Notes under the pieces: model-generated | Told to the model about the DNA's origin: nothing | What the model saw: the letters and a program-made list of their open reading frames with translations, nothing else | Database searches by the model: none | Program-made: the position numbers and the translations under genes | Shown here: positions 1 to 64,000 of the stretch, piece after piece | Numbering within the stretch: the first letter of the stretch is position 1 | How the letters are laid out: each line of letters opens with the position of its first letter | Source of the DNA: Metallosphaera sedula DSM 5348 | Lineage (GTDB): Archaea; Thermoproteota; Thermoprotei_A; Sulfolobales; Sulfolobaceae | NCBI RefSeq assembly: GCF_000016605.1 | Contig: NC_009440.1 | Coordinates: 744,001-808,000, forward strand | DNA length: 64,000 bases | Reading direction: 5' to 3'

Positions 1-3000
1 AAAGTGGTTACAATTGCCCCTGAAAGGTTCGGTTTCTACTCTGTTTCTGATGAACACCTCTTCATCAATCCAGCCATGGACGGAGCATTGGCCATGGGAT
101 GGATAAGGGTTTTGGTTGACTTCCACTATTACGTGTATAAGGCTTATCTTGCTTCCACGGGACAAGGTCCAACGGTCCTTAACCCGATCACCTTGACGCC
201 GGTGCAACCTGCATACGACACCTCCTCTGGCCAACTGGTGATGCAGACGGTTACCCCATCTGGTCAAGTGCAGGCTATACCCAGTTTAGGTGATATTCCC
301 AGCACCGCCGTATTCCCGCATATTGACGAGGAGTTCTTGAGATACTACACCAACATGTCCTGGCTCGTCATAGTGAACCCTAACCCGCAGAACGGTGACG
401 CCCTAGATCCCACAGATCCGACTGCAGGGAATAACGTGGGGCTACACCTGAGGATGCCCGTTAACAACTCAGAGTACAGTGGCGCTCATCCATGGCTAGA
501 GGCCATTATGGGGAATGACGGCAACGTTTACTCCTATGTGGACACTCCATGGCAGAAAAACGTGATGCCAATCCTAACCATGGATGAGCTTCCCTCAAGC
601 ATGCAGTCAAGCATTGTGCAGGTTCCCTACAAGCTAAAGAATGGAACGTCAGTGAAAGTACCAGCTATCCAGGTCACAGTTCCCAAGGCCTTAGGTTCCT
701 CTGAGACCATAACGCTCACCGTTACGACTGCGTTCGAGCTATTTAGGGCCGAGCTTCTCAACTACGATCCATATACACCTTCATCTTCCTCACCACAATA
801 CGGAGCCCTTAACGTTGCTGAGCTCGCTGGTATTCCCCATAACACGATAGTTAGAATTGCCAATGAGCTTGCGACTGTCGCATTCCAGAAGTCGATCTAC
901 GAACCAGCTCAATGGGTTGACTACCTAGGTAGGTATCACGATCATGTTGTGGGAAGACCTGTCTCGATTTACTTCATGAGAGGTCTAGCTGCTCATGCCA
1001 ATGGGTTCATGAGCTCAGCTGCCTACTATTACCTTGTGCTGGCCCTGGGTGCCTGGGACAACCCTGGTGCCGATCTTTATAAGTATCCTTATCCGCACTA
1101 CTTCCCTGGTCATGCTGTACCTCCGCATCCCTTAGCTAACTCTCCACAGATTGACCCCAACATAGCTTCAGCTATAAGTGGGATGAACGTTACGATACCT
1201 AAGGGTAGATCTGGCTTCCTCAAGACGGAGTACATCTATAATGATGGCACCGTTGACATAAAGAAAGTCACTGTCGTGGGTGCAGGTCCCTACGGATATC
1301 CTGATGGACCAGATGATCTGGTACTATTCAGTACTGGAAGACCCTTACTCATCGACAGAGGTTACAGCTGGGAGATGCCTCTTTCCACGCAGAGGTCCAT
1401 TTCAGCAGTTGCTTACACAACATATTTCGCTAACAAGAATCCCAACCAGGTTATTCCGTATACCGTTAACGCAATGATGTGGTACATTACTGCTCCCTAC
1501 TGGAACAATGCCTACACTTTGACCGACCTATTACAGAAGGTCACAGAGAAGGGTAGCGATGGTAATTATGTAATTCCATTTACCATAAGCTTCGATCTCT
1601 TCATGCAGGAGACTAACAACGTTGTAGACCTGGTGATGCCAGACCTATCCTTCCTCGAGATATATGGTTTCCACAGCACCTTTGATAGACCCACCAGTCT
1701 ACCACAAGGTCCCTCCGATTCCTTGAACTGGCCCGCACTACCATCCATGTATCCGGTCCTATCTACAGGGGACACGTTACTGACCCTTCTATGGTTACTT
1801 AGGGCATATCCAGGGCAGAAATCCATAACACCTACCGATAATCCTCACTACACTACCCAAGATCCAATAACAGGTGGAAATCTGGTAAGCCCGGTCTCCG
1901 TTACGGACCCAATAACAGGAACTCAAATACTGACTCAAGGTCAACCTGGTCTAATCTCTTCTGCAATGTATATTCTGAAGTCCGGAACGTTACTAGCGGG
2001 ATATGGAAGTAACTTCGAGTATATCCTTGCAGACTCAGAGGGTAAACAGGTACCAAACCCACAGCAACTAAAGCTCTACGCCTCCTTCGTCCCAGCCTCC
2101 TCTAATCAGCAGAGTGTTATTAATCAGATACTAAGTAGTGTGCCATCTGGTCAGACCTTCTCCACAGCGCCTACATACAAGATTGGGGCAAGCGACAGGT
2201 CCTCAGGTACAGAACACTACTTCAGGATTCCGGTCAAGTTCCAGCCGGGCCTTCAAACAAAATTACAGAATATCATCAGCAAGTACGCTCCTAACATGTC
2301 CCTTAGTGACATCAATCCTGGATACGTCAAGGTAGGAAAGGGAGGCGCAGCGTACGTTCTTCCTCCTTCCATAAGGTACATGAGAAACGTAAACATGTTC
2401 TACTTCCTGGGATGGGGCGCTTATATGCCAGGAGGATATGGACCCATTGGACTGCCGTATGTCCACAGGATTTACTTGGAATACCTCCAGAAGTTCAGGT
2501 TAGCTGCAGCCGGAAAGTGGACAGGATACAATGCAGCTTACTATTACTACTACCAGCTGACTGGAAATTCCAACTTCAAGGTGCAGTCCGTGTTGCCGAA
2601 TGACAGCTATGGTCAAGCTCTGGCAAAGAACATACTGGACTATCACAGACCCTTCGGAGGGTATTATCCACCACCAGCTTGGGCTTCCAACATAACATCA
2701 GACGGGATCAATGAGAATGAGTATCCCTTAACGTTCTTTGTGAGAAGGCACGACAGGACATATCACACTTGGTCATTCAATGTTCCATGGTTAACTGCTA
2801 TCATGCCCTATACTCCAGTCATGCTAAGTTCCGCAGACCCCTACGTGCAGAGCATGGGGATACAGAGCGGTGACATGGTCCAGTTTGAGGCAATAAACGA
2901 ACCTTGGAGCGGTGGTCTCAGAACCACATTGACAGCTGTGGCATTCCTGGATAATGCCACCAGGCCCGGTGCAGCTTGGGTTGTAGTATCTGCCCAGGCT

Positions 3001-3510
3001 CTACCTGGATTCAGGGGACAGACTGCTGAGTCTCCGCAGGTGAAGTATAGCGTTCTAAATAACTGGGCCAATATCTCCTACATGCCACCATCTAGGGGAG
3101 GACAACTCTCTCCGACAACGGACAAGGCGTTCCCAATCATGTACCTAGATCCGATCACTGGTCAAACTTCATGGCACGATAGCAGGATAAAGATTGTGGG
3201 TAAGTCCTCTGCGACACAGGTACAGGTCACAGCTAACAAGTTCGTGTACATGGGCCAGGACTTCTCAAACCAGGATATTCTATCCACTATACTTAACCAA
3301 ATGGGAGGTCAGATATCTGTCAGCAACTCCCCATCTACCCCGACCTTTGCACAACCTGTGAATGTGCCTCACCTGAGATTTGATGCCAACAACATGACCT
3401 CCACAAGTATATGGAGCTACGTATCGCCAGGATCCCTGGCACCAGGTTACACCATAGGCAACTACAAGGTGAGGTTCGGTTTTGCGACCGATCCTTCAAG
3501 TCAAGGGTGA
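1..3510 (+). CDS. Molybdopterin oxidoreductase catalytic subunit, TtrA/PsrA/SreA-like (5' partial)
   Basis: The gene is open at the left edge, so the N-terminal [4Fe-4S] motif and the molybdenum ligand lie outside the window. Visible family landmarks are the segment [12 protein letters not shown] near the start (the usual pterin-domain PGTDxALA region), [19 protein letters not shown], the [17 protein letters not shown] segment (compare NExxxxADxVLPDxTxLE), and a C-terminal cofactor-binding domain around [10 protein letters not shown] and GIQSGDMV. The 1169 visible residues already exceed a whole TtrA or SreA. The next gene is the electron-transfer Fe-S subunit. Role inferred: reduction of a sulfur compound or another oxyanion at the membrane or cell surface. 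The substrate cannot be told from sequence. No membrane anchor gene is visible downstream; it may lie upstream. Confidence 0.85.
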
Positions 3511-3528
3511 TTTTTCATTTCTCAGATT

Positions 3529-3537
3529 GAGGTGATC
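3529..3537 (+). promoter_or_regulatory. Strong Shine-Dalgarno site GAGGTGATC of the Fe-S subunit gene
   Basis: GAGGTGATC ends 3 nt before the ATG at 3541 and complements the archaeal 16S rRNA 3' end (GATCACCTC). It marks an operon-internal start. The same GGTGATC core recurs at 4379-4385 before the chaperone gene. Confidence 0.75.
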
Positions 3538-3540
3538 TAA

Positions 3541-4371
3541 ATGTCCCAAACCCCACAAATTCAACTAGATATAAGACAAGGCGGAGTCCAGAAGGCTCTG
3601 CCCTATACCCCTGTGGCTAACTACGCGATCATAACTGACCTAAACAAGTGCTTCGGTTGTGCAGGTTGTCAGATGTCTTGTAAGGAGTGGAACACCTCAG
3701 GAATGTTCGGACCCTTACCTGACCTGGATCCCTACGGCAACCTTGATGTCATGTTCTGGCTAAGGGTACTCTACGTCGAGGTTGGTAATTATCCTCAAAC
3801 CAAGGTTTACAACATCCCCATAAACTGCTTCCACTGCATGAATGCTCCCTGCGTAGAGGTTTGTCCCGTTGGCGCTACCTTCAAGAGGACGCAGGACGGA
3901 ATAGTGCTCGTGGATTATGAGGAATGCATAGGAACTAAGTACTGCATTTACGCCTGCCCCTACGGTAACAGGTTCTTCGACTACGTTGAGGGCGTAACAA
4001 AGAAGTGCACTCACTGCTTCGACAGGATTTATGATCCAACACTTCCACCCGAGGAAAGAATACCCGCCTGCATTCACGGATGTATGGTTCAGGCAAGGAT
4101 ATGGGCAAACAGGTTAGACCCCACAGACCCAGGGAATATCCTCTTTGTGGATAAGGGAGGATTTGTCCTTGGACCAGAGACAGGAGCTAACCCAGCTAGC
4201 GGTTACCTGCCCTGGCACAGCGCATATGCAGCTGACAATGACGTGGAATTGCTAAGCGAGTCACAGTACTACAATGTCTGGACCTCTAACGGAGTGGTTC
4301 AGCTAGGCGCACAGGGGAACAACTCGACCTACACGGAGAGTAGTGGTTCAAACTCCAATTCAAGTTCTTGA
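3541..4371 (+). CDS. Four-cluster ferredoxin-type electron transfer subunit (NrfC/DmsB/TtrB-like)
   Basis: The 276-residue protein has four cysteine groups typical of the beta subunit of complex Fe-S molybdoenzymes: [13 protein letters not shown] (about residues 39-51), [14 protein letters not shown] (about 97-110), [12 protein letters not shown] (about 128-139) and CTHCFD followed by ACIHGC. It would pass electrons between a quinol-linked partner and the molybdenum subunit encoded just upstream. No Tat or Sec signal is evident at the N terminus; such subunits usually travel with the catalytic subunit. The tail after residue 255 is a low-complexity Ser/Asn stretch. The start is fixed by the strong ribosome-binding site 3 nt upstream. 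The next gene, a TorD-like chaperone, fits the same complex. Confidence 0.9.
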
Positions 4372-4379
4372 TTTTTTAG

Positions 4380-5042
4380 GTGATCCATCTGTCTGTTTCT
4401 ATCTTGGATGTTTTGAACGTGAGGCACTCCACTTACGACATGTTTTCAGACCTGTTCCTATACAAGTTTGACGTTAATGAGTACCAGCAATTACTGGAGA
4501 AGATCAGAACCCTAGAGGAGAAGCTTGGCAAGTACATGGAGGAAACTGGGGTAGAGATCACGGAGATCAGGAAAGTGTTGGAGGAAAACAAGAGGAGCGA
4601 TTACCTAATAGAGTACTCGTCCCTTTTCATTGCTGGAGTTGGGGTGAAGCCCCTTATCCCAGTGGAGAGCAAGAGGCTGTTCTCCCTCATGGGCGAGAGA
4701 GTCGCTACGTTCAAGTATAGTGACGTGGTGAGATTTTACAGCTCGAGGGGACTGGTGCCTAAGTTGGGATCGCAGTTCAGTCCTGAACCGGATCACATCT
4801 CCTCTCTGTTCGCCTTTATGTCACTTCTGGTGGAAGAGGAATTTCACAATAGAAGTACAGGGAAAGATGCATTTAAGGTAGTTCAGGACCAGAAGAACTT
4901 CGCAACATCGCACCTCTTCTCTTGGATACCAGACTGGATAAACGACGTTGTTCATGATCCAAGATCGAGGATATACAAGGTAGTTTGCTCTCAACTGGGT
5001 AACTGGTTAAAGTTTGAGAAGGACTTCCTAGGTGAAAGGTAG
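4380..5042 (+). CDS. TorD/DmsD-family molybdoenzyme assembly chaperone
   Basis: The all-helical protein of about 220 residues contains TorD-family landmarks: [11 protein letters not shown] near residue 78, [11 protein letters not shown] near 137, and a late HLFSWIPDW. Such chaperones bind the signal peptide of the molybdenum subunit and time cofactor insertion before export. The start is uncertain. GTG at 4380 overlaps a GGTGATC ribosome-binding core (4379-4385). CTG at 4389 sits at the same 3-nt distance from that core as the ATG of the preceding gene. An in-frame ATG lies at 4437. The stop overlaps the next gene by one base, so translation is probably coupled. Confidence 0.75.
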
Positions 5043-6517
5043 TGCTCAACGCGGGACTCCTAGTATCCAAGAGGGCTAGGGAAATAGTGGGGGATGAGGT
5101 TCTCAAAACGGTGTTTGAGGAGGCCAAGCTCTCCTATGTGGCTGAGATAGGGGATTTTATCTTCGAGGACCTGAAACAGAACGACGTCAAGTCCCTCTTG
5201 GTAATAAATGACGGAGGTAGAGAGACATGGATGGAGGACATTGACCAGAGGCTCGGAATATCTCCGCTAGCCGTGATCACAATACCCTACACCTGGTTTG
5301 AAGGTAAGAGTCAGGATTTCACGCTAGCCCTCCTCACGGGTTACTCTCTCAGGGCTGAACTCATGGACTTGGTGTACAGGGTTCAGCCTACCAGGTCTTC
5401 CCCAATCTCAAGGAGATCGCTTATCAAGTTGAAGGTATATGAATACAAGCCCTACCCAGTCCTCTACGACGAGGTTCACGCAGAGCGGGAGATAAACAGG
5501 GCCGTCGAGGCCTGTCCACTTAACCTAGTGGTGAAGACGCCTGAGGGACCCTCAGTGGGATCCCCAGAGAAGTGTACCGCCTGCGGGTACTGCAGCGCCT
5601 CCTCATTTCTAGGATATTTTGAAGTTCCAACGGCCACAACAGATCAGGTTGTTGCATTTATTAATGCAGTGGTGAAGTATTACTCCAAACCAGCCTCGTT
5701 ACTGTTCACAGATGGGATGCCCTCAAAAATAGTTGAGGGAGTTTTCCCGTTTGTCATGCCCTGCGTAGCCTCAGTTCACGACTCCTTTGTCCTGGCAAGT
5801 TACGCTAGCGGATTGACGCCCATAGTTCACGTGTCGTCAACCTGTGGCACTAGGGATATGGCCCTGAAGAGACTAGAGGAGATCCCTTCACACTTCCCAG
5901 GAACTGACCTGAAGGTGAGGAAGGCCAAGGATGATGAGGAGCTGAGAAAAGTGCTCGAGGCACCTCCCCTAGATCTGGGGAGGTCGGAGATTCCCCTTGA
6001 CGTACCTCTTCACAGGAGCAGGAGGAGATCTCTCCTCATCTGGTCAATTGAGGAGATGCCAAGAAAGGCCTCCATGAATCAGGACGACGTCGTACCTGGC
6101 GTCTACAATGTGGTCGTGGATCCCAATAAGTGCGTTCTATGCGGAGTCTGCGTGAGGGCTTGTCAAATGCTTGTACCAGACCTTAAGGGCAACGACGCTC
6201 TCGAACTAACCTACAATATACCGTACTGTATAGGATCTGAGAGATGCGTAAAGAATTGCCCAGAGAATGCGGTCTCTGTGACAGGTTTCGCGAAGATCTC
6301 AGACCTTAAAAAGAAGCTCATGAATAAGACCAATGTTGCCAAGTGTAGGATATGCGGAAAACCCATTGGGTCGGAGAAGGTCAAGGTAAGGGTGGACTCC
6401 ATGTTGATCTCTCAAGGATTTCAGGGAACTGCACAGTACACGGACGTGTGTAACGAATGCAAGCAGAAGGAGTTAACTAAAATATGGCTAGAGAGACTTC
6501 TAAGTGGTAAGAGATGA
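5042..6517 (+). CDS. Multi-cluster iron-sulfur protein of the molybdoenzyme operon
   Basis: The 491-residue protein starts at a GTG overlapping the previous stop. The first 150 residues match nothing I recognise. A ferredoxin-like group follows (ACPLNLV, then CTACGYC, residues about 158-187). Next is a region around VMPCVASVHDSFVLASYASG and STCGTRD that resembles the MvhD-type hydrogenase Fe-S domain; this is a weak call. The C-terminal third carries CVLCGVCVRACQM and CIGSERCVKNCPENAV, two normal ferredoxin motifs, then CRICGKPI ... CNECK, a probable zinc ribbon. It is likely an electron carrier or assembly factor for the upstream reductase. It overlaps the next gene by 4 nt. Confidence 0.7.
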   Translation: MLNAGLLVSKRAREIVGDEVLKTVFEEAKLSYVAEIGDFIFEDLKQNDVKSLLVINDGGRETWMEDIDQRLGISPLAVITIPYTWFEGKSQDFTLALLTGYSLRAELMDLVYRVQPTRSSPISRRSLIKLKVYEYKPYPVLYDEVHAEREINRAVEACPLNLVVKTPEGPSVGSPEKCTACGYCSASSFLGYFEVPTATTDQVVAFINAVVKYYSKPASLLFTDGMPSKIVEGVFPFVMPCVASVHDSFVLASYASGLTPIVHVSSTCGTRDMALKRLEEIPSHFPGTDLKVRKAKDDEELRKVLEAPPLDLGRSEIPLDVPLHRSRRRSLLIWSIEEMPRKASMNQDDVVPGVYNVVVDPNKCVLCGVCVRACQMLVPDLKGNDALELTYNIPYCIGSERCVKNCPENAVSVTGFAKISDLKKKLMNKTNVAKCRICGKPIGSEKVKVRVDSMLISQGFQGTAQYTDVCNECKQKELTKIWLERLLSGKR

Positions 6518-7092
6518 TACCCTATCTCATTGACGTAGAATCCGTGTTCGACTTCTCTTCGGTAAAGGGAATTGACCTCTATCACGAGGTTGCCAGCTCA
6601 ATTCCTAGGTATTATCAGCCTAAGGATCTGGTAAACATCGTGTTGGGCAAGCTGGATCTCGCCTCGGTGAAGCCGTATCAAGATGCCCTCTTCCTGGAAG
6701 AACTGAACTATAGGGTGAGGATCTTCCTTGTCACTAACCTTCCGAAGTTAGAGATCAAGTCCTTACTCATGAGACATAACCTAGACGTGTTTGTACAGGA
6801 TGTTATATCTCCCGAGGACGTGAATAGATATCTACCCTCGCAAGAGATATTTTCACATGCTGCAAGGAGAGCCAATACCGTGTTGGGAGTAATGAACTTC
6901 GTTACGCCACGCGTAGGATTTGCAATCAAGGCGAGATCGTTAGGGTTGAAGGTGACTTTACTCAGGAACAAGGCGACCCTTCCCCAAGATCTAGGGATAG
7001 GGTTTAAGCCCGACTTGATCACCTTGGCTGAAAGCGTTGCACAGCATAAGGTGGACTCCACAATGGGAGACTCGGCGCTGAGGTGTACTTGA
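6514..7092 (+). CDS. Degenerate HAD-superfamily protein
   Basis: The 192-residue protein is not annotated easily, but its layout follows a HAD hydrolase. LIDVESVFDF (residues 5-14) sits where FDVYGTLFD stands in L-2-haloacid dehalogenase types. RIFLVTNLPK (about 69-78) fits motif II with its Ser/Thr. YLPSQEIFSHAARRAN (about 107-122) fits the xPxPEIFxxAL segment, and VTPRVGFAIKARSLGLKVTL replaces the usual GDSxxDxxAAxxAG motif. The first Asp is kept. The second acidic residue of motif I, the motif III Lys and the motif IV acids appear lost, so catalysis is doubtful. A structural or chaperone role in the operon is inferred. Confidence 0.5.
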   Translation: MIPYLIDVESVFDFSSVKGIDLYHEVASSIPRYYQPKDLVNIVLGKLDLASVKPYQDALFLEELNYRVRIFLVTNLPKLEIKSLLMRHNLDVFVQDVISPEDVNRYLPSQEIFSHAARRANTVLGVMNFVTPRVGFAIKARSLGLKVTLLRNKATLPQDLGIGFKPDLITLAESVAQHKVDSTMGDSALRCT

Positions 7093-7496
7093 TGGTCATG
7101 GACACAGAGATCTTCTCCTGGTTCAAGGAGCTTGGCATGAAAGTGGACAAGGTAACTAGTGGAGGAGTATATTTTCACTTTACTGTCTCACCTCCCATGG
7201 GAGGTCTTCCAGTCTCCGTGATAAGGACGGCACCTGAGTCGACTTACTATATCGTTGCTGTTATTCTTGATCTGGATCAGTCCAAGTTTAAGGAGAGACC
7301 TGACCTTGTGTCACAGATAAAGAGGGAATTGTTAAGGCTCAACGTGGAGTTCTTCTTTACCCCTGACGAGAAGGCCCCTAGGAGCGTGCAGATAGCGAGG
7401 ATTCTTTTTGCTGAGGGTTTAACCAAGAATGAGGCCTTAAGTACCGTAACCCTAATCAAGAACTCTGCTCTCCTTATCCTAGAACTCCAAAAGTAA
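7092..7496 (+). CDS. Small conserved-looking protein of the molybdoenzyme operon, function unknown
   Basis: I choose ATG 7092, which overlaps the upstream TGA and follows a GAGGTG ribosome-binding site by 7 nt; a GTG at 7083 is possible. The protein is then 134 residues. It has alternating beta strands (VYFHFTVSP, STYYIVAVILDL), then helices and the ending SALLILELQK. This alpha/beta layout resembles DUF2299 or YbjN/CesT-like chaperone folds; that is a guess from pattern only. It is the last gene of the unit: a fresh promoter precedes the next gene. Confidence 0.6.
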   Translation: MVMDTEIFSWFKELGMKVDKVTSGGVYFHFTVSPPMGGLPVSVIRTAPESTYYIVAVILDLDQSKFKERPDLVSQIKRELLRLNVEFFFTPDEKAPRSVQIARILFAEGLTKNEALSTVTLIKNSALLILELQK

Positions 7497-7518
7497 TATT
7501 TTTGTGGAATCTTAACAC

Positions 7519-8442
7519 ATGGTTATGTCAAGAAACGAAAGTAGAATACTAGCCCTTACAATCTCGTCTATTATTGCAATGATAGTTATAGGAGGAGCAA
7601 TTTACGTTCTAGGCTCCATGAAGTTGCTACCTGGAAACTACATCCTCTATCTGGAGTTGGTGATCTGGATAGTTGGAGTTCTCCTAGTTACTTACCTTTT
7701 CTCTGTCCTGATTAGGAGGCGTCTCTCCACTGTAATTGGGGTAGATAACGCATCCTCGCTAGGTTTCGTAATCCGGGTTATAGGCTATGCCCTAGCCCTT
7801 GCGGGCGCAGTGTCTGTATTCAAGGTTGGTTTAGGTGAAGCCCTAGCGGCGGGAGGATTTGCAGGCCTAGTTCTCGGACTTGCATCTCAAGACGTTCTCT
7901 CTAACGTATTTGGAGGAATCATGCTCCTCTTATCTCGTCCATATAAGGTTGGACAACGCATAACAGTGTCAACGTGGCAATACGGCCTAGACTTTCCTAC
8001 CTATTCGCCCAAGTACTTTTCCACAGACTATCTAATACCTGGATACACAGGCACAGTGGTCGACATTACTCTCCTCTACACCATTATACAGACCGACGAG
8101 TTGGCGGAGTTGAGGATACCGAACAGCATCATGATACAAGCAGCTATCTTTGTCCACGATAAGGAGGAAAAACGCAAGGTGAGGACCAGGTACGAGATCT
8201 CAAAGGATTTCGACCCAGACATGGTTGCAGAGAAGATAAAGGAAGAACTGAGCCATATGGACAACCTACTCGCTCCGCCAGTTGTTAGGGTACTTGAAGC
8301 AACTCAAACAACCTTCGTCTTTGGAATTGATGTGATTGCTAAGTCTGTATATGAAGAACCAGTTAGGAGCGAAGTAATAAAGAGGGTTACAAGAGTAGTT
8401 AGATCTCTTTCTCAGGAAGAGAAAGTAAATGGAAGTAAATAG
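7519..8442 (+). CDS. mscS: MscS-family mechanosensitive channel
   Basis: The 307-residue membrane protein has four hydrophobic segments in its first half (about residues 10-33, 40-62, 77-98 and 103-135). The pore-lining helix and beta entry are typical: GEALAAGGFAGLVLGLASQD, then NVFGGIMLLLSRPYKVGQRI. The C-terminal domain carries the usual DITLLYTII and RIPNSIMIQ segments. It should open under membrane tension and release solutes. A TATA-like TAATATTTTT about 25 nt before ATG 7519 implies a leaderless transcript. The protein is about the length of E. coli MscS, with a longer beta domain because of an insertion around residues 158-175. Confidence 0.9.
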   Translation: MVMSRNESRILALTISSIIAMIVIGGAIYVLGSMKLLPGNYILYLELVIWIVGVLLVTYLFSVLIRRRLSTVIGVDNASSLGFVIRVIGYALALAGAVSVFKVGLGEALAAGGFAGLVLGLASQDVLSNVFGGIMLLLSRPYKVGQRITVSTWQYGLDFPTYSPKYFSTDYLIPGYTGTVVDITLLYTIIQTDELAELRIPNSIMIQAAIFVHDKEEKRKVRTRYEISKDFDPDMVAEKIKEELSHMDNLLAPPVVRVLEATQTTFVFGIDVIAKSVYEEPVRSEVIKRVTRVVRSLSQEEKVNGSK

Positions 8443-8473
8443 AATTTTTAATCTCTAAAGAGTAACAGTTGCT

Positions 8474-8947
8474 ATGACCAAGGAGTTAACTCCTCTCGAG
8501 AGACTCCAGCTAATAGTTCCCGGGTACAGGGGGTACAAGGCAAAGGATCTGATCAGACAGGACGACTTCCTAATAAGGTCATCAGTTAAGACTAAGCTAG
8601 AGAACGCATTGAATAAGATTGCGGAACTGGAGGCTCAAATAGTTTCCACCTCTCCCTTCTCTCCAGAGCTCAAGAAGCTTGAGTTCCTTGCATCAAAGAT
8701 CAGAACCCTAGTATCTGAAATGGTCGCATCTCAGGGAGGAGGAGCAGATGTGTATGCAAGATACAAGATAACCACTGAAGCCCTTGATGAGATAGTAAAG
8801 AATGATCTAAACATGATAAATATAGCAAATCAAATCTACAATGACATAAGTGCCGGGAGAGTTGACTCCATAGATTCAATGCTGAATCAATTGCGCGAAG
8901 TGTTGGTGAGAAGGCAGGAGCTATTCTTCCCGCAGGAATACAGATGA
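8474..8947 (+). CDS. Helical protein of unknown function
   Basis: The 157-residue protein is predicted to be almost wholly alpha-helical, with heptad-like stretches at about residues 34-80 (KLENALNKIAELEAQIV) and 95-145. It has no transmembrane segment or known motif that I recognise. A TATA-like GAATTTTTAATC is centred 26 nt before the ATG, so it has its own leaderless transcript. It sits between an MscS channel and an SPFH protein, which hints at the cell envelope but does not prove it. Confidence 0.6.
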   Translation: MTKELTPLERLQLIVPGYRGYKAKDLIRQDDFLIRSSVKTKLENALNKIAELEAQIVSTSPFSPELKKLEFLASKIRTLVSEMVASQGGGADVYARYKITTEALDEIVKNDLNMINIANQIYNDISAGRVDSIDSMLNQLREVLVRRQELFFPQEYR

Positions 8948-9102
8948 TTCTTGAAAGCTCTTTTACTTTTAGTGTTCTAAAACAACATTCTATACTCTAT
9001 AAAGTCACTATTTATCAGGGATTAATGTAATGTGTAAAGCAACTTTAACTCAAGGAGAAAAAAATGTGAAAAGATTTAAAATATAGTATGCAAGTGATTC
9101 AT

Positions 9103-9981
9103 ATGTCGCTACAATTCAGAGGTCAAGTAATTAGTACGGAGAGAGAAGATGGAAGTTCCTTCATGGCTCCAGATGTTCTAGTTTTCAGGTATCCTAGGGA
9201 GCAGGTTACTTCAAAGTCTATTTTCATTGTTCAACCTACGGAGAACTGCGTCGTAATTATTCAGGGACAGGTGCAGGCGGTACTCCCTTCTGGTACGCAC
9301 AATATACAATCTCCTCAGAACCCACTATCCTCGTTTATGGCTAAGTTCAGGTATAACCAGCTACCGTTTGATACGATTGCGCTGTTCATATCAATGACAA
9401 GGCATGAGGTCAGAATCCAAGGCAAGAGTCAGACAGACGATTTAGTCCCGTTGGATTATGAAGTTGCAGTGTATTACAGAGTAACTGACGCTGCTAAATT
9501 GACAGTGAACGTTCAATTTGCAGGTGCTTTCTTCAAGGACGGAGACTTGGCAGCATACCTAGCGCCTATTATTGATCAAGAGGTTAGTTCGATTCTGAAC
9601 CAGGTTAAACTGGTAGACGTTTACAAGAAGTTTGGGGACATCTCCATGGCTGTCACTGCAGCCCTGAAGCAATTCTTGGCAGAACTTGGAGTAGAGCTGA
9701 TTTCAGTTAGGGTAACAAGACTAATCCCAGAGGACCCTGAACTCAGGAGAATAATTCAGCTAAGGGACTTAGGCCTAGAAGTTGAGATGGCCGTGAGAAT
9801 GGGATTAGCGAGGATACTTACTGAGCAGGGCAATCCAGCTAGCGTGAACATGGCCATAGGGACTCCCTACTATCCAAACCTCTCCACACTTGTCAACTTG
9901 CCCCAGAGGCTCTTCCAGGTCTCCATGGGGTCTGGGAAGGAGGGTGAGAGTGACGAGCAAAATAAACCCAAGAGCTCTTAG
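9103..9981 (+). CDS. SPFH/Band 7 domain protein (stomatin/flotillin-like)
   Basis: ATG 9103 is preferred over ATG 9088, because the TATA element TTTAAAATA (9075-9083) is about 24 nt upstream of 9103 and much too close to 9088. The 292-residue protein has a beta-rich SPFH core with QVQAVLPSGTHNIQSP, VPLDYEVAVYYRVTD and LAAYLAPIIDQEVSSILNQ, followed by a helix and the strand ELISVRVTRLIP typical of the family. No clear N-terminal membrane hairpin is present, so attachment may come from the overlapping membrane protein downstream. SPFH proteins form rings or scaffolds on membranes and often guard proteases or channels. Confidence 0.85.
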   Translation: MSLQFRGQVISTEREDGSSFMAPDVLVFRYPREQVTSKSIFIVQPTENCVVIIQGQVQAVLPSGTHNIQSPQNPLSSFMAKFRYNQLPFDTIALFISMTRHEVRIQGKSQTDDLVPLDYEVAVYYRVTDAAKLTVNVQFAGAFFKDGDLAAYLAPIIDQEVSSILNQVKLVDVYKKFGDISMAVTAALKQFLAELGVELISVRVTRLIPEDPELRRIIQLRDLGLEVEMAVRMGLARILTEQGNPASVNMAIGTPYYPNLSTLVNLPQRLFQVSMGSGKEGESDEQNKPKSS

Positions 9982-10366
9982 CTGGAGTGTAGGAGCAGGG
10001 ATTGGCTACTCCTTTATCCTTACTATAATCATGGCGCTATCGTCCCTCATACTCAAGGGTTTCTATCCACCTTTCCAGTTCTCAATTGCTCCAGTGAAGT
10101 CTCTCGTGGTATCGCCAGTTGAGGGAGTAGTCCAGTTACTAATCTTGATAGCATTATTGGCCTTTGTTTTCCCCATAAGAGGCGAGACCATCTCCAAGGA
10201 ACTAAAGAACGTAAGGAAATTAGCGGTGTTCGTTGCGGTGGGTTACCTGGTCCTCTCCCTTCTCCCCTACGCCATAACAACGAGCTACATTCAGGCGTAT
10301 GTAGGCTTGGTCATAGCATTCAATATTATAAACGGGGTAGTGGGAGGCGTAGGGGCCAGCATCTAG
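9950..10366 (+). CDS. Four-helix membrane protein coupled to the SPFH gene
   Basis: The frame is open from further upstream. GTG 9950, just behind the ribosome-binding site GGAGGGTGA, gives a 138-residue protein that overlaps the SPFH gene by 32 nt. Four hydrophobic segments are visible, around SFILTIIMALSSLIL, VVQLLILIALLAFVF, LAVFVAVGYLVLSLL and AYVGLVIAFNIINGVVGG. The overlap implies translational coupling and a probable membrane anchor or partner for the SPFH protein. NfeD, the usual partner of such proteins, has a beta-barrel OB domain, which is absent here. Confidence 0.65.
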   Translation: MTSKINPRALSWSVGAGIGYSFILTIIMALSSLILKGFYPPFQFSIAPVKSLVVSPVEGVVQLLILIALLAFVFPIRGETISKELKNVRKLAVFVAVGYLVLSLLPYAITTSYIQAYVGLVIAFNIINGVVGGVGASI

Positions 10367-10420
10367 AGGGATACGACACGATCTAGTTATTTCGTACCAT
10401 GTATTTGAAGCCAGGTTTAG

Positions 10421-10439
10421 TGACCCTAGGACGGGGTCA
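10421..10439. terminator. Hairpin between converging genes
   Basis: TGACCC at 10421-10426 pairs perfectly with GGGTCA at 10434-10439 across a 7-nt loop. A run of seven T lies about 30 nt further on (ACTTTTTTTAG). It falls in the 163-nt gap between two converging genes. Archaeal termination mostly uses T-runs, so the hairpin role is uncertain. Confidence 0.35.
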
Positions 10440-10529
10440 GCTGAATCGCGTATGTTAGAGTGACCAGGACTTTTTTTAGTATCTTGGGAGACCAGTAGAT
10501 TATGCCTAACTTGTATAAGTAAATCAGAG

Positions 10530-11021
10530 CTAACCCTTTTGTCCGAACTTCAGTGAGAGGAAACATCTCTTTCTAGAGATGCAGTCAGGTTCGCCTCCCT
10601 TACTTCTTATCCTGAGAAAGGAAGAGAGTGTAAACTCCATCAGGGAAGTTATGAAGGCGTAAACCTCAGCCTCCTCGGTCTCCTCCGGATCTTGCTGTAA
10701 ACCCTTCACTATCTCATCCTTTTCCTCAAGGTATTCTGACCTATCCCTATACACTACTTGGAACACCATATCGTCATTTTCGTATCCTTCTGTAGTCCTC
10801 TCATCATCAAAATAGAATGTTCCACGCTTGGCTCTGTATGGTTTTCCCGTCATCTCTAGCCTATCCACGAAGAACTGACTCACGATCTCCTCTAACTCCG
10901 TCTCTATATCTCCAACCTGTAGTGCGTTAAGTAGCGGATAGTCGTAAAAAGTGTCAGAGCTAAACTTCGCACATATATCTGCAAACTTCCGCCATCTTAG
11001 CATCTTGTCCTCAAATCTCAT
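10530..11021 (-). CDS. Hypothetical protein, acidic and helical
   Basis: The 163-residue protein is not recognised. It is rich in Glu/Asp and begins with helical, charged sequence (MRFEDKMLRWRKFADICAKF). A central beta-like stretch, AKRGTFYFDDERTTEGY, is followed by MVFQVVYRDRSEYLEEKDE, and the C-terminal part is helical. It has four cysteines, two of them near the end (PDCISRKRCF). There is no membrane segment. It is transcribed away from the small gene at 11167, sharing a 145-nt divergent intergenic region. Confidence 0.5.
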   Translation of the reverse strand: MRFEDKMLRWRKFADICAKFSSDTFYDYPLLNALQVGDIETELEEIVSQFFVDRLEMTGKPYRAKRGTFYFDDERTTEGYENDDMVFQVVYRDRSEYLEEKDEIVKGLQQDPEETEEAEVYAFITSLMEFTLSSFLRIRSKGGEPDCISRKRCFLSLKFGQKG

Positions 11022-11166
11022 CTCCCGCTATTCCTCTTTAGGAGAGTAAGTGTCCAACCATTTTTAATATGTGTAAACATCTCCTTTATCTTCGCCTTAC
11101 CACTCCAATGAATTGGTATCACTTCTTCCGTCTTAAATAGTATCACTCCTCAATATATAGAATAAC

Positions 11167-11523
11167 ATGAATTGCAATTTAGGTTCTGGGGATTCTCACA
11201 TCACGTTCAGTGACATTATGGATGCAAATCTCTTGAGAAGGAGATATCAGGACTATGAGAAGTCTCTCAAAAGGAGCAAACCGAGGGAGCTAATGCTTGT
11301 GGTCAGGGACTTTCTTTTCTTTGTGAGAGGACTAAAGAGTAGCGTAACTTCATCCTGGCTGAAGAGCAATCTGGCAGAGCAGGAAAGGATAGCAAGTAGG
11401 ATCTTCACTGTTCTAAGGCTGAGATACCTGATCCTCTTCCTATACAGGAGGATTGTGGACGGACTGGTTTCTAGGTTATTGAACCTGATTAGGTTGTTAG
11501 TTACTAGGATTTCATTCACTTGA
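11167..11523 (+). CDS. Small basic helical protein, function unknown
   Basis: The 118-residue protein is basic and entirely helical, with RRRYQDYEKSLKRSKPREL at about residues 24-42, and ends in a repetitive Leu/Ile/Val/Arg-rich helix (RLLNLIRLLVTRI). A TATA-like CTTAAATAGT lies about 30 nt before ATG 11167; ATG 11218 is an alternative. The middle (DFLFFVRGL ... RIFTVLRLRYLILFLYRRIV) vaguely recalls the alpha domain of archaeal GINS proteins, but it is too short and too degenerate to claim. A T-run just after the stop supports a real transcript. Confidence 0.45.
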   Translation: MNCNLGSGDSHITFSDIMDANLLRRRYQDYEKSLKRSKPRELMLVVRDFLFFVRGLKSSVTSSWLKSNLAEQERIASRIFTVLRLRYLILFLYRRIVDGLVSRLLNLIRLLVTRISFT

Positions 11524-11532
11524 TTTTTTTTT
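11524..11532. terminator. T9 run between converging genes
   Basis: Nine consecutive T residues directly follow the stop of the small helical gene, 11 nt from the converging sulfocyanin gene end. Oligo-T is the usual archaeal intrinsic terminator. Confidence 0.5.
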
Positions 11533-11542
11533 AAACTACTAG

Positions 11543-12211
11543 CTAGGTTATCTCGTAGGGGACTGTAAAGTTCCCAGAGTAGAGGTCTATCCACATTCCG
11601 CTCTCAGCATGCCCAGGTATGGGACAGGCAATCCAATAATATCCACGGGGAAGATCCTTTAGAAGTCCAGAAACGGACGTTCCTCCAGATATTCCGTTTC
11701 CATTATTGTAACCTATCTCAAAGATGACCTTTCCATCCTGAGAAAGGACTAGTTGATTGGGAATAGGGGTGTTGTTCTGAACCACCGCGAGGGCATGGCC
11801 CGTTGGTTCCGGATTGTAGAAGGTGAAGAGGATACTCCAGTTAGCGGGAATGTATATCTTCATTTCGCCGTTTGTAGTTCCATTATAGTCTAGGAAATTG
11901 GGAGCAGTGGGTGAAGCGTATAAATAAATGAACACCGTATAGTTCTGCGCGTCATAGTTTAGCTTCACTGCGCCTGGAGGTAAAACTTGCTTGGTCTCAT
12001 TAGTTGTATTGTTGGTGATCTGCTTTGTACTGGTGTTGTTGACCATGTTAGTGGTGTTCTGCATCTTTGTAGTGTTGGTGAATGTATTACTAACCTTAAC
12101 TGACATGTTACTTGGGGTCAGGGTTTGAGTTGTATGTCTTGAGATCACAAATAGCGAAATTCCTATTAATGCAATAATTATAATAACTAATCCAATTTGC
12201 CAGGCTTTCAT
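11543..12211 (-). CDS. Sulfocyanin (membrane-anchored blue copper protein)
   Basis: The 222-residue protein starts with one N-terminal transmembrane anchor (residues 6-23), then a long Thr/Asn-rich linker with many N-glycosylation sequons (about 24-75), then a cupredoxin domain. The type 1 copper ligands are visible: His139 in PTGHALAVV, Cys196, His201 and Met206 in ACPIPGHAESGMW, the sulfocyanin signature. It should sit on the outer face of the membrane and carry electrons from the bc1-like complex or other donors to a terminal oxidase (SoxM-type). TATA element CTTTAAG at about 12233-12239 lies 26 nt before the ATG, giving a leaderless transcript. The divergent neighbour is a membrane protein with a Cys pair. 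Confidence 0.9.
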   Translation of the reverse strand: MKAWQIGLVIIIIALIGISLFVISRHTTQTLTPSNMSVKVSNTFTNTTKMQNTTNMVNNTSTKQITNNTTNETKQVLPPGAVKLNYDAQNYTVFIYLYASPTAPNFLDYNGTTNGEMKIYIPANWSILFTFYNPEPTGHALAVVQNNTPIPNQLVLSQDGKVIFEIGYNNGNGISGGTSVSGLLKDLPRGYYWIACPIPGHAESGMWIDLYSGNFTVPYEIT

Positions 12212-12386
12212 AGGTTGTGAGACGTTCGTAACTCTTTAAGTTTTTGCCCAAATCTGTTAAGTCCTTTCCAGGCCCTGCAACTAAGGTGATAGGTCCTAAA
12301 ACGTCATACGATCCACGTTAACTACTTGGAGACTTGATCCTGAATTGGGACATGAAATTAATATGACAGTTTCTTAGGGTTTATAG

Positions 12387-13154
12387 ATGACAAAAGTCAA
12401 GGCCTTCCTTCTGATATTGATGTCCTTTGCCATTTTCCTGTCCATTTCAAAGTTTCATCTTCCGCTCTCTTTATCTCTTTTCTCCGCACTGGCGTTCTGG
12501 ACTGGGATAGGAGCTCTTCTTTTCCCAAGGCTTAAGTGGGGAGGTGGAAAGTTCTACTGGATAACATTCCTGGCTTATTTCATCTATCATTCGCTGGTCT
12601 ATGCCTTAGTTCTTGGCATGATTGAACCTGGAGGGATAACTGCCCTAAGGTTAGTGAGTCAGATTCACCTTGGTTACGGCTTCGAGGTCCCTCCTCCACT
12701 TGAATACTTCCCCTATTGGATATCCCAGTCCCCAGCATTCTGGATCATACTGGGGGGCTACGAGGCCGACGTAGTTCCCTACACTATTTTCATGGGCTTA
12801 CTCCTGGGCAATCTCATGGGATTGAACGTTTCCTACATCACCAGGCTCGGCCTCCTGAGGAGAAGGATGGGGATAGCTAGGTCCCTTCTGGTTTTACCCT
12901 CGGTAGGTGTCGTGTCTGGGGCATCGTGTTGCCTTGCACTTCCCACGATAATTCTGTACACCTTTGCACTCTCAATCCCTTCCATTGCCTCTCCTATCCT
13001 TCTAGTCTTATCATCGCCTACCTACTTCACTTTCGTATATTACGGACTACCCGTCCTATCAGCTCTGGCCCTTTACGTGAATCTTCGCCTCGTTTCGAGA
13101 ATGGTGCTCACATGCGAGAGGCAAAGGGAGTTAAATCCAGATAGTCCTTCGTGA
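12387..13154 (+). CDS. Polytopic membrane protein with a Cys-Cys motif
   Basis: The 255-residue protein has about six hydrophobic segments (near residues 5-24, 28-46, 56-77, 108-150, 170-195 and 205-228). Its clearest feature is GVVSGASCCLALPTIIL, a Cys-Cys pair inside a membrane helix after a basic loop (RRRMGIARSLLVLPSV). TATA-like AAATTAATATG is centred 26 nt before ATG 12387. It is divergent from the sulfocyanin gene, 175 nt away. A copper, thiol or haem role would fit the neighbour and the Cys pair but is inference; I do not recognise the family. Confidence 0.6.
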   Translation: MTKVKAFLLILMSFAIFLSISKFHLPLSLSLFSALAFWTGIGALLFPRLKWGGGKFYWITFLAYFIYHSLVYALVLGMIEPGGITALRLVSQIHLGYGFEVPPPLEYFPYWISQSPAFWIILGGYEADVVPYTIFMGLLLGNLMGLNVSYITRLGLLRRRMGIARSLLVLPSVGVVSGASCCLALPTIILYTFALSIPSIASPILLVLSSPTYFTFVYYGLPVLSALALYVNLRLVSRMVLTCERQRELNPDSPS

Positions 13155-13195
13155 TTCAGTTAAGGATGTGGGATTCCCTTCATCAAATAATCAAC

Positions 13196-13233
13196 TTTAA
13201 CTGGGGAGTTAAAAATCCCTTGAGCGAAGGGAT
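13196..13233. promoter_or_regulatory. Two back-to-back perfect hairpins upstream of the aminotransferase gene
   Basis: TTTAACT (13196-13202) pairs with AGTTAAA (13207-13213) across GGGG. One base later ATCCCTT (13215-13221) pairs with AAGGGAT (13227-13233) across GAGCG. The pair lies between the end of one gene (13154) and the TATA region of the next (about 13261). It could be an operator array or an RNA structure at the 3' end of the upstream transcript. Confidence 0.5.
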
Positions 13234-13288
13234 CTTTCACGTTGACTCAAACCCTCATAAGTTAAAAGCAAACAGCTAATTATACCAT

Positions 13289-14440
13289 ATGACAAGAAAA
13301 CTCCTCATGCACGTAGGCCCCGTAACCATAGACTACGACGTATTGGTTGCGGGTCTTAGGGGTGACACAGGATTCACCTCGCAGGAATTCATCGATGCAA
13401 TGTCGTTTTCCCTGAAGTATCTAAGAAGACTCATGGGAGCTGACGAGACCTACCAACCTTTCATAATACCAGGGGGAGGTACCTCTGCCATGGAAAGTGT
13501 GGCCTCTGTCCTGAGACGCGGAGACAAGGTCTTGGTAGTATCCAACGGCGTGTTTGGAGATAGATGGAAGGCAATTTTCAACCGCTATCCTGTGGCGGTA
13601 GACATTATCAAGGCTAACCCTGGTGAATACGTGAAGCCTGAGGAAGTTGAGGAAAAGGTTAGTGAGGAGAAGTACACTCTCGTGGCGATGACTCACGTCG
13701 AGACTAGCACCGGTGTTAGGGAACCCATACAGGAGGTCACAAAGAGGATCAGGGATAAGGTTGACCTCATCGCGGTTGACGGTGTAAGTAGCGTTGGGGC
13801 AGAGACCGTGAAGGCCAAGGATTATCAGGTGGATATCTATCTCACCGCGAGCCAGAAGGCCATTGGGGTTCCACCAGGTGCGGGTCTCCTGGTCCTCTCC
13901 GAAAGGGCAGTATCTAGGCTATCTGACGAGTCGGTTGCTGGATATTACCTTAACCTCAAGAACTGGATTGACGTTATGAGAAACCTTGAGGAAGGGAAGG
14001 GTTCATATTTCGCAACTCTTCCCGTTCACCTCATCTTTATGTTAAGCAAGGCCTTTGAACTCATGGAGAAGGAGGGACTAGAAAACAGGATTAAGAGGCA
14101 CGAGAAGGTGGCCAAGGGCATTAGGGCTGGGATTGAAAGCATGGGTCTAGACATAGTGGCCAAGAGACCTGAGGCCTACAGTAATACCGTCACCGGGGTC
14201 CTTCTAAAGAAGGCCAACGCTGGAGACGTCTTGAGGGAGGTCATCTCTGAGGGGTTGGAACTTGCACCTGGGGTTCATCCCGCCCTCGCAGGAAAATACT
14301 TCAGGATTGGCCACATGGGCTGGGTTAATCCCAATGACGTAATTACGACCATAGCAGTGCTGGAAAGGGTTCTGAAGAGGTTAGGTGAACCCGTCAACGT
14401 CGGTGAGGGAGTAAGGGCGGTTCAACTCACGTATTCATAA
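13289..14440 (+). CDS. Class V aminotransferase, alanine/serine-glyoxylate (AGXT) type
   Basis: The 383-residue PLP enzyme has [13 protein letters not shown] at the N terminus, the phosphate-binding [10 protein letters not shown] (61-70), an Asp before the lysine ([11 protein letters not shown]) and the Schiff-base Lys190 in [13 protein letters not shown]. Lengths and order match serine-pyruvate/alanine-glyoxylate transaminases, which interconvert glyoxylate and glycine or hydroxypyruvate and serine. Exact substrates cannot be told. TATA-like GTTAAAAG near 13262 lies about 26 nt before ATG 13289 (leaderless). The stop overlaps the end of a converging small gene by 6 bp. Confidence 0.9.
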
Positions 14441-14653
14441 CTTTTTCGTGGAGCGTTTAATCAGTATTCCTATCTCCTTCCCCAGTCTAACTAAGAATAG
14501 AGTGGAGCCAAGCTCCACAAGATAGTCCACAACGGCAAGGACGACACAGATCGAGGGATTTATCTGCCCCGTCACTTCTCTAAACGTGAATAAACTGATG
14601 GGGTAATCGAAACCCCAAAATAGGAGTGACAGTAGAATGTAAGTAATCTTCAT
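14435..14653 (-). CDS. Small two-helix membrane protein, function unknown
   Basis: ATG 14653 gives 72 residues ([18 protein letters not shown]...); an upstream in-frame Met at 14686 is less likely. Two hydrophobic segments are visible, about residues 3-20 and 33-52, followed by a basic tail ending KRSTKKL. No motif is recognised. The 3' end overlaps the converging aminotransferase gene by 6 bp. The gene lies between leuCD and the aminotransferase. Confidence 0.5.
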
Positions 14654-14710
14654 CAATATAATTTCGAGACTCGAAGTTAAAAACAAAATTGTTTCAGCAA
14701 ACTCTCCGTC

Positions 14711-15196
14711 TTAGGCTGAAACTTTCTTGAGGTACTCCATTATACCGCCGGACTTTAGGATATCCAGTGCCATTCCCGTAATTCCCTTACCCTTCAGGAC
14801 TCTGCCGTTCACAGTAATCTCCCCTGTCTCGACGTTAATCTTAACGACATCACCTTCATTTATTTCCTTGGTTGCGTTGGGTAAGGTTATCAGGGGAAGC
14901 CCGTTGTTTATGCAGTTCCTGTAGAATATCCTTGCGAAACTTTCAGCTATCACGGCTTTCACTCCTGCGGCCTTTAGCGCGATTGCAGCCTGTTCCCTAG
15001 ATGAGCCCATACCAAATACCTTCCCTGCAACGATTACAACACCCTTAGAGGCCTTCTTGTAGAACTCTGGGTCCAAGGGTTCCATGGCATGCTGAGCTAG
15101 GTAAGCGGGATCCGTGTACTTCAAGTGCCTTGCTGGGATTATGATATCAGTATCTATCTTATCACCGTACTTCAGAACTGGACCTTCCACGATCAT
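14711..15196 (-). CDS. leuD: 3-isopropylmalate dehydratase small subunit
   Basis: The 161-residue swivel-domain protein carries the family signatures [14 protein letters not shown] (12-25), [13 protein letters not shown] (58-70) and [16 protein letters not shown] (88-103). With LeuC it isomerises 2-isopropylmalate to 3-isopropylmalate in leucine synthesis. The DTDIIIP and YRN(C/S) elements are those of archaeal and bacterial LeuD/HacB proteins, so homoaconitase activity cannot be excluded. The gene overlaps leuC by 4 nt, so the two subunits are translationally coupled. Confidence 0.92.
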
Positions 15197-16440
15197 TGCA
15201 CATCCCTCGGATCAGTTATGTACCCTGTAGCTGCTGAGGCAGCCGCAACCGAAGGCCCGGACAGGTAGACCTTAGCCTCGTTGCTCCCCATCCTACCCCT
15301 GAAGTTCCTGGAGCTCGTGGAAACTATAACCTCCCCTGGACCAGCGACTCCGAAGTGACCGCCTAGACATGGCCCGCAGGTACCGTAGGTCACCACACAT
15401 CCAGCATTAACTAGGTCTTCGATGTAACCCATTTCCATGGCCTGCTTAAACATCGTGTAGGAAGAGGGAATGGCTATACACCTGGTCTTGACCTTCTTCC
15501 CCTTGAGGATCTCCGACGCAATCCTGAAGTCTGATAGCCTACCGTTGGTACAGGAACCGATGTAGACCTGATCCACTGGGACCTTGGACTCCTCCCTTGC
15601 GGTCTTAACGTTGTCTACGCTGTAGGGCGCAGCCACAAGCGGTTCCAGTTTGTCTAGCTCAATTGTGTGCTCATCTAGATACTTTGCCCCAGGATCTGGG
15701 GTCACGAGCTCAACTTCCTTCCCCCTCATGGTCTTTATGTAATCCTTGGTCTCGACGTCAGGGACAAACATGAGGGCATCAGCGTTCATCTCTATCCCCA
15801 TGTTGGAGACCGTCGCCCTATAGTCCATGGGGAAAGCCTTGGGGTTCTCGACGTGAACCTCTATGGACATTCCGTTAAAGTAATCAGCCTTGAACTTACC
15901 CAGCAACTCTAGGGCTACATCCTTTCCATTTATCCACTTACCGGGGTTTCCCTTGAGGGTTACCTTGAAGGGCTGAGGAACCACTAGCCAAGTTTTACCC
16001 GTGATCACGGCGGCAGCAACGTCGCTTGCTCCCATTCCCTGGGCAAACGCTCCCACGGCACCAGAGGTTGTCGTGTGACTGTCGGCAGCCACAATCACCT
16101 GACCAGGTAGGGCGTATTGTTCTATGAGAAGCTCGTGAAGAATGCCCACGTTAATATCATGAAAGTTAGGTAGTCTCATCTCCTTCACGAACTTCCTTAT
16201 GTTACCTTGGATCTCTGCGCTTCTGACGTCAGGTGGCGGTGCCAAGTGGTCGAAGGCTACAACTATTTTTGTCTTATCGAAGATCTTCATCATGTTAGCC
16301 TTCTCCATTACCTCAATTACGTGATATCCCGTTAGGTCGTGGAAGGCCACTATGTCAGTCTTTGCCTCTATGACGTCACCGGGCGAAACAGTTTTTCCTG
16401 ACGCCCTTGAAAGTATTTTTTCAGTTAATGTACCTGTCAT
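15193..16440 (-). CDS. leuC: 3-isopropylmalate dehydratase large subunit
   Basis: The 415-residue aconitase-family subunit has the [4Fe-4S] ligands in [10 protein letters not shown] (Cys near residue 299) and in TCGPCLGGH (two Cys, about 357-364). It also has the substrate-site segments FDHLAPPPD and [19 protein letters not shown]. The length fits the short archaeal type (about 415-420), which includes both LeuC and the homoaconitase of lysine or 2-oxoacid pathways. The pairing with leuD and no other lysine genes favours leucine. A TATA-like element on the minus strand, TTAATTTTTAGC around 16460-16472, lies 26 nt before ATG 16440. Confidence 0.92.
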
Positions 16441-16503
16441 ATCAAGGCAATGTATTATACGCTAAAAATTAAGCTTTCCATTAAACATAGTTCGTTTTTC
16501 GTC

Positions 16504-16659
16504 CTAACTTCGTTTCGGATAGACGAGATAGCCCTTCCCCTTCTCGTAGGAGATGAAGGTGTATCCGCAGTTGGGACAGGACTTTGTAATCACGTTGCCT
16601 TCCTTGATGAGCTTCTCCTCGACCACTTGCTTGCACGATGGGCAAGTTCTTCTGGCCAT
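16504..16659 (-). CDS. 51-residue zinc-ribbon protein
   Basis: This short gene reads MARRTCPSCKQVVEEKL... and ends ...KGYLVYPKRS. Two CxxC knuckles, CPSC (6-9) and CPNC (28-31), make a compact rubredoxin-like zinc ribbon. The start is supported by a TATA-like CTTTAAAGAG on the minus strand (about 16680-16689), about 26 nt upstream, which indicates a leaderless transcript. Converging or overlapping genes are absent; leuC follows 64 nt downstream on the same strand. Such ribbons bind nucleic acid or protein; LysW-like carriers are another option, but the C-terminal Glu needed for LysW is missing. Confidence 0.75.
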   Translation of the reverse strand: MARRTCPSCKQVVEEKLIKEGNVITKSCPNCGYTFISYEKGKGYLVYPKRS

Positions 16660-17161
16660 GAAGTTGGTTTAGGTTAGAAACTCTTTAAAGGGGTAAGGCC
16701 AAGGAGCCTGCACTCCTATGGTACAAGTAATATAATGGTAGTTAAGGGACCTGAAAGTTTTTAGCCGTAAGGTCTTACCACATACCCTCTAAACGTTTTC
16801 ACATCTAGCCATTTTGTTGGTGTTACAAGGCTACAAGTGCTGATGAAGGTTAGGATTATTTAATGGTTTTGAGACTCGTTATGGTCAACTTTCATGACAT
16901 GGTGTACAGTGAGCTCCTCATGGAGAGAAATCCTTCCACCAGAGGGAATGCTCTATCTGCGAGGTTAGAGTAATTCAGCGATATGCAACTTGATGTTGTT
17001 CAGCCTTCAGTTGCAGGGGCCACGAGTCACTAGTTTCGTGAAATGCGGTCCCTCACTTTACAGTTAATCTTTAGATTGTTTCTAGTCTAGAAGCTAAATT
17101 GGTCACAATCGAAAAGTATATTTTGGGAAATCCATATTATACAAGTTTAGGATGGTTACTC
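16660..17161. other. Intergenic region with a possible 30-residue ORF
   Basis: About 500 nt separate the zinc-ribbon gene from the likely start of the next gene. An ATG at 16881 opens a 30-codon frame (MVNFHDMVYSELLME..., stop at 16971-16973) with an A/T-rich TTATTTAAT about 20 nt before it. It could be a true small gene or a remnant. The rest shows no repeat or RNA structure I can support. Confidence 0.3.
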
Positions 17162-17929
17162 ATGGATGATGTAAATAAGAGAATAATTCTGTACCTGATG
17201 AGAGACTACAGGTACTCGCAAAGGAAGATCGCGAAGGAGTTGAACATATCCCCTCCTGCGGTCAACTATAGGGTAGAGAGGATGACCAAGGACTTGATCA
17301 TAAAGAGGGTCGCGCTTTACGTTAACCCCAACTTTTACGGGAAATATCACGGTTACGTGGCCTTCCCGAACACGAGGGATTGGGATGGGGAGTACGTCTT
17401 TAAGGTGAAATGTATTGAACACGTTAACGTCTACGAAATTGAGGCCGAGAGCAAGGAAGGGCTGAAGACCAAGATTAGTGAGATGTCCGCGAAGCTCGGG
17501 GAACCGACCATGGTTTACATTCCAGAACAGACCCCCTATAATCCTTCCACGTTTGATCTCAGGCTTCTCTCCGTACTCAAGGAAAACCCCACCATGACTC
17601 CCGTGGAGTTAAGCGAGAGGCTGAAGGTCTCATCGAAGACTGTGAGGAGGCACCTGAGGTACCTCTACAAGAAGGAGTTCATTAGGTTAGTTCCCATCGT
17701 CGACCTTGACAAATCTGGGGTTATCATGTATGCGGTCTTTACAAGCAAGGTTGAAATTGCAAAGAAGTTCTTCCATTCAACCCTGTTCAGGGAAGTATCT
17801 GACAAGGATGCTGGAGTCTTCGTGAACATAGGTAATTCAATTCAAGAAGTTTGGGATAAGGTAAGCAAATTCAGGGAGTTTGATCCCAAAGCGGACCTCA
17901 TGATAGCCCAGTCTTACGACGTGGCGTAA
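17162..17929 (+). CDS. Transcription regulator with two winged-helix domains (Lrp/AsnC-related)
   Basis: An upstream TTG (17099) is possible, but CATATTATAC (17132-17141) is a TATA element about 25 nt before ATG 17162, and MDDVNKRIILYLMRDYRYSQ is a natural start of an Lrp-type domain. The protein is then 255 residues. The first helix-turn-helix is IAKELNISPPAVNYRVERM (about 27-45) and the second is ELSERLKVSSKTVRRHLRYL (about 160-180). Between and after them lie alpha/beta segments like ligand-sensing domains. It stands just ahead of a TPR-kinase, 50 nt away, on its own promoter, so the two may act together. Confidence 0.75.
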   Translation: MDDVNKRIILYLMRDYRYSQRKIAKELNISPPAVNYRVERMTKDLIIKRVALYVNPNFYGKYHGYVAFPNTRDWDGEYVFKVKCIEHVNVYEIEAESKEGLKTKISEMSAKLGEPTMVYIPEQTPYNPSTFDLRLLSVLKENPTMTPVELSERLKVSSKTVRRHLRYLYKKEFIRLVPIVDLDKSGVIMYAVFTSKVEIAKKFFHSTLFREVSDKDAGVFVNIGNSIQEVWDKVSKFREFDPKADLMIAQSYDVA

Positions 17930-17979
17930 GGTAATATCGAGCCAATTCATAAAAAAGGTTTTACCACAAGTATTACTGT

Positions 17980-19932
17980 GTGAGTTACGCTTTCATCCGA
18001 GATAACAAGGTTTACTTGCTGTCCAACGGCGTGTTGACAGAGATTAACGAAAGGTTGAAGGTTAAGGACAGCGTTATGGGATATGTCGTATCGGAGGAAG
18101 GAGGAAAGATAAGGTTCACGAAGGTTCCGATTCACGATTGTTCCAGGCTTTCCTACTTTTCCGGCGTTTTGAGGGATTATCTAAAAGGTTCGGTGGCCGT
18201 ATTTGAGTCCTCAGAATCTGCTTGCGTTCTGCTCAATCCACCTTCCCTAAAGACTGGACTAACTTACGACCTCGTTGCCGGGAGGGTGTTTCTTAGGGGA
18301 GATAAGAGGTCAGTCATGGAGGCCATGGATCAGTATGACGTGGTTAAGTTTGCCCTCGAGAGGTACGGAGATGAGGAGGTCAAGAGGAGGGCAGTTATCT
18401 CTCTGGTTAGGCTGGACAAGTGCGACGAGGCTATTTCCCTGTATACCTCCCTGAAGGAGAAGGACCCCGAGGAATCGCTTGCGGTAGCTGAGTGCTACGA
18501 AAAGACGGGGAAGGAACTTGAGGCCCTTAAGATTTACTCCTTCTTTTCGGAGGAAAAGTACAGAGAACTGGAGAGTAAGTTGATAGCTAAGGCTGACGCT
18601 CTCATCACAGAGTTCGAGAAGCAGGGCAATCCCAAACTGTTGATTGAGGCTCTCAACGTTCTACCCACGTACGATATTCCAGCTGTGAAGCTTGGGCTTC
18701 ACTACCTTAACAAGAACAAGGTGGAGGAGGCAGTGAACATGTTCGAGGAAGCCCTCAGAAGGAACAGAAACTTCCAGAACCTAGTCCTCTTGGGATCGGC
18801 ACTCCTAAGGAAGGACCCCAAGAGGGCGCTCGAGGTCTTGGATGAGGCCCAGAAGATCAGGAGAACGGCCCCCCTTGCATACCTGAGGGGGAAGGCCTTT
18901 GAGGCCCTCAACTCTCCACCCCACGCAATGAGGGAGTACCTCTACGCCTGCAGGGAGGGCGTAGTAGAGGCCTGCTCCAAGGCCATACCCGCAACTAGGC
19001 AAGAGTTTGACCCGGACCAGTGGATAGGTTACGTCCTATACGGCTACGAGATAAGATCAGTCCTTGGGAGAGGGGGGATGGGTTACGTCCTACTCGCCGA
19101 GAAGAACGGGAAGCAGTTTGCCATGAAGGTAATGAAGAAGGAGTACAGGATGGACGAGTTCCTGTACGAGGTCGCAAAGATGCAGGAGATCTCCAAGGGC
19201 TCTAGGAATATGGTGAGAATCCTTGCGAACTTCATAGACGAGAACTGGACCGACTACTACGGTTCTCCCCCAGCGATTGTCATGGAGTACATGGCTGGGG
19301 GTGACCTTAGGAGGATACTGGCGGATGAGGAGTACTCGTCTCTAAGGCACTCCGTAAGATGGGGAGAGGTTGTTTCCCTGATCTACTCCCAGATCGCAGA
19401 TGCCGTGATTCACCTCCACAAGCAGGGATATGTTCACGCTGATATAAAGCCCTCGAACATCCTATTTGACAGGGCCTTGTCTAAGTATGGGGAGGAGGCT
19501 GAACAACAGCTGTTGAAGGGAGACGTAATTCCTAGGTTATCCGATTTCGGTAGCTCCATCAGGGTAGGTTCCCCCGTTATTCACTATACACCCTATTACG
19601 CTCACCCGAAGCAGAGATTCGGAGGGAAAGCCGAGACCAGCATGGATGTTTACTCCTTCGTTGTGTCGCTCTACGTTACCCTGACCAACAACTTCCCCTA
19701 TCCCGAGTGGCTCGAGAGGGAACTTGAGGAGGCTATTATCTCTCCCGAGAAAAGGGCTGACGCTCTCAAGGACTTCTATTCTGTTGAGCCAAGGATGGAC
19801 TACGTTCCTCAGGAGTTCAGGGAGATAATCCTGTCCGGACTTAGGGGAGATCCAACCATGGAGCAGATAAGGAGGGAGTTACTGTACGTGGCCAAGTACG
19901 ACTACAACCTTCCCGTAGAGGTTAGCGTATAG
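17980..19932 (+). CDS. Ser/Thr protein kinase with an N-terminal TPR-like region
   Basis: The 650-residue protein has an unidentified N-terminal region (1-110), helical TPR/Sel1-like repeats (about 115-330; for example EEAVNMFEEALRRNRNFQNL) and a C-terminal kinase domain. Kinase motifs are LGRGGMGYV (P-loop), FAMKV with Lys about 383, MEYMAGGDL (hinge), HADIKPSNILFD (catalytic loop about 485) and SDFGS (about 521). The Arg of HRD is replaced by Ala, making it a non-RD kinase not needing classical loop phosphorylation. Roughly 20 extra residues separate the catalytic loop from DFG. The start is GTG 17980, 28 nt after TATA-like CATAAAAAAGG. No membrane segment is seen; TPRs suggest partner binding. 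Confidence 0.85.
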   Translation: MSYAFIRDNKVYLLSNGVLTEINERLKVKDSVMGYVVSEEGGKIRFTKVPIHDCSRLSYFSGVLRDYLKGSVAVFESSESACVLLNPPSLKTGLTYDLVAGRVFLRGDKRSVMEAMDQYDVVKFALERYGDEEVKRRAVISLVRLDKCDEAISLYTSLKEKDPEESLAVAECYEKTGKELEALKIYSFFSEEKYRELESKLIAKADALITEFEKQGNPKLLIEALNVLPTYDIPAVKLGLHYLNKNKVEEAVNMFEEALRRNRNFQNLVLLGSALLRKDPKRALEVLDEAQKIRRTAPLAYLRGKAFEALNSPPHAMREYLYACREGVVEACSKAIPATRQEFDPDQWIGYVLYGYEIRSVLGRGGMGYVLLAEKNGKQFAMKVMKKEYRMDEFLYEVAKMQEISKGSRNMVRILANFIDENWTDYYGSPPAIVMEYMAGGDLRRILADEEYSSLRHSVRWGEVVSLIYSQIADAVIHLHKQGYVHADIKPSNILFDRALSKYGEEAEQQLLKGDVIPRLSDFGSSIRVGSPVIHYTPYYAHPKQRFGGKAETSMDVYSFVVSLYVTLTNNFPYPEWLERELEEAIISPEKRADALKDFYSVEPRMDYVPQEFREIILSGLRGDPTMEQIRRELLYVAKYDYNLPVEVSV

Positions 19933-20312
19933 GTAGAGAGATTGGGTAGGCCATCTAGAAACGGGAAAACATGCCTTTATTCACCAACCTTTAATCTAGG
20001 TTAGGACCTAAGGTGCCAGGATAGTAGTTAATTTACGCTTATTCATAGCCTTGAGGTTAGATCTCCTGCGTTTCAAGTTGCACAACTTTTGGGTTAAAGA
20101 CTATAACTGATCTTAAGGGTAATTAGGCAGGATCCCTAAGTTCATATCTCAGATATCAACTAAGTTCCTTCAATGTGTTTTTACTCCCTCCCACAATAAA
20201 CGGTTAAAGGAAGCGTCTCGCCTGGAGGGACTGCCCGAGATACTTGTGTATTTGACGTTCGAAATGCCTAGAATACACACCAAATCGACAAAGTCTCTCA
20301 CTTGGATAACTA
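19933..20312. other. 380-nt stretch without a supported gene
   Basis: I see no ORF with coding character, no tRNA, and no strong repeat here. It separates the kinase gene from an AT-rich island and ends at a minus-strand gene. Confidence 0.4.
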
Positions 20313-20861
20313 TTAGGAACTTGATGAGGCAGATTCACACCTAAAATTTTCGAGGGAGACAATCTCTAGATCTGGTAATATTCTTGAAATCTTTTCTGCA
20401 ATATCTTTCAGTCTACCTCGAGGATCTCTCTTGCCATTAATTATTCCGTTCGCGTATGTCATGACAACTTTGTAAATCTTTTCGAAGTCAGTATCGTTGG
20501 TAATCAAAGTAATTTTATCAAACTCCCGTCCCTCAAGGAGCGAATACAGTTTACTGAAAATTATTATATCAAACGCGCTCGGGTTTTTTTGTAGATTATT
20601 CAATGTCTTGTCTATTTCTCTAATAATTAATATTATATCCTTTAATGGACCACTATAAACACGATTTACTACTTCAAAAGTTGTATTTATCTTGATTTCT
20701 ATATCTTTTATAAAATCTCTTAAGTTATTACTTTTCTTAGGACCATAATTATCTTTTATTTCCTCATAGCTAAGATTAATAATTTCATCCTTTCCATCTT
20801 GAATGATCCTCTTGCTTAGCATTTTCCTTATACCTCCTCGAGGAATAGCTCGTTTGGCCAT
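20313..20861 (-). CDS. C-terminal half of a PIN nuclease domain (split or inverted)
   Basis: The AT-rich gene gives 182 residues (ATG 20861; ATG 20822 behind a GAGGAGGT site is an alternative). Residues about 97-130 match the last part of a PIN domain: FDIIIFSKLYSLLEG gives the third acidic residue, and ITLITNDTDFEKI gives the fourth (TNDxDF). The N-terminal D and E motifs of a PIN domain are missing. They are found instead in the adjacent divergent gene. The first 90 residues are helical and unmatched. It may be a real subunit or half of a gene broken by inversion. Confidence 0.55.
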   Translation of the reverse strand: MAKRAIPRGGIRKMLSKRIIQDGKDEIINLSYEEIKDNYGPKKSNNLRDFIKDIEIKINTTFEVVNRVYSGPLKDIILIIREIDKTLNNLQKNPSAFDIIIFSKLYSLLEGREFDKITLITNDTDFEKIYKVVMTYANGIINGKRDPRGRLKDIAEKISRILPDLEIVSLENFRCESASSSS

Positions 20862-20883
20862 AGGTTATTCTTGGCTGTTTCTT

Positions 20884-21270
20884 ATGAATAAGGCGTTTTT
20901 TGTAGACACGAATATTCTTGTTTCATGGTTATATTATAGGGGGAGCAGGAGTCACAACTTAATAAATGAGGTTGTGAGTTGCATAAATAAAGGTGGAGGA
21001 AGGCCTAAGGTTTTAGAGGACACGGTTGAGGAATTGGCTACAATAACCTCCGATGCCTACCTGATGGCAGGAATTATTTTGAAAGAACGTCTTAAACCTG
21101 ATTGGGACGTCTCAGGGTTATCGAAAAGGGCAGGAATCCTTGAGGAAATACTAGTGAAATATGACGAGATCTATGAAGAGACCTATGACCGCTTGAGTAA
21201 AAACCTAAAGAAGGCTAGGATTTACAAAAAACTTATCTCTGGACATGAAATGCAACATAATACCTTTTAA
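20884..21270 (+). CDS. N-terminal half of a PIN nuclease domain (split or inverted)
   Basis: ATG 20884 gives 128 residues beginning MNKAFFVDTNILVSWL, the classic first acidic motif of PIN ribonucleases. EDTVEELATITSDA (about 51-64) supplies the second acid. The sequence then runs into charged helix and stops without the DxxI(I/A)A and TNDxDF motifs that complete a PIN site. Those motifs occur in the gene transcribed in the opposite direction 22 bp away. The 3' end overlaps a converging gene by 66 bp. Base composition is AT-rich as in its neighbours, suggesting transfer. Confidence 0.55.
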   Translation: MNKAFFVDTNILVSWLYYRGSRSHNLINEVVSCINKGGGRPKVLEDTVEELATITSDAYLMAGIILKERLKPDWDVSGLSKRAGILEEILVKYDEIYEETYDRLSKNLKKARIYKKLISGHEMQHNTF

Positions 21271-21867
21271 GACTGTTATTTCCCCCATAATCTCGTTCTT
21301 TAGCAGGAATATAACTATTGGTATCCCGAAAATAAATACTGTGGAATTTATTAAGTCGATTAGCTTTCTTTCTTTAGATACATGAATCGTCTTAATATTA
21401 ACTTTCTTCTTAGAAATTTTCATCTGACCCATGATTGAATATAGGTAAGTCAAGAAATGGAGATAAATGCTGTAGTAGTACGCTATAAAATAACCGGAGT
21501 AGTCCTTTGAGGTCTCCTCCACGAAATTATCAAGGTTCTTTTCTAGTACTCTTATGAATTTTTCCAGTTTATTCATGGCTAATTTCCTGTATTCTCCAAT
21601 CGTGGTGTTATGCTCCACGAGGGAATTATAGAGGTCTAATTCCTCTTTCATTTTCTGGTACTTTTCGGAAATGATTTCCAATGCATCATCAGATAAGGGG
21701 TTGGCTAAAGCATTAATTAACATTTCACCTATTTCAATAATCTCCGTGCCATACCTTTCGACGATGTAATCTCCCATCTTTTCAATTAACCTAGAGATAT
21801 GAAGGGGTTTAGCAGTGTCCCACTCAGCATACTCCGAAAATGATCTCAAAATCTCTTCAGATAGCAC
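21205..21867 (-). CDS. AT-rich orphan protein with one membrane segment
   Basis: The 220-residue protein starts at GTG 21867. Residues 1-165 are helical and charged, with an aromatic stretch SGYFIAYYYSIYLHFL (about 124-139). A hydrophobic segment STVFIFGIPIVIFLL (about 175-189) could anchor it, followed by a short tail ending FFVNPSLL. No family is recognised. The 3' 66 bp overlap the PIN-half gene. In this context a partner or immunity role is possible, with nothing direct to support it. Confidence 0.5.
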   Translation of the reverse strand: MLSEEILRSFSEYAEWDTAKPLHISRLIEKMGDYIVERYGTEIIEIGEMLINALANPLSDDALEIISEKYQKMKEELDLYNSLVEHNTTIGEYRKLAMNKLEKFIRVLEKNLDNFVEETSKDYSGYFIAYYYSIYLHFLTYLYSIMGQMKISKKKVNIKTIHVSKERKLIDLINSTVFIFGIPIVIFLLKNEIMGEITVLKGIMLHFMSRDKFFVNPSLL

Positions 21868-22141
21868 TCTCTTTTACCCCAATATCTAACTTCACGGCTA
21901 GAACATAAATGAGTGTAGTTTATCACCAGCTTCTGCAGATAAAGCCATCAGAGGAGTCAAGAGGGTGAAGAGTATCCTTCTGACATGAAAGGCCCTCTAA
22001 TATGAAAGACGACAAAAAAGAGATACTTCGTGTGATGGATGTGATTGATGGTTCTCTTACTTTTATCTAGGGACCTTGAGTTTGAGGATCACATAGGCGA
22101 GTTCATAGGAAAGTTCGTCGAGAAAGCGTCACAATTTAACA
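21868..22141. other. Intergenic stretch with a short gene remnant
   Basis: Most of the region has no coding signal. A 35-codon frame from ATG 22048 (MVLLLLSRDLEFED...) runs to a stop at 22153-22155 inside the following IS element's left end. It looks like the tail of a gene interrupted by, or fused to, the insertion. Product unknown. Confidence 0.3.
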
Positions 22142-23460
22142 TTACTGGGGATTGAGGGGGCGGAAGTCCCTATCCGCGTGGGGATGGATAGCCCCAGAAA
22201 AGATTTTGTATCAAGAGAAACTTCTATATAGCGTTGAAATCAAAAGGCAACAAGGTAACCCTCTCATTCAAGTACAGGGCATACCCGACACCAGAGATAG
22301 AGAGAAAACTCATCAACACGATGGAAATAGAGGCGAAAGTGTACAACAAGTTACTGGACTACATCACGGAGAGAAGAAGACAGGGAATGAAGGCAACACA
22401 GTTCGACACTCAAAAGCTACTTAAGGACATGGACGAGAAACACGAGATGTACTCTAAAGCCCTACAAATGGTAAACAACGTCCTATGGTACAACATCAAG
22501 GTGTTATCAGAACTAAAGAGGAACGAAAAGAAAGTGGGGAAACTAAGGTACAGGAAGGCGTTCAAGATAGTCTGGTACAACCAATCTGGGTTCAAATTGC
22601 GAGGCGATAAGCTCCATCTATCCAAGATAGGAGAGATCAAGCTCCTTCTACATAGGCCAGTACAGGGAGAAGTGAAAGGGGTCATCCTGAAGAGAAGTAA
22701 AACAAACAAGTGGTACGCTATCTTTCAAGTTGAGCAAGAGAAGCAACCCCTAGAAAGGACCGGTAGAGCCGTGGGGATTGATCTAGGTATAGAGAAGTTC
22801 GTTACAACGAGCAATGGTGTTGTAATCGAGAACCCTAAACTCCTAGATAGGAGGGAAGAGAGGATCAAATTGTTACAAAGGAGATTATCGAGAAAGAGAA
22901 GGGGTTCAAGGAATTACGAAAAGGCTAGACTGAAGCTCGCTATGGCTTACGAAAGGCTTGAGAACACTCTTAAGGATTATATCCACAAGATAACCACGTG
23001 GTTAGTCAAGGATCATGACGTAATAGTTGTTGAGAAACTGAATACATAAGGGATGGTACAGAGCTCTTTCGGTAGGTTGAGGAAGCACATCTTCTACTCC
23101 AAGTTCTCAACCTTCCTCCATCACCTCTCCTACAAGGCTGAAAGAGCTGGTAGGAGGGTGGTCGAGGTGGACCCAGCTTACACGTCGCAGACCTGTTCTA
23201 GGTGCGGGTACAGGGGAAAACTTGGTCTGTCTGATAGGGTATTTCGTTGCCCTAATTGTGGTCTTGTAATAGATCGTGATTACAACGCGTCCCTAAATAT
23301 CTTGAAACGCGGGGTCGGGACTGCCCCTCTGCCTGTGGAGGGGGAACCTCTACTGTTCACCTTTCACGAGGCGGTGTACAGCAAGTTCTCCCAAAGAAGC
23401 AGGAAATCCCCATCGCGAGGTGGGGATGCTCAGTCCGTAAGGGCGGAGTAGTTCACCGTG
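22142..23460 (+). mobile_element. IS200/IS605-group element, tnpB only, with subterminal hairpins
   Basis: Boundaries are approximate. The left end has a hairpin CTATCC (22170-22175) / GGATAG (22186-22191). The right end has a perfect 7-bp hairpin ATCCCCA (23406-23412) / TGGGGAT (23421-23427), then TCAGTCCGTAAGGGCGGAG. Subterminal hairpins without inverted terminal repeats are typical of this group, whose ends are cut as single strands by TnpA. No tnpA is present, so it could move only in trans. The region from the end of tnpB through the right hairpin is where the TnpB guide RNA (omega RNA) is normally encoded. Confidence 0.7.
22234..23451 (+). pseudogene. tnpB: tnpB (RuvC-type RNA-guided nuclease), broken by one in-frame stop
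   Basis: A TTG start at 22234 opens a frame of 271 codons that ends at TAA 23047-23049. The same frame continues without a shift to 23451, so a single nonsense codon separates the parts. All three RuvC acids remain: Asp in GIDLGIEKF, Glu in VVEKLNT (immediately before the stop) and Asp in VIDRDYNASLNIL. The zinc finger is CSRCGY ... CPNCG. Length with readthrough (about 405 residues) is normal for TnpB. In related proteins the stop position holds an ordinary residue before GMVQ. It is probably inactive unless readthrough occurs. Confidence 0.85.
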
Positions 23461-23590
23461 TATTGATAATAGAAGGAGATATTTCACAATCTAGCAGAGC
23501 GCGATAATCCACGCTAGCTTAACAAGGTTAACGTTGACACTCAATTAATTTAACAGGAAATCCTTTTAGGTAAAAGCTCGAGATTATCCC

Positions 23591-24430
23591 ATGATAGTTA
23601 AAACGCTCATGAACCCAAATCCCCCCATAATCTCAGTTAGTGACGGACTCAAGGAGGCCTTTAAGAAGGTTAACGACAGGGGGCTAGGCAGGGTCATAGT
23701 GGCAGACGAGGTTGTGAAGGGTATCCTTTCCACAAGGGACCTCCTCTCAATTCTCCTCAGCTTCTGTCCCTCAGCTTGCACGCAGGCTGACCTTTACAAG
23801 ATGGGAGTTACCCCAGCCTCAGGCTACATGACCGTGAATCCTATGACCGTTGCAGAGGACCAGGACGCCCTTGAGGCAATCACAATCATGGTGACCAGGA
23901 ACTTTGGGTCTCTCCCTGTGGTCAATGCCTCACGTAGGCCTGTGGGGATGGTCACGGAGAGGGACTTTCTCCTCATGTTTCAGGACCTTGACCCCATGTT
24001 TTCCGTGTCGGGTTTCGTCACCCCTAGAGTGAATACTGTGTTTCGAGACACCCTACTGGAACAGGCAGTTAGGATGATGCTGAGGAGGGGGTTCAGGAGA
24101 CTTCCAGTGACTGACGAGGATGGAAAAGTAGTTGGCATGGTAACTGCAGCTGACGCGGTGAAGGCAGCAGCGAAGGCCGTCGAGAAACTTGAACCGGAGC
24201 TCTTCTTCGGGAGGAGGATAAGGGATATCATGAAAACTCCAGTGGTAACGGTGGAAGAGGACAGGTCAGTCAACGAGGCAGCTGCGCTCATGATCACGAA
24301 GGGGATCGGGGCCCTGGTTCTCCTGGACAAGGAGGGAAGGGCTAAGGGGATTGTGACCGAGAGGGACCTGCTCATCGCCCTTCACTACCAACTCCATCTT
24401 CCCTTCGTCAAGGGTAAGAGTCACGCATGA
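23591..24430 (+). CDS. Protein with four CBS domains
   Basis: The 279-residue protein consists of four tandem CBS motifs, seen as repeated openings [19 protein letters not shown] (5-23), [17 protein letters not shown] (about 80-96), [17 protein letters not shown] and [17 protein letters not shown]. Each is followed by a hydrophobic strand pair such as GMVTERDFL. Paired CBS domains bind adenosine nucleotides or SAM and usually regulate a partner. There is no fused catalytic domain. The stop overlaps the start of the topoisomerase gene (ATGA), so the two are co-translated, and a link to energy sensing is possible. Confidence 0.88.
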
Positions 24431-26472
24431 AGCTCGTAATCACGGAGAAGCCCAGCGTTGCGCTGGATATAGCGAGGGCCCTGGGTAAGCCAACGAGAAG
24501 GCAAGGTTACCTCGAGGTTGGGGAATACCTAGTTACGTGGACCTACGGTCATCTCCTCGAGATTGGCGAGATTGCGCCGAAGAGGTGGAATTTGAAGGAT
24601 CTTCCCATTTTCCCTGAGAAGTTTGAGTACGACTTGATCAAGGGTAAGGAGAGTCAGTTCAAGGTTGTGAGGAAACTGCTTGAGGGAGCTGACGCGGTAA
24701 TAAACTGCGGTGATGCCGGGAGAGAGGGCGAGCTCATAGTGAGGGAACTCCTCGAGTTCACGGGATATCGCGGGAAAGTGTTGAGGCTCTGGACCTCGGA
24801 GGCCCTCACACGGGACGTGGTGTTGAGAGAGCTCAGGAGATTGAGGCCAAGCTCGGAGTTTGACAGCCTCTACTACAGTGCCCTAGCCAGGCAGAACGGC
24901 GACTGGATCGTGGGGATTAACCTGACCAGGCTCGTCACCTTGAAGGCAGGCGGTGGGGAGGTCTGGAGTGTTGGGAGGGTCCAAACTCCCACCCTCGCGA
25001 TGATCGTGAAGAGGGACAGGGAGATAGAGGCGTTCAAGCCAGAGATCTACTACGTTGTGCTCGCGGGGTTTGAGGGAGAGATGAAGGGTGTGATGTTGAG
25101 GAATGGGGAGGAGGCAAGACTCGCAAGGGAGGAGGCGGAGCAGGTCGTGAATGCCTTGAAAAGCGTGAGGAGCGGGAGAGTTGAGAAAGTGGACGTGGAG
25201 AGAAGAGAGGAGAGGCCCCCACTACTCCACTCGCTCACTTCCCTGCAGAGGGAGGCAAACACGCTGTATGGCCTGTCCGCAAAGAGGACCCTCGACGTTG
25301 CCCAATCCCTGTACGAGGAGTGGAAGCTCATAAGTTATCCCAGGACTGACGCACGCTACCTTGGGGAGGGGAACAGGGATCTGGTTAAGGACGTCTTAAG
25401 GAAGCTTGGAAGGGGAGAACTGGTCCCTAGGGTAGACCGCGTGGGGAAGAGGGTATTTGATTCCTCAAAGCTCACTGACCACCACGCAATCATCCCGCTG
25501 GATAGGCCACCCGAGAACCTTCCGGCAATTCACAGGAAGGTGTACGACCTCGTGTACAGAAAGTTTGTTGGGGCCTTCATGGACGATTACGTGTATGAGT
25601 TGCAGAGGGTATTCATAAGACTTGACGGTGAGCTCTTCCTGGTTGAGGGAAAGAGGAACCTCCAGCTGGGCTGGATGGAGCTTTATCCCCACGAGGATAA
25701 CCCCCTGAAAATCCCGAGCGGGGAGGTGAGGAAGGAGTGGGTGAAGGCCGAGGAGAGGCAGACCAAACCCCCCGCAAGGTTCACCGAGGCCTCCCTTCTA
25801 AGGGAAATGGAGAGGCTAGGGCTGGGGACACCGGCGACCAGGGCCGGAATAATAGAGACACTCCTCGAGAGGGGTTACGTGGAGAGGAGGGGGAAATCCC
25901 TTTACTCCACGGATAAGGGGAGAGAACTCGTGGATAAGCTGGGGGATAGCAAGGTTGTTAGCCCCGACATGACGGCGGAGTGGGAGAGGCAACTTGAGGA
26001 GATCTACGTGAAGAGATTGGGGGAGAAGGGGTATCAAGAATTCATGGAGGGAATAAGGAGGTTCACAAGGGAGGAGGTCGAGAGGCTCATGAAGAGAGAG
26101 TTTAAGGTGGAGAGAAGGGCAACCCCTGAAATGCTGAGGTTAGCTAGGGCCGTGTCCAGGGATCTCGGGGTTAAGCTTGAGGGAACTGGGATGGAGGAGG
26201 TAAAGAGGTTTCTGGATGAGAACCTTCCAAAGATGAGGATTACGTGTAAATGCGGTGGGGAAGTGGTAGGGTTTTCAAGAGGGTGGAAATGCAGGAAGTG
26301 CGGGACAGTGGTGTGGAGGGAAATAGCTGGGAAGAAGATAACCTTCAGGCAGGCTAAGTCCTTGTTTCAAGGAAAGGAGTTGAAGATGAAGGGGTTCAGA
26401 TCTAGGACGGGGAAGAGATTCAGTGCAACCGTATACCTAGAGGACGGGAAGGTAAAGTTCAAATTTGAGTGA
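24427..26472 (+). CDS. topA: DNA topoisomerase III (type IA)
   Basis: The 681-residue enzyme opens with the TOPRIM motif [18 protein letters not shown], followed by [16 protein letters not shown] with the metal-binding acids. The active-site tyrosine lies in [12 protein letters not shown] (about 300-311). [15 protein letters not shown] and [20 protein letters not shown] are further type IA landmarks. The C-terminal tail has a four-Cys zinc ribbon (CKCGG ... CRKCG, about 600-620) and a topo-C repeat of bacterial style. It relaxes or decatenates single-stranded regions of DNA. It is coupled to the upstream CBS gene. The length fits Sulfolobus topoisomerase III (about 670). Confidence 0.93.
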
Positions 26473-26541
26473 CGTGGTGTCCTAGGATTTATGTCAAGTG
26501 TGTCACATGGGAAGTTGCACGGGAGCAGGTGATATAGGAGA

Positions 26542-26829
26542 TTACTTAATTACACCCCTCTCCCTGGCTTGAGTTTCTATCTCCTTCAGTATATCGTCTA
26601 TCCCCTCAAGGTTCCACTTGGACTTAACGTCTTGAAGGGTCTCCCTCTTCTCCTGGAACACCTTTATGACAACCTCGCTCACTAGCCTATGAGCTGGGCT
26701 TCCGTGACCCGTCTTGACCCCTGCCCTGGTGAAGAGCTCGCGCAACCTTGGGCTCTCCTCTATCTCATCGACAACGCAGAGGGGGACATCCTTTACCTCA
26801 ACTTTATCGGACTTGAATTTCCAGGTCAT
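26542..26829 (-). CDS. Small conserved-looking protein, function unknown
   Basis: The 95-residue soluble protein begins MTWKFKSDKVEVKDVPLCVV and continues as mixed beta/alpha with RAGVKTGHGSPAHRLVSEVV in the middle and a helical end. A TATA-like CTTTTTAACTT on the minus strand, centred 26 nt before the ATG, supports expression as a leaderless transcript. No domain is recognised. Confidence 0.6.
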   Translation of the reverse strand: MTWKFKSDKVEVKDVPLCVVDEIEESPRLRELFTRAGVKTGHGSPAHRLVSEVVIKVFQEKRETLQDVKSKWNLEGIDDILKEIETQARERGVIK

Positions 26830-26889
26830 GAGCTAATTAGAAACCTAAGTTAAAAAGGGTTTCATGGAGTCTCGAAGGCCATGAGGAGT

Positions 26890-27684
26890 TTATCCCCAGT
26901 AAACTACTCCCCTGCTCTCCACCCTGATGTCCCTGGCTACCTGACTCAGGATTGACTTTGCAGTGATCGAGTTCAGGATGACATTCGTCGGCTTGATCTC
27001 TCCTGTCCCCTTGCTCATGACCTTAACCACTACCTCCTCGGCAGTCGCACCCTGCGAGATCGCCTCCTTCACCCATGTTACGAGTTTCTCCCCGTGCTTA
27101 ATGTTGAACTCCAGTACCTCAACCATCTTCCTCTTCTCGTAGATCGGGCCGTGAGAAATGGCCACGTTATCTAGTGACCTGAGTAGATCCTTCACAACTT
27201 TCAGGGAGTCCATAGCTGACCAGAAATCCACGTAGAAGGGGAAGATGAAACCCTCTAGAACCCTAGTACCGAAGAAGGCATCGCCCGCGTAAAGGACGTT
27301 TCCTAGAATGTAACCAGTGTGGCCCGGAGTGTGCCCTGGGAGTCTAACCTCCTGAACCTCTGAGGGGAGGGAATTATTCAAGGAGATTTGCTCCTTAACT
27401 AGGTCGTATGTGAAGAGGGCGGATTGGGCAGAGCTGAAACCGTAAGTCATGGCCCTCCTTCCAAGAAGGGATAGAGCCCACATGTCCTCCCTCGGGAGGT
27501 ACTTCTTGCCTGCCTTAGTTAGTAAGCCCGCTATGTGGTCCATATGTCCGTGGGTTGCCAACTGGGCCTCTGCCTCAAGGTTTAGGGATGAGTTTTTACC
27601 TCCCTGGTCAACCACTATTCTTCCTTCGTAAATCAGCGTGTTGGGACTTCCGGGCAACACCTCAATATCTTTTGAGATTTTCAT
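26890..27684 (-). CDS. Metallo-beta-lactamase-fold hydrolase
   Basis: ATG 27684 (MKISKDIEVLPGSPNTLIYE) is preferred over an upstream ATG at 27780, because TTATTAAC lies 29 nt before it. The resulting 264-residue protein has the zinc-binding THGHMDHIAGL (HxHxDH), the third-site His in LPGHTPGHTGYILG and the Asp in LYAGDAFFG, followed by a late His in AISHGPIYE. The compact fold with C-terminal helices resembles glyoxalase II-like and related hydrolases. The substrate is unknown. Confidence 0.85.
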   Translation of the reverse strand: MKISKDIEVLPGSPNTLIYEGRIVVDQGGKNSSLNLEAEAQLATHGHMDHIAGLLTKAGKKYLPREDMWALSLLGRRAMTYGFSSAQSALFTYDLVKEQISLNNSLPSEVQEVRLPGHTPGHTGYILGNVLYAGDAFFGTRVLEGFIFPFYVDFWSAMDSLKVVKDLLRSLDNVAISHGPIYEKRKMVEVLEFNIKHGEKLVTWVKEAISQGATAEEVVVKVMSKGTGEIKPTNVILNSITAKSILSQVARDIRVESRGVVYWG

Positions 27685-27880
27685 GGTAGTGGTTTGGAGG
27701 TCCGAGTTAATAACACGAGTTTTGAATAAGGATGGGATTGTCATGAAGAGGTTTTGGGGCGTAGTTTGCACAATACTCATTTTGAAGGCAGAGTGCTGAA
27801 CTGCATGTGGGACGATAGATTCCTCATCCGGTTTATACCTATAGTTTTAGTAAAGTTAGGTTAGAAATTCGCTAGAAAAG

Positions 27881-27888
27881 TTTATATA
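27881..27888 (+). promoter_or_regulatory. TATA box of the pilin-like gene
   Basis: TTTATATA preceded by GAAAAG (a BRE-like purine run) is a near-consensus archaeal promoter. Transcription should start near 27910, so an ATG at 27890 cannot be used and ATG 27920 is the start. Confidence 0.7.
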
Positions 27889-27919
27889 GATGTTCTCCTT
27901 TTCTTTTTACAGATCTAAA

Positions 27920-28405
27920 ATGGGAAGGTACATCAGGTCAAGGAGGGCAATATCTGGCGCAGTAACAGCTCTAATCCTAGTAATAGTAAGCGTAGCACTA
28001 GCCCTAGCAGTAGCGGTATTTGCTTTCGGTCTCTTCGGATCCTTTGGAGGTTCCGGTAACGGGATTCAAGTGGTAGGCACACCCGTAATAAATGTAAAGA
28101 CTGCTGGTACAAATACTGTTGGTGCAAATTATAATATTACAGTGCAACTAACTGTTAAGAATACCGAGAGTACACTAGCTACCATAGAGTCTATAAGCAT
28201 AGCCGGTCTCACTAACTCATCTGTAAATCAGCAGGTCGCTGCAGGTGCCACACATACTTATACTTTATATATTCTCGCCGAAACCTTACCAACAACTCTA
28301 GGGGTTAATAATGTAGGCACCTCTATCCCAATTCAAATAACCTTCGCGGCAGGTGCACTGAACCCCACACTTACTGTCTACGGCAACTTAAATACCAGCG
28401 TTTAG
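27920..28405 (+). CDS. Type IV pilin-like protein with class III signal peptide
   Basis: The 161-residue protein starts MGRYIRSRRAISGAV. A basic N terminus, a small residue and then a long hydrophobic segment (TALILVIVSVALALAVAVFA) form a class III signal, cut by a PibD-type peptidase, probably between Ala and Ile at residues 10/11. The rest is a Thr/Asn/Val-rich beta domain with several glycosylation sequons. The cut protein would assemble through its hydrophobic helix into a pilus or surface filament. It lacks the Glu at position +5 typical of archaellins, so a pilin or minor pilin is likelier. No assembly ATPase is nearby. Confidence 0.78.
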   Translation: MGRYIRSRRAISGAVTALILVIVSVALALAVAVFAFGLFGSFGGSGNGIQVVGTPVINVKTAGTNTVGANYNITVQLTVKNTESTLATIESISIAGLTNSSVNQQVAAGATHTYTLYILAETLPTTLGVNNVGTSIPIQITFAAGALNPTLTVYGNLNTSV

Positions 28406-28642
28406 GCTACTAATATGTCTCCTCTACTGAACTGAATTAAAGAAACATTTTTTTAATAATCTTTACCCGTGAGGTTCAGTAATATTATTATGCTTCTATA
28501 TCTATTCCTAATTTACAGGGTCTTTCTGCATTAGGTATTATGAGATGTATCCAAAAAATAACGTTGTTCTTTTTATTAGAAATATTTGTAGAACCGGAGA
28601 TTAAGTAATCGAATACTCAACACCTCGAGTATGTCCAACAAT
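28406..28642. other. AT-rich spacer after the pilin gene
   Basis: There is no supported gene. A T-rich segment (TTTTTTTAATAATC) shortly after the pilin stop is a likely terminator. Confidence 0.4.
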
Positions 28643-29252
28643 TTATTTTTCTCTTGAAATTTGCAAAATATTGTAAACCGTGAAGAAGGCTGAGAACCAT
28701 AACTCTAGGCTCCCCTTGCTCGCGTTCCACGGGAAGTGGAAGTCCATCCCCGAGAGCCTGTGCTTCGCAGTCCTGAAAACGTGCTCAATCCTGTTCCTAA
28801 TCCCAAAGGTTACGTGCTCGTGGTCGACCCCGGCGATGGACAGGAAGTTTTACGCGGAAAGGCCATCATGTATGTACTCTGCCCTGAGAACCTCCCCTCT
28901 CACCCTCACCTCGACCTGCCTCACCCTATTTACCAACACGATCGCATCGAGGCCCAACCTGGCCTCAGTGACTATGGAGACAGGATAACTCCCGTGTGAA
29001 CATCCCTCACGACTCACAGGTAGTACATCACCCCCTTCACCGTGAGGACCTTCGTCTCGTCGACCGCGTACTCCAGGTCAAGGGTAGGTCTAGGGTCACG
29101 TTACTCACCATCCTCCAATAGTAGTGAACAGTCCTCGGGACCCTGAACCTCCTGAGCGAGAGCCCGAGGTAATAACTGGCCAACGCCTTCGCCAACTCCT
29201 CAAGCTATCAGAACCGGGGCTTAAGGTTATTAAGTTCAAGAAGGTAAATCAT
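28643..29252 (-). pseudogene. Decayed DDE transposase (IS6/IS240-like)
   Basis: Reading the minus strand in pieces gives a DDE transposase with stops and frameshifts. The pieces are: MIYLLELNNLKPRF then two stop codons; LRRFRVPRTVHYYWRMV; after a frameshift, LEYAVDETKVLTVKG with a following YYL-stop; then RAEYIHDGLSA-stop; and finally TFGIRNRIEHVFRTAKHRL. The three catalytic acids (Asp in VDETK, Asp in IHDG, Glu in RIEH) and the family's NRIE signature are recognisable. At least three stops and two frameshifts make it inactive. It lies just upstream of a tRNA gene. I did not find clear terminal inverted repeats. Confidence 0.7.
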
Positions 29253-29383
29253 TACTTGGGTCAGGACGGGAAGAGGTACGCTCCTCTTCACGGTTGCTCA
29301 CGTGATTAAACCCGTCCTGGCCCTTAAATATTATTTTGTCTAATTCAGCGATATTGTTGGACACACTCGTGTCAATAATGGGT

Positions 29384-29394
29384 AACTTTAAAAG
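29384..29394 (+). promoter_or_regulatory. TATA element of the tRNA-Glu gene
   Basis: AACTTTAAAAG is centred about 26-27 nt upstream of the tRNA 5' end, the normal spacing for archaeal RNA polymerase. Confidence 0.55.
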
Positions 29395-29415
29395 CACATA
29401 TCAATTATTAATTAT

Positions 29416-29505
29416 GCCGCGATAGTATAGCCCGGTCAAGCCGTGGTGCCGAGAGTATGCAGGCCTCTCAAGCCTGTGGCCCGGGTTCAAATCCCGGTCG
29501 CGGCA
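29416..29505 (+). tRNA. tRNA-Glu (anticodon CUC) with a 15-nt intron in the D arm
   Basis: The acceptor stem GCCGCGA pairs with TCGCGGC, followed by discriminator A. The T arm is CCGGG-TTCAAAT-CCCGG. The anticodon stem CAGGC/GCCTG closes the loop CTCTCAA with anticodon CTC at 29467-29469. Between the D stem and the anticodon stem there are 15 extra bases. Removing 29439-29453 restores a normal 75-nt tRNA-Glu with D loop GGTCAAG. The junction folds as a bulge-helix-bulge: CGGT (29433-29436) pairs with GCCG (29448-29451), with bulges CAA (29437-29439) and AGA (29452-29454), each cut between its second and third base. CCA is not encoded. Confidence 0.93.
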
Positions 29506-29857
29506 CTCCTTTTAGACCAATATTCAAGGACAGAATGGTTTACTGGCTTATCTGGGAGGAAATCCTTGCTGGGTCGAGATTTCCATACAAGAAGTTTACT
29601 ATAGACAAGTTTTTCGGGAAAGACCTTTCATGGAGAATCAATTTAGTATTTTAGTTGAACCATAACGGATTTATTGCGTATTCTATGTATTTTGAACGTC
29701 AAATATACAATGAACTTGGGCAGCTCCATCTCCTCATTCCTATTTTCGCCTTTATAACAGGATAGTCAATATTTTCACTTATTTATGACTAATTTATTAA
29801 TATCTTGTTGTATATGTACCAGAAATCTTTAAAAACGGTAAATGTTCTAGTATATCT
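29506..29857. other. AT-rich region downstream of tRNA-Glu
   Basis: A frame that runs out of the tRNA (to about 29654) includes KDRMVYWLIWEEILAG but has no start of its own and no known match; it may be a remnant of an integrated element. Otherwise I see only AT-rich DNA up to the promoter of the next gene. Confidence 0.3.
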
Positions 29858-30340
29858 ATGAGTGAAAATTTTCAGCCTTGTAATCAGTTGCAAACGTCTA
29901 TACAATCATTTTCTGTTGAAGCAATTAAGAGGATAGCTGAAAATCATGCAAGAATTATCTCAAGATTTAGTATTGAGGAAGTTACAGATCAAGGAAAATA
30001 TTTGACTAGTCAAGGTGAAAATTCTCGTTTTATGCTTAACGGACCCATCTTGATATTCATTGGACAACAAGCTCATCCGGAGCCTAACTCTAGAACACAG
30101 TACTTAATGACCTCTTGGGCCTACGTTGAGTGTTTTGGTAACGATTATAATATTGAAATTTTGATAACACTTTGGGGACCTTTTAAGGACGGAAATTATA
30201 GTATTGAATTTAGTACGGTATCTACAAATACAATGGTAATATACTATGACGGTCAAAAGCTAGGAGAGATAAGCAAGACATATAGGACGTGTCAGGCTAA
30301 GGAAAATGAGATAAACACTAAGGTTAAGGATTGTCTATAG
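29858..30340 (+). CDS. AT-rich orphan protein
   Basis: The 160-residue protein is not recognised. An N-terminal helix (SIQSFSVEAIKRIAENHARI) is followed by strands (MLNGPILIFIGQQ, YNIEILITLWGPF, TMVIYYDGQKLGEI), giving an alpha plus beta layout with no signal peptide or membrane segment. The promoter is convincing: TCTTTAAAAACG is centred about 28 nt before ATG 29858. Base composition is clearly more AT-rich than in the surrounding genes. Its position next to a tRNA and a decayed transposase suggests acquisition by transfer. Confidence 0.6.
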   Translation: MSENFQPCNQLQTSIQSFSVEAIKRIAENHARIISRFSIEEVTDQGKYLTSQGENSRFMLNGPILIFIGQQAHPEPNSRTQYLMTSWAYVECFGNDYNIEILITLWGPFKDGNYSIEFSTVSTNTMVIYYDGQKLGEISKTYRTCQAKENEINTKVKDCL

Positions 30341-30412
30341 AAAGCCTAATTAGAAGATGACGTTCATCTTCTCAAATTGGCCATAAGATTCTCTACTCTC
30401 TTGACATCGGCT

Positions 30413-30459
30413 AGGCAATATTTGCCTCATCCCCTAGAGTCACAAGGCAATATTTGTCT
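30413..30459. promoter_or_regulatory. Two tandem palindromic operator-like sites
   Basis: AGGCAATATTTGCCT (30413-30427) is a perfect palindrome around a 3-base centre. AGGCAATATTTGTCT (30445-30459) repeats it with one mismatch. The centres are 32 bp apart, about three helical turns, so both would face the same side of DNA. They lie just upstream of the TATA-like GATTTAAATTG of the radical SAM gene and probably bind a dimeric regulator. Confidence 0.6.
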
Positions 30460-30494
30460 ACTTTATCTTGATTTAAATTGTTCTCTATCTCAAC

Positions 30495-31760
30495 ATGCTT
30501 ATGCTCCAATATCTCCTAGATGTTATGGACCGCTATCCCGACCTACCTAGGGAGGTGGTCCTGAAGGAAAGCATCCTCCTTCACGGGATAAGTTTTTCCG
30601 ACGAGGCCCTAAAGGCCAGTTACCAGGAGAAAGCCTATTTCCTATTCACTTTCGACCCAGATGACCCTGAGAGAGTTAAGGCCAGGCGAAAGGTTATACC
30701 GCAGGAGATCCGTGTCTCGGGAGGACCTCTCGGTTTAAGGCCAACGGTGATCCAGTCCAGGCACTCCTCAAGTTCGCCCTTTAAGGTCGAGCTTCAGGAT
30801 AGTCTCAAGCTCTTTGTGGGAAAGGAGGCCATAGCCAACGTTGAGTTCGTTCCAAGGCCTTCCTATTACGGGAAATCCCTGAGCAATGGATCTAGGGTGG
30901 AGGAGGTCGCCCCAGCCATCTACTGGGGAGAGACAGCCGACGTGACGGCCTATCGTATCTGTGAGTACTGGAACGTGAATCAGCAGTGCAAGTTCTGCGA
31001 TATCAACGAGAACTTCAAGGCGTGGGGTTACATTAGAAAGGGGATTGGCGCCGTGGTTCCCAAGGAACTCGTGGCGGAGGCCATTGAGCTTGCGTCCAAG
31101 GATTCCAACGTGAAGAGGTACCTGATCACCGGCGGAACTATCAGGGATGGGGTAAAGGAGGCCGAGTTTTACCTTCAGTACATGAGGCAGGTTGAGGAGA
31201 GGGTCTCCTCGCTCCCTGCGAGGTTGAATACACAGGCCTTGCGGGTCGAGGTCTTGCCCAAGTTTTACGAGGCTGGAGTTGACTATTACCATCCAAACCT
31301 GGAGGTCTGGGACGAGAGGTTGTTCTCCCTAATTTCCCCAGGTAAAAGTCAGAATGTGGGAAGGGATGAGTGGATAAGGAGGACAGTTGAGGCAGTGAGG
31401 GTGTTCGGCGTTGGAAACGTGAGTCCAAACTTCGTCGCTGGGATAGAGATGGCCTACTCCCCAGACTTCCCCTATGGTTTCAGGAGGATTGAGGACGCGG
31501 TCAAGTCCACTGCGGAGGGAATAGAGTACCTGATGTCGAGGGACGTGACCCCGAAGTTTGACACGTGGGGACTTGAACCCAGATCGTGGTTTGGGATTCA
31601 CGGAGTGTCACTGCCTCCGCTTGAGTATTACCTCGAACTTTACAGGGTCTACAGGGATTTAAGGAGGGAGTATGGGATGCCATGGCCCAGGGGACTGGGT
31701 GATCCTGGACCTGGAGTATCCAAGGTACCGGCCTCAGGGTTCATGGACCTAGAGGGGTGA
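30495..31760 (+). CDS. Radical SAM protein with CX8CX2C cluster motif
   Basis: The 421-residue protein has Cys156, Cys165 and Cys168 in ICEYWNVNQQCKFCDI, a spacing of CX8CX2C instead of the usual CX3CX2C. ITGGTIRDG (about 207-215) matches the SAM-binding glycine motif, and later segments (NTQALRVEVLPKFYEAGVDY, NFVAGIEMAYS) follow the TIM-barrel pattern of the superfamily. The first 150 residues form an extra domain. Wider cysteine spacing occurs in HmdB-like and a few other branches; I cannot assign a substrate. The gene stands alone behind a pair of palindromic sites. Confidence 0.8.
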   Translation: MLMLQYLLDVMDRYPDLPREVVLKESILLHGISFSDEALKASYQEKAYFLFTFDPDDPERVKARRKVIPQEIRVSGGPLGLRPTVIQSRHSSSSPFKVELQDSLKLFVGKEAIANVEFVPRPSYYGKSLSNGSRVEEVAPAIYWGETADVTAYRICEYWNVNQQCKFCDINENFKAWGYIRKGIGAVVPKELVAEAIELASKDSNVKRYLITGGTIRDGVKEAEFYLQYMRQVEERVSSLPARLNTQALRVEVLPKFYEAGVDYYHPNLEVWDERLFSLISPGKSQNVGRDEWIRRTVEAVRVFGVGNVSPNFVAGIEMAYSPDFPYGFRRIEDAVKSTAEGIEYLMSRDVTPKFDTWGLEPRSWFGIHGVSLPPLEYYLELYRVYRDLRREYGMPWPRGLGDPGPGVSKVPASGFMDLEG

Positions 31761-32081
31761 GGGAGGAGCCACTCACGAGTTTGTTCCTCGAGAAGTAAGA
31801 AAAAGGTTCATATCACTTACTCAATGGACTCATAATCAGCCTCTCGATCCCAATAACTTCTTTCGACCATCCTTAGGTCTCACATGGAACATGATAACTC
31901 AGGATCCCTGAGCACTCAGCACCCCTAAGTCAAGGGTTAGGAATCGTAAACTCATCACGCGTAGTATTCACATCGCGAGATTTTACCCCTAGAAGGCTAT
32001 CAAGACCCTAAGGAGTGGATACAGACTGATTACGAAAAAGTTGGAAACCTGTATCTTCATTCTCGTATCGTCACAAAGACT
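31761..32081. other. Gap between converging genes
   Basis: About 320 nt with no supported gene, RNA or repeat lie between the ends of the radical SAM gene and the phosphodiesterase-like gene. Confidence 0.4.
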
Positions 32082-33077
32082 TCATTTTTGCCACACGACG
32101 AGGGGTATCTCAATCTCTTCCCTAGTCATTCCACCGTGGGATCCCCTGTAACCCATCTCCTCCTCGTCTCTCCAGTAGGAGTATAGCCTGTTATCCTGTG
32201 GTACACCTGCGTAATCAGGAACGTTCTCTCCCCCTGTTAGCTCCTTTAGCTTTTCCCTGTTCAGCGTGATTAGGCCATACTTCGAAAGGTATTCACTAGG
32301 ATCCCTTCTTGACATCAACATCAGGTTCCTGTGATCCCCAAAGGGCGGTAGATCCACGTGGTCAAGTATGTCGTTACCTATCATCACGTTACCCTCTATG
32401 GGCACGTGGCCGTGATCGGCAGTCATCACGACACTATACTTCTCTGAGAGATCCCTTCCGAAGGTCTCTACAAGTCTGTACACCTCCATTGCGGTCCTCA
32501 TGGTGTTTTCAGAGTAGGGCCCAAAGTGATGACTCACTGAGTCTACGAAGGGGAGATAGATGAACATGAACCTTGGATTCTTCCTCTCAGCTATTTCCTT
32601 CGCCTGCGTGAACGCGTCCCATGGTGAGTAGTAAGCTGTTACGTTGCCCACCAATGACTTAAACAGGGTAGAAGAGGGCCTTCCAGCAGGTGCCAGTATC
32701 ACGGAATCCCTTGGGAGATAGGGTTCTGCTTGCACCAGATTCCTTAACTCAACGTCTTGATTTCCAAGGAGGTTATCTATCCTCCCCTCTCTCCTGTTCA
32801 GAACTCTCCATCCCATAATCCCGTGAATGCCTGGTGGGGTCGCAGTCAATAACGTCGTTAGAACGGTGACTGTTATCGTGGGAAAGACTGAATGTATTTT
32901 CTCTGCCCTTATTCCAACCTTCTCTGCCAGGGAGTAACCCAGCCCATCCACAAGGACGAGGGCTATCCTGTCCTTATCGAGGTCGGAGATGCCCACGGGA
33001 GACCTCCCGTAGAGCGCATTCCTTATTTCAAGGGCTAGGGTGTAGACGCTTCGATTAAGGTTAGGCTCGACGTTCAT
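32082..33077 (-). CDS. Alkaline-phosphatase-superfamily phosphodiesterase/pyrophosphatase
   Basis: ATG 33077 (MNVEPNLNRSV) is preferred to the longer frame because a TATA-like TTTTTAAG is centred about 25 nt upstream on the minus strand. The 331-residue protein has the metal and nucleophile signatures of the type I phosphodiesterase/NPP group: ALVLVDGLGYSL (Asp), FPTITVTVLTTLLT (Thr nucleophile), LPFVDSVSHHFGPYS, VMTADHGHVPIEG and RGSHGGM near the end. It should hydrolyse a nucleotide or phosphodiester bond with two zinc ions. No signal peptide is visible with this start, so a cytoplasmic location is likely. Confidence 0.83.
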   Translation of the reverse strand: MNVEPNLNRSVYTLALEIRNALYGRSPVGISDLDKDRIALVLVDGLGYSLAEKVGIRAEKIHSVFPTITVTVLTTLLTATPPGIHGIMGWRVLNRREGRIDNLLGNQDVELRNLVQAEPYLPRDSVILAPAGRPSSTLFKSLVGNVTAYYSPWDAFTQAKEIAERKNPRFMFIYLPFVDSVSHHFGPYSENTMRTAMEVYRLVETFGRDLSEKYSVVMTADHGHVPIEGNVMIGNDILDHVDLPPFGDHRNLMLMSRRDPSEYLSKYGLITLNREKLKELTGGENVPDYAGVPQDNRLYSYWRDEEEMGYRGSHGGMTREEIEIPLVVWQK

Positions 33078-33320
33078 ATGCGTGAATAAAATCAGTCTTA
33101 AAAAGAATTTTCTAAATAGCATCAGTAAACTATATAGAAATATAGAGTCTAGATAGATGAAGTTGATCCAGTTCACGTATGGCGCTATCGCGTAACGTGA
33201 GAACTAACCATACTACTTTACGTAACAACGACTATATACTCTCCGTAAACTAAATAGACCTACAAGTTCTAAATATTTTATGTAGATCACTCTTTTTTCT
33301 ATAAGTTAACGAGAGATGAT

Positions 33321-34649
33321 ATGAACCCTACAAACCCTTTAAGGGATTACGAGGAAAAGAAGCTCGGAATTTTTCATCTTAAGACTACCCTTCTCGCAGG
33401 GGCGGGACAGATAGTTGATGGTTACGATCTAACCGCAGCTGCTCTGGTGCTCTCCCTCGTGGAGGCCTCGTTCACGGGTTACAATCTTGCAGAGGTTTCT
33501 CTCATTCTTTTCCTTAGTATAACCCTTGGAAACTTAGTTGGAGGACTAGTTTTTGGGTATCTGGTTAAGCATGGAAGGAAAAGGTTTTACGGGATAGATG
33601 CCACTCTCATGACACTCGGGGCCCTCCTCCAGGCATTCGTTCAAGACCCCTATCAGCTGGCGATTCTGAGGTTCCTCCTAGGGGTAGGAATAGGTGCAGA
33701 TTACGTTCTATCTCCTCTGATTAACGCGGAGTATGCCAACAGAAAGGATAGGGGTAAGCTCCTGGCACTGTCGGGCGGTTTCATGTGGAACGTTGGGGCC
33801 CTAGTTTCGGTCGTGGTTACCTTAGCCGTGTCACAGGCCGTTCCGCAGGACATGTTGTGGAGAATAGTCCTAGCCTCAGGTGCAATTCCGGCCATAGCTG
33901 TCATATACGGGAGGAGGAAGTTCCCTGAGACACCGCAATACCTCGCTTTCGTAAAGGGAGATTCCAAGGAACTTGAGGAGAAGTACAACCTATATGCTAG
34001 CAATCTCAGCCTAGGAAAGGTGGCCATCAAGGCCTTCCTCCCAACCTTGATATTTGCCTCAGTGACATGGTATCTCTTCGACGTTTCTGCGTATTCAGGA
34101 GTTTTCTTTGGACCAAGTGTTATAGCCAAGGATCTAGGTATTAATGGCCTCCTGTTCGAGCTAATTATCCTAGGAGGCTTCGCAGTTCCGTGGAACCTGG
34201 TGAGTGCAGGCCTAAACGACAGACTTGGAAGGAGAGCCCTGCAGGCAATAGGTTTCGCAGGAATGGGAACGTTCACTCTCCTCTTTGCTTTCCTCTTCGG
34301 CAGAACTCAGGCATTAGAGTCGCTTCTCCTCTACGGTTTTAGCACGGTCTTTTCTCAGCTGGGACCTGGTACTGTGGTCGGATTCTGGGGAGTTGAACTA
34401 TTCCCAGCTGAGATAAGGGGTATAACCCAGGGGGTCACGGTCATGTCCGGAAGGCTCGGGGTGCTAACAACAACCTTCCTATTCCCGCTTATCATTTCCA
34501 GTTACGGGATAGTTACCACGATGATGATTTTAGCAGGTCTATCCTTCGTGGCGGTGTTTGCGACCCTGCTATTGCCTGAACCCAACCAGGTTAGCCTCGC
34601 AGAGAGGGAGCTTCAGCTTAGGGGTTTGCCCAACCTGGAGGAGAAGTAA
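33321..34649 (+). CDS. MFS transporter of the sugar/phosphate symporter type
   Basis: The 442-residue protein has 12 predicted helices. VDGYDLTAAALVL in helix 1, GRKRFYGIDATLMTLGALLQAF after helix 2 and [18 protein letters not shown] in helix 4 match the sugar porter and phosphate:H+ symporter groups; NDRLGRRALQAIG is the second-half repeat of the GRR loop. A closely similar transporter is encoded at 54923-56299. The start ATG 33321 follows GAGATGAT. The substrate is unknown; organic acids, sugars or phosphate are all possible. Confidence 0.85.
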   Translation: MNPTNPLRDYEEKKLGIFHLKTTLLAGAGQIVDGYDLTAAALVLSLVEASFTGYNLAEVSLILFLSITLGNLVGGLVFGYLVKHGRKRFYGIDATLMTLGALLQAFVQDPYQLAILRFLLGVGIGADYVLSPLINAEYANRKDRGKLLALSGGFMWNVGALVSVVVTLAVSQAVPQDMLWRIVLASGAIPAIAVIYGRRKFPETPQYLAFVKGDSKELEEKYNLYASNLSLGKVAIKAFLPTLIFASVTWYLFDVSAYSGVFFGPSVIAKDLGINGLLFELIILGGFAVPWNLVSAGLNDRLGRRALQAIGFAGMGTFTLLFAFLFGRTQALESLLLYGFSTVFSQLGPGTVVGFWGVELFPAEIRGITQGVTVMSGRLGVLTTTFLFPLIISSYGIVTTMMILAGLSFVAVFATLLLPEPNQVSLAERELQLRGLPNLEEK

Positions 34650-34734
34650 GTCTGATGAGTGATTTTTAACCTCACGTTATCTCCACGCTATCACGAGGAC
34701 CTCTTCACCACTAGTCTGGCCATGGCGCAGAACC

Positions 34735-35643
34735 TTACCTAAATGGTATCGCTGGTATCACTCCAATTGCCACGAGTACTAAGTCAATCATCGTAAATGA
34801 AAAAACTGCGATCATGACCTCTAGGTCGAAACGCGAAATCTTCACTTCACCTAGTCTTCTCCTTCTCTTTCCGAAAGCCCTCGTCTCAAGTGATAATCCT
34901 GTTATCCTAGCCCTCCTGAACAGGAAGATGGCCACCGGGATCACGGATCTGTACACTGTCTTCACGCCGTTCAGGATACCTTCTCCCCTCAGCTGTTGTA
35001 GCCTGTAGGACTCATCCATCGTCGAGAACACCCTTGGAACGAAGGCCATCCCTACCATGATCGAGAGCGTGAGCGACTCTGGGAGTCCTAACCTTTCAAG
35101 AGTTCTCATCACGTCTGTGGGAGTTGTAGTAACCAGGAGAAGCGATGACGCGAGGAGCATGGCCCAAACCCTCATGGCTGTCTGAAATCCGTACTCAAGG
35201 GCCTGGACGCTTAACTCTGGGACGTATCCAAGGTACTGAAAATAACTTGGAAACACCCACACCACGTTATAGGAATGGAAAATGAGCGATAGCACAGACG
35301 GTGAAGTGAAGACCGCGAAACCCCAGGCCATACCCACGACTTGAGTGAAGCTGAACCCCGCGACTTTCCTGACTAGTTTCAGGGGGTAGAAGAGGGGCAG
35401 TAATGCTAGCCCCTCCAGGGCACCAACCCAACAGATCGACGAAGAGGCAGTCAAGGTTATCCCCACCAGGATGACTAGCTTCGTCATGGGGCTAAGCCTG
35501 TGAAGTGGAGTGTTACCGGGGATGTACGAGGTAAGTCCTTGAAATCCGGAGAAACCCAAAACCTTGAACAGGAAATAGATTGGAGTGAAGGTTCCGAAGA
35601 TGACGAGTCCCCAGCTAACCACTTGCTCCACTATTGATATCAT
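34735..35643 (-). CDS. ecfT: ECF transporter transmembrane (T) component
   Basis: ATG 35643 is the likely start (302 residues); it overlaps the end of the ATPase gene by 29 nt. The protein has five or six hydrophobic segments and the EcfT pattern PLHRLSPMTKLVILVGITL near residue 40. The coupling segment contains LERLGLPESLTLSIMVGMAFVP and the later RRARITGLSLETRAFG. T components link the ATPases to the substrate-binding S protein. It forms an operon with the ATPase and S genes upstream. The substrate depends on the S protein and is unknown. Confidence 0.83.
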   Translation of the reverse strand: MISIVEQVVSWGLVIFGTFTPIYFLFKVLGFSGFQGLTSYIPGNTPLHRLSPMTKLVILVGITLTASSSICWVGALEGLALLPLFYPLKLVRKVAGFSFTQVVGMAWGFAVFTSPSVLSLIFHSYNVVWVFPSYFQYLGYVPELSVQALEYGFQTAMRVWAMLLASSLLLVTTTPTDVMRTLERLGLPESLTLSIMVGMAFVPRVFSTMDESYRLQQLRGEGILNGVKTVYRSVIPVAIFLFRRARITGLSLETRAFGKRRRRLGEVKISRFDLEVMIAVFSFTMIDLVLVAIGVIPAIPFR

Positions 35644-36970
35644 GAATCTCACCCAATCCCACTTTCCTGACTTCCCCATTCTCCAGCAGGAGTACCTCAT
35701 CGGCGAAGGCCTCAGCGAAGCGTGGATCGTGAGTGGTTAGGAGAATTGTCCTCTCCAAGGCTCTCAACTCTTCCCCTATCTGTATCCTGCTTTCTACGTC
35801 CTGTCCCGTGGTCGGCTCGTCAAGGAGTATGATCTCAACTCCCCTGCCCATGAGACAGGCAATCGCCAATCTTCTCGCCTGTCCCGTGGAGAGCATGAAT
35901 GGATCCTCATCCTTAAACCTCTCCAGGCCAAAGCGTCTTAGGAGAGGTTCAGGATCTCCTCCATGAAGACATGACTCAAGTTCCTTTGCGACAGTGCTCC
36001 TGGAAAATATTAACTGAATGTCCTGAGGTAGATATCCTATGATCCTCCCCCTCTTACTAGGGGGGAGCCTTAACACGTCAACTCCGTTCACCTGAACACG
36101 ACCCTCCAAGTTGAAATTCCTAGGAAGAAGACCTGCAATCCCCCTCAGCAAGGTCGTCTTCCCTGATCCGTTCCTTCCCAGTAGTGTTGTGGTTCCAGGG
36201 CCTAGTTTCAGTTTCGTGTTCAGGATAACCCTTTCCCCATCCCTTACCAAGATCTCAGCAGAGAGCTTGATCCTATCCTCAACCCGTGAAGCTGGGCGAG
36301 GAGGATATTCTATCCTGACCTCTTGCTCCATAGGGGTTCCATCCACCAGGTTAATCACCCTCGTGGCGATTGACCTAAACACAGGTTTGTGCTCAGCCAC
36401 TATCGTGGTAATCCCAAGTTCACGTATGTACCGCAGGATTAGTTTCGTCTCCCAGGGATCGAGATTAGAGGTGGGCTCATCGAGAACAAGTAGCTCAGGT
36501 TTCATCGCGAGAATGCTGGCCAAGACAACAACCTGCTTCTCCCCAAGCGAGAGTTTACGGGTCTCCCTGTGTAGTAGATGAGATATCTTCAGGACCTCCG
36601 CGATTTCCTTTACCCTGATCCCCACTTCCTCAGGCGGATATCCCAGGTTCTCAAGCCCAAAACCTATCTCGTCCTCTACATACTCGTTGATCAGTTGAGC
36701 GTCAGGATCCTGAAACAGGGTACCAATCACTATTGGAGGGTCGTCTCCAGGTCTGATCCCTTTTCCCTCAATCCTTATTTCTCCCTTAATCTCGGCCTCA
36801 ATTACCCTGGGTATGATACCGTTAAGCAGGTTCAGAAGCGTTGATTTACCCGATCCAGTCCTTCCTGTCACAAGGACTATCTCTCCCCTCCTAACCTCTA
36901 GCCTGGGAATTCTGAGGGCGGGTCCATCCCTTCCCGGATAGGTCACCTCAACCCCTGAGAGCTCTAGCAC
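35615..36970 (-). CDS. ecfA: ECF transporter ATPase, two ABC domains fused
   Basis: The 451-residue protein contains two complete ABC cassettes. The first (1-230) has GRTGSGKSTLLNLL (Walker A), LSLGEKQVVVLASIL (signature) and LLVLDEPTSNLD (Walker B). The second (235-451) has GRNGSGKTTLLRGI, LSTGQARRLAIACLM and IILLDEPTTGQD. Many ECF systems encode the two ATPases separately; fusion is common in archaea. It sits between the S component (1-nt overlap) and EcfT (29-nt overlap), so subunit stoichiometry is probably set by translational coupling. Confidence 0.92.
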   Translation of the reverse strand: MLELSGVEVTYPGRDGPALRIPRLEVRRGEIVLVTGRTGSGKSTLLNLLNGIIPRVIEAEIKGEIRIEGKGIRPGDDPPIVIGTLFQDPDAQLINEYVEDEIGFGLENLGYPPEEVGIRVKEIAEVLKISHLLHRETRKLSLGEKQVVVLASILAMKPELLVLDEPTSNLDPWETKLILRYIRELGITTIVAEHKPVFRSIATRVINLVDGTPMEQEVRIEYPPRPASRVEDRIKLSAEILVRDGERVILNTKLKLGPGTTTLLGRNGSGKTTLLRGIAGLLPRNFNLEGRVQVNGVDVLRLPPSKRGRIIGYLPQDIQLIFSRSTVAKELESCLHGGDPEPLLRRFGLERFKDEDPFMLSTGQARRLAIACLMGRGVEIILLDEPTTGQDVESRIQIGEELRALERTILLTTHDPRFAEAFADEVLLLENGEVRKVGLGEIHDINSGASG

Positions 36971-37632
36971 TACGTTACCACCCTGCTCACCCTGCCCGCG
37001 AGAAGAGCAGAGACCGCTCCGATGAACACGTCTCCAGGGATATAGGTTATGAAAAGGTAGAAGACCCTAGCCTGATCTGGGACGAAGCCAAAGATCTCAG
37101 GGGCCAGGAAACCGTACGTGAAAAAGGGATGCACAAAGGAGAAGGCCAGGCCCAGTACACCCCCCTCAAATAAGGCCAGAGAGACCCCCTTAGCTCCCCT
37201 TCCAAATATCTTTCCCCTCGTCAGAAATATTACAACATCAGCCATTAGGCCATACGTTAGCACGTCCTCAATTAGCCAGAGAGGCTCGCCCGTGAATCCG
37301 AAGTGAAGAAGATCCCCAATGATATCGAAGACGGCCATCGTCGCCATCCCAGATCCTACCTTCCTCACGACGCCTATTGTGAGAAAGAAGACCAAGATCC
37401 TAAACCAGACCGGTGGGTTCACTATGGGGTAAATCCCTGAGGGCAGAAATATGGCGTCTCCGAGAATGTGATCCGCCACAGCAGTCATTGCTCCCCCAAC
37501 ACCTATTACCGCGATGTCGACAGAGCTGAACCTGGGCCTTGACTTTCTCAGGATCACTATAGCCACAACCAATGCCACCAGGAAGTAACCCAACACTATG
37601 GGGAGCGGAGTTACTCCAGGTTCGAGACTCAT
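36970..37632 (-). CDS. ECF transporter substrate-binding (S) component
   Basis: The 220-residue membrane protein has six hydrophobic segments: about 10-28, 40-60, 68-96, 100-120, 150-170 and 185-210. Its location between a beta-propeller gene and ecfA, and its size, identify it as the S subunit. No vitamin-specific motif (such as those of ThiT, BioY or RibU) is recognised. GGAMTAVADHILGDAIFLPSG and PVWFRILVFFL resemble general S-component helices. It overlaps the propeller gene by 4 nt and the ATPase gene by 1 nt. Confidence 0.7.
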   Translation of the reverse strand: MSLEPGVTPLPIVLGYFLVALVVAIVILRKSRPRFSSVDIAVIGVGGAMTAVADHILGDAIFLPSGIYPIVNPPVWFRILVFFLTIGVVRKVGSGMATMAVFDIIGDLLHFGFTGEPLWLIEDVLTYGLMADVVIFLTRGKIFGRGAKGVSLALFEGGVLGLAFSFVHPFFTYGFLAPEIFGFVPDQARVFYLFITYIPGDVFIGAVSALLAGRVSRVVT

Positions 37633-38651
37633 TTCCTCCTCACCGCAATTATCCCTAGGATTACCACTATCACCACTGCGATCACGGCTAGCACGTAGTA
37701 GATATTTAAGGTGTTACTTGCGTTGGAGCCTTGCACAGATACTGGGATCATGGAAATTGTGTTGGAACCGTAATTCATGACGTAGATTGAGTGGTCCATG
37801 GGATCGTAAACTATCCCATTGGGTGAGTTCCCAACCGTGATCAAACTCACTCCCCCCGTCTTAAGGTTCATGACCGCAACAACGTTGTTCTTATGTGCAA
37901 CCGAGAGGTAAAGTGAATCGTTGGTGGGAACGTAAACCATGCATGAGTAGCCATTTACTCCGAAGGTTGGGATGTTGAACACTTGAAGGACCTTCCCCGT
38001 TGTTGCGTTCAGGATCTCAACCTGTTGCGCGTAAGTTGCAACCGCAAGCTCGTCCGGAGGGATGAAGGCCATGGCGTCAACTGTCGTGGCGTTCAATGTG
38101 AAGTTGTAAATCGCCTTTAGGGTGCTCAGGGAGATTCCGTAAACCAGGTTCGTGTCGTATCCTCCTACGTATAAAGTGTTAGTCTGATTGTCATATGCCA
38201 ATGCCTGCGGTCCGTTCATAACCGTAATTGAGGTGAGGTTCCCCGAAGGGGACACCAGATATATCTTATTCCCGTAGGAGGCAGTGACCACGACGTAGTT
38301 GCCTGCACTGATTATAGCGGGGAATTTACCTACTTCAGGTATATTGAAAGTTTTGACGACGTTACCGTTCCACTGGACAAGGGAACCCTTTTGATATATA
38401 ATGTAGAAGTCTCCATCTAGGTAGGCTATCCTGAAGGGGACTGCACCCGAGTAAGACGGGAGCGTGTAGTTCATGGTCACCGTGTTCCCCTGAATCACCT
38501 GGAGCAAGTTGCTTGACTGGGCTATCACGTAAACTTTCCCGTTTACGTACACACCGTAACTAGGTCCTGAAGCAGATGGAATTTGACTAATCTGTGTCGC
38601 GCTAACGGCCAAGAGTATGAGCAAAATAAGGTTAACTAGAAATATTTTCAT
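37629..38651 (-). CDS. Surface-anchored YVTN-type beta-propeller protein
   Basis: ATG 38651 gives 340 residues. An N-terminal signal peptide (MKIFLVNLILLILLAVSATQ) precedes a domain of repeated four-strand blades with YVTN-like motifs: NTLYVGGYDTNLVYGIS, DSLYLSVAHKNNVVAVM and HSIYVMNYGSNTISMI. A C-terminal membrane helix (VLAVIAVVIVVILGIIAV) and an RRK tail anchor it outside the cell. Asn-linked glycosylation sequons are frequent. It is the first gene of the ECF operon (4-nt overlap with the S gene). A role in substrate capture or surface display is inferred. TATA-like TACTTATTATCC lies about 26 nt upstream. Confidence 0.82.
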   Translation of the reverse strand: MKIFLVNLILLILLAVSATQISQIPSASGPSYGVYVNGKVYVIAQSSNLLQVIQGNTVTMNYTLPSYSGAVPFRIAYLDGDFYIIYQKGSLVQWNGNVVKTFNIPEVGKFPAIISAGNYVVVTASYGNKIYLVSPSGNLTSITVMNGPQALAYDNQTNTLYVGGYDTNLVYGISLSTLKAIYNFTLNATTVDAMAFIPPDELAVATYAQQVEILNATTGKVLQVFNIPTFGVNGYSCMVYVPTNDSLYLSVAHKNNVVAVMNLKTGGVSLITVGNSPNGIVYDPMDHSIYVMNYGSNTISMIPVSVQGSNASNTLNIYYVLAVIAVVIVVILGIIAVRRK

Positions 38652-38949
38652 ACGTAAATAGTTGCCGAAAGGATAATAAGTATTTCGTTTTTTAAGTGTT
38701 AAATTGAAAATAGTGTTGCCTAGGAGGTTAAGTTGCGATACACCTTCGACCTCATGTTGGGGGAAACTAGGAACCAGATCCAAGGTGAGTTTGGTACAGC
38801 TTTGATAATAAGGGAAGATTAAGGTAACAAAAGGCTTTAGTGGAGCCCAACTTTTCTAGGTGACGCTCCATAGAAAACGAGAGCTGATTTTCAATTGCTA
38901 ATAGATCCTTTAGGTAAAATATTTTAATGAGGGGATAATATTCAATGTA

Positions 38950-41900
38950 ATGGGTAAAACTTTTCTAGCTCAATTGACCCTATACCTCTTTATTTTTTCA
39001 GTTGTAACCCCGGCTTTAATCAGTGTTGCGAACACTGGTACCCTTGTCCATGAAACACTATCAACTAGATTACCGAGTTTCAAGGAGACCAACCTTTCTG
39101 GTAATACTCCCGTGATCGCCTCAATATACATCCCCTTGAGGAACTTAAACCTTCTCTATTACTACGCGGAGCAGGTATCAAACCCCGGGTCGCCCCTTTA
39201 CCACAAGTTCCTATCGCCCTCCCAGGTGAAGAATCTATTCTATCCTAGCGCGGAGTTTTCCAGTGTCATGAATTACCTAGCCAGTCACCATGTTCACGTA
39301 ATGTTTACGGCCGCAGATTCTGTTATAGTGGTTCAGGGAACCGCATCACAACTCTCACAGGTGTTGGGTATCCATTATGTTCTCATGAGCAACGGAACAA
39401 CTTACTACTACACGGCAATGGGAACCCCAAAGGTGCCTGGAATAGTTATATCAAGTAATGTCTCAGCCCTTTTCTTCTCTCATCCATCAACTCTTTTCAC
39501 TCAGAGCGACGTTAACAAGCTTAGGGAGACAGTTAATCAACCAAATTTAACTGCGCCCATAGAGGCGTATAAACTAACTGAGTTGAGAGGAGTCTACAAT
39601 GTTTCCTCCCTGATCAGCAAGGGAGTGAATGGTACCAACTACACTGTTGGAATCTTAGATTTTTACGGTGATCCATACATCCAGCAACAGTTAGCATATT
39701 TCGACAAGATATACAACGTTCCAGCTCCTCCTAACTTCTCGATTATACCCATTGGTCCCTACGATCCCAACCTAGGCATTACCCAGGGGTGGGCGGGTGA
39801 GATAAGCTTAGATGTGGAGTCGGCCCATGCCATGGCACCAGGTGCAAATATTGTGCTTTACATAGCTAATGGGAATTTGCCCCTTTCCTCCGTCATTGCC
39901 GAGATAGTGTCCCAGGACAAAGTGGATACGCTTTCCCAGAGCTTTTCGATACCTGACGAGTTCATACCTGAGTTTTCGGGTTCGCTGTTTTATCAGTGCG
40001 TCGTTCTCACTGATCAATACTATGCCATGGGTAATGCCGAGGGAATAACGTTCCTAGCTTCCAGCGGAGACGGTGGGGGTAGCGGATACAGTGCAGGTCC
40101 CCTAGGTTCCGTGGGCTATCCAGCGAGCTCGCCCTTTGTCACGGCCATGGGTGGTACCACAACCTACATAACCTTTGGAGGATTCTCCTTCAATGTTACA
40201 GCATGGTCCAATTATGGTTTTGTGCCTCCAGGCGTGAATTACGGAGGTAGTACTGGAGGGATTAGTCAGGTCGAACCAAAGCCCTACTATCAGTGGGGGC
40301 TTACTACCCCGAAGGGTTTTCCCAACGGTAAGGAAATTCCCGATATCTCAGCCAACGCCGATGTTTACCCTGGAATCTACATTGTGTGTCCAGGGAACGT
40401 AACTGCAATCTCTGGAGGCACGAGCGAGGCCTCACCTTTAACTGCCGGGCTTCTCACCTTGGTGATGCAGTATACCCACTCCAAGCTCGGGAACATAAAC
40501 CCTGATCTTTACTATCTCGCAAAAGCAGATTATCAGAAGGCCTTCTACCCTATTACCTTCGGTTATAACATACCGTGGGTTGCGTCCTACGGCTACAACC
40601 TAGTCACGGGATGGGGACAACTCAACGTTGGAGAGTTCGCCTCCCTAGTGAAGGATGTACCCAGTTCCCTATCCATCATGGTTAACGTGTCCAATACCAC
40701 TATCCTTCCAGGACAGACCCTAGGTGTAAAGGCTAACGTCACCCTCAATGGGCAGGCGGTGAATAGCGGTAGCTTTTACGTTACGTTGGAAACGGTTAGT
40801 GGGAACGTCACTACGGTGAAGCTAAACGACGAGGGATCAGGTATCTGGTCAGCTAGTCTAGGTGTACCTGAGAACGATACCGGTATCACTTTTGTGACTG
40901 TGTGGGGAGAGTCCAATGGGACTAGCGGATACGGAATTGTGGAGACATATTCCGGTTACTTCGTTCAGTTCCTATTCCCAGCTCCCTATCAGGTATGCTG
41001 GACTGGCTCGGGCATAAACGTTGTGGTCAACGTTACAAGTCCCTCTGGAGGGATTGCCCCCAATACCACAGTCCTGAATCTAAACGTGTATTCGTATAAC
41101 GTAACCAATAACTCCTTTACCCTCGTCAATCAAACCTCCCTAACCTTCAACCCCGTGTTTAATGCGTGGAGTGGTATGATACAGGGCAATTTCCCCGCTG
41201 GTCCTCTTCTTCTACAGGTGGTTAATGCCTACGGCTACGACGCAATCTTTAACGGGATAGGCCTCAACTCTTTCTTCATCCTTTCCCCAACCATAGCCGA
41301 GCCCGGCACCGTCTATCCAGGTCAGGACATCATTATCGAGGGAGGGCTGACTCCACCCACTAACCTAGTGTCGTCAGCTCCTAGGACGGCAAGCGACCTG
41401 ATGACCGGTTCCAACGTCACCGCGGAACTTCTATATAACGGTCAAGTGATATCTAAGACTCAGGTCCTCTACACGGGGACGACCTATCTAGGTTACCTGA
41501 GAGTTCCAGAAAACGCCAGCCCCGGACTCTACACTATCCTCCTCTTCGCGTCCTACGACTCGTATACCCTGAACGAGACAATTCCTGGGTTTTACTACGG
41601 TCAGATCTACGTTGGATCCAGGGTTGTGACGCCACTAAACTTCTCTAATACCTACGTGATCCAGGGATCTACACTCTACATTTACAGCAATATAACAGCT
41701 AATGGGAAGGTTGTCAAGTATGGAATGTTCTCCGCCACCGTGTTCCCTACACTCCTTACCCAAGAGTACTCGTTGATCTCGACTGTGCTAGAGGTTCCAC
41801 TGTGGTATAACTCCACTAGCGGGTTGTGGACCGGAAACGTTACCCTGCCCTCAACGTTATCCCTAGGTAACTTGACCTATCTAGGTAATTCCTACTTTGC

Positions 41901-42753
41901 TGAGCCCTTTAAGGTTCTAGTCACTGGAGTTTCAGCCTACGGGGGTGTCACATCTACCAACGTCTCCAATTCGAGAGAATTCTTCGTGGAACCCTACACC
42001 CTGATCACTAACGATCCGTCATATACAGCTGTCCAGACTTATGATTCAGCGTTCCAGAACGACACGCTTACCGTTAATGGGAACCTGGTGAACGATCTCT
42101 TCCTGGGGAATAATACCATAATTAATAGTCACGTAACAATTACCCTATCCAACGTTACTGGAACGCTTATACTGAGGAACACTCAGGCCACGCTGGTAAA
42201 TGTGTTGGCCAATAAACTAGTCCTGATTAACAGTACTGTGAGGCTAATCGATTCCCAGGTCCAAGACCTAGTGGCCCTCTCCTCCGTGGTATCACCTATC
42301 CAAACTAGAATAACCAGCATAACTCCGGGACCTCCCATAATACAGCTGGGAATTGCCCCCTATCAGAACATCACTGGAAACGTGACAATTTCAATCACGG
42401 TACAGGGACAGGACGTGGAACAGGTCCTGGTGTATCTAGACGGACAGTTGCTAGCAAGTTTTCAAGGTAATGGAACTCACGAAGTTAACCTTGACACCCT
42501 CAAATACGCTGACGGGACGCACGAGATTAGCGTTACGGCTAATCAGGCTGACGGTCTTAACTCGACGGTAACCACGAACGTGGTATTTGAGAACCAGCTA
42601 CAATCCGTGTCGCAGAAGGTTTCAAATCTCAACGAGACACTAACTCAGGGAATTTCGACGGCTCACAGTACGGCAAATGTAGGGGAGATAGTGGCAATAG
42701 TTGCCCTAATTCTGGCGATCGTGGGTATAGCCCTGGACTTTAGAAGGAGATAG
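38950..42753 (+). CDS. Large membrane-anchored S53-family serine protease (kumamolisin-like)
   Basis: The 1267-residue protein has a signal peptide (1-28), a pro-kumamolisin prodomain (about 45-185) and an S53 catalytic domain. The catalytic Glu and Asp lie in GEISLDVESAHAM (about 282-290), the oxyanion Asp in SSGDGGGSGYS (about 372) and the nucleophile Ser in SGGTSEASPL (about 489). A calcium site follows near GWGQLNVGEF. From about 575 to 1220 come repeated beta-sandwich domains with many Asn-linked sequons, then a short coiled coil and a C-terminal membrane helix (VGEIVAIVALILAIVGIAL). Such enzymes are acid-active and would digest proteins outside the cell. TATA-like ATATTTTAATG is centred about 27 nt before ATG. 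Confidence 0.9.
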   Translation: MGKTFLAQLTLYLFIFSVVTPALISVANTGTLVHETLSTRLPSFKETNLSGNTPVIASIYIPLRNLNLLYYYAEQVSNPGSPLYHKFLSPSQVKNLFYPSAEFSSVMNYLASHHVHVMFTAADSVIVVQGTASQLSQVLGIHYVLMSNGTTYYYTAMGTPKVPGIVISSNVSALFFSHPSTLFTQSDVNKLRETVNQPNLTAPIEAYKLTELRGVYNVSSLISKGVNGTNYTVGILDFYGDPYIQQQLAYFDKIYNVPAPPNFSIIPIGPYDPNLGITQGWAGEISLDVESAHAMAPGANIVLYIANGNLPLSSVIAEIVSQDKVDTLSQSFSIPDEFIPEFSGSLFYQCVVLTDQYYAMGNAEGITFLASSGDGGGSGYSAGPLGSVGYPASSPFVTAMGGTTTYITFGGFSFNVTAWSNYGFVPPGVNYGGSTGGISQVEPKPYYQWGLTTPKGFPNGKEIPDISANADVYPGIYIVCPGNVTAISGGTSEASPLTAGLLTLVMQYTHSKLGNINPDLYYLAKADYQKAFYPITFGYNIPWVASYGYNLVTGWGQLNVGEFASLVKDVPSSLSIMVNVSNTTILPGQTLGVKANVTLNGQAVNSGSFYVTLETVSGNVTTVKLNDEGSGIWSASLGVPENDTGITFVTVWGESNGTSGYGIVETYSGYFVQFLFPAPYQVCWTGSGINVVVNVTSPSGGIAPNTTVLNLNVYSYNVTNNSFTLVNQTSLTFNPVFNAWSGMIQGNFPAGPLLLQVVNAYGYDAIFNGIGLNSFFILSPTIAEPGTVYPGQDIIIEGGLTPPTNLVSSAPRTASDLMTGSNVTAELLYNGQVISKTQVLYTGTTYLGYLRVPENASPGLYTILLFASYDSYTLNETIPGFYYGQIYVGSRVVTPLNFSNTYVIQGSTLYIYSNITANGKVVKYGMFSATVFPTLLTQEYSLISTVLEVPLWYNSTSGLWTGNVTLPSTLSLGNLTYLGNSYFAEPFKVLVTGVSAYGGVTSTNVSNSREFFVEPYTLITNDPSYTAVQTYDSAFQNDTLTVNGNLVNDLFLGNNTIINSHVTITLSNVTGTLILRNTQATLVNVLANKLVLINSTVRLIDSQVQDLVALSSVVSPIQTRITSITPGPPIIQLGIAPYQNITGNVTISITVQGQDVEQVLVYLDGQLLASFQGNGTHEVNLDTLKYADGTHEISVTANQADGLNSTVTTNVVFENQLQSVSQKVSNLNETLTQGISTAHSTANVGEIVAIVALILAIVGIALDFRRR

Positions 42754-42754
42754 C

Positions 42755-42762
42755 TTTTTTTT
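42755..42762. terminator. T8 run between converging genes
   Basis: Eight T residues followed by a pyrimidine-rich tract directly after the protease stop, in a 30-nt gap to a converging gene, fit an archaeal terminator. Confidence 0.5.
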
Positions 42763-42783
42763 CTCTTCTTTTCACTTTTCCCT

Positions 42784-43908
42784 TTAGCTTGCTCCTCTTG
42801 TGATTCTATGAAGTAGAGCGAGCGAAACCGTAGACAGGGCTGTCGCCCCCATGATAAAACCCAATCCAAGGACATTACTGTACTGAAACAGCGAGGAAAA
42901 GATGAGGCTTCCTAGAACCCCTGAGACTATCTTACCAGTGTAGAGGAGGGAAGTGTTTGCGGTGGAGTATCTAGGCCCGTACAAGTCTCCCACCAGCGCT
43001 GAGTAAAGGGGGTAAGTAGTTCCTCCCATTATTCCCACCAGGGCTATCCCCGCCAGTAGGAGCAGGTTTCTTCCCAGGAACCCAATCACCACGAGGGATG
43101 TTCCTAGCAGGATACCCGCGGTCATGTAGTCTATTCCCCTTAATCTCCCGAGACGGTCGGTGAGGTACCCCATGATAGGCCTTCCCACTCCGCTGGCTAT
43201 TGGAAAGTATATGGTGGCAATCGTGTATTCCACGCTGTTGAGGTACTGACCTAGTTCTCCTAGAGAGGAAGACGCAACAAGTAAGGGAAGAGAGGCTAGA
43301 ACGAAGGATACGTAGATGAGCCAAAACCTGGTCTCCCTCAAAGTTTCCCCTGGAGATGAACCCCTCACGTCACTTGGGTATCTTGAGAGAAGAAAGAGCG
43401 GGAGAAGGATCAAAGAGGCGACGCCAATTGCTAACATGGAACTTCTGAAATTGTTGGAGAGCTCAATAAGGGGATTGACGAGGGCTCCCCCTAAGCCGAA
43501 GCCCATGGAAACTAGACCTGAGGCCAACCCCCTTCTTTCCGCGTACCACTTGATGGCTAGGTTCAGGGAAATCCCGTAAAGAACTCCTTCACCGATACTA
43601 CCTAGGGTCCAGGTGGCGTAAAAGAGGGGGAGACTTGGTATCAACGAACTCAGGATTAGGCCGAAGGAGAAGGCAAGAACACCAAGGGAACCCATCACTC
43701 TAGGTCCCCTGAGGTCTGAAATCCTTCCACTCAACACTTGAAATGACGTCGAGGAAATCACGAACAGCGCAAAGCCGACCTCTACGGAGCTTGCAGATGC
43801 ATGGAAACCCTTCACGAGCAACGGAAAGAAGGCGTTCCATGAGTACTGATACACGGAATTGAATAGCATTGCCACTAGGCCAGTGGTCAGGAAAAATCTC
43901 CTGTCCAT
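42784..43908 (-). CDS. MFS transporter (oxalate/formate antiporter-like)
   Basis: ATG 43908 (MDRRFFLTTGLVAML) is preferred because the TATA-like GGATTAAATG is centred 26 nt upstream; a Met at 43926 is less likely. The 374-residue protein has 12 predicted helices. GRISDLRGPRVMGSLG is the helix 2-3 loop, GEGVLYGISLNLAIKWYAERRGLASGLV and GRPIMGYLTDRLGRLRGID are typical of the OFA/monocarboxylate branch. The carried compound is unknown. It converges on the secreted protease gene. Confidence 0.82.
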   Translation of the reverse strand: MDRRFFLTTGLVAMLFNSVYQYSWNAFFPLLVKGFHASASSVEVGFALFVISSTSFQVLSGRISDLRGPRVMGSLGVLAFSFGLILSSLIPSLPLFYATWTLGSIGEGVLYGISLNLAIKWYAERRGLASGLVSMGFGLGGALVNPLIELSNNFRSSMLAIGVASLILLPLFLLSRYPSDVRGSSPGETLRETRFWLIYVSFVLASLPLLVASSSLGELGQYLNSVEYTIATIYFPIASGVGRPIMGYLTDRLGRLRGIDYMTAGILLGTSLVVIGFLGRNLLLLAGIALVGIMGGTTYPLYSALVGDLYGPRYSTANTSLLYTGKIVSGVLGSLIFSSLFQYSNVLGLGFIMGATALSTVSLALLHRITRGAS

Positions 43909-44020
43909 GCCCTGAAATCGAGACATGGGATTAAATGTTGTTCAGACCTTGACCCTTTCCGCACGGTAGAACTACACTGGAAACACTATTTTTTATATAT
44001 TCAGTATACATTCAATAACC

Positions 44021-44539
44021 ATGCAAATTGCCATAGCTGCCCTGGGAACAGAGCCAAAGGATGAGCTCAAGGAGAAGGCAAGAAGGTTCGTTAGTACCAT
44101 GACGAGGTGCAACAGGCAGGTCTTCATCCTAGGCGGTTACTGGGGTCTAATGGCTGTTGTTGTAGACGAGGCCGTACGTGATGGACACAAGGTTGTCACA
44201 ATAATCCCTGAGGGGGCCGAGCACGTCATTACGCCAAGCGAGGTCATCAGGATTGACACGGGATGTGATCCCAGATGCAGGTCGGTTTTCATAGCCAGAT
44301 CGGGAGATATCCTAGTCAGCCTTGGAGGAGAGACGGGAACCATGACCGAGATAATGATGGCATACGCCATGGGCAAATCTGTTTACGTTCTGACCGGAAC
44401 CGGTCAGAACACGGATAGGTTGGCTCAGGCCTTTCCAGACAGACTCGATGAGAGGGGGTTTGGGGAGATCCACTATTTTGACGATCCTGAGTTAATGGCA
44501 AGGGAGATCTGTAAGAAATATTATGGCAAGGACGTGTAG
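44021..44539 (+). CDS. SLOG/LOG-like Rossmann protein (TIGR00725 type)
   Basis: The 172-residue protein has the SLOG pattern: a first strand MQIAIAALG, then FILGGYWGLMAVVVDEAVRDG, then VVTIIPEG and the late phosphate-binding loop VSLGGETGTMTEIMMAYAMG (GGxxGTxxE). This resembles the LOG lysine decarboxylase-like family and molybdenum cofactor carrier proteins, which bind a nucleotide or nucleotide derivative. The 'PGG' of plant LOG is replaced by LGG. TATA-like TTTTTATATATT (about 43989-44000) lies 26 nt before ATG 44021. Function in this cell is open. Confidence 0.75.
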   Translation: MQIAIAALGTEPKDELKEKARRFVSTMTRCNRQVFILGGYWGLMAVVVDEAVRDGHKVVTIIPEGAEHVITPSEVIRIDTGCDPRCRSVFIARSGDILVSLGGETGTMTEIMMAYAMGKSVYVLTGTGQNTDRLAQAFPDRLDERGFGEIHYFDDPELMAREICKKYYGKDV

Positions 44540-44912
44540 TTGGGTAATGATGATCCGTGTTTCAGCTGAGTTGTGAGGAGAAGAAATAGGCTGACAGTAG
44601 AACAGACAAGCCTCCCTGAGACAGGGTAATGTTTTTTATCTCTGTATAAAGGAATAAATAGATTAAGTGTGTCCCCATAGTGGGGAAAATACATATCCCC
44701 GAGTCCCAAAGACGTGGAAGAAGAGGACAACTCCTACAAGGGATAGGGATAATGGGCACAAGACCGTGCCCGTGGTCTACCACTGGACGAATGGAGCGAG
44801 GTGGAGGAACCCCTCCACTAGCAATGAAGTGATGAAAATGAAGATGGTAAACCGCAAACTAATGAATCACCCTGAGGGAACCCTCACTCTTTAGGGTGAG
44901 GAGGGAGGTCAG
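44540..44912. other. Region holding the remains of an IS605-type element
   Basis: Between the SLOG and methyltransferase genes lies about 370 nt. The right part (44667-44910) is listed separately. No other gene is supported. Confidence 0.4.
44667..44910 (+). mobile_element. Remnant of an IS605-group tnpB 3' end with right-end hairpin
   Basis: A clean frame from about 44667 to 44894 ends PSTSNEVMKMKMVNRKLMN then HPEGTLTL. This resembles the C-terminal tails of some archaeal TnpB proteins, a weak memory-based call. The stop lies inside a hairpin, CCTCAC (44882-44887) / GTGAGG (44896-44901), placed like the right-end hairpin of IS605 elements. The catalytic part of tnpB and the left end are missing. 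The segment may still specify a guide-RNA-like transcript. Confidence 0.45.
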
Positions 44913-45458
44913 TCAAGTCTTTTGCATCAACGAGAAGAATACTCCCTGGTTTGCGTAATAGTTCCTCTCGACGAACCCTGCCTTCAGAAAGCTCTTCCTG
45001 AGGTTTCTTACGATTTCTAAGTCCACGAGTATTAGGAAGGAGTTTTTGCCCAATACCCTAAAGATTTCCATGGCAAGTTCATCCCTTCTACTCTTTACCA
45101 CATTGTAGAAGTAAAGCGGAGCGTATACCAGGTCAAATTGGTCGTCCCTAAAGGGCAGAGGAAAGAGGTTCTGAACTAGGTTGGTGTCAACGTCCCTAAG
45201 ATAGCCCCTGATCTCAGTCACCGAAATCTCATCGTTCCATAGGTCAAGAGACGTGATCTCGAGATGAGGGAACCTCTTCTTGAGGACGAGACTGAAAAGA
45301 CAGTTCCCGCAACCCACATCCAAGACTTTCCTGGGACTCAGGCCCTCCACAAACCTTGCGAGAATCTTGGCGTAAAACATCTCCTCATCTATGGTAACAC
45401 CCATCCTCCTATACGGCTTGAACTCCCAGGAATTAATGCTGTCAAACAGCGACGACAC
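44913..45458 (-). CDS. SAM-dependent class I methyltransferase
   Basis: The 181-residue protein starts at GTG 45458, 26 nt after the TATA-like CTTATATTC on the minus strand. VLDVGCGNCLFSLVLKKRF (about 40-58) is the SAM-binding motif I, LEITSLDLW the acidic strand 2 and FDLVYAPLYFYNVV motif IV. A helix LAMEIFRVLGKNSFLILVDL follows, as in small-molecule methyltransferases of the ubiE type. The substrate is unknown. It runs in the same direction as the regulator gene upstream, 50 nt away, with its own promoter. Confidence 0.8.
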   Translation of the reverse strand: MSSLFDSINSWEFKPYRRMGVTIDEEMFYAKILARFVEGLSPRKVLDVGCGNCLFSLVLKKRFPHLEITSLDLWNDEISVTEIRGYLRDVDTNLVQNLFPLPFRDDQFDLVYAPLYFYNVVKSRRDELAMEIFRVLGKNSFLILVDLEIVRNLRKSFLKAGFVERNYYANQGVFFSLMQKT

Positions 45459-45508
45459 TTAGCTACTCTGTTCCCTCGAATATAAGGATGGACCCTAATC
45501 CTTAAGGT

Positions 45509-46156
45509 CTAGGAACCATCCTTCTCCAGGCTCTTCAGGTACTCCCCCACGACCTTTTGTAACGCCCTTCTAAGAAGCTCCTCAGCAGACGAGGGCTTTA
45601 TTCCCATGACCTTTGCCAGATCAGTGAGGGAGGACTTCCTCTCCACGTTAAAGAATCCCTTCTTGTAGGCCAACATGAGGGCCTGTAACTGTCTTGGGGT
45701 AAGTCCGGTATCATTTTCTGTTGCCTCCCTCGACTTCATAACCCTGGGTTTCATGTTCAGCTTATTGAGCTCTGACAGCAACTCTTTCAGATACCCCATG
45801 GAGGGCACTAGTAACCTATACACTATCTCATCCTTACTTAGGGGCCAGGCGTTCAGTATCATGGCGTCTGATCCCGTAAAGAACCTGCATGCTGAACAGC
45901 TTGGTGCCCTAGCCCATATCCTCGAATCTCCCAGGTTAATTACCCTGACTCCCTTGTCTCTTAACTCCTTCTTAAGCTCTGGAGTAACGTCTGTCTTTAT
46001 GAGATGGTCCGTAAACCCGGTTCTTGGTGATACCTTCTCTATCACGGTATGGGTCTCACCCATTACCTGCATTACCCTGCAATCGCTCCTCCTAACGTAT
46101 AGCTCAACTTCTAGTGGTCCTTTCACCCTTAACAATAAGGGTCTCATCCTTATCAA
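45509..46156 (-). CDS. HTH-10 (bacterio-opsin activator-like) transcription regulator
   Basis: The 215-residue protein ends in a Bat-type helix-turn-helix: NDTGLTPRQLQALMLAYKKG, then SLTDLAKVMGIKPSSAEELL, then ALQKVVGEYL. The N-terminal 145 residues form a mixed alpha/beta sensory domain with a CSACRFF segment (about 92-98) that may bind metal or thiols. It overlaps the NnrS-like membrane gene by about 50 nt, so they are co-expressed. An 18-bp palindrome upstream of the operon is a candidate binding site. Possible start codons are ATG 46156 and ATG 46147. Confidence 0.8.
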   Translation of the reverse strand: MIRMRPLLLRVKGPLEVELYVRRSDCRVMQVMGETHTVIEKVSPRTGFTDHLIKTDVTPELKKELRDKGVRVINLGDSRIWARAPSCSACRFFTGSDAMILNAWPLSKDEIVYRLLVPSMGYLKELLSELNKLNMKPRVMKSREATENDTGLTPRQLQALMLAYKKGFFNVERKSSLTDLAKVMGIKPSSAEELLRRALQKVVGEYLKSLEKDGS

Positions 46157-47201
46157 CCTTTCTCATCTGCGGAATTACTTGCCTAAAGGTGAGCACGTAA
46201 AATGATAGTATCCCTATCCCCTGTAGGAGTGCGGAGAGGAGGAGTAGGGGCGAGCTTATGCCTAGATCGAAGGCAACTCTCATCACGAGTCCCAAGTTAA
46301 GCAGGATGAGGGGAACGTAAGATGGTTTTACACTCAGTCTCTTCCCCGTGATCCCCACGAGCATATCTATGAGGACCGAGTCGACCCCGAAAACCGTGTT
46401 AAACAGGAAACCAAGGGCAATGGAGTGAATGTAAGCGTCGTAATTTCCCTGCACAAGTGCGGAGATCAAGAGCCATGTCCATGCAGTGGTTAAGGCTATC
46501 CTAGGATAGAGCCTTCCCTTTGACCAAGGAATTCCTGAACTGTGAAGCGATAAACCCCATCCTATCACGATGAGAATTGGAGAGATCACGGTACCGTAGC
46601 TCAAGATACCTAGGGCTAGCGAAACGTATGCTAGGGTCATCTCATCCTGATTAACTCTCTTTCCCCCAAGAACGAGTCCCAGGTCCCTGCTCATTACCGC
46701 GAAAATGGTTAGCGCGGGAAAGGCTAATCCCAGCCAAGGTAAGCCGAAGACGGCCTGGAAACTCACGATAATTGATGTGATGATAAGTGTGTAGAAAAGA
46801 AGGTAATTGTAGGCTGTGGGCTTAAGTCCAATCCTTGAGGGAGAGAGGTACACCCTTGAATAATTGATGAGGAGAACGAGTGCAACGATCACTAGATAAT
46901 AGGACAGAGGATTGTTGAGCTCGTCAAGCAAATTCGATATCAAGGTTAATATCCCAAAGGGCACGATTAACCAAGTAGGAGCTGAAGTTCCTCTCCATTC
47001 GTTACTTAAGGCAACAAGTAACTCGTTTCCTATGAGCAGAAGAAAGAAACCATAGACCATCACGAACCAGTGGGCCTGAAAGAAGGTTGTGGGAAGCGGG
47101 TAAGGGAAGCCTTGATTATCCATGAAGTTAAGTACTGCTGGTATTCCGCCCAGAAGGAGAAGCGCAATCCCCATTATCAGCAATATAAATCCTGGTTTCA
47201 T
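46104..47201 (-). CDS. NnrS-like polytopic membrane protein
   Basis: The 365-residue protein has about 11-12 hydrophobic segments. Two histidine-containing segments, FFQAHWFVMVYGFFLLLIGN (about 40-59) and YIHSIALGFLFNTVFGVDSV (about 252-271), resemble the haem/copper-binding helices of NnrS, a membrane protein tied to nitric oxide stress. Alternatively it belongs to another haem-copper-like group. It is followed by an HTH-10 regulator whose gene overlaps it. The TATA-like AATATC is 26 nt before ATG 47201, and a perfect palindrome lies just upstream of that. Confidence 0.6.
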   Translation of the reverse strand: MKPGFILLIMGIALLLLGGIPAVLNFMDNQGFPYPLPTTFFQAHWFVMVYGFFLLLIGNELLVALSNEWRGTSAPTWLIVPFGILTLISNLLDELNNPLSYYLVIVALVLLINYSRVYLSPSRIGLKPTAYNYLLFYTLIITSIIVSFQAVFGLPWLGLAFPALTIFAVMSRDLGLVLGGKRVNQDEMTLAYVSLALGILSYGTVISPILIVIGWGLSLHSSGIPWSKGRLYPRIALTTAWTWLLISALVQGNYDAYIHSIALGFLFNTVFGVDSVLIDMLVGITGKRLSVKPSYVPLILLNLGLVMRVAFDLGISSPLLLLSALLQGIGILSFYVLTFRQVIPQMRKVDKDETLIVKGERTTRS

Positions 47202-47236
47202 GAGTCCAGTGTAGGAAAAACAAAATATCTATTAAT

Positions 47237-47254
47237 ACCCTTAACCTTAAGGGT
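47237..47254. promoter_or_regulatory. Perfect 18-bp palindrome upstream of the NnrS-like/HTH-10 operon
   Basis: ACCCTTAA and TTAAGGGT form perfect 8-bp arms around CC. The palindrome sits about 10 bp upstream of the TATA element of the minus-strand operon and 20 bp from the end of the next gene. Its position is that of an activator site; the HTH-10 regulator of the same operon is the obvious candidate. Confidence 0.55.
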
Positions 47255-47273
47255 TCTATCGCTTCACGCGAAC

Positions 47274-48038
47274 CTAGGAACTTGTGGCATGAAGTCCTGA
47301 TAAGAAAGGCAACGAGGGTATAGTCACGCCAACTATTCCCACAACGTGATACAGAATTAATGTGATTACCAAAAGCGTAAACAAGGCTATAGTCCTCTTG
47401 CTTCCCCTCTTTCCCAGATCCCTTATCTCTGAGGCACTTCTCAACTTTTCTCCAGGTCTGAAGAATCTGACACTAGGCTCGATCAGACTGATTGCCAGGG
47501 GAGGAAAGAGAAGGGAGAGAGCTCCGGTCACGATCAGGGAAATGCCCCACATTCCCCTGACCACGTTAGCCCCAATGTTCCTGAACGGTAATTTATATTC
47601 GACGTAGAGCGCCTCCACCAGGGTATATGCGCACCACACCATGTAGACTGAGATGTCCAGGAGAGTCACGCTCTTGACCACGGAGATCCAAGGTAATAGT
47701 AAGGAGGACAGGCCCAACGTTCCCAGTACCTGCGGTAACACGTTAACCTTGGAGTATGATAAGGCGATGGAAAGAAGGAATATCGTGGCTGGAATCAAGA
47801 AGTAAGGCCTGAAGAAGAAAAGATAAGGAACCGCGTTAATAATCATCAGGCTCACGTCAAACTTTCCGAGCTTTCTGGCCAACATTTTACTGTACGTGAG
47901 GTCCACAGTGACGGCATGAAGCGCTACAAGGGGAGCAAAGAGCAGGAGGAATGGTTTGAGCGAACCAGCTAGAGCTAGTATGTAAGTCAAAAGTAACATG
48001 AAATATGCAGCGTGATTTCTCGTCCTCTGCATGTGCAA
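47274..48038 (-). CDS. Polytopic membrane protein, possibly YwiC-like
   Basis: The 254-residue protein has about seven hydrophobic segments. The N-terminal RNHAAYFMLLLTYILALAG recalls the EHGAWAMLLxP motif of YwiC-like proteins often found near nitrate/nitrite genes, but the match is partial. A cytoplasmic loop (about 195-215, RFFRPGEKLRSASEIRDLGK) is basic. It ends 20 bp before the palindrome of the NnrS-like operon and could share that theme. The start ATG 48038 follows the TATA-like ATCTTATC by about 26 nt; ATG 48032 is also possible. Confidence 0.5.
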   Translation of the reverse strand: MHMQRTRNHAAYFMLLLTYILALAGSLKPFLLLFAPLVALHAVTVDLTYSKMLARKLGKFDVSLMIINAVPYLFFFRPYFLIPATIFLLSIALSYSKVNVLPQVLGTLGLSSLLLPWISVVKSVTLLDISVYMVWCAYTLVEALYVEYKLPFRNIGANVVRGMWGISLIVTGALSLLFPPLAISLIEPSVRFFRPGEKLRSASEIRDLGKRGSKRTIALFTLLVITLILYHVVGIVGVTIPSLPFLSGLHATSS

Positions 48039-48078
48039 ACTTTCTCGTGGGAAAAAGATAAGATATGACCCTTAAAGA

Positions 48079-49515
48079 TTAGGTTGTGCTAGGTTTAGTT
48101 GTTCCCTCTATCTTCTCGACCCTAACCTCCTTCCCTCTAGAGGCTGAGAGCACCAGGGCCACGAGCAGGATGAAGAGTGCTACCACCAAAGCTGCCTTAA
48201 TACCGTTGAGGAAAGACTGCTCCACACCACCTAACAGATCCGTGGTTCCTAGAAACACCTCAAAGGCCACATACCTGGGTATTGATAGCGACGCAACAGT
48301 TAGGGTTAGGACGTAGCTGGACAGCGTTCCTAGATTGGCGAGGGTCCTGAGAAGACCGTTAGCCCCTCCGTAGAACCCCCTCCTAGCGTTTGCCATAACG
48401 GCACTGTTGTTTGCTGGATAGAACATGGCTGAACCTAAACCACCTATAACGGAGGCTATAATGATCATGTACAGTGGGGTAGTAATTGTGAGGGTGAGGT
48501 AAACCAGTATGGCCCCCATCATCATTGCTATACCTAGCGTAGCTGGTATCCTAGCACCTATCCTGTCTGAAAGCCTGCCAGCAATGGGACCTAGGGCACT
48601 GGCAACCACGTAACCTGGGACAAGTAGAAGTGAGGCGTTCAGTGGACTCAAACCCCTAATTCCCTGGAGGTACATGATGATTACGAAAACCACAGAGAGG
48701 TATCCAGTGCTCTGGAAAAAGGACGCCAGTATGGAAAAGGAGAGCACCCTGTTCTGAAACGCCTTCAGGTCAATTATGGGGTTTTCAGCTCTCCTCTCGT
48801 AAGCCAACATCACCGCAATTAGTATTGCCCCCACACCGATGAGAGATCCGTTAAACAGATCTATGCCTCTCCCAGCCACGTCAGATGCTCCATAGGTTAT
48901 TGCTGAAAGTCCAGCTAGCAATAGGACCATTCCTGGAATGTCAAGTTTTTGCTTCCTTCTCTCTTGAACGTCTTTGACGTATTTTACCCCTAGAAGGATT
49001 GCCACAATTCCGATGGGAACATTGATGTAAAAGATGTATCTCCATCCAACTAGGGTTGTCAGGATTCCGCCCACCACTATCCCAAGAGTTGCCCCCACGT
49101 TCCAGCCTATGGAGGTGTAACCGTAAGCCCTTCCCCTTTGATTTGGGGGGAAGGTGTCAGCTATGATTGCCCCAGAATTGGCCTGAAGCATGGAGGCCCC
49201 AAAGGCCTGTACAGCCCTAAAAGCTACTAACATGTCAGCGGTAGGAGATAAACCGCAGAGCGCAGATCCCACTGTGAAAATTGCGAAACCTAGATTGTAC
49301 ATCCTAGATCTTCCCAAGATGTCACCAATTCTTCCGAGCTGAGTTGTCATCACTGCGACTACCAACAGGTAAATCAGGATAGTCCAAATGGCGAGATCGA
49401 GGTTAGTTCTTAAGTCGGTGGTGATCGTGGGAAGAGCCAAAAGGACGACGGTTGAATCTACGGCAGCCATTAACGTTCCCAGCACTAGGACAAAGAGGAT
49501 AATCGATCTATTCAT
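48079..49515 (-). CDS. MFS drug-type exporter, DHA2 family (EmrB/QacA-like)
   Basis: The 478-residue protein has 14 predicted helices. The family's motif is visible in helix 1, [20 protein letters not shown] (D in the membrane), with the loop [15 protein letters not shown], the [21 protein letters not shown] segment and the motif C-like [12 protein letters not shown] in helix 5. These mark proton-driven exporters of the 14-helix type. The physiological substrate is unknown. TATA-like GGATTTAAGGA lies about 25 nt before ATG 49515. Confidence 0.87.
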
Positions 49516-49632
49516 AGCTTTAATTCGAGTTCAATCCTTAAATCCTTTGGTTTCAGATGATTAACGAGTTAACGAGAACGCCCAGTGCGTCTCATTGTGA
49601 AAATTTATCTTGAGATATTCATTCATGTCCAT

Positions 49633-50730
49633 ATGTTAAAGACCATTATCTCCCTCCTTCTCATTTTCCTTTTGGCTGCCCTATCCGTTTACTCCATTAG
49701 CTTTGTCTTGCCCTCTCTTTCCTCGATTTACGGGCAAGGAGTATACTTCACCGTTCCATTAAGCTGGATAGGGGGTTCCATAGGCGGAGTTGCCCTCTCC
49801 GTGTTAGCCGATAGGTGGAGCAGGAGGCTCTCTCTTCTGGTTTCCATCGTCCTGTTCGTAGTCCCCCTTCTTTTGAACGCCTTTGTGAAGAGTTTGTTCC
49901 TGCTTTACGTCCTCTGGTTTCTCATAGGTTTTGGCGTTAATGGTGAAAACGGAATCAGTTACGCCTACGCGGCGGAGCTCTCTCCCCCAAGGTATAGGGG
50001 ATTTGTGGGGAGTGTGATGCAGGGATTGTACTTTATAGGGGGTCTCTTGGGCCTGCTATGGGCATTTCTCTTTAGGAATCTAGAGATTTACTTCCTATCT
50101 CTAGGACTCGTGTCACTGGTCTCGTTTATCCTCTGGTTTCTTATTCCTGAATCAACGCGGAGAAGTCACTCTACCTCAAGAAAGGTAAGCATCTTCAAGG
50201 TGCTTATACTCGGATCAATTTTTGCCGTAGGCTCCTTCCTCTTTGTGGTTCCCTTGGTCTCGCTCTCCTTCACATTACTTTCTTCACTCAGGATAGATGC
50301 CTTTCTTATCATCTCGATTGCGTTGGCAGTGGGCATGATCAGCTTCACCCTAGCAGGGAGAATCTCGGACAAGATTGGAAGGAAACGGACCACCTTCCTA
50401 TTCATCGCGATCTCAGTCCCGTTCTCTCTTCTAATGTTACTCACTGCCAACCCCCTTTTGCTGAGCATTTCCCTGATCATACTCATGATTGGTTCCTCAT
50501 TCTTCGCGTATTTCGGGGTCTGGATGAGTGAGGTCTTTCCGCCTGAGATGAGGGCCACTGGAACAAACCTGGTGTTTTTCCTGGGTAGACTTGTGGGCGG
50601 AGGTTTCGGGGTTAGCATAGTCCTTTTGATGCCCTTTGGGCTCAAGAATGACCTGGGAATTGCGTTGATTGCATCGTCTTTACTGGTGTTAGGTTCGGTT
50701 ATCGGCCTCCCTGAAACCGTGAAGAGGTAG
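49633..50730 (+). CDS. MFS transporter
   Basis: ATG 49633 (MLKTIISLLLIFLLAALS) is chosen because AATTTATCTT (about 49602-49611) is centred 26 nt upstream; a longer frame from GTG 49585 would remove the leaderless start. The 365-residue protein has 12 predicted helices, with LADRWSRRLSLLVSIVLFV and ISDKIGRKRTTFLFIAI as the two-half GRR-type loops and YAAELSPPRYRGFVGSVMQG before helix 5, as in the sugar porter branch. The substrate is unknown. It is divergent from the DHA2 exporter. Confidence 0.8.
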   Translation: MLKTIISLLLIFLLAALSVYSISFVLPSLSSIYGQGVYFTVPLSWIGGSIGGVALSVLADRWSRRLSLLVSIVLFVVPLLLNAFVKSLFLLYVLWFLIGFGVNGENGISYAYAAELSPPRYRGFVGSVMQGLYFIGGLLGLLWAFLFRNLEIYFLSLGLVSLVSFILWFLIPESTRRSHSTSRKVSIFKVLILGSIFAVGSFLFVVPLVSLSFTLLSSLRIDAFLIISIALAVGMISFTLAGRISDKIGRKRTTFLFIAISVPFSLLMLLTANPLLLSISLIILMIGSSFFAYFGVWMSEVFPPEMRATGTNLVFFLGRLVGGGFGVSIVLLMPFGLKNDLGIALIASSLLVLGSVIGLPETVKR

Positions 50731-50782
50731 GGGTAATACGGTATACTCCGGTATTTAAGGTAATTCCATGAAGCTAATTAAC

Positions 50783-51274
50783 ATGGTCCAGGATAGTGAC
50801 GTCCTTAACGAGATCCAGAGACTCTACGACGGTAAACCAGTTACCGTATCCCGTTTGAAGAGGAAGTTCCAGGGAGAGGGACTAGAGGAAGTCCTCAAGA
50901 GGCTAGAGGAACAGGGAAAGATAAGATCTATTCCCGTTAAGGGTGGGAAGGCTTACGAGCCATCCCTCGATAAGTTGGATCAGGTGCTCAAGGAGATATC
51001 TAACCTGAGGGATGAAATAAGGAAATTACAAGAATACCTATTAGAGAGAACCAAGGTTAGTACAGATTCCTTTGACGAGATCTATGAAAGAGTGAGAGAT
51101 AACCTGGGCTATGCCCATCTTCAGGCAATTCGTGTGGAGATGGGTTTGGGTAAGGAGGAGTTCTACTCGACCCTCCGCGACCACATAGAGAGCCGTTATG
51201 ACCTAATCGCCGGAGGGGACGAGGGGTACGTGAGGAAGGGCTCCATCTACGGGATAGTTAAGAGAAAGAGGTAA
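50783..51274 (+). CDS. Winged-helix protein with a coiled coil, first gene of an ATPase-kinase cassette
   Basis: GTATTTAAGG (50751-50760) is a TATA element 27 nt before ATG 50783, which favours this start over ATG 50768. The 163-residue protein has a helix-turn-helix-like start (RLYDGKPVTVSRLKRKFQG), a coiled coil (DKLDQVLKEISNLRDEIRK, about 68-86) and a second winged-helix-like part (GYAHLQAIRVEMGLGKEEF, about 112-130). The next gene starts 5 nt after its stop. It may be a DNA-binding or scaffold partner of the downstream ATPase; no known family is recognised. Confidence 0.6.
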   Translation: MVQDSDVLNEIQRLYDGKPVTVSRLKRKFQGEGLEEVLKRLEEQGKIRSIPVKGGKAYEPSLDKLDQVLKEISNLRDEIRKLQEYLLERTKVSTDSFDEIYERVRDNLGYAHLQAIRVEMGLGKEEFYSTLRDHIESRYDLIAGGDEGYVRKGSIYGIVKRKR

Positions 51275-51278
51275 GAAC

Positions 51279-52616
51279 ATGATATGCACTGTACCCAAGG
51301 TTACCGTAACCACGTGGAACGCTAAGAACGTGGTTCTGGCCGGGCCAACTTACAGGAGATATCTCGAGAAGACCTTACTTGCGGTCAAGAATAAGGACAT
51401 CGCCTCGGTGATAGGGCAACCTGGAATGGGAAAGACTACCATCCTCAGGAAGACTCAGGAGGAAGCTCCAGGTCTCACCTTCTTCCTAGACCTAGCTAGT
51501 AAGGCAGAGATTGAGGACGAGTTCTGGGGTAAGGTGGACCAATTCAAGATAAGGGAACTGGTTCTCCCCACTCTCAGGGGCAAAGCTAACAAGCTAGGTT
51601 ACGGTTTCCTTAGAAGGCTAACCGGTGTTAAGCTAGAGGATTGGCTACTCAAGGTCTGCAACAAGTATGACGACATACATCTCAGGCTATTCTGTTCGAA
51701 TTACCCCAAGGACTTTGACGGAATGTTGAAGTTCCTCGGGGACCTGAAGAACGTGATTGACGTTAACCTCATGGTAGATGAGGTGAGGGACTCTCACATA
51801 CCCAAGATCCACAGGCTGATTAACGCTGGTCTCGGTATCCCAGTAATCATGGCAATTCCCACGGATTCCTACAGTAAGGTTACCGATTTGGCCGTGAGAA
51901 GAAGATTGGATGAAAGCAGGGTATCTCTCGATACGGTGCTTACCCAGGAGGACATCAAGGAAATCATAGATGCTTACTGTCATCCCCTAGCAGAGGACCT
52001 CTTCCCCATCATATACTCCCTATGGAGTGGGGGAGAACTCAACACAGTCAGTTCCATGTTGCAGTACGTGAAATCACAAGTTGAGAATTTTGAGAGGGAA
52101 TGTGGGGATAACCTGGATTGTTTCAGGGAGAAACTGAGAAGCTCACACTCCCTTAAGAACCCTGAAGAAGACTCAAGGGAGATGGAGAAGATGGTGAGGG
52201 AAGTTCTGTCATCCGAGGGAAAGGAGATGGGTATCTCTTACGTCCATCCAAGGGGGAAAAGGGTTGAGGCCAACGGCAAGTTCATGGTGGTGGGAATATT
52301 CTTCATAAAGGACGAACAGGCGGTACTGGGTCAGGTGAAGCTCATGAAAGATGACAGGGAGAGCGATGACGAGATCAACCTTCTGCCTGAGGTAAGGACG
52401 GTGGAGCATGAGAAGAGGAACTATCCCGTGGGTAAGAGGTTCGTGATCACGAACTCAGCCAAGTTAAAGGTACCCAACTCCGTGAACAAAATAGAGATCT
52501 CAACCTTCGAGGCCGTGCGTATACTTAGAGGGGATGGTGAAATTCTCAGGGAGATAGTCAGACCCCTTCAAGATTTACCTGGTGCAGGGCGAACCCCTGT
52601 AGAGAGCACAGCTTAG
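51279..52616 (+). CDS. P-loop ATPase (AAA/STAND-like) of the ATPase-kinase cassette
   Basis: The 445-residue protein has Walker A GQPGMGKTTILRKT (about 45-58) and a Walker B-like strand IDVNLMVDEVRD (about 159-170). RRRLDESRVSLDTVL and the helical stretch that follows look like the lid of Orc/Cdc6- or STAND-type ATPases. From about 300 a new beta-rich domain (EANGKFMVVGIFFI, then VLGQVKLM) could be a nuclease-like or sensor domain; I cannot identify it. It lies 5 nt after the winged-helix gene and 30 nt before a Ser/Thr kinase, so an ATP-driven signalling unit is inferred. Confidence 0.75.
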   Translation: MICTVPKVTVTTWNAKNVVLAGPTYRRYLEKTLLAVKNKDIASVIGQPGMGKTTILRKTQEEAPGLTFFLDLASKAEIEDEFWGKVDQFKIRELVLPTLRGKANKLGYGFLRRLTGVKLEDWLLKVCNKYDDIHLRLFCSNYPKDFDGMLKFLGDLKNVIDVNLMVDEVRDSHIPKIHRLINAGLGIPVIMAIPTDSYSKVTDLAVRRRLDESRVSLDTVLTQEDIKEIIDAYCHPLAEDLFPIIYSLWSGGELNTVSSMLQYVKSQVENFERECGDNLDCFREKLRSSHSLKNPEEDSREMEKMVREVLSSEGKEMGISYVHPRGKRVEANGKFMVVGIFFIKDEQAVLGQVKLMKDDRESDDEINLLPEVRTVEHEKRNYPVGKRFVITNSAKLKVPNSVNKIEISTFEAVRILRGDGEILREIVRPLQDLPGAGRTPVESTA

Positions 52617-52645
52617 CTCAAATTTGGCCCATCTATTTTTATCAG

Positions 52646-54127
52646 GTGCTTAATCCCAGGATTAAATGGAGCTCAAGGAAGTTTGGAAATCTATTTGATG
52701 TCATCCTTCATCTTTTCTTCAGTGACACCTTCCTGTTCAAGGAGATTCCAGTTGATGTGGATCAACTTCTTGTGACCTGGGACGGTAAGCTAGTCTCATG
52801 TCTTCCCACGGGCACCAGGGGGAACTACCTGTGTAAGGTCTCCTCTCCTCCAGGAGTTCACAGAGTTAGCGTGGAGGTCATTTATGGAGGGAGGAGAATC
52901 GTGAAGACGGAAAATGTTCCCCTCATAGATTTCGATATTTCCCTCTCCCTGGATAAGAATTCCTTACTGGTCAAGCTTCTAGGGTATAGCGACCCTGACA
53001 CGATTTCAGTTAAATTGAATGGAACTCCTCTAACCCCATCGCGTATAGGTCCAGGGGAGTACAGGGTTGATATCACTGAACGTGGAGTGGCTGAAGTTGA
53101 GGTATGCATCTCGGGAATTTGTAAGAGGTCAATCATAAACGTCGAACCACACCTATCCCTGAGTGACTGGGATCCATCAGTATGGGTTGGGAGGAACCTC
53201 TACGGCTATCAGGTAATGGAATTTCTAGGCGAAGGGGGTTTCAGTTACGTCATGAAAGCCTCCTCTCCCGGAGGAGTTGTGGCACTCAAGATACCGAAAC
53301 TGACCCAGTCCCCAGCCTCAGGTCTAACTAGAAACGTGATCAATGTCCTGGATGACCTATTCAAGGAGCAGAGTGCCCTCCTCGAGTTGAGTGACTCTCC
53401 CTACCTGGTTAAACTTGTGGGCGTTCATTTGGATCGGGACTCAGTGAGGAGGGCCTTGACTGAACCTAGATACTATCTAGAGTATCCACCCATGATAGTT
53501 ATGGAGTTCATGGCAGGAGGATCCGTGAGTAGATTAGTTAAGGATGACGTCCAGTTTTACTCTGACAACTGGAAGACCGCGGTTTTCATGATAATTTCAA
53601 GGATATCCAGCGGTTTGCTCAAAATACACGAGAAGGGTTACGTTCACTGTGACGTGAAGCCATCGAACATTCTTCTAGACAGGGAACCCCCTCCTACAGC
53701 AGGTGAGCTATACGAGAGAATGAAGAGGAGGGAGGTTAACCCCAAGCTTGCTGATCTGGGATCAGCGGTTAAGATAGGGGGAGTTCCTCCAGGAGTTACC
53801 CTGGAATACTCGTCGTTGGAACAGGTGACCTCCACGAGATACGGCGGGGTCAATCCACGGGACGACGTGTACTCCCTGGGGGCCACAATCTATTACCTTC
53901 TCACGAAAAGGTACCTTAATTCCCCCATGATACCCTTCATGGAGAAGGCGCTAGGAGGCGGAGGCCTGGACAACTCGGTGTACGCGTTGAGGGATTACTC
54001 TACCCTTGAGGCTGTTGGTCTGGACTCAAAGATAGTGAGGTTCATTAAGGACATGACATCCGAGAATAGGGACAAGAGGCCTAGTTCCTTAGAGGTTTTC
54101 AACTTTTTTACGTCGCTGGTGAACTAG
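52646..54127 (+). CDS. Ser/Thr protein kinase with N-terminal beta-sandwich region
   Basis: The 493-residue protein has a beta-rich N-terminal region (about 25-180; repeated strands such as GVHRVSVEVIYGGRRIVKTE and YRVDITERGVAEVEV) like two Ig-type folds. The kinase domain (about 190-490) follows: GEGGFSYVM, VALKI with Lys about 215, MEFMAGGSV, HCDVKPSNILLD (about 334) and LADLGSAV (DLG for DFG). HRD is HCD, so it is a non-RD kinase, and about 20 extra residues precede DLG, as in the TPR-kinase at 17980. GTG 52646 is an uncertain start, since a TATA-like CTATTTTTATC sits directly before it. The gene overlaps a converging toxin gene by 4 bp. Confidence 0.82.
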   Translation: MLNPRIKWSSRKFGNLFDVILHLFFSDTFLFKEIPVDVDQLLVTWDGKLVSCLPTGTRGNYLCKVSSPPGVHRVSVEVIYGGRRIVKTENVPLIDFDISLSLDKNSLLVKLLGYSDPDTISVKLNGTPLTPSRIGPGEYRVDITERGVAEVEVCISGICKRSIINVEPHLSLSDWDPSVWVGRNLYGYQVMEFLGEGGFSYVMKASSPGGVVALKIPKLTQSPASGLTRNVINVLDDLFKEQSALLELSDSPYLVKLVGVHLDRDSVRRALTEPRYYLEYPPMIVMEFMAGGSVSRLVKDDVQFYSDNWKTAVFMIISRISSGLLKIHEKGYVHCDVKPSNILLDREPPPTAGELYERMKRREVNPKLADLGSAVKIGGVPPGVTLEYSSLEQVTSTRYGGVNPRDDVYSLGATIYYLLTKRYLNSPMIPFMEKALGGGGLDNSVYALRDYSTLEAVGLDSKIVRFIKDMTSENRDKRPSSLEVFNFFTSLVN

Positions 54128-54525
54128 GGCGGGAGATCGTGGATGATGACACCTTTGTCGTCTATCCTCTCGAGCTCCTTGTCCAAGGTAAGGAATTTCA
54201 TGTTGAGGGAAAGGGCTGTGAAGTAAAGGGTAAGGTCTATCATGTCCCTATGTCTATCCTGGTTCAGCCTCGCTAGGTAGAACACCCTAAGGGGAGTTTT
54301 GACGCGTTTGAAGCCTGAGAGGCTGAGGAGCCCTTCCTTCACCCTTTTCATGTCCACCCGAGTTCCGGATTTGCTCATCTTCTTGAGTACCCAAAGGGCC
54401 TCGAGCATAGAGATCTCGGAGAAAAAGACCTCGTGGGAGGAGAGCCTCTCCAGAGAGCTCTCCGTGCCCTTAACCTCAACCCCCAACACGGGGAGAACGA
54501 AGCTGGTGTCGAGAAGAACCCTCAT
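54124..54525 (-). CDS. vapC: VapC-type PIN-domain ribonuclease toxin
   Basis: The 133-residue protein contains the PIN acids: Asp in MRVLLDTSFVLPVLG (first motif), Glu in ISMLEALWVLKK, Asp in RDMIDLTLYFTA (third) and Asp in KFLTLDKELERI (fourth). Size and order match VapC toxins that cleave RNA. It overlaps its presumed antitoxin gene by 4 nt upstream. Its 3' end overlaps the converging kinase gene by 4 bp. Partner specificity and RNA target are not visible. Confidence 0.87.
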   Translation of the reverse strand: MRVLLDTSFVLPVLGVEVKGTESSLERLSSHEVFFSEISMLEALWVLKKMSKSGTRVDMKRVKEGLLSLSGFKRVKTPLRVFYLARLNQDRHRDMIDLTLYFTALSLNMKFLTLDKELERIDDKGVIIHDLPP

Positions 54526-54767
54526 TCCCCCTCGGTCCTAGACTGTTCTTCCTCGCTAATCCTTTCCACTTCTTCTGGCGATATAGTGGCGAACTTCTTG
54601 CCGTGAATTGCCAGCCACACAGGATCCCTGATGGGTTTCAGGATCATTTCGTCCCCCCTCACCCTAAGAATGAACCTGGTCCCTTCCTTGAGATCCAATT
54701 CCTCGGCAATCCCCTTGGGAATCCTTATCATGTATTTCTTGCCCAATTTTACTTGAGTCTTCATCAT
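54522..54767 (-). CDS. vapB: VapB-type antitoxin with AbrB/SpoVT fold
   Basis: The 81-residue protein begins with the swapped-hairpin DNA-binding fold: VKLGKKYMIRIPKGIAEELD and then LKEGTRFILRVRGDEMILKP, as in AbrB-like antitoxins. The C-terminal tail (about 60-81) is acidic and should wrap the toxin. Its gene leads the pair, overlapping vapC by 4 nt, and it probably represses its own promoter. TATA-like CTTTAACTTA is about 24-27 nt before the ATGATG start. Confidence 0.85.
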   Translation of the reverse strand: MMKTQVKLGKKYMIRIPKGIAEELDLKEGTRFILRVRGDEMILKPIRDPVWLAIHGKKFATISPEEVERISEEEQSRTEGE

Positions 54768-54922
54768 TGTTAATTAGTCAGACTAAGTTAAAGGTCTTGC
54801 TAAAGAGTGAAGAAAAGTTGGACTCACCACAAGGAAGCCTGACTGTGATATGCTTCAGTTCCTAATAATATAAAAGTACATGAACGTGACTGGAAATACA
54901 AAAAAGTTCTAAAGTGATAAAA

Positions 54923-56299
54923 TCACGCAGTCTCTACACTTACTTCTCTAGAGGACTCTTCCAACGGTTTCCTCTTCGTTTCAGGTATGGCTACTAAAGT
55001 TATGACCGCAGCAATTGCCGCTATGGTTGCAAGGAAATACACAGCAAACGACTCGCCGTACTCATGGAAAAGTGATGGAAAGACGAAGGATGTCAGAGTG
55101 GCTCCTATTCTTCCTGATGCCACTGTTAGTGACTGCACCAGTCCTCTTACCTTGGTTGGAGCAAGCTCTACCCCAAGAATTCCTGATGCGGATACTGAGC
55201 CAGGTCCAGCCTGTGACCCCAAGTTCTGCAGTCCGTAAAGGAAGAAGGCTATAATAGGTGAGAAAGATGCCCCAGCTGAACTCTTGTAAAAGGCAAAGGA
55301 CATTAAGGCAACTGCCATTACCACGAATCCTACAACCTGCAGTGGTTTCCTTCCAACTCTGTCAATCAAGGACAGAGCTATTATCCCTCCAGGTATGGTG
55401 AAGGCTCCTTCAATTAAAAGTTGAAATACTCCTGAATTAATTCCTAGACTGCTCGCAATGAGGCTTGGACCAAACAATATTCCCGAGTACGCCACTATGT
55501 CAAAGAGGAACCAAAGTATACATGCCGATAGGAAAAGTGCCCAGTTCCTCCTGAAGTACTCGCCGAAGCTAGTGTTATCCTTGAGATTAGAGGTGAGATT
55601 TACCTCGGTTCCCGTGACTTCCCTAATTACTCCCTTCACTCCCTCAGTATCTCCCCTTATCCTTCCAAGGAATCTCGCAGTTTCAGGAATCTTTCTTCGC
55701 AGATAGATCACAGAAGCTGAGGGTATCGCACCTGCTGCCAGCACAATTCTCCAGACTAGTGAAGGAGGTACCCCTGCCGCCTGTAGGGCAAGATATAGAA
55801 TAGCTGCTAGCGTCGCGCCAAATCCCCAAAACAAACCAAATCCTAGAGCAATTATCTTTCCCCTATCCTTGGCGTTAGCGTGCTCAGCCATGATCATGGG
55901 AGATAGAACGTAGTCGGCACCGACTCCTAGTCCTAAAAGGAACCTAACTATTATCAACTCTGTGGGATCTGTCACGAAGGCCTGTAAGAGGGCTCCCACT
56001 GTCATGAGGGTTACGTCGATCCCGTAAAACTTCTTCCTTCCCTGGTTAGATAGCAAACCAAAGATTATGGCGCCTATTGCAGCCCCTGCTAGCGCGGATC
56101 CGGAAATTGCCGCAGTAAGGGAAACGTAATCTGGGCTCTTTGACGTTATTCCGAACTCCGAGAGGACTAACAGGAGGACAATACCAATGGAGGAAAGGTC
56201 ATATCCATCGGTGAAAACACCCATTCCCGTGGTCACAAGGGATTTGATATGGAAAAAGGAAAGCCTTTTCTCGTCTAACGGTTTAAATATATCCTTCAT
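54923..56299 (-). CDS. MFS transporter of the sugar/phosphate symporter type (paralog)
   Basis: ATG 56299 is preferred; the TATA-like element CTATATTTTTTAG lies 26 nt upstream. The 458-residue protein has 12 predicted helices and the motifs [55 protein letters not shown] and [15 protein letters not shown]. Large parts match the transporter at 33321-34649 in motif and spacing (for example the [20 protein letters not shown] stretch), so the two are paralogs. Substrate unknown. Confidence 0.85.
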
Positions 56300-56502
56300 A
56301 CACCTCACGTATTTTCTATATTTTTTAGCATTATGTATATAATCAATATATGACTCTATAACTCTCTAGTTGCTATATAGTCTATGTATATGGTACGTGC
56401 TTGTCCAGAAAAGTTTGCTAAATCAGGATCTTGAACCTACATTTTCAATATGAAACCATAGATCTCGATCAGACTTTTATTCTAGGGCTTAGGTCTAGGC
56501 TT

Positions 56503-57060
56503 ATGAATATTGGTCTCATTATATCAATCATTTTCATCGTGATTGACATTCTCATATCCCTATGGAACAGCTATAACGCGGGACAGATATTCAGGGCGAG
56601 GAAGACGTTGGGCTTGATTTTCTACTTCTTTGGTGGTTTCCTTCCCATGGGCTACATGGTCTTGCTCGCCCTTACCCTAATACTGGGTTACCTAGGTTAT
56701 CTCTCGTTCTCTACCTTCACTTTCCTCTTTTCCTTCAGTTTCCTGTTCTTCGGTCTCACGTTCATAATATGGGGGATCATCGCGACAGTAACCTCGGCCA
56801 TGGCGTTCTCAAGGACCCATAGCTGGACCTCAGGTCTTATCACCATTTATGATGCAGTGGTCACGATCTTTGACGCTTGGGAATACATCTCAGGCTTTTA
56901 CTCTGCCTGGAAGAGCGTACGTAGAGCCGTAGACAGCAGTGACTTCTCTATTATAGACGTACTTGCCATAGCAGCTCTAGCCTTGGCCATTGGTTTCATT
57001 ATTACTTATGTTGCCTTCAGGGAGGGAGAGAAGAACTCGAGAATTGCCACCTGGTACTAG
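56503..57060 (+). CDS. Membrane protein of unknown function
   Basis: ATG 56503 (MNIGLIISIIFIVIDILIS) is supported by ACTTTTATTCT, a TATA element centred 26 nt upstream; the longer frame from 56431 is less likely. The 185-residue protein has about five hydrophobic segments: about 2-20, 42-66, 72-100, 115-130 and 148-172. No motif is recognised. A basic loop RARKTLG lies near residue 33. It precedes the PadR operon by 38 nt but has no overlap with it. Confidence 0.55.
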   Translation: MNIGLIISIIFIVIDILISLWNSYNAGQIFRARKTLGLIFYFFGGFLPMGYMVLLALTLILGYLGYLSFSTFTFLFSFSFLFFGLTFIIWGIIATVTSAMAFSRTHSWTSGLITIYDAVVTIFDAWEYISGFYSAWKSVRRAVDSSDFSIIDVLAIAALALAIGFIITYVAFREGEKNSRIATWY

Positions 57061-57080
57061 CCTCAAACGTTAATATTTTC

Positions 57081-57098
57081 GATATCGTAATTGATATC
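57081..57098. promoter_or_regulatory. Palindrome between TATA box and start of the padR gene
   Basis: GATATC (57081-57086) and GATATC (57093-57098) flank GTAATT as an inverted repeat, ending exactly at the ATG. The TATA-like TTAATATTTT is upstream at about 57070. A dimeric repressor bound here would block transcription start, so autorepression by PadR is likely. Confidence 0.65.
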
Positions 57099-57494
57099 AT
57101 GTTTGGCCAATGGCAAAGGAAGAGAGGGCTCGCAAACCTGATTCTAACGCTTCTGGACTCTAAGGGGGAGATGACAGGAGCCCAGATAATGAGGGAGATT
57201 GAGAAGGTCACGCAGGGTATCTGGAGGCCCTCTCCAGGAGCGGTTTATCCGGCACTGGATAAAATGGAGTCAGAGGGTCTCATCACGGTATCAAAGGTGG
57301 AAAGGTCACAGCGTTACTACGCAATCACAGAAAAGGGGAAGAGGTTGCTCTCGCCTCAGGGCAGTCTGGAGGTAGTAATAGGAGACCTAGAGTATAACGT
57401 TAGATATCTTCTGGATAATAGGGATCTCCTCACCCCAGATCTTAAGGAGAAATTGAAGGAGATCCTCGAGGAGATGGAGGCGATTCTCAAGTGA
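57099..57494 (+). CDS. PadR-family transcription regulator
   Basis: The 131-residue protein has the PadR winged helix: NLILTLLDSKGEMTGAQIM, then WRPSPGAVYPALDKMESEGL and RYYAITEKGKRLL, followed by a C-terminal helix ([16 protein letters not shown]) for dimerisation. Members repress export operons and respond to small hydrophobic molecules. It overlaps the ATPase gene by 4 nt, so the operon is self-regulated. A palindrome covers its start site. Confidence 0.9.
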   Translation: MFGQWQRKRGLANLILTLLDSKGEMTGAQIMREIEKVTQGIWRPSPGAVYPALDKMESEGLITVSKVERSQRYYAITEKGKRLLSPQGSLEVVIGDLEYNVRYLLDNRDLLTPDLKEKLKEILEEMEAILK

Positions 57495-58408
57495 TAGATG
57501 TGTCCCACCTATCGAAGACCTTCCAAGTGAAGGGGAAAGAGATCCACGCGTTGAGCGATATAACGTTCGAGGTGAAGACAGGTGAGATATGTGGCCTTGT
57601 GGGACATAACGGAGCTGGAAAGACTACCCTTGTAAAGATCCTTTCAACCCTAATAATTCCAGACAGTGGAGAGGCCAGGGTCGAGGGTCATGACGTGGTT
57701 AGCGAGGCCAATATTGTCAGAAAGTTGCTGGGCGTTATGACTGTCAGCGAGAGGGCCTTCTACTACAGGCTCACGGGAATGGAGAACCTCATGTTCTTTG
57801 CGTCAATCCGAGGTCTTTCCCTAGGGGAGTCAAGGTCAAGGGCGAAGGAACTCTTGGAAATGGTAGGACTCCTAGATTGGAAGGACATCCCTTACATGAA
57901 GTATAGCACAGGGATGGCCAGAAAACTCGCTCTAGCCAGGGCATTGATCACCGACCCTCCCGTGATCCTCATGGACGAGCCAACCCTGGGAATGGACCCA
58001 ATCTCCTCGAGGGAATTTCGTAGGCTAGTTGAGGGGTTGGCCAAGAGAAAGACCGTATTAATGACGTCACATAACATGGCCGAAGTGGAGGACCTGGCCC
58101 AGAGGGTAGTAATCCTGAACAGGGGTAGTGTAGTTGCCAGCGGTTCTCCCCAGGAACTAAAGGAGAGGGTGGGAACCATGAAGTTGGTTAGAACAAGGTC
58201 ACCCGATGCGAGGCTAAGAAAATTCGTTGTGGGACTATCAGATCAGTACTTCTTGGTACGGGTCCCGGAGCACTTCAACGTTGAGGGAGATGAGGTTAGA
58301 AGGGAACCCGCCACGTTGGAGGACGTTTTCGTGTCTCTTACGGATGAAGCAGATTCCACGACCAACAGATCTAGGGGAGGTGGAGGTTGGAGAAGATGGG
58401 CATCCTAA
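57491..58408 (+). CDS. ABC transporter ATP-binding protein (drug/antibiotic exporter type)
   Basis: The 305-residue protein has Walker [15 protein letters not shown] (about 36-49), the signature [15 protein letters not shown] (about 137-151), Walker [14 protein letters not shown] and the switch His in [13 protein letters not shown]. The C-terminal extension (230-305) is typical of CcmA/NatA-like exporters. It overlaps padR upstream and the permease gene downstream by about 13 nt, so it forms a three-gene operon. The exported compound is unknown. Confidence 0.93.
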
Positions 58409-59199
58409 CCAAGTTATATGCCTACATCTACCTGAGAGGATTTAGGATCTGGAGCAGTTACAAGACTCAGATGGTTCTAAATGTTCTATCGTGGGTTTTA
58501 CCCGTTTTCACCTACTACTTTGTGGGCACTTCTTTGGGCGGAGACCTCGAGAACTTCACAGGTGTTACCAACTACACGGCATTCGTGGTGATTGGGCTAG
58601 CGTTTCAAGGTTACGTGTCCTCTACAATAACCACCATAAGTCAGAGACTTAGAAACGAACAGCTTTACGGCACCATAGAGTACTACGTGCTATCAGAGGG
58701 TGGAGTTCTCTCCTTTCTTGTTTACTCCGCGTTGTGGGGTTTCACAATAAATTCCGTTAATGCGGGAGTCATCCTGGGGATTGGGGAGATGCTACATGTT
58801 CACTTCGAGATTAATCCAGTATCAACCTTGGTAGTTTTCGCCCTACTCCTGTCATCTGCCCTGGGGCTCTCAATGATTTCTGCAGGTTTCACCATGTTGG
58901 TGAAGCAGGGAAACCCAATCTCCTTCTTCTTCTCTACCTTTACCACGCTGATGTCGGGGACGGTTTTTCCAGTCACGGTATTGCCAAGCTGGATAAAGGA
59001 GATTAGCCTAGCCATACCCCTAACCTGGGCCCTAAACGGTCTCAGACTCACAATGTTAGACGGTTACGGAATAGGCGGAGTGGGGGAGATCGTGTTAGTT
59101 CTCGTGCTCTTCAACGCAGTTCTCTTACCGCTGGGTGGATGGTTCTACCTTTACTCCTTTAACAGGTCCAGGAGAAAGGGAACCTTGAGCGAGTATTAA
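58396..59199 (+). CDS. ABC transporter permease (ABC-2 type)
   Basis: ATG 58396 follows a GGAGGTTGGAG ribosome-binding stretch and gives 267 residues. The protein has six hydrophobic segments, with [20 protein letters not shown] at the start of the core, the ABC-2 family loop [21 protein letters not shown] and the later [20 protein letters not shown]. This layout matches ABC-2 exporters paired with NatA-like ATPases. The gene overlaps the ATPase gene. Its C terminus is a basic tail ([11 protein letters not shown]). Confidence 0.88.
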
Positions 59200-59249
59200 C
59201 TAAACAGTGAGGGTAGGTTAACTTATACTTGTACATCTCTTTACATCAC

Positions 59250-59618
59250 ATGATAAAGATCAAAAGGGTATACGACGAGGCCTCGAGCGACGATGGAGTC
59301 AGGGTATTGGTTGATTTGCTGTGGCCCAGGGGACTCAGGAAAGAGGAGGCCAAGATTGACCTCTGGATGAGGCAAGTCGCTCCTTCAGATGAGCTGAGGA
59401 AGTGGTTTGGTCACGATCCTAGAAGGTGGGAAGAGTTCAAGCGAAGATATCTAGATGAGCTGAGAAACAACCCCGCCGTGAAGGATCTAGTGGAGCTTGC
59501 CAGTAACAGGGATGTGACGCTCCTATTCTCAGCCAGGGACAGGGAAAGAAACAACGCAGTCGTGTTGAAGGAATACGTGGAAGAGGAACTGAAAAGTAGG
59601 GGAAAAGGGCTTAAATAA
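59250..59618 (+). CDS. DUF488-family protein
   Basis: ATG 59250 (MIKIKRVYDEASSDDGVRV) is fixed by TTAACTTATAC, a TATA element centred 26 nt upstream. The 122-residue protein carries the family signature DLLWPRGLRKEEAKID, then WFGHDPRRWEEFKRRYLDEL, then VTLLFSARDRERNNAVVL. The function is unknown. Bacterial members (YeaO) lie in similar small operons, and the conserved Arg/Asp set suggests binding of nucleotide or nucleic acid. Confidence 0.88.
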   Translation: MIKIKRVYDEASSDDGVRVLVDLLWPRGLRKEEAKIDLWMRQVAPSDELRKWFGHDPRRWEEFKRRYLDELRNNPAVKDLVELASNRDVTLLFSARDRERNNAVVLKEYVEEELKSRGKGLK

Positions 59619-59624
59619 AAAACG

Positions 59625-61104
59625 TCACTCTTTCTTTTCTTCTTTATCCTTAACTTCCTCCTTGACTTCCTCTCCCTTTCCCTCAGTCGCCACCACTTCA
59701 GCGTAGGCTCTCTCTCCATGCATTGCGTAATCTCCGACCTTCAACTCCTCTGGAGGTGCCCTGAGCGGTATGAATAGTCCTATAGCCTTCAAGAGTCCAT
59801 ACGTTACGGCGAAGTCATACACGAAAACTACCAGTGCACCAAGAGCCTGAATACCCACCTGTGCTACGTTGCCATACAGGGCTCCCACTAGGGCAGGATC
59901 CACGTACTTAGTTACGTTTGGATCAGCGAATACTCCAGTGAGTATTCCCCCCCACAATTCCCGCAATACCGTGGGTAGAGAAGACGCCAAGGCTGTCATC
60001 TACCTTAAGCCTGGGCTCCAACTTGTATAGTGCCAACCAAGGCAGGGAACCAGACGCAATCCCTATTAACATGGAGTAGGAGCCATTGACGTAACCAGCT
60101 GCCGGCGTGATCGCCACCAGTCCGGTTATGGCACCGGATGTTGCGCCAATGAGGGAAGGCTTTCCAAAGAACTTCATGTCCATCAACATCCAAGTTATGG
60201 CACTCACTGCAGTAGCTATGTTAGTGTTAAGGACAGCTATTGCGGCATCTATCGTGGACCCTCCTGGATCGCCACCGTTGAATCCATCCCATCCTAGCCA
60301 GATAAGTCCCGCACCTGCGAGAATTAGGGGTAAGCTGTGGGCCTCAAGTTTCCTCTCAGAGGCAACTCTTGGTCCTACTGCCAGAGCAGCCGCGAGAGCT
60401 CCCACGCCAGCATCCACGTGGATAACGTATCCCCCAGAGAAGTCCACAGCACCGAGCTGGTTCAACCAACCACCAGCGAATAGCCAGTAAGCTACAGGGC
60501 TGTAAACTAGGAGGGACCAGAGGGGCACAAACACCATCCACGCCTTGAAGTTCATTCTCTCCAGAACTCCACCAGCCAAGAGAACAGGGGTTATGGCCGC
60601 GAAGACGAACTGGAAGAAGATATAAGTCGAGGTGGGTATGTCGAGCGGAGTGTTTGCAGGCCCATAAATGGTCTGAGAACCCTCATAGAGTCCGGAAGTT
60701 GCAGGTGTAGGGGACCCGAGAATTCCAAATCCGTTTATCTCGAGGAGAGGCTTTCCAAATCCGAAATTGTATCCCGCAATCATCCACACTACTAGAACTG
60801 CAGCGAAGGCGTAGAAAACCATCATCGCACTATTTATGGAATACTTTTTCTTGGATAGGCCAGCGTAGTATAGGGCAACGCCTGGCACGCTTTGAAGTCC
60901 CACAAAAGTCGCTGCGGTGAGCATCCATGCGTTACTTCCAGTATCTAGCCAGGAGGGAACTGCCACTGCAGGATAATCCGCCGTGTGATTTGCTAAGGCA
61001 GTAACTGTGGAATTTAACTGTTCTAGGGTGGAATTTGTAGCCCCTAAAACACTTAAACCTAACAGGAGAGGAATCAGGAGTATACCTAACAGGACTTTTT
61101 TCAT
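59625..61104 (-). pseudogene. amt: Amt ammonium transporter with one frameshift in a G7 run
   Basis: The gene starts at ATG 61104 with a signal-like segment, then ammonium transporter helices: [58 protein letters not shown] and [12 protein letters not shown]. In GIAGIVGG, near residue 387, the frame hits seven C on the plus strand (59947-59953) and shifts, so 59923-61104 ends in a short false tail. With six bases the frame would continue as [12 protein letters not shown]..., a normal Amt C-terminal half of about 110 residues ending in a charged tail. It is a true frameshift, a slippery programmed site or a sequence error. Total intact length would be about 490. Confidence 0.85.
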
Positions 61105-61467
61105 TTTTTTCTCGAGAGGGATCTTGTTAAATAGCTAAAAAATATACTGACAATTCCAAATGAATAGTTTTCTGAAGTAAGATTAAGTTATTGATGACTT
61201 TTAATCTTTTCTCTGGACAAGAGGACGGCGTGACTAAATAGATATCAGGTTATTTCCAAAACCTTGTTAGTTATAGTTTAAATATAATCTCTTTTATCAT
61301 GACGTTACTCAATTTCTATTATATTATTAATTTCTTTGATCTAAAGTTATTTTGAACCACGATCTGCGCCTTTTCTATGAATCATGTAACCGGGTACACA
61401 AGGAGCCTTATAATAAAAGGCAGGAGGCATGTAAGAAATGTATATTAAAAAAGATTAAGATTCTTCT
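61105..61467. other. AT-rich gap between the Amt gene and a permease gene
   Basis: I see no supported gene in 363 nt. The part next to 61104 holds the Amt promoter (CTTGTTAAATAGC around 61124-61136, 26 nt before the ATG). A short frame at 61352-61549 has no promoter and overlaps the permease gene, so I do not call it. Confidence 0.4.
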
Positions 61468-63039
61468 CTACTCTGGCGGAATTTCCTGGAATGAGTATTT
61501 GATATCGATATCCTCTTTTCTTAGCCTGTACCATCTCATTACGAAGTAAATGATTATTCCAGCAATGAAAGGAGAAGAGACTATGAGCCAGGTGACCGGA
61601 TTCATGTTTATTCCTAGGTAAATTGTGGAATTTCCAAACCAATAGAAACCGTATACACTCATGACTATTAGGTCAGCAATGGATATTCCTAGTATTACGG
61701 CCCTGTTTCCCTTTAGTTCTAATCCATTTCTTCTGATTGATGCGACTATGGACGCCAGAATGACCACTATGAAGCCGAAGAGCAGAGCCATGGCATCAGC
61801 AGTATCCATGCCATAAAAGAAGGCAGAGCTGAGAGGTGTGACAGTGATAACGGTGAGACTACCAATTGTTATTGCTTCGTCGATCAGATGTGCCACCACA
61901 GGGGAATGATATCTCTCACTAACATATGAGACAATTGTTGGTAGGGCCTTGTCAAAGGCCACAGCCATAAAATACCTAGATACGAAGAGGGCGACAGCGA
62001 ACATTATGGCAAGGTACCAGAAGTAAGACCCTATCACAAGAAAGAGATCTAAAGGCAAGTTCCTGAAACTCACTACTACATCAAATATTGGGTTTAGGAG
62101 ATTAGAATAGTTCGGTCCCAAGACTCCAGCTCCTATGAAAAACTCTGAAGTAAGCGTACTAACTGACGAAGAGATGAAGAAGGTTATTAGCAGACCCGCA
62201 ACAACAAGAGCTGCTAGTACTCCGATCCTGAACGCCTTACTTCCCCCTCGGACCTCCCCAGCGACTGAAGTGGCTCCATTAACAAATGGAAGGAAACTCG
62301 CAGTGAACACCATAAGACCAATTGTAGCTAAGATCGGATTGCTGAAGAGTGGTGTCGCAGAAGAACTCGCCTTCACTATGGAGCTGTAATCGTATCCAGA
62401 CGCAGTTATCGATGCGGGCGTAACGTAATGCATCAGTATCCCTGTTAATACAAAGGTTACTAAGGCTACAATAGTTATTCCACCCATTATTTGATTGGTA
62501 TACTTTGGCAGAAAGATGTTTATTGCAATTACTCCTGTGAAGGTAATTGCTCCTATCGCGAGAATTGTGAAGGGGTTCCCTAAGGTAGTTGCCAATGACG
62601 TGTAGGAGCCTCCAAAATCTGTCCCCAGTGCCGAAAAACCTGTCTGTAGCTGGCCCACGCCATCGTAAACTATGGCAGCGTCAAATATCATCTGGGAGAT
62701 GCCGAAGACAAGCCCTGTTCCCACTCCGATAGCAGGATGTAACACTCTACTCGCAAAAACGTAATCTGCAGCAGTTCTCTGAAATTTCTCGCTTATTTTT
62801 GTCCATAAATAACCGTGGGGGAGAAGAACTATCCAGCTGAGTAGGGCGCCAATAACCACAAGCCCGTTCGGAGAGATTGAGAGACCCGATAGGTAGGATA
62901 TTGGAAGGACGTAGAATGCAATGAAGCCCATGCTAATAAACATGGCAGTTAGCCAGTTTATTTCCCTGACTAAACCTGAGGACTCCCTTGCAAAAAGGGA
63001 ACCCTTAATTCCTTTTTGATCTTCTTTACCGCTTGCCAT
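61468..63039 (-). CDS. APC-family amino acid permease
   Basis: ATG 63039 (MASGKEDQKGIK) is preferred; a TATA-like CTAAAAAGTT lies about 27 nt upstream. The 523-residue protein has 12-14 predicted helices, with the APC pattern in ESSGLVREINWLTAMFISMG and PHGYLWTKISEKFQRTAADY, where the family normally shows a GG(xx)Y and a sub-membrane loop. The charged C terminus ends SFQEIPPE. It is divergent from an arginine-deiminase-like gene, so arginine or ornithine exchange is possible. The substrate itself is not shown by the sequence. Confidence 0.82.
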   Translation of the reverse strand: MASGKEDQKGIKGSLFARESSGLVREINWLTAMFISMGFIAFYVLPISYLSGLSISPNGLVVIGALLSWIVLLPHGYLWTKISEKFQRTAADYVFASRVLHPAIGVGTGLVFGISQMIFDAAIVYDGVGQLQTGFSALGTDFGGSYTSLATTLGNPFTILAIGAITFTGVIAINIFLPKYTNQIMGGITIVALVTFVLTGILMHYVTPASITASGYDYSSIVKASSSATPLFSNPILATIGLMVFTASFLPFVNGATSVAGEVRGGSKAFRIGVLAALVVAGLLITFFISSSVSTLTSEFFIGAGVLGPNYSNLLNPIFDVVVSFRNLPLDLFLVIGSYFWYLAIMFAVALFVSRYFMAVAFDKALPTIVSYVSERYHSPVVAHLIDEAITIGSLTVITVTPLSSAFFYGMDTADAMALLFGFIVVILASIVASIRRNGLELKGNRAVILGISIADLIVMSVYGFYWFGNSTIYLGINMNPVTWLIVSSPFIAGIIIYFVMRWYRLRKEDIDIKYSFQEIPPE

Positions 63040-63394
63040 TGGTTCAAAATTCAATTGACTCCCCTAAAAAGTTCTTTATTTTCTACATAAAAAGAGTATA
63101 ATAATATAAGTAGAAATATGAAAAGTATTCATTAATAAGAATGGATCAACAATGAACTGGCTATACATGTTTTAATTAAATGGAATCAGATGTAACACAT
63201 TCTCCTTAACAACGATAAGAGTTCCTAGCATATTACCATGATGGATATCGGGAAAGAATCTAAATTATTTTAAAGTATATGGCGTTGTTATCTAAATTAT
63301 ATTTAACCTTTTCTAGATGCAGTATCTTGAATAATGAATAAATATTAGAATATTGAGAGGAATAAATTTTAACCTTTTCCTAAAGCACCATTTA
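63040..63394. other. Divergent promoter region between permease and deiminase genes
   Basis: About 355 nt, AT-rich. It holds the permease promoter near 63065 and the deiminase promoter (AAATTTTAACC, about 63364-63374). Nothing else is supported. Confidence 0.45.
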
Positions 63395-64000
63395 ATGATA
63401 CAGGTCCAGGTTAAGGCAGAGTATAGCCCACTTAGGAAAGTAGTCGTGGCAACTCCAGGAAATGAGAAAACTAGGTTAACTCCAAAGACGCTTTACGAGC
63501 TACAATATGCAGAAATTCCCGATCCAGTAGAGCTGAAACTGGAGCACGACGAGTTTGTGAAGAAGTTAAGGGAGAACGGAGCTGAGGTCATAAACCTGAG
63601 GGAAGAGGTCATGAAGCTTAAGGAGGAAGAATTGGTCGCTCTAATAAAGTCTAGTAGCGAGTGTGATATTTTACTAGACAACCTCGATAAAGAGTTGATG
63701 GCCGAGATACTGATCTCCGGCCTGACTGCTAAGGAGGCAAAGGAAATGGGAGCCAACGTCTTAATTCCCGAAAATGAAGAATTTTGCGTAAAACCATTAG
63801 TTAATATCATGTTTACAAGGGATCCAGGGATGGTACTGGGAGGCACGTATGTCTCTGGAAAGATGAGATGGGAGTCGAGAAGAAGGGAGCCAGAGATCTT
63901 CACCGCGATACTTAAACCTAAAAATGTATTGAAAGTGGAAAAAGGATTCTTCGAGGGAGGAGATTTCTTTCCACTAGACGGGAGGCTTCTCATGGGATTT
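63395..64000 (+). CDS. Arginine-deiminase-like protein (3' partial)
   Basis: The gene runs off the right edge after 202 codons. It begins MIQVQVKAEYSPLRKVVVAT, a typical opening of arginine deiminases and related amidinotransferases. NIMFTRDPGMVLGG (about 136-149) is the substrate-binding FTRDP segment, RWESRRREPE follows, and GFFEGGDFF (about 185-193) holds the EGGD motif. The catalytic His and Cys would come later, outside the window. It should convert arginine to citrulline and ammonia. TATA-like AATTTTAACC is centred about 26 nt before the ATG (leaderless). Confidence 0.85.
   Translation, partial: MIQVQVKAEYSPLRKVVVATPGNEKTRLTPKTLYELQYAEIPDPVELKLEHDEFVKKLRENGAEVINLREEVMKLKEEELVALIKSSSECDILLDNLDKELMAEILISGLTAKEAKEMGANVLIPENEEFCVKPLVNIMFTRDPGMVLGGTYVSGKMRWESRRREPEIFTAILKPKNVLKVEKGFFEGGDFFPLDGRLLMGF

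Follow-up and report, generated by a model that had tools for sequence, protein, structure and literature searches.

A PIN-like nuclease gene probably broken by a single short inversion in an accessory operon of Metallosphaera sedula

Two divergent ORFs in Metallosphaera sedula DSM 5348 are very probably the remains of the second gene of a two-gene operon, in which a helical partner precedes a PIN-like nuclease; a single inversion of ~365 bp would have broken this gene, and the pair appears to have been acquired horizontally and to be probably toxin-antitoxin-like. The ORFs lie in the window, which here means the whole 64,000-nucleotide stretch analyzed (bases 744001–808000 of a single 2,191,517-bp contig), and coordinates are window positions unless a contig is named. 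The locus is a clean natural case of two overlapping genes being broken together by one micro-inversion; the resulting annotation, two divergent genes, is misleading, and either piece scores poorly as PIN on its own.

The two divergent ORFs are two parts of one PIN gene

An ORF check confirmed both reading frames of the original prediction, namely, a minus-strand ORF of 182 amino acids at 20313–20861 and a plus-strand ORF of 128 amino acids, counted from its ATG, at 20884–21270. A search of 98 related genomes showed that the plus-ORF product resembles only the N-terminal ~110 residues of proteins of ~290 amino acids, and that the minus-ORF product resembles only residues ~111–288 of the same proteins. 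Both halves match adjacent positions of intact single genes in genomes G014, G019, G030, and G020, and on a 292-position family model the plus piece spans positions 3–114 and the minus piece positions 111–291. The two ORFs are therefore two parts of one PIN gene. From the family match, the re-inversion described below, and a motif alignment, the N-terminal half (codons 1–110, with the acids of VDTNIL and TVEEL) was assigned to 20884–21213 on the plus strand, where it is inverted, and the C-terminal half (codons 111–288, with the acids of SAFDIIIF and TNDTDF) to 20313–20849 on the minus strand. The remaining ends are by-products of the junctions: the final 18 residues of the plus ORF, beyond KNLKK and up to 21270, and the first four residues of the minus ORF, MAKR, at 20850–20861.

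When nine joined relatives are aligned, D9, T10, N11, E49, D212, D237, and D239 are invariant, and the acidic motifs stand in PIN order. The division of the PIN acids noted in the original prediction is borne out by this alignment, with D9 and E49 in the plus ORF and D212, D237, and D239 in the minus ORF. Alone, the plus ORF gave a sub-threshold PIN_3 match across residues 1–50, and the minus ORF gave no PIN domain match; AAA and PRK14962 matches of the C-terminal half were weak, fell under their own cut-offs, and were judged to be chance. In Pfam, PF01850 weakly matched six of seven family members (best E 3.3e-4), the first of them just under the curated cut-off (21.5 versus 23.6 bits), and weak matches to PIN_12 (PF16289) and PIN_8 (PF18476) were found in two members and one member, respectively. 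The check suggested with the original prediction, a search with the joined window protein, gave a PIN match over the N-terminal part only (E 0.015), which is weak and not decisive by itself.

Profiles were also compared with ten PIN proteins encoded by the M. sedula genome: the N-terminal part aligned with VapC profiles (E 5.8e-5), the C-terminal part alone scored low (E 0.01), and the middle alone gave nothing. When the ~125-residue middle was removed and a full-length alignment was forced, TDDNDF fell on the T-D-E motif of VapC. The weak profile matches and the invariant motifs point to PIN membership, and on these sequence grounds the joined protein is PIN-like with a long insertion and is predicted to have nuclease activity. 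A further 12 genes of the M. sedula genome score above the curated cut-off for PIN (PF01850), one of them in the window at ~54157–54519 on the minus strand.

The partner gene and the inverted segment

Where the locus is intact, a partner gene of ~230 amino acids immediately precedes the PIN gene and overlaps or abuts it. The partner in the window is the minus-strand ORF at 21205–21867, of which the original prediction took in only the final residues. The right breakpoint falls inside this ORF, which has lost its final 13 codons and ends NPSLL, whereas relatives end NSLGHRLFLAVFND or similar. On the basis of the re-inversion and comparison with relatives, the first 218 codons are in place at 21214–21867 on the minus strand, followed by a spurious stop that now ends the ORF at 21205. 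According to the re-inversion, the last 13 codons (SFGHRLFLAVSYE) and the stop are stranded on the plus strand at 20850–20891, where they overlap the PIN start by 8 nt.

To locate the breakpoints, every segment with ends in 20835–20865 and 21195–21239 was re-inverted in silico, and both restored proteins were scored against relatives. The best re-inversion was 20850–21213 (364 bp), with four equivalents reaching 20846–21217, and runner-up re-inversions lay a few bases and a few score points away. The five equivalent breakpoint pairs, a 4-bp ambiguity, correspond to a microhomology of TAGC at the left breakpoint (20846–20849), the inverse of GCTA at the right breakpoint (21214–21217), as seen in the sequence and the re-inversion scan. 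Open frames also result from many other breakpoint pairs and so are no proof by themselves; it is the alignment to relatives that sets the breakpoints. Re-inversion yields a PIN protein of 288 amino acids in a gap-free frame, with the junction SKNLKK-AIPRGGIRK, and a partner of 231 amino acids ending VNPSSFGHRLFLAVSYE, and it brings back the stop/start overlap of the two genes (TATGAATAA). Both restored proteins align to the nearest relative without a gap at either junction.

Because a single re-inversion mends both genes, one event accounts for the split nuclease, the lost partner tail, and the tail stranded upstream of the plus ORF. The inversion extends from 13 codons before the partner stop to PIN codon ~110. 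The proposal that a single minus-strand PIN gene had its 5′ half inverted is thus strongly supported, both by this double repair and by joined orthologues in several genera, although the breakpoints lie at 20846–20850 and 21213–21217 and not at 20862 and 21270 as first placed.

The inverted identity of the breakpoints is limited to the 4 bp of TAGC/GCTA. With 10- to 25-nt windows per side, similarity between the sites was not above that of random pairs (7/20, random fraction 0.28; 11/50, random fraction 0.81), the best inverted matches in 60-nt windows around the breakpoints were ordinary, and a search for inverted repeats or invertase sites at the breakpoints found none beyond these 4 bp. A 25-nt imperfect inverted repeat (72%) does not join the two breakpoints, with one arm overlapping the right breakpoint and the other ~45–70 nt inside the segment, and was discarded as the cause for this reason. 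The inverted similarity between KFFVNPSLL and AFFVDTNIL that had been remarked on at the right boundary is coincidental, KFFVNPSLL being normal sequence of the partner, for which relatives have RTFVNPNSL and ENTVNPNSL.

These data bear on the suggestion of a reversible on/off switch, in which a recombinase would flip the ~364-bp segment to and fro and so turn the PIN nuclease on and off. A locus that is still flipping should give two intact frames on re-inversion and show no decay, as this one does. However, the homology is 4 bp in random-like surroundings, no recombinase was found among the neighboring genes (kinase, tnpB, CBS protein, topoisomerase, HTH regulator, and aconitase-like genes), neither the flipped state nor the split arrangement occurs in any of the 15 other loci described below, and the other broken copies show frameshifts, truncation, or loss. 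We regard such a switch as very improbable, and give an equally slim chance to a version in which flipping goes on in living populations without a recombinase or by an unrecognized route, so that most cells have the PIN nuclease off and a few regain it along with the full-length partner.

The divergent halves might instead be expressed separately and assemble one active site as a true two-subunit nuclease, and each does have an ATG start and complementary acids. This reading is contradicted by the absence of the split from the 15 other loci, and the end of the N-terminal half and the start of the C-terminal half are junction by-products, the N-terminal half is antisense to the operon, and the same event truncated the partner; we consider it the least credible of the readings weighed here. 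The remaining suggestion, a simple break, fits well as a single micro-inversion inactivating the PIN gene. The flip would have destroyed the nuclease because the acidic residues are now on two divergent products and the N-terminal half is antisense to the operon transcript. Neither half has gained a stop or frameshift, so that decay is not yet visible, and the chance of a stop-free half from base composition is ~1e-7 for the C-terminal half and ~2e-4 for the N-terminal half; this lack of stops indicates that the break is probably recent.

Genomic setting and fate of the pair in relatives

The best reading of the locus is as an accessory one gained by horizontal transfer. It lies in an insertion at 19933–23517, flanked by a kinase gene on one side and the CBS/topoisomerase genes on the other; these flanking genes are nearly adjacent in four congeners that lack the insertion, and the operon has a GC content of 35% versus 47% for the window, within the lowest 0.2% of equal-size stretches. 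In M. javensis, the closest congener among the genomes compared, with a kinase 88% identical to that of the window, a different insert with transposase-like genes occupies the same place (L086:2847–6669). The kinase to CBS/topoisomerase interval thus looks like an insertion hot spot, nearly empty in the four congeners and different in content between M. sedula and M. javensis. An IS605-type tnpB sits in the same interval as the operon; this gene (22234–23451, plus strand) is interrupted by an in-frame TAA at ~23047–23049, between its OrfB_IS605 and Cas12f1-like TNB domains.

Among 31 family genomes, the partner and PIN genes are confined to the same 11; both are also present in one genome of another family of the order, where the genes are those of a Caldisphaera bin. 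The M. javensis and Caldisphaera copies came from a scan of genome contigs with closer partner sequences, the all-family alignment being too divergent for such a scan. No relatives were found on viral contigs, plasmids, or phages, PADLOC gave scattered weak matches only, and a literature search for the module, the split PIN, and the locus tags returned nothing on this locus.

Both genes are intact in 9 of the 16 loci (G030, G014, G019, G020, G001, G009, the M. sedula paralogue, the second M. javensis copy, and the Caldisphaera copy). In five loci the partner is open and the PIN gene broken or missing, by independent lesions of other kinds than inversion: a frameshift in G026 at 853 kb, a frameshift plus a stop in G016, a truncated gene in M. 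javensis (1345 kb), several lesions in the incomplete genome G006, and, in G026 at 895 kb, no recognizable PIN gene. Both genes are broken in G026 at 162 kb, and in the window the PIN gene is broken by the inversion and the partner trimmed. The nuclease gene is hence broken in almost half of the loci (7/16), and wherever the PIN gene is intact among the 16, so is its partner. For this 5-to-0 bias, p is ~0.03, or 0.05 allowing for gene length, in a small sample whose loci are not all independent. G026 carries three partner copies (853, 895, and 162 kb; L020, L057, and L060) that resemble antitoxin-like orphans, every PIN gene beside them being broken or missing. The M. sedula paralogue is an intact, distant pair at C1:1805039–1806585 (L002, L035, and L056), which persists in the genome beside the window copy, and the second M. 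javensis copy is a related intact pair at 2055 kb.

The loss pattern also bears on whether the inversion could be a sequencing, cloning, or assembly artefact, with the living strain carrying the joined gene. The flip is short, shows minimal microhomology and no later decay, and the gene, if toxic to a cloning host, could have favored a broken clone. Nevertheless, no direct sign of misassembly was seen, and other species carry independent lesions in this gene, evidence that genuine loss is common; an artefact therefore seems very unlikely to us.

Probable role and comparison with known systems

The partner is predicted to be all helical, and comparison with Pfam gave no consistent match and no recognized antitoxin or DNA-binding domain. 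AlphaFold models built from few sequences had mean pLDDT values of 53 (PIN protein) and 62 (partner). Fold searches of the PDB with these low-confidence models found nothing, and searching solved structures by sequence yielded nothing beyond weak helical matches that look like chance. The two-gene operon with overlapping or abutting genes, a toxin-antitoxin trait, is present, and the 5-to-0 loss bias is what a toxin held by an antitoxin would give. Gene order and loss pattern, both read from sequence, thus suggest that the intact pair is toxin-antitoxin-like, with the partner restraining the PIN nuclease.

On our preferred reading of an operon broken by one inversion, the pair would have been acquired horizontally into a variable insertion site, and a one-off flip, perhaps an accident of microhomology repair or template switching, would have destroyed the nuclease and left the partner without its last 13 residues. 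The flip may have been tolerated because loss of the nuclease was harmless or beneficial. The locus exposes a little-known module of a PIN protein and a helical partner, which this analysis found in Sulfolobaceae and in one Caldisphaera bin, and the frequent breakage of its nuclease, with the partner usually persisting, makes it a candidate toxin-antitoxin-like or defense pair.

As in phase-variable invertible switches, a short segment has been flipped in place inside a gene, but those systems differ in having inverted repeats, a neighboring recombinase, and flipped relatives. The PIN_12 and PIN_8 families, which have longer insertions, resemble the joined protein in the weak matches noted above; only some members match, so that membership is not clear. 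VapBC type II systems (PF01850 PIN toxin) differ in the size of the toxin (VapC, ~130 amino acids), whereas the PIN protein here has ~290 amino acids with the ~125-residue insertion between motifs, and in the RHH, AbrB, or HTH DNA-binding domain of the antitoxin, in place of which this module has its helical partner of ~230 amino acids. By contrast, the module shares with VapBC a two-gene operon with the partner first and an overlapping or abutting PIN gene behind it, the four PIN acids, and frequent loss together with horizontal spread.
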